DNA from: Funneliformis mosseae
Taxonomy: Eukaryota > Glomeromycota > Glomeromycetes > Glomerales > Glomeraceae
Reading direction: 5' to 3'
Length of the DNA: 13,537 nucleotides
Assembly: GCA_910592005.1 (NCBI GenBank)
Contig: CAJVPP010002782.1
Location: 1-13,537, forward strand
The translations under genes were made by a program, and so were the position numbers. Positions within the stretch are counted from its first letter, which is position 1. Each line of letters starts with the position of its first letter. The notes under the pieces are model-generated. The model searched no databases. It had not been told where the DNA came from and saw only the letters and a list, made by a program, of their open reading frames with translations. Below are positions 1 to 13,537 of this stretch, one piece after another.

Positions 1-657
1 TTTGTAGTCTATTTTATTAAGAACTTGTTTGTGTTATATTTTTTAATAGTTTATTTTATTAAGGTTTTTTATTTTATATTACATTTTCTAATAGTTAGCT
101 ATTATAATTAATAAAACTAATTAATTAGACATGTTAGTTAACTTAATTGTGTTACATTTTTTAATAGCATTTTGAGTTACTTTAATTAGAATTTTGTTCT
201 GAACTTAATAACGGTTTACCATTTTCTAGTTATAATACATTTTAATCATCATAATATATTTTGATTTTAATTTCAATCATGACCTTTAAGTTAAAATAAT
301 TTAACTTTTAGATTTTACCTTTTTTCTCTAAATAGCATAAGAATTTTTAGCTTTATAGATTTAAATTTACAAATTACCTTGAATGAAATTAAATAAATAT
401 TATAGCATTTTTTGTATATTATTATTCTTGTTATCTTATCTATAATTTTACCATCAGCTATAATAATTTTAACTTTATTTTCAAATACAAAGAAATAATA
501 ATATCAGTATAAGATTTTTTTTTAGACATATTCTTATAATCTCATCATACCTATAAATTAAGCTCTATGCAAAATTCTCAATTGTATTGTTAAAATAATC
601 TTATTATATAGTTCATTTAATATCACTAAAAAAAAATAGGTCTAGAAAGATTAAGCT
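1..657. other. AT-rich intergenic region, no gene seen
   Basis: No supportable coding region. The sequence is very AT-rich with few CpG dinucleotides. The first 170 bases hold degenerate repeats: a TTAYATTTTYTAATAG-like motif recurs near 34-49, 78-94 and 152-167, and ATTTTATTAAG-like stretches occur near 11-21 and 53-63, suggesting an old local duplication of about 45 bases. I see no tRNA, no terminal inverted repeats and no transposase fragment. Confidence 0.6.
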
Positions 658-1262
658 TCAAAATTCATTTGGTGACTTGATTTTTATCAAACTTAGATAT
701 TTCATCAAATAAAATATTCTTATAAAGATATCATCATCTATATTAAGTGATAATTTTAAATTTTGATTGTTATCATTGGTAACAATTTGTTTATCACATG
801 CAAATTTTGATTTTTTATAATTATTAGATTCATACAGTAGATTTTTCTTCTTATTGCATTGTCTTATCCTATTACTAATACTTTTCTTATGTATATCATC
901 CAAAAAAGTGACCATTTTCCTATTCTCTGATGACTTCTAATCTCTCAAATAAGATGGCGAAAAAGTGGCCTTATTATATTGATTCGTAATGAAACTAGGC
1001 ATATTGACACTATTTCGAAATTATCTTTGGTTGGCTGTTTGCTTTCCTCATCTCCATCACTTAGTTTCACTAGTTCAGCCTTCAGTTCAGCAATTTCATC
1101 ATCACCTAATCATTCTTGGCTGAAGAATCTGTCTTGTTTTTCTCTAACTCCTCAATTCTGGCCTTGAGTTTAGCATTTTCAATATCACATTTCTTACGCT
1201 CTTCCACAGCCTGTCTTAGAATTAGCTAAGAACTTGCCATTTAATTCTCTCAATGAACCAAA
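658..1262 (-). pseudogene. decayed coiled-coil protein gene (Rhizophagus-type family), frameshifted
   Basis: Read on the minus strand from 1262 downwards there are three pieces of one protein-like sequence in different frames. The first reads QAFGSLRELNGKFLAN (about 1270-1222). A frame change follows into LRQAVEERKKCDIENAKLKA and then RIEELEKNKTDSSAKND, ending in an in-frame TAG (about 1220-1107). A second frame change gives DDEIAELKAELVKLSDGDEE (about 1105-1045). After roughly 100 unclear bases, 915-658 is open and reads VTFLDDIHKKSISNRIRQ, then a Lys/Asn-rich tail. The regular E/L/K heptads predict a coiled coil. The order of a coiled coil with ELKARIEELEK-type repeats followed by an FLDxxHKKxxSxxIRQxN segment is one I associate with an abundant Rhizophagus family of unknown function; that is recall, not a search. 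Frameshifts and an internal stop argue against a working gene. The 85-codon stretch at 658-915 could be a surviving exon but has no evident intact upstream part. Confidence 0.5.
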
Positions 1263-1790
1263 TGCTTGACAATAATTTTTTATATAAGATGGAATAATTC
1301 AAAATTTCGTTAGCATAGATAAAAAAATGAGATAATATTCTTATTGGAATTACTGATTTATTGATGTAAAAATAAATCACAAGATTCGGTAATATATAAA
1401 TTTGTTTTACAAAATGAAATAGCGTCTCTATACTATGCCTGCCGGTGTTTTGTTTATCTAAGCTATCTATATACTAATAACATTAACTCTGATCTGATTT
1501 CATTTGTCTCCAACATCTGATATTCTGGGTAAAATAAAATGGTCGTCAGTTATGCATAAAACATACCAGAGTCAGAAATAAATTAACAGTACTGACCTTA
1601 GTAAAACTTACAAAAATTTATAATAGGTCCTCGAAATTACAGTAGCTTTGCAAGCTCTGAGTCATTTCCTTGCAAATGCGAAATAATATCCATCTTTCAG
1701 ATGTCTCGATACTTTTGTTCTATCACTAACCTTCACGTCACGTGTTTATTTTATAATACAGTTTTAATTGTTTAAAATTATAAACCTGAT
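1263..1790. other. intergenic, nothing recognised
   Basis: No open frame of convincing length on either strand and no RNA gene motif. It lies upstream of the decayed minus-strand coiled-coil relic, so any lost 5' exons of that gene would have been here, but I could not recognise any. A CACGTG hexamer sits at 1739-1744. Confidence 0.5.
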
Positions 1791-1794
1791 ACTG

Positions 1795-2100
1795 ATCGTC
1801 ATCGCAGATCGGCACACAATATCACATCATTAGATTTTATGGTTAGGCCAGGTTTAGGGATCATGATAATGCGGGCCAAAATCACGTGATCGATGAATTT
1901 TCTGGGTAGTTATTTTTGTCCGAAGCATAGCGGATACAAATGCAATGTCGTTCTGTCCTGCAGTTGATGTCATGTCACGCGTGTTTCACAAAATTTGAAC
2001 ACTAAAAAAATTTGATAAATTATGATTTTATTATAAATCTTATCTGGAATAATGAATGCTTCGGACTAGAACGGTTACCGTTCCCTAGTACTATAAAACA
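1795..2100. repeat. GC-richer palindrome-dense patch, possible small transposon relic
   Basis: This patch has visibly more G and C than its surroundings and holds several inverted repeats. ATCACGTGAT at 1881-1890 is a perfect palindrome. TTTGTCCG at 1915-1922 pairs with CGG-AT-ACAAA at 1931-1940 across an 8-base loop. ACTAG-AACGGT (2065-2075) pairs with ACCGTTCCCTAGT (2077-2089) with a two-base bulge and almost no loop. A TCATGTCACGCGTGTTT motif at 1970-1986 resembles TCACGTCACGTGTTT at 1733-1747, a possible flanking direct repeat. No transposase and no clean terminal inverted repeats are visible, so a MITE or remnant is only a suggestion. Confidence 0.3.
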
Positions 2101-3184
2101 AATCCGTGAATTTTGGGAAAACTGAGGCCCGACTTATTATGTTTCACTAATTATAATTTTATAAAATCTAATGAATATTTATTAATATTTGCTATATTGC
2201 GATTTTTTTTAAATCATATTTATAATAATTTAGATGCATTAGATTTTTTTTTTTTTTTATTTAAAAATATTATCACAAATAACAAAAAACAACCGGATGG
2301 TTTAAAAATATTAAAATGATTTGGAAGATAATATATTAATTCTTTCTTTTTCTTAAAGCTTCGAAATAATTCATACTTAAAAAGGAAAAAGAATGATTAT
2401 TTGATATTTTTATTTGAATGATATTGTTCTTTTTATTATTTACGCTTTACGTAATTTTTGTTTTTTTTTACAAGCCTAAGCCTTTTTTTTTTTCTATTGG
2501 CCTTGAGTTACGATACATCGGCCGGTCAAAGGGACGATTAAATAAAGACAATAAAGGTGTAATACAATCGATTAATCTTATTTGTAATGAAAGGCTGCCA
2601 TGTGTTATAAAATTTTCTTGTGGAAACAAAGGTTTTCTTCGATCCTTTGATTATATGAACGAATTAACATGCTTGTGGTTTGAGATTTTAATTTATGTGA
2701 TTCACGTAATATATTAAAGTATTACCCTATTAAGTAATTGATAACTTTCATTGTATCCAAAAACGGAGAATAAATTACGCAGTGACTGGTTATTTATAAA
2801 AACAACGACAATTTGGCGTTTATTGAATGTCACAACCGTTTACAAATGGGAATGATTGTTCCGATAAACAGAAAGTTCATACTTATGCTTATCCCCCCCC
2901 CCTTGTTTTAAACTCTATAATTTAAATTCTGACGAATATGAAAAAAAAAAAAAAAAATGAAACCTTTTTCTCCTTATTTCTATTTTCGTATTTCATGATA
3001 CAATACAAAGGGTCACAAATAAACGGCAAATAAAGAGGACGGGTTCCCAAAAAGATGTAAATTAATTATATAATCTTTTGAAACACGTAAATTATCTTTA
3101 TTTTGAAACTTGACTATAAGTGGAAATAATAATAATTTCATTTTTAATATTATGTAAAAAGAACAAAGTGGAAGGTGTCAAAAT
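2101..3184. other. intergenic, AT-rich with homopolymer tracts
   Basis: Two open stretches (plus strand, 2113-2319 and 2418-2717) are low in complexity, run through poly-T tracts that read as Phe strings, and match nothing I know, so I do not call them genes. Homopolymers include a C10 run near 2891-2902 and an A17 run near 2941-2957. The region is the distal upstream sequence of the pseudokinase gene that starts at 3521. Confidence 0.5.
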
Positions 3185-3193
3185 TATATAAAT
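3185..3193 (+). promoter_or_regulatory. possible TATA element of gene A
   Basis: TATATAAAT lies about 330 bases upstream of the gene A start codon. It is followed about 35-55 bases later by less AT-skewed sequence (around 3220-3256), where transcription could begin. In DNA this AT-rich a TATA match carries little weight, and the start site is not determined. Confidence 0.25.
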
Positions 3194-3281
3194 ACGAGAT
3201 GAATTCCTTGATGTTTGAAAGTCTTCAGCTTACTTTTACACGAGTATTCCCTCTCCTAAAAAAAAAAAAAAAAAAAAAATA

Positions 3282-3449
3282 AAATAAATTTTGATAATTT
3301 ATTTTATCTCTCATTAAAAAAAAAAATAAAAATAAATTTTGATAATTTATTTTTATTCCTTTAAATCCTTTAAATTTCGATAATTTAATTTATTTTTGTC
3401 ACTTCTCTCATTTCAAGAAACGAAAAAATAAATTTTGATAATTTATTTT
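3282..3449 (+). repeat. four spaced hairpin repeats in the gene A leader
   Basis: A quasi-palindrome with left arm AAATAAATT, loop TTGAT and right arm AATTTATTT occurs at 3282-3304 and 3425-3449. It occurs again at 3325-3357, where the arms extend to about 14 bp. A diverged form with loop TCGAT (arms TTAAATT and AATTTAA) lies at 3370-3388. The loops are in the same orientation each time, so these are direct repeats of a hairpin rather than random AT sequence. They sit between the possible TATA element and the ATG, in presumed proximal promoter or 5' untranslated RNA. They could be protein-binding sites or RNA hairpins. I see no equivalent set in front of gene B. Confidence 0.5.
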
Positions 3450-3520
3450 AATTTATTTTATCTTTTCTTCTTTCAACAAAATATCTTATCCTCTCCTCCT
3501 ATTGTAAAAAAAAAAAAATA

Positions 3521-5983
3521 ATGCCTGAAATCCAATCCGCCATTGCTGCAACGCCTGATGCATTAAATGGGGCAGTTGAAATCGTGAATTCAGTGGTAAC
3601 GATTGGCGATGCGTTAAATATAGCAAAAGGAACCTTACAATGCATCGGTACCGCGGCGGATGCAATTACCCCTTTTATTCCATTGATAGGTGCAGCGACT
3701 ACGATTATTAGCGATATTATCATCATTTACCAACAAGCAGCATACAATAAAAAGATTGTTAGCGCTTTATATGATAGAACGAGATATGCAGAACTCGCCA
3801 TTGAAACTTTGCAACGACGTAAGAAATTACATGAAAAAGATTTTAGAAGTCAAGAATGGTATGATGCATTTAATCGTTTCGTTGACGTTTTAAAGGAAAT
3901 TAGAACTTTTGCCAAAGAAGTTTCATGTCTTCGTGGATATAAAAAGTATTTTAAAAGTTTTACCGTTAAAGAGCGATTTGAAGCTCTCACCAATTCTTAT
4001 GACGTCGTTATGAAAGATTTAAACTTTACTATGGCTGTTGCAAACGAAGAACAAAGACGATATGATAACGAATGTTTAATGGATGATGTTTCTGAAATGA
4101 GCAAAGTAAGTCTTTTTTTTTTTTTTTTTTTTTTAGAAAATTAACATTTTTCTTCTTGCTTGAAAGGATTTTATTTTATTTACTATTTTCCTTTTTGCAG
4201 TTTCTTCAAACAATCGAAGGTGGTATCGTGACCAATGACAATAAGCTTAATATTGTTCTTGAAGAGTTAAGACTTATGAAAATCAGCATAGACAGCGGGA
4301 AAGGACCGATTGCAATGGCCAAACAAATAGAGGAAAATGAGATAACGGATCCTTATATCAATGAACCAACTGATTATCGTGGTAGCAACAGACATATTAT
4401 AAGAAGGCAGTATAAGACAACCATAGAAGTAGCATGCAAACCTTTCGAATTAAATAAGGATGATAAAGAAGAATATAAGAAAAAACAAGGTCAACTCGCC
4501 ATTTTATCCAAATTATCCGAATGCACAAATATTCTTAAATTCTATGGGCTAGCGAATTTAAATGGGCAGAATCACATGATATTAGAGTGGGCTCACTATG
4601 GTAACTTGAGAGAGGTATATGAAGACTATGATATACCTTGGATGAGGAAATTACATATTGCGACCGATATATGTCGAGCCATCACTTTCTTGCAATCTGT
4701 GGATATTTTTCATCACGATTTGCGATGCGAGAACGTCATGTTGACAAGGAATTTAGAACCGAAACTTACAAACTTTGAATATGCTCGTTCCAAAAATGCT
4801 TCAACCTCTTCAATTGGTGATTTAATGAAAATAGTTCATTGGTTAGCTCCTGAAAAAATGCGCGACAGAAGTACACGATACAATATTAAATGCGAAATTT
4901 TCAGGTATAATATTTAAATAATATGAAAGTTTTAGAAAAGGTTTAAAGAGTGTTTTTAACTAACATGTTTCTCTCTTGACTTTTAACTTATAGCTTTGGG
5001 ATGTTACTTTGGGAATTAACTTTTGAAAAAACTCCATATCAAGGATGGGAAGTGGAAAGAGTGGAAACCCACGTAAAAGCAGGAAAGAGAGAAAAAATTA
5101 CATTTGGACCTGTTGCTGATGACCGGGAATTAGAAATTCAAAAAGTATTAGAAGAAGTTATAACAGGAGGTATGTATTGGTTTGATACGTATTTGCTGAT
5201 TTATTACGAATTTAGACAGGTTATTAATTATCATTTTTTTTTTTTTCCTTTGTAAATTATAAAGCATGGAAAGCAAATCCTGAAGAAAGAATTTCGCTTG
5301 TTAAACTATTTAATACACTTGAAAAATTACAATCCGAAAATAAAAATTTAATGGAACAAGGTTGTAATTCAAATTTACTTCCACAAAAATCATTGGATTT
5401 GGATGGGTCAAGCACACCTCCACCACCACCAGATAGTGACGCGGATGCGGAATTACCCGAATTCGAGGATTTCTCGCTTGATTGTGGAATAATAACAGTA
5501 ATTTCATTTGAAGAAGGGGTAAAAGCACATAAGGATGGCAAATATGATAAAGCTTGGGAATGTTTCGAATATCATGCAGATAATGGAAATGCAAATGCAA
5601 AATATTGGATGGCTTACTATTTATGGGAAGGAAAGTTTGTAGAAAAAAATTGTGAAGAAGCTGCAAAATTATTTAAGGAGGCTGCTGATCAAGGCATTCC
5701 TGATGCACAACTTCGCTACGCATTCACATTTCAAACTAAGCTAGGTAAGAAAAAGTATCGAGAAGAATTCATTAAATATTTAACTTTGGCGGCTGATGGA
5801 GGAAATCAATCCGCTCAATATAATTTGGGGGATGTTTACTTTAATAAAAAATTAATGATGGGTGATAAGCAAAAAGGAATTTATTATTTAAAATTAGCTG
5901 CCTTGCAAAATCATCCAAATGCAATTAAAATGTTGGAAAAACATAATATAAGTTTTGCCGATGGACCAAAATTAGAACATTAG
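3521..5983 (+). CDS. gene A: four-helix-bundle (MLKL/HeLo-like) - pseudokinase - Sel1 repeat protein
   Basis: Proposed exons are 3521-4105, 4201-4904, 4994-5169 and 5265-5983, which join in frame to 727 residues. The ATG has A at -3. Residues 1-195 form a helical domain with a hydrophobic stretch at about 42-70 and the signature YNKK at 75-78, resembling the MLKL N-terminal/HeLo-like bundle. About 196-250 is a linker. The kinase domain covers roughly 250-516: VACK lysine K275, HHDLRCEN at 366-373 (catalytic-loop D368 and N373 kept), NFE at 386-388 where DFG is expected, and APE at 411-413. There is no GxGxxG loop, and the alpha-C glutamate position appears to be Gln. A Pro-rich acidic linker (PPPPP at 540-544) leads to three full and one partial Sel1 repeats (about 569-717). 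Known: bundle plus pseudokinase in MLKL executes necroptosis at membranes, and Sel1 repeats bind proteins. Inferred: a regulated cell-death or immune protein. Alternatively it could be a signalling scaffold without killing activity. Gene B, convergent 1.4 kb away, is a paralogue. Confidence 0.85.
4106..4200 (+). other. gene A intron 1 (domain-boundary intron, phase 0)
   Basis: Donor GTAAGT, acceptor TTTTTGCAG, 95 bp, with a run of 22 T at 4113-4134. It falls after residue 195, at the end of the helical bundle. If it were retained, translation would stop at 4142-4144 and give a 207-residue protein that is essentially the bundle alone. Confidence 0.85.
4905..4993 (+). other. gene A intron 2 (phase 2)
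   Basis: Donor GTATAA, acceptor CTTATAG, 89 bp. Removing it restores CEIFSFGMLLWEL, the conserved kinase segment after APE, which gene B encodes without an intron. Read-through would hit a stop at 4915-4917. Confidence 0.85.
5170..5264 (+). other. gene A intron 3 (phase 1)
   Basis: Donor GTATGT, T-rich tract, acceptor TATAAAG, 95 bp. Splicing rebuilds an Ala codon followed by WKANPEERISL, matching the AWQQEPSLRP segment of gene B and the usual kinase alpha-H region (cWxxdPxxRP). Gene B has no intron here. Confidence 0.82.
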
Positions 5984-6031
5984 ATATATGATTACATTTT
6001 TTCATAGTTGTACATTTTTTAAAAAATTATA

Positions 6032-6046
6032 AATAAAAGTAATAAA
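6032..6046 (+). promoter_or_regulatory. gene A polyadenylation signals
   Basis: Two AATAAA hexamers, at 6032-6037 and 6041-6046, lie 50-60 bases after the gene A stop codon, a normal distance for a fungal 3' untranslated region. AATAAA is common by chance in DNA this AT-rich. Confidence 0.45.
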
Positions 6047-6630
6047 AAGAACAAAATTTTAATATATAACAATATCTGTGTTCTGAACAATGAATAGGTT
6101 ATGATTTATGCGCCCTCCCTAACTTTCAGCCATTTTGTGTGTATATTTATTTTAAATACCCCTTGCAATTTTAATCTCATCTTTTGGAAAAAAAAAAAAT
6201 ATCTAGGAGTATAATATTACTTGTGTACACCGATCATCACCTCATACAAGATAGGACCCCTACATATTCTTTCGGACAAAAGACTAAAATATTTAATTAC
6301 TGACTGACAATGCAAATCTGTTTTTTTTTAATTAAAAAAAAAAGATGAAATTTGATTGGTCTAAATATATATGATGATTTAATCTTTTTAACGTACGTTT
6401 CACTTTATACGACAAAAAGCACGTGAATTGAATTGCGATAATTGCTTTATAAATTAATCACGAAATTTATATTAGATAATGTGATTATTAAACATGAGGA
6501 TCGTCAGAGACATTAAAAGATTTTTAAATAACGCTTTCTCTTTTATTACAACGAAAGTTTAAGTACCGCGAACCTAGTTTCATGAACATATGGCATTACG
6601 GAAACACGTATTTCTCGTTTCTAGGTATCG

Positions 6631-6646
6631 TTTATCACGTGATAAA
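6631..6646. repeat. 16-bp perfect palindrome with CACGTG core
   Basis: TTTATCACGTGATAAA is a perfect inverted repeat. CACGTG is the classic site of basic helix-loop-helix factors (Pho4/Cbf1 type). The inner ATCACGTGAT recurs exactly at 1881-1890. Its position between convergent 3' ends does not suit an ordinary promoter element, so a role is uncertain. Confidence 0.4.
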
Positions 6647-7424
6647 GCTTTAACAAAGAAATCACAGAACTACAAAAACTACTATTAATGAATTATTGTA
6701 GTTAGAAGTTACATCTATCTCCCGAAGAACTATTCCATTTAATAATATTTATGTCAAGTTTGCAATACCATCAATTTTTTTTTTTTTTTGCAAATTGCAA
6801 ATTGTTAAATCCAAAATCGCGACTATTTACGCGTGACATTAAATCTGCAAAAAAATCTCTTGTATATTTGATTTTGTTTTTCATTCTTTGCATTTACTTT
6901 TTTGATTGTAACAAGAGCAAAAGATTGTCTTTTAATTATGCCTTATAAACGAATTAAAATTACCAGAGTAACGCAAAAAAGTTTAATCTATAATAACGGT
7001 CAATCAAACGGTTGACTAACAGGCCGTCCAGGGATTGGTAATTTGGCATACCAGAATTAAATCAAAGAACGATGTACGCATTTTAAATTTAATAAATATA
7101 TGATTTCTAAAATCAACCTCCTATTAAATTCGCACAAATAATTAAACATTTTTAACGATATTTGATGAAGAAACATGAATGTACTGTATAAGGTTAAAAA
7201 CTAACGCATCTTTTTAAGGTAATTGGAAATCATTTTGATAATTAAAGACTAATTTTTTGAAGAACAGGTGTTTATTAGGAAAAAGTTCTTGTGTAAAATA
7301 ATAGTAACAATAATTACGACCTGAATATTAATACGAATATTTTTTTTTTTAATGTAAATCATATCGATATAATCATACAAAGAACTGAATACATATAAAT
7401 CTAAAATGACAACAAATAATATTT

Positions 7425-9867
7425 TCATTCATATATATTTATATTATGTTTTTTCAAAATTTCTACTGCTTTAGACTGACCAAACAAACAAGCTTGTCTT
7501 AAATATTTAATACCTTTTTGTGTATCCTTTTCAAAATTAAGTTTACCTGAAAAATATACATCGCCAAGGTTATAAAGAGCGGTAGCATTATTATTATCAG
7601 CTGCCATTTTTAAATATTCCATGAACTTTCTACTATCAATATTTTGATTTTCTTTATCAATTAAACAAAATGCATATCGTAATTGAGCATCAGCATTACC
7701 CGCATCCGCCGCCTCCTTAAATAATTCCATGGCACGTTTCTTGTTTTTTTCTACATGCCTGCCTTCCAGATAATAATACCCGCACCAATATTTTGCCAAT
7801 ATATCTCCTACTTCGGCGTTCCCTTTGAAACATCCCCAAGCCTTTTCATATTCATGTGCTTTGTGAGCTTGTAAACCTTCTTTGACCGTAAGTAATGGTG
7901 TAACTGGTGTAGAAATAGAAAAATTATCATCAGGGATACTTAAGTCTTGTTGGTCATCATCTTCACAACGTACTATCGGAGAAATTATATTTAATATATA
8001 TTTCTGAAATAATTCATTCATCATATTGAAGAGAAGTTGAATTCCTGGACGTAATGATGGTTCTTGTTGCCAAGCGAGCTTAATAATTTCACCATATCCA
8101 ACTTGAAGTGGATTTTGGGTTAATCCAAATTCCAATGTTTCCCTACCACCTTTGGAAACATATTTTTGAATGTCCACCATAGTCATTTTTTCGTATGGTA
8201 TTTTTTCAAAGGCAAGTTCCCAAAGGAGCATTCCAAAACTGAAAATTTCACATTGAATAGTATATCTAGCTTCTTGTTTTTTATTAGAACTTTTCGGATC
8301 ACGATCATAACTGTTTAACTTTTCTGGTGCTAACCAATGTATTATAGCATTCATATCATCGATCTGACTGGTAACTTCGTTAATTTCACGAGCAAATTTG
8401 AAATTACAAAGTTTGGGTTGCATTTTCTCAGTCATTAACACGTTTTCGCATCGAATATCATGGTGCAAAATTTCCACTGTAGATTTAAATGTGTAATTAA
8501 GGTTAATTTTGAGCGTACATTATGAAAACTTTTTGATTAAAAATCATCACCTGCATGTAAAAAGGCTAATCCACGACAGATATCTCTTACAATAGTAATC
8601 TTTTCCTCCCATCCAAGACTAAAATTCTGATAAACTTCTTTTAAAGTTCCTAGTTCCGCCCATTCAAAAACCATTACATAATTTTTTTCAGATAATTCTG
8701 ATACTCCATGAAATTTAATAATATATGGACAAGCGTGTAACTTTCCCAAAATAGCAAGATGTTTCTGAATTTTTTGCATATTATTCGTAGCAATCGGTTT
8801 GCAAGCAACATCCAATGCGGTAAAACTTTTTTTTAGAACTGTTACTCTGTTGCCTTTACGTAGAACGACGTCTTGCGCATCACGAATTTCTGAAGGTTTG
8901 ATTCTTTTAGCTTCTACTTGTAAAGAATTTTGTCCATTTACTTGTTTGCTGAATGAAGAGATGGAATCAATTTCTTCATTGAGCGAACCGAAACTAAGTG
9001 ATATATGTCCATCTTTAAATCCTAAAAGCTGTTTGTTTTGTTCTAAAATTTTGTCATTTTGTTGTTGAATATTTTCAACTATAATCTTAATTTCGTTATT
9101 TTCGTTAAGGATATGAGTAGTAGTTTCCTTGATTTCATCGGTTTTATTTTCAATAGATGTAACACCGCCTTCAATATCATCCAAAAACTTTATGTAATTT
9201 AAAGAACATGGATTAATTTAACTATTAAATTATTTTTTAAAAAAGTCTTTGCAAATACAATAATATTACATACCTTTTTCATTGCAACAATATCATTTTG
9301 TAAAATTGTAAAGTCCTTATCCATTTGTTCTTTTGTGGCAATAGAAATTGCCAAATTCAAAATATCGGAACATTCATTAAATTCTCCGATAACCTTTTCA
9401 AATTTATCTTTAATATCCCCGCTTGTGAAAAATTTTTTAAATTTCGATAAATTAGAAATTTCAACACAAAATTTCTTAATTTGTTTTAAACAATTTACAA
9501 ATTTTTGAAAAGAGTCATAATAACTTTGTTTACGAAAGTTTTCAAGATTATCTTCCGATTGTCTCATTAATGCTTTAATGGCAGTTTCGGCGGCTTCAAC
9601 TCGGTTAACTAATATACCGCAAGTTCTTTTATTATATTGAACATTTTCATATACTTCTACTATTTCTTTTACCAAACCTGATACAATAGATACAAAAGGT
9701 AGGTAAGGACCAACAGCATCTGCAAGGTTCCCCATAACTTTAATGGTCTCTTTGGCTAATTCGCCAGTAAAACGTCTTTCTCCTGCAAATTGACCCACTT
9801 CATGTATTATTTCAGCACTTGAAGCAATTACTACCGACGCTCCTCCAATGTTTTTTGACATCGACAT
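7425..9867 (-). CDS. gene B: four-helix-bundle (MLKL/HeLo-like) - coiled coil - pseudokinase - Sel1 repeat protein
   Basis: Proposed exons in transcription order are 9867-9274, 9187-8551 and 8476-7425, joining in frame to 760 residues; the stop is TGA. The ATG at 9867 has A at -3; a second ATG two codons later is an alternative start. Residues 1-198 form the helical bundle, with a hydrophobic stretch at about 44-73 and YNKR at 78-81, nearly the same offset as in gene A. Residues 199-255 are rich in E/N/K/I heptads and predict a coiled coil, a possible brace. The kinase domain is about 305-570: VACK lysine K328, HHDIRCEN at 415-422 (D417, N422), NFK at 435-437 in place of DFG, APE at 460-462, and no glycine-rich loop. 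Sel1 repeats cover about 608-757. Over one 57-residue Sel1 stretch I count 34 identities with gene A; the bundle is more diverged. Likely an MLKL-like pseudokinase acting at membranes when triggered (inference). An adaptor function without membrane activity is the main alternative. Confidence 0.85.
8477..8550 (-). other. gene B intron 2 (phase 1)
   Basis: Donor GTGATG, acceptor ATCTACAG, 74 bp. Splicing rebuilds a Val codon in FLHAVEILHHDIRCEN, which lines up with FLQSVDIFHHDLRCEN of gene A. Gene A has no intron at this site. The donor is weaker than the others in the window, but the alignment supports it. Confidence 0.82.
9188..9273 (-). other. gene B intron 1 (domain-boundary intron, phase 0)
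   Basis: Donor GTATGT, acceptor ACATAAAG, 86 bp. It follows residue 198 and is followed by FLDDIEGG, which matches FLQTIEGG after intron 1 of gene A, so position and phase are conserved. Retention would give a 222-residue protein made of the bundle plus a short tail, with the stop at 9199-9201. Confidence 0.85.
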
Positions 9868-10537
9868 CTTTGAATTACTAAAAAAAAATCCGAATTCCTA
9901 ATGTTACAAAACTTTAATTTTTATTGACCAAAAATTTATCTTACCGCAGTATTGATGATTCTTTTTTTTTTTTAAAAAAAAAAAAAAAAGTTGAAAAATT
10001 TTTTTGCCTTTTTTATAATTTTCAAATATGCAAGCGATTCCGTAAACTCCGAGCTCAATATATTGTAAAATTTATTGTTATAGAAATGATCTTATGGCCG
10101 GAGTTTTCAAACCAAAGTTATTTCCATATGGAATTCCTAGAATTTTTGGCAGGCATTTCTGTTTCACAAAAATTAATCATGTCATACAATTTCTTATAAC
10201 TTTTCCGTGTTTGGTAAAAAGGATCTAACGTTGGATTATTTTCGGAATTGTATTTGAATAAAAATAAAACTTATTATAAAATTAAAATTGTTTGTTTAAT
10301 CTTAATTTATCTTTTAAGAATTATTTTTTATTATTTAAACAATTTACTAAATTTGATTATAATAACTATTTAAATAAAAACTTATATAATAAAAAATGTT
10401 CGTGTAACTGCCAACTTTATAAATAATAAATTGTTTACAATTTCATGATAAATGTTACCTTTGATAATTCAAGATTAAAAAGATGTTTTTACGTCTATTT
10501 GTACGTGAAAGGTAAATTGCAAGGCAATAGGTTAACG
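9868..10537. other. upstream region of gene B
   Basis: No gene. A T12 run followed by an A16 run (9962-9989) forms a perfect A/T hairpin. On the minus strand TATAAAA at 10017-10011 could be a core promoter element about 145 bases before the ATG, but the AT background makes this weak. The last CpG before the long CpG-free block is at 10536-10537. Confidence 0.35.
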
Positions 10538-12079
10538 ACTAATTTACAAATTAATAATTTATATATAAAATTATATTATATTTTTATTAAAATATAATAA
10601 AGTTAATCAAAAAAAAATCAATATATAATTATAAAAGTAATTTTAATTAAACTAAAAACTTTAAATTAATTATTAATAATTAAATAAAAATTATTAAATA
10701 GCATTTATTAAACTAATTTTTAAATTTATAATTATTTTAAGAAATAATTTATTTATCTCATGTGTGTAATGTATCACTTCCTTTTGTTACCTATATTACA
10801 TTCCCTCACTTTTTTATTTTTTTTCATATATATTATATATTCTGAAGATTGAGAAATTTTTTTATTAAAAAAATCTATTCTTTACACTCATATTAAATAT
10901 CACATGTTTTAATTTTATCTGATTTTATCTAGAAGTAATATATTATATATACAATAAAAAAATTTACTCTTATTTTAATATTATAAGTTTTTATATATTA
11001 TATTTAATAAAATATAATAATATATATTTATAATCTTATATAATAAAAAAATATTTGTATAATTATTAATATTAGAATATTATATAAATAATTTAAATCT
11101 TTTTTTTAATAAAAATTTTTTAATATCTAAAATTAAATAAATAAATTTGTATTATATTAATATTAATATAATAATTAAAATATAACTAATTTTAGTTCTA
11201 ACAAAGTATATTTGATAGAAAATGATAATTATTTTTTTATCATTATTTTTATTAAAATTAGATATAGTAGGACAAAAATTTATTATATATAATAAATGTA
11301 CTGATCAATAAACTATATATTATATTAAAAATAAACTTAAATTTAGAATAAATAAATAAGTTATATTACATTAACCAATAAATTTCTTAAAAAATAAAAT
11401 ATTCTCAATAGTATATTTTGCTAGTCTGTGATCAAATGTGATCAAAATTATCTGAATATAAAAAGAAAGATGCATTTAAAATTAATAAAATATTTAGTAA
11501 ACTAATAAAATTAATATTTCAAATTAAAGAAATTTAAAACATAAAAAAAGTAAAAAAAGAATTACAATATTTTGAAAATCTTTACCATTTTTTTAGTTTA
11601 TTATCAGATAATAGTAGAAATATAATATATTTATAAAATATTAAGAGATATAAATTTATAATATATAAAATAATAAATTATTTGATTATATAGTCTAATG
11701 CAAAAAGTTTGATATATCAATATGTTCATAGCAAAAAAATAAAATTTTAAATTTAATATAAACATTTAAATATTTTTATTTATTACATGGGATATTTATT
11801 ATTAAAATTGAGTTACAAATATAGTAAATTATATAATCTGTAATGTGATTTTAATAGCTTATCTCCCATATAAGTTTTAAGGAATATTTTAATGTAAATT
11901 TTATTAAAATATAAAATTTCTATAAAAAATTTTATTAATTGTTAATTTCCTTAATTTCAGAATCCTCATAATCACTTTCAGCCAGTGTTGGCATATGACC
12001 TTATCATTTAGCTTAAAATATGACCTTTTGTCATTTGGTCATATGACTGATGGTCATTTTGTCATTTGTCATAAAATTA
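10538..12079. other. extremely AT-rich, CpG-free block
   Basis: Reading line by line I find no CG dinucleotide anywhere in this stretch of about 1.5 kb, and G or C bases are scarce. There is no supportable open frame on either strand, only short A/T runs and ATATAT stretches. It looks like strongly decayed non-coding DNA, possibly old transposon sequence that lost CpG by deamination. I see no terminal repeats or recognisable protein fragments in it. Its right end overlaps the GTCAT-rich block that starts at 11983. Confidence 0.6.
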
Positions 12080-12130
12080 CGTCGCATGTCATATGATTTA
12101 CATGACCGTTAATCATATGACAAGACCTAA
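11983..12130. mobile_element. hAT-like transposon edge with subterminal GTCAT/ATGAC repeats (candidate)
   Basis: CAGTGTTGGC at 11983-11992 resembles hAT transposon termini, which often begin CAGTG or CAGGG. It is followed by a cluster of GTCAT and ATGAC motifs in both orientations through about 12122, including perfect palindromic GTCATATGAC near 12048-12057. Such clusters are typical of transposase-binding subterminal repeats. The bases before it (CTTTCAGC) would be the 8-bp target duplication, but the matching right end is not visible in the window. No transposase is present, so this would be a non-autonomous element. Confidence 0.35.
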
Positions 12131-12257
12131 GTTTTATTGCAAAAATTGCAATATTATTTTACTAAAAATTAGTGATAGTTTAATTTTAACCTAAACACTT
12201 GATAATTAAGAGGTTAAAACTTTAAATTACTATAAAAAACTCTAATACTTTAGTAAA

Positions 12258-13470
12258 TTTAACGTTTTTAACATCAGAGATGACGTTCCGAACATTGGAG
12301 ACGTTAAAATATTGCAAAATTGCAATAAATTTGACGTTCCAAACGTCAAAAGTGTCAAATGTTGTAAAATTGCAATAAAATTTAACGTTTCAAATGTTGG
12401 AGGCGTCAAATGTTGCAAAATTGCAATAAAATTTGACGTTCTGAATGTTGGAAGCGTCAAATGTTGCAAAATTGCAATAAAATTTGACGTTCTAAATATC
12501 GGAGGCGTCAAATATTGCAAAATTGCAATAAAATTTGACATTCTGAATGTCGAAGACGTCAAATATTATAAAATTGCAATAAAATTTGACGTTCTGAACG
12601 TTGAAGGCGTCAAATATTGCAAAATTGTAATAAATTTGACGTTCTAAACGTCATAAGCATCAAATATTGCAAAATTGCAATAAAATTTGACATTCCGAAC
12701 GTCAGAGGCATCAAATATTGCAAAATTGCAATAAAATTTGACGTTCTAAACGTCAGAGGCGTCAAATATTGCAAAATTGCAATAAAATTTGACGTTCTGA
12801 ACATTGGAGGCGTCAAATATTGCAAAATTGCAATAAATTTGACGTTCCAAATGTTGGAGGCGTCAAATATTGCAAAATTGCAATAAAATTTGACGTTCTG
12901 AACATCAGAGGCGTCAAATATTGCAAAATTGCAATAAATTTGACGTTCCAAATGTTAAAGGCGTCAAATATTGCAAAATTGCAATAAAATTTGACGTTCT
13001 GAACGTCAGAGGCGTCAAATATTGCAAAATTGCAATAAAATTTGACGTCCTGAACGTCAAAGACGTCAAATATTGCAAAATTGCAATAAAATTTGACGTT
13101 CTAAATGTCAGAGACGTCAAAATATTGCAAAATTACAATAAATTTAACGTTCCAAATGTCAGAAGCGTCAAATGTTGCAAAATTGCAATAAAATTTGACA
13201 TTCTGAATGTTGGAAGTGTCGAAATATTGCAATTTTGCAATAAATTTGATGTTCCAGACATTAAGGCATCAAAATATTACAATTTTGCAATAAATTCAAC
13301 ATTCTGAATGTCAGAGACATCAAAATATTGCAATTTGCAATATTTTGACGTTTCTGATATCCAGAACATTAAAACTATCAATAAATTTAATGTCTCAAAG
13401 TTGGAGGCGACAATTTTGTAATAAATTGAATGTTCCGTACGTCAGAGGCGTTAATTTTTGCATTTTTGCA
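12258..13470. repeat. 51-bp satellite array, about 23 units
   Basis: The motif GCAAAATTGC or a close variant recurs at 12314, 12364, 12415, 12466, 12517, 12568, 12619, 12669, 12720, 12771, 12822, 12872, 12923, 12973, 13024, 13075, 13127, 13177, 13229, 13279 and 13330. The period is 51 bases, with some 50- and 52-base units. Two worn units follow to about 13470. Each unit holds TTGCAA-AA-TTGCAA, then an AT stretch, then a hairpin of the GACGTT-CTG-AACGTC type, then a G/A-rich segment and GCGTC. Because 51 is divisible by three, long repetitive open frames appear on both strands with a 17-residue period; I treat these as by-products and not genes. Units in the middle are most alike; edge units are worn. 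Confidence 0.92.
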
Positions 13471-13473
13471 AAG

Positions 13474-13537
13474 TTGTGTGACTGGCCAATTCAACCGATT
13501 GGCAGGTCATCATTTCATATTATTTTTCTAATTAACC
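13474..13537. other. unique flank with CCAAT/ATTGG hairpin, runs off window
   Basis: After the array the sequence becomes GC-richer. GCCAAT at about 13483-13488 pairs with ATTGGC at about 13498-13503. TTGGCAGGTCATCATTT loosely recalls TTGGCATATGACC and ATCATTT near 11988-12009, so this may be subterminal sequence of the same mobile element. The window ends too soon to tell. Confidence 0.3.

What the first reader, a model, noticed from the sequence alone, without database searches (positions are those of the whole stretch)
3521..9867. Convergent pair of MLKL-like bundle / pseudokinase / Sel1 proteins: candidate fungal necroptosis-like module
Both genes encode the same unusual order: N-terminal helical bundle with a hydrophobic stretch and YNKK/R signature, a linker or coiled coil, a kinase domain lacking the DFG aspartate, and Sel1 repeats. 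Bundle plus pseudokinase is the MLKL plan known from animals and plants, and HeLo-like bundles drive cell death in filamentous fungi. The Sel1 tail would add a protein-binding or sensing scaffold. Two diverged copies, tail to tail 1.4 kb apart, suggest a locus under diversification such as non-self recognition between nuclei or hyphae, or symbiosis-linked immunity. The architecture is seen; the function is inferred.
Basis: partly seen in the sequence, partly recalled or inferred. Interest (0 to 1): 0.75.

Follow-up and report, generated by a model that had tools for sequence, protein, structure and literature searches.

The report
Fungal MLKL-like (necroptosis-type) gene pair
Two neighbouring genes of an arbuscular mycorrhizal fungus encode proteins built like MLKL, the animal executioner of necroptosis (a membrane-attacking helical bundle plus a dead kinase), with a Sel1 repeat tail; they belong to a large, old family of these fungi, some members of which also carry a live kinase on the same chain.

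The parts
3521..5983 (+). Gene A, 727 aa, exons 3521-4105, 4201-4904, 4994-5169, 5265-5983
   Evidence: spliced frame, GT-AG introns; same length and 99.2% identity to annotated P0024
3641..4105 (+). A: MLKL-like helical bundle and start of brace, residues 41-195
   Evidence: homology to B's bundle at E 6e-30; Pfam MLKL_N 14.4 bits, below cut-off; limits from the family HMM, which was built with A in it
4399..5329 (+). A: pseudokinase, residues 262-510 (two introns inside)
   Evidence: Pfam PF07714 E 2e-33; limits from the family HMM
4771..4779 (+). A: NFE in place of DFG
4804..4806 (+). A: Thr397, activation-loop position that is Ser or Thr in 47 of 48 readable family rows, candidate phosphosite
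5501..5944 (+). A: Sel1 repeats, residues 568-715
7425..9867 (-). Gene B, 760 aa, exons 9867-9274, 9187-8551, 8476-7425
   Evidence: spliced frame, GT-AG introns; 81% identical to P0001 of F. geosporum over 721 columns
9274..9741 (-). B: MLKL-like helical bundle and brace helix, residues 43-198
   Evidence: Pfam MLKL_N 39.5 bits over cut-off 27; AlphaFold2 model best matched by MLKL
8010..8833 (-). B: pseudokinase, residues 317-566 (one intron inside)
8397..8405 (-). B: NFK in place of DFG
8370..8372 (-). B: Thr446, aligned with A Thr397
   Evidence: alignment of A and B; column counts
7446..7889 (-). B: Sel1 repeats, residues 607-754
5984..7424 (.). AT-rich spacer between the two genes; among ATG-started ORFs of 60 aa or more only one, of 65 aa

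Best explanation
A and B are MLKL-type proteins of a glomeromycotinan family. SHOWN: an MLKL-like four-helix bundle (predicted fold, profile homology) whose first helix is hydrophobic, a predicted helix at the brace position, then a kinase domain that lost the metal-binding DFG aspartate but kept an activation-loop Ser/Thr, then Sel1 repeats; in relatives an intact kinase is fused to the same module. INFERRED: the pseudokinase is a switch, not an enzyme. At rest it and the brace hold the bundle soluble. A signal gathered through the Sel1 scaffold brings in an active kinase (fused in some relatives, in trans for A and B), which phosphorylates the activation loop; the bundle is freed, oligomerises, and inserts into or permeabilises a membrane, killing or sealing off a hyphal compartment. 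A and B, old linked paralogues, may form hetero-oligomers or answer to different kinases; the trigger is unknown.
Confidence: 0.55

Rival explanations
1. Non-lethal membrane-recruited scaffold: the bundle targets or oligomerises the protein at a membrane and the dead kinase and Sel1 repeats assemble signalling partners, for example in perception of plant or environment, without killing.
For: Kinase, Sel1 and similar genes are hugely expanded in R. irregularis and have been proposed to act in perception of and interaction with the environment (PMC8647823, passages); 42 bundle matches in this genome are many for a lethal device; A is nearly unchanged between two species.
Against: The nearest characterised relatives of the bundle by profile and fold are MLKL executioner domains (function of MLKL from PMC12881547 and PMC10197012, passages).
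Confidence: 0.27
2. The kinase domain is an unconventional active kinase, and the bundle only regulates it.
For: HRD Asp kept in 51 of 53 and VAxK Lys in 46 of 56 readable rows; 6 of 32 genomic ones keep the DFG glycine; Pm13, a wheat MLKL-type protein, has all key catalytic residues (PMC10951266, passages).
Against: DFG Asp absent in 53 of 53 and 32 of 32 readable cases; DFG Gly kept in 1 of 53 family rows; the Lys is I, V or R in 10 of 56.
Confidence: 0.1
3. A generic helical bundle unrelated to MLKL; the resemblance is the common four-helix arrangement.
Against: Sequence profile hits in two independent libraries point to MLKL; the alignment-based model puts MLKL first; the order bundle - dead kinase is the same.
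Confidence: 0.05
4. The pair is a fast-evolving allorecognition (heterokaryon incompatibility) locus.
For: HeLo/MLKL-type bundles act in fungal allorecognition (PMC12881547 and PMC10197012, passages); two linked, diverged paralogues.
Against: Both lineages are shared between genera; A is 99.2% identical between two species with no change in bundle residues 40-195; no population data.
Confidence: 0.08

Closest known systems
MLKL of animals (Pfam PF22215 bundle, brace, pseudokinase)
   Same: bundle fold and profile; order bundle - brace - pseudokinase; phosphorylatable loop in the pseudokinase (MLKL: PMC12881547, passages). That MLKL also lost DFG and kept the VAxK Lys is recalled
   Different: stretch before the bundle in A and B, Sel1 tail, HRD Asp mostly kept, no RIPK3 or RHIM known
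Plant MLKLs (AtMLKL2/3; wheat Pm13)
   Different: no Sel1 (recalled); Pm13's kinase keeps the catalytic residues (PMC10951266, passages)
MLKL homologues of Glomeromycotina listed under TCDB 1.A.105 in PMC8778642
   Same: same group of fungi, MLKL homology, Sel1 repeats (passages): very probably this family
   Different: there listed among uncharacterised transporters; no analysis of DFG loss, fold, lineages or kinase fusions in the passages seen
Fungal HeLo, HELL and basidiomycete MLKL-like domains of NLRs
   Same: same superfamily of bundles (PMC9815663, PMC12881547, passages); the latter also says some HELL domains sit on kinase/pseudokinase proteins
   Different: there mostly on NLRs or amyloid-controlled effectors; no Pfam HeLo-type profile hit here
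RIPK3-MLKL necrosome; plant tandem kinase-pseudokinase proteins
   Same: live kinase coupled to a pseudokinase (fused relatives)
   Different: in animals two separate proteins; plant tandem kinases carry no MLKL bundle (recalled)

Membership tests
MLKL | N-terminal MLKL-type four-helix bundle by sequence | tested here: met
   B over Pfam cut-off, profile of 33 bundles has MLKL chains first; A alone is below cut-off
MLKL | MLKL-like fold of the bundle | tested here: met
MLKL | brace helix joining bundle and pseudokinase | tested here: inconclusive
   helix 179-197 predicted after the bundle, alignment reaches MLKL residue 150; full-length protein was not folded
MLKL | kinase domain without the DFG aspartate | tested here: met
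   A NFE, B NFK; 53 of 53 readable family rows and 32 of 32 readable genomic cases
MLKL | activation-loop phosphorylation by an upstream kinase | not testable with these tools
   acceptor residue S or T in 47 of 48 readable rows; phosphorylation itself needs an experiment
MLKL | membrane permeabilisation and cell death | not testable with these tools
   needs liposome or cell assays
HeLo / HELL (fungal NLR effectors) | match to a Pfam HeLo-type profile | tested here: not met
   no such family among the 6 and 14 Pfam matches up to E 1 for A and B
Allorecognition (het) locus | polymorphism maintained within species, incompatibility phenotype | not testable with these tools
   no population data; between species A is 99.2% identical
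Single-chain kinase-MLKL fusion (the window genes themselves) | catalytically intact kinase on the same chain | tested here: not met
   A and B have one kinase domain each, the one without DFG Asp; fusion occurs in relatives only

The most novel reading that the evidence does not exclude
Arbuscular mycorrhizal fungi own a complete, amplified necroptosis-like system: pure executioners such as A and B, and relatives in which the activating kinase and the MLKL-type executioner are one polypeptide (live kinase - bundle - dead kinase - Sel1, or with the live kinase at the C-terminal side), so that the RIPK3-to-MLKL step is intramolecular. Since both arrangements and both orders of fusion occur, kinase-to-pseudokinase signalling onto an MLKL bundle would be an old eukaryotic device kept or rebuilt in fungi, not an animal invention.
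Probability: 0.35. Interest if true: 0.85.

Novelty: new variant of a known kind. Interest (0 to 1): 0.6.

Why it matters
Where necroptosis came from, and whether its kinase-to-executioner step is older than animals, is open. A family of bundle - pseudokinase proteins in fungi, with natural fusions to an intact kinase, gives a direct test: does the fused kinase phosphorylate the dead one and free the bundle? It would also give these coenocytic, obligate plant symbionts a candidate mechanism for controlled death of hyphae or arbuscules, and explain part of their puzzling expansion of kinase and Sel1 genes.

Tried and rejected

Controls for DFG: 12 kinases first, read by a pattern (11 of 12 readable, 11 with Asp). 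The exception, at C146, has EVE and HGN; the one at C2146 has DVG but HGN. So pseudokinases occur outside the family too. All 20 still come from the 145 best of 1118 candidates.

Considered and dropped: secreted effector (no signal-peptide-like start by eye; no tool run); recent tandem duplication (tree); artefact of six-frame reading (introns and an independent annotation agree).

Literature: ten searches. I saw listings, plus passages found by term in seven papers; no paper was read whole. In what I saw nobody describes a live kinase fused to an MLKL bundle in fungi or analyses these pseudokinases. The library lacks most subscription papers, among them the pseudokinase survey cited in PMC10234402 (not held), so this is weak evidence of absence.

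Rows outside counts: 5 of 58 family rows lack the DFG column and 10 of 58 the loop column; the 12 proteins are not in the 58. Bundle loci without a readable downstream kinase (for example C1387, contig end; C443, none found) are outside the 32. The tree used 46 of the 58 rows (12 database rows, mostly partial or near-duplicate, left out), and P0043 and P0054 were trimmed to the bundle-pseudokinase part.

Full report
WHAT IS THERE. The window is contig C2782 of an 82-Mb, 4154-contig assembly. Two proteins annotated as Funneliformis mosseae (P0022, P0044) lie on contigs of 20351 and 36123 bases, the lengths of C1387 and C324 here, both of which hold family members, and the first 60 residues of the C324 bundle are found in P0044. 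The host is therefore very probably F. mosseae, an arbuscular mycorrhizal fungus (lineage). Genes A and B were spliced by hand at GT-AG sites: A 727 aa, B 760 aa, convergent, 1441 bases apart. A is matched in length and at 99.2% identity by an annotated F. caledonium protein, B at 81% over 721 columns by one of F. geosporum.

ARCHITECTURE. Both proteins: bundle (A 41-195, B 43-198), linker (short in A, about 100 residues in B), kinase domain (A 262-510, B 317-566), Sel1 repeats (A 568-715, B 607-754) (the limits come from family HMMs built with A and B in them). Pfam MLKL_N is over its cut-off in B and under it in A.

THE KINASE DOMAIN IS A PSEUDOKINASE BY FAMILY RULE. In the 58-row family alignment (A, B and 56 database proteins) the DFG aspartate column is N in 45, K in 8, gapped in 5; D in none. 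HRD Asp is kept in 51 of 53, VAxK Lys in 46 of 56. In this genome the kinase downstream of a bundle lacks the Asp in 32 of 32 readable distinct places, A and B included (30 N, 1 G, 1 K); 6 of the 32 keep the glycine. Controls: 20 kinases picked from the PF07714 list, six of them on contigs with Sel1 repeats: 19 of 20 keep the Asp, one does not, and one more lacks the HRD Asp. So the loss goes with the bundle, although other pseudokinases exist here. Within the dead kinase the activation-loop position A397 is S or T in 47 of 48 readable rows, one of three among 249 positions with at least 85% S/T.

HOW OLD AND WHERE. Three protein searches gave 68 relatives (23, 33 and 12); 65 carry an organism name and all 65 are fungi that I know as Glomeromycotina (Funneliformis, Rhizophagus, Glomus cerebriforme, Diversispora, Acaulospora, Scutellospora). 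The search reaches only near relatives, so it does not show absence elsewhere. In a tree of 46 rows, drawn with a midpoint root, A lies in a clade of 8 (100/100) with Funneliformis and Rhizophagus proteins, B in a clade of 20 (100/100) that also holds both; within that clade B's grouping with the R. clarus and R. irregularis proteins nearest to it is weak (89/69). In R. clarus one A-type (RclHR1_10730002) and two B-type proteins (…003, …004) have consecutive tags and one contig length. The pair thus looks like an old linked couple. A differs from its F. caledonium counterpart by 6 of 727 residues, none in bundle residues 40-195.

LIVE KINASE ON THE SAME CHAIN IN RELATIVES. In the loci held, five places have, upstream of the bundle on the same strand, a kinase with DFG Asp (5 of 5). 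At C3754 the end of that kinase (CWKDEPNERPN…) and the bundle share one 803-nt exon without stop, and the spliced model, seven GT-AG introns, reads intact kinase (GKGAYGKV, FALK, HRDLHASN, DFGLA) - linker - bundle - pseudokinase (HRDIRAEN, NFK) - Sel1. At C443 the kinase end and the bundle also share one open frame; no pseudokinase was found after it in the stretch held. The linkers stayed open in 1 and 2 of 5000 shuffles. At C1030, C3512 and C949 kinase and bundle lie in different frames: intron or separate gene, undecided. Annotated proteins agree: P0043 of Diversispora eburnea (kinase 28-290 with VALK, HKD and DLG, bundle 350-504, pseudokinase 573-822, Sel1 877-1025); P0067 of F. geosporum (kinase, Sel1, bundle, pseudokinase, Sel1); P0065 of F. 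geosporum (partial record: kinase fragment, Sel1, second kinase match 342-498 with HRD and DFG, bundle, pseudokinase, Sel1); and, with the live kinase at the C-terminal side, P0054 of R. clarus and P0057 of F. geosporum. Annotated fusions can be merged neighbours, P0065 and P0067 above all; the shared exon at C3754 and C443 is harder to explain away. Such fusions are the minority in this genome.

MECHANISM. Best explanation and rivals are given in their sections. Shown: homology, predicted fold, loss of the metal-binding residue, kept loop acceptor, fusion to an apparently intact kinase. Inferred: phosphorylation, release of the bundle, oligomerisation, membrane attack, and a role in death or sealing of hyphal compartments. 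A and B themselves have no second kinase, so their activator would act in trans; this genome has many kinases with intact motifs, some on Sel1-bearing contigs.

AGAINST WHAT IS KNOWN. PMC8778642 (passages) reports MLKL homologues, among the early-diverging fungi surveyed, exclusively in Glomeromycotina, with Sel1 repeats; PMC12881547 (passages) says some HELL domains sit on kinase/pseudokinase proteins; Pfam labels already stand on many of the relatives. The architecture is therefore not new. What I did not find in ten searches is the uniform loss of DFG Asp, the two old linked lineages and the fusion to a live kinase; the library is incomplete. Works like MLKL: likely. Member of the MLKL family: sequence, fold, order and DFG loss are met (A's own profile score is not); function, phosphorylation and brace remain untested or open.

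Noticed in passing
L049 121-3471 (G000:C3754), L023 1078-1866 (G000:C443): Kinase with intact catalytic motifs in one open exon with an MLKL-like bundle; in C3754 followed by pseudokinase and Sel1..
   Followed up: partly
P0054 (R. clarus), P0057 (F. geosporum): The intact kinase sits at the C-terminal side of the pseudokinase instead, so the fusion arose in more than one order..
   Followed up: partly
L026/L060 (C3512), L028/L057 (C301), L018/L037 (C864), P0057, P0033: Two bundle matches in a row before the pseudokinase..
   Followed up: no
L079 (G000:C146), L077 (G000:C2146): Kinase domains outside this family with HGN for HRD; L079 also lacks the DFG Asp (EVE): another candidate pseudokinase group..
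   Followed up: no
window 12281-13352: Minisatellite with a 51-base unit, about 20 copies, 85% match; the consensus unit holds TTGCAA twice..
   Followed up: no
window 10992-11194: AT-rich short tandem arrays (periods 14-31)..
   Followed up: no
P0022 (F. mosseae, contig of 20351 bases): About 750 residues before the bundle have no Pfam match at E 0.01; either an unknown domain or a merged gene..
   Followed up: no
G000:C949, C1265, C2301, C2849: 4 of 42 bundle matches hold in-frame stops, likely decayed copies or read across introns..
   Followed up: no
L016/P0045, L003/P0016, L031/P0024: Bundles of F. mosseae and F. caledonium are 99-100% identical at three loci, although no close F. caledonium counterpart of B was among the hits (best 49%)..
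   Followed up: no
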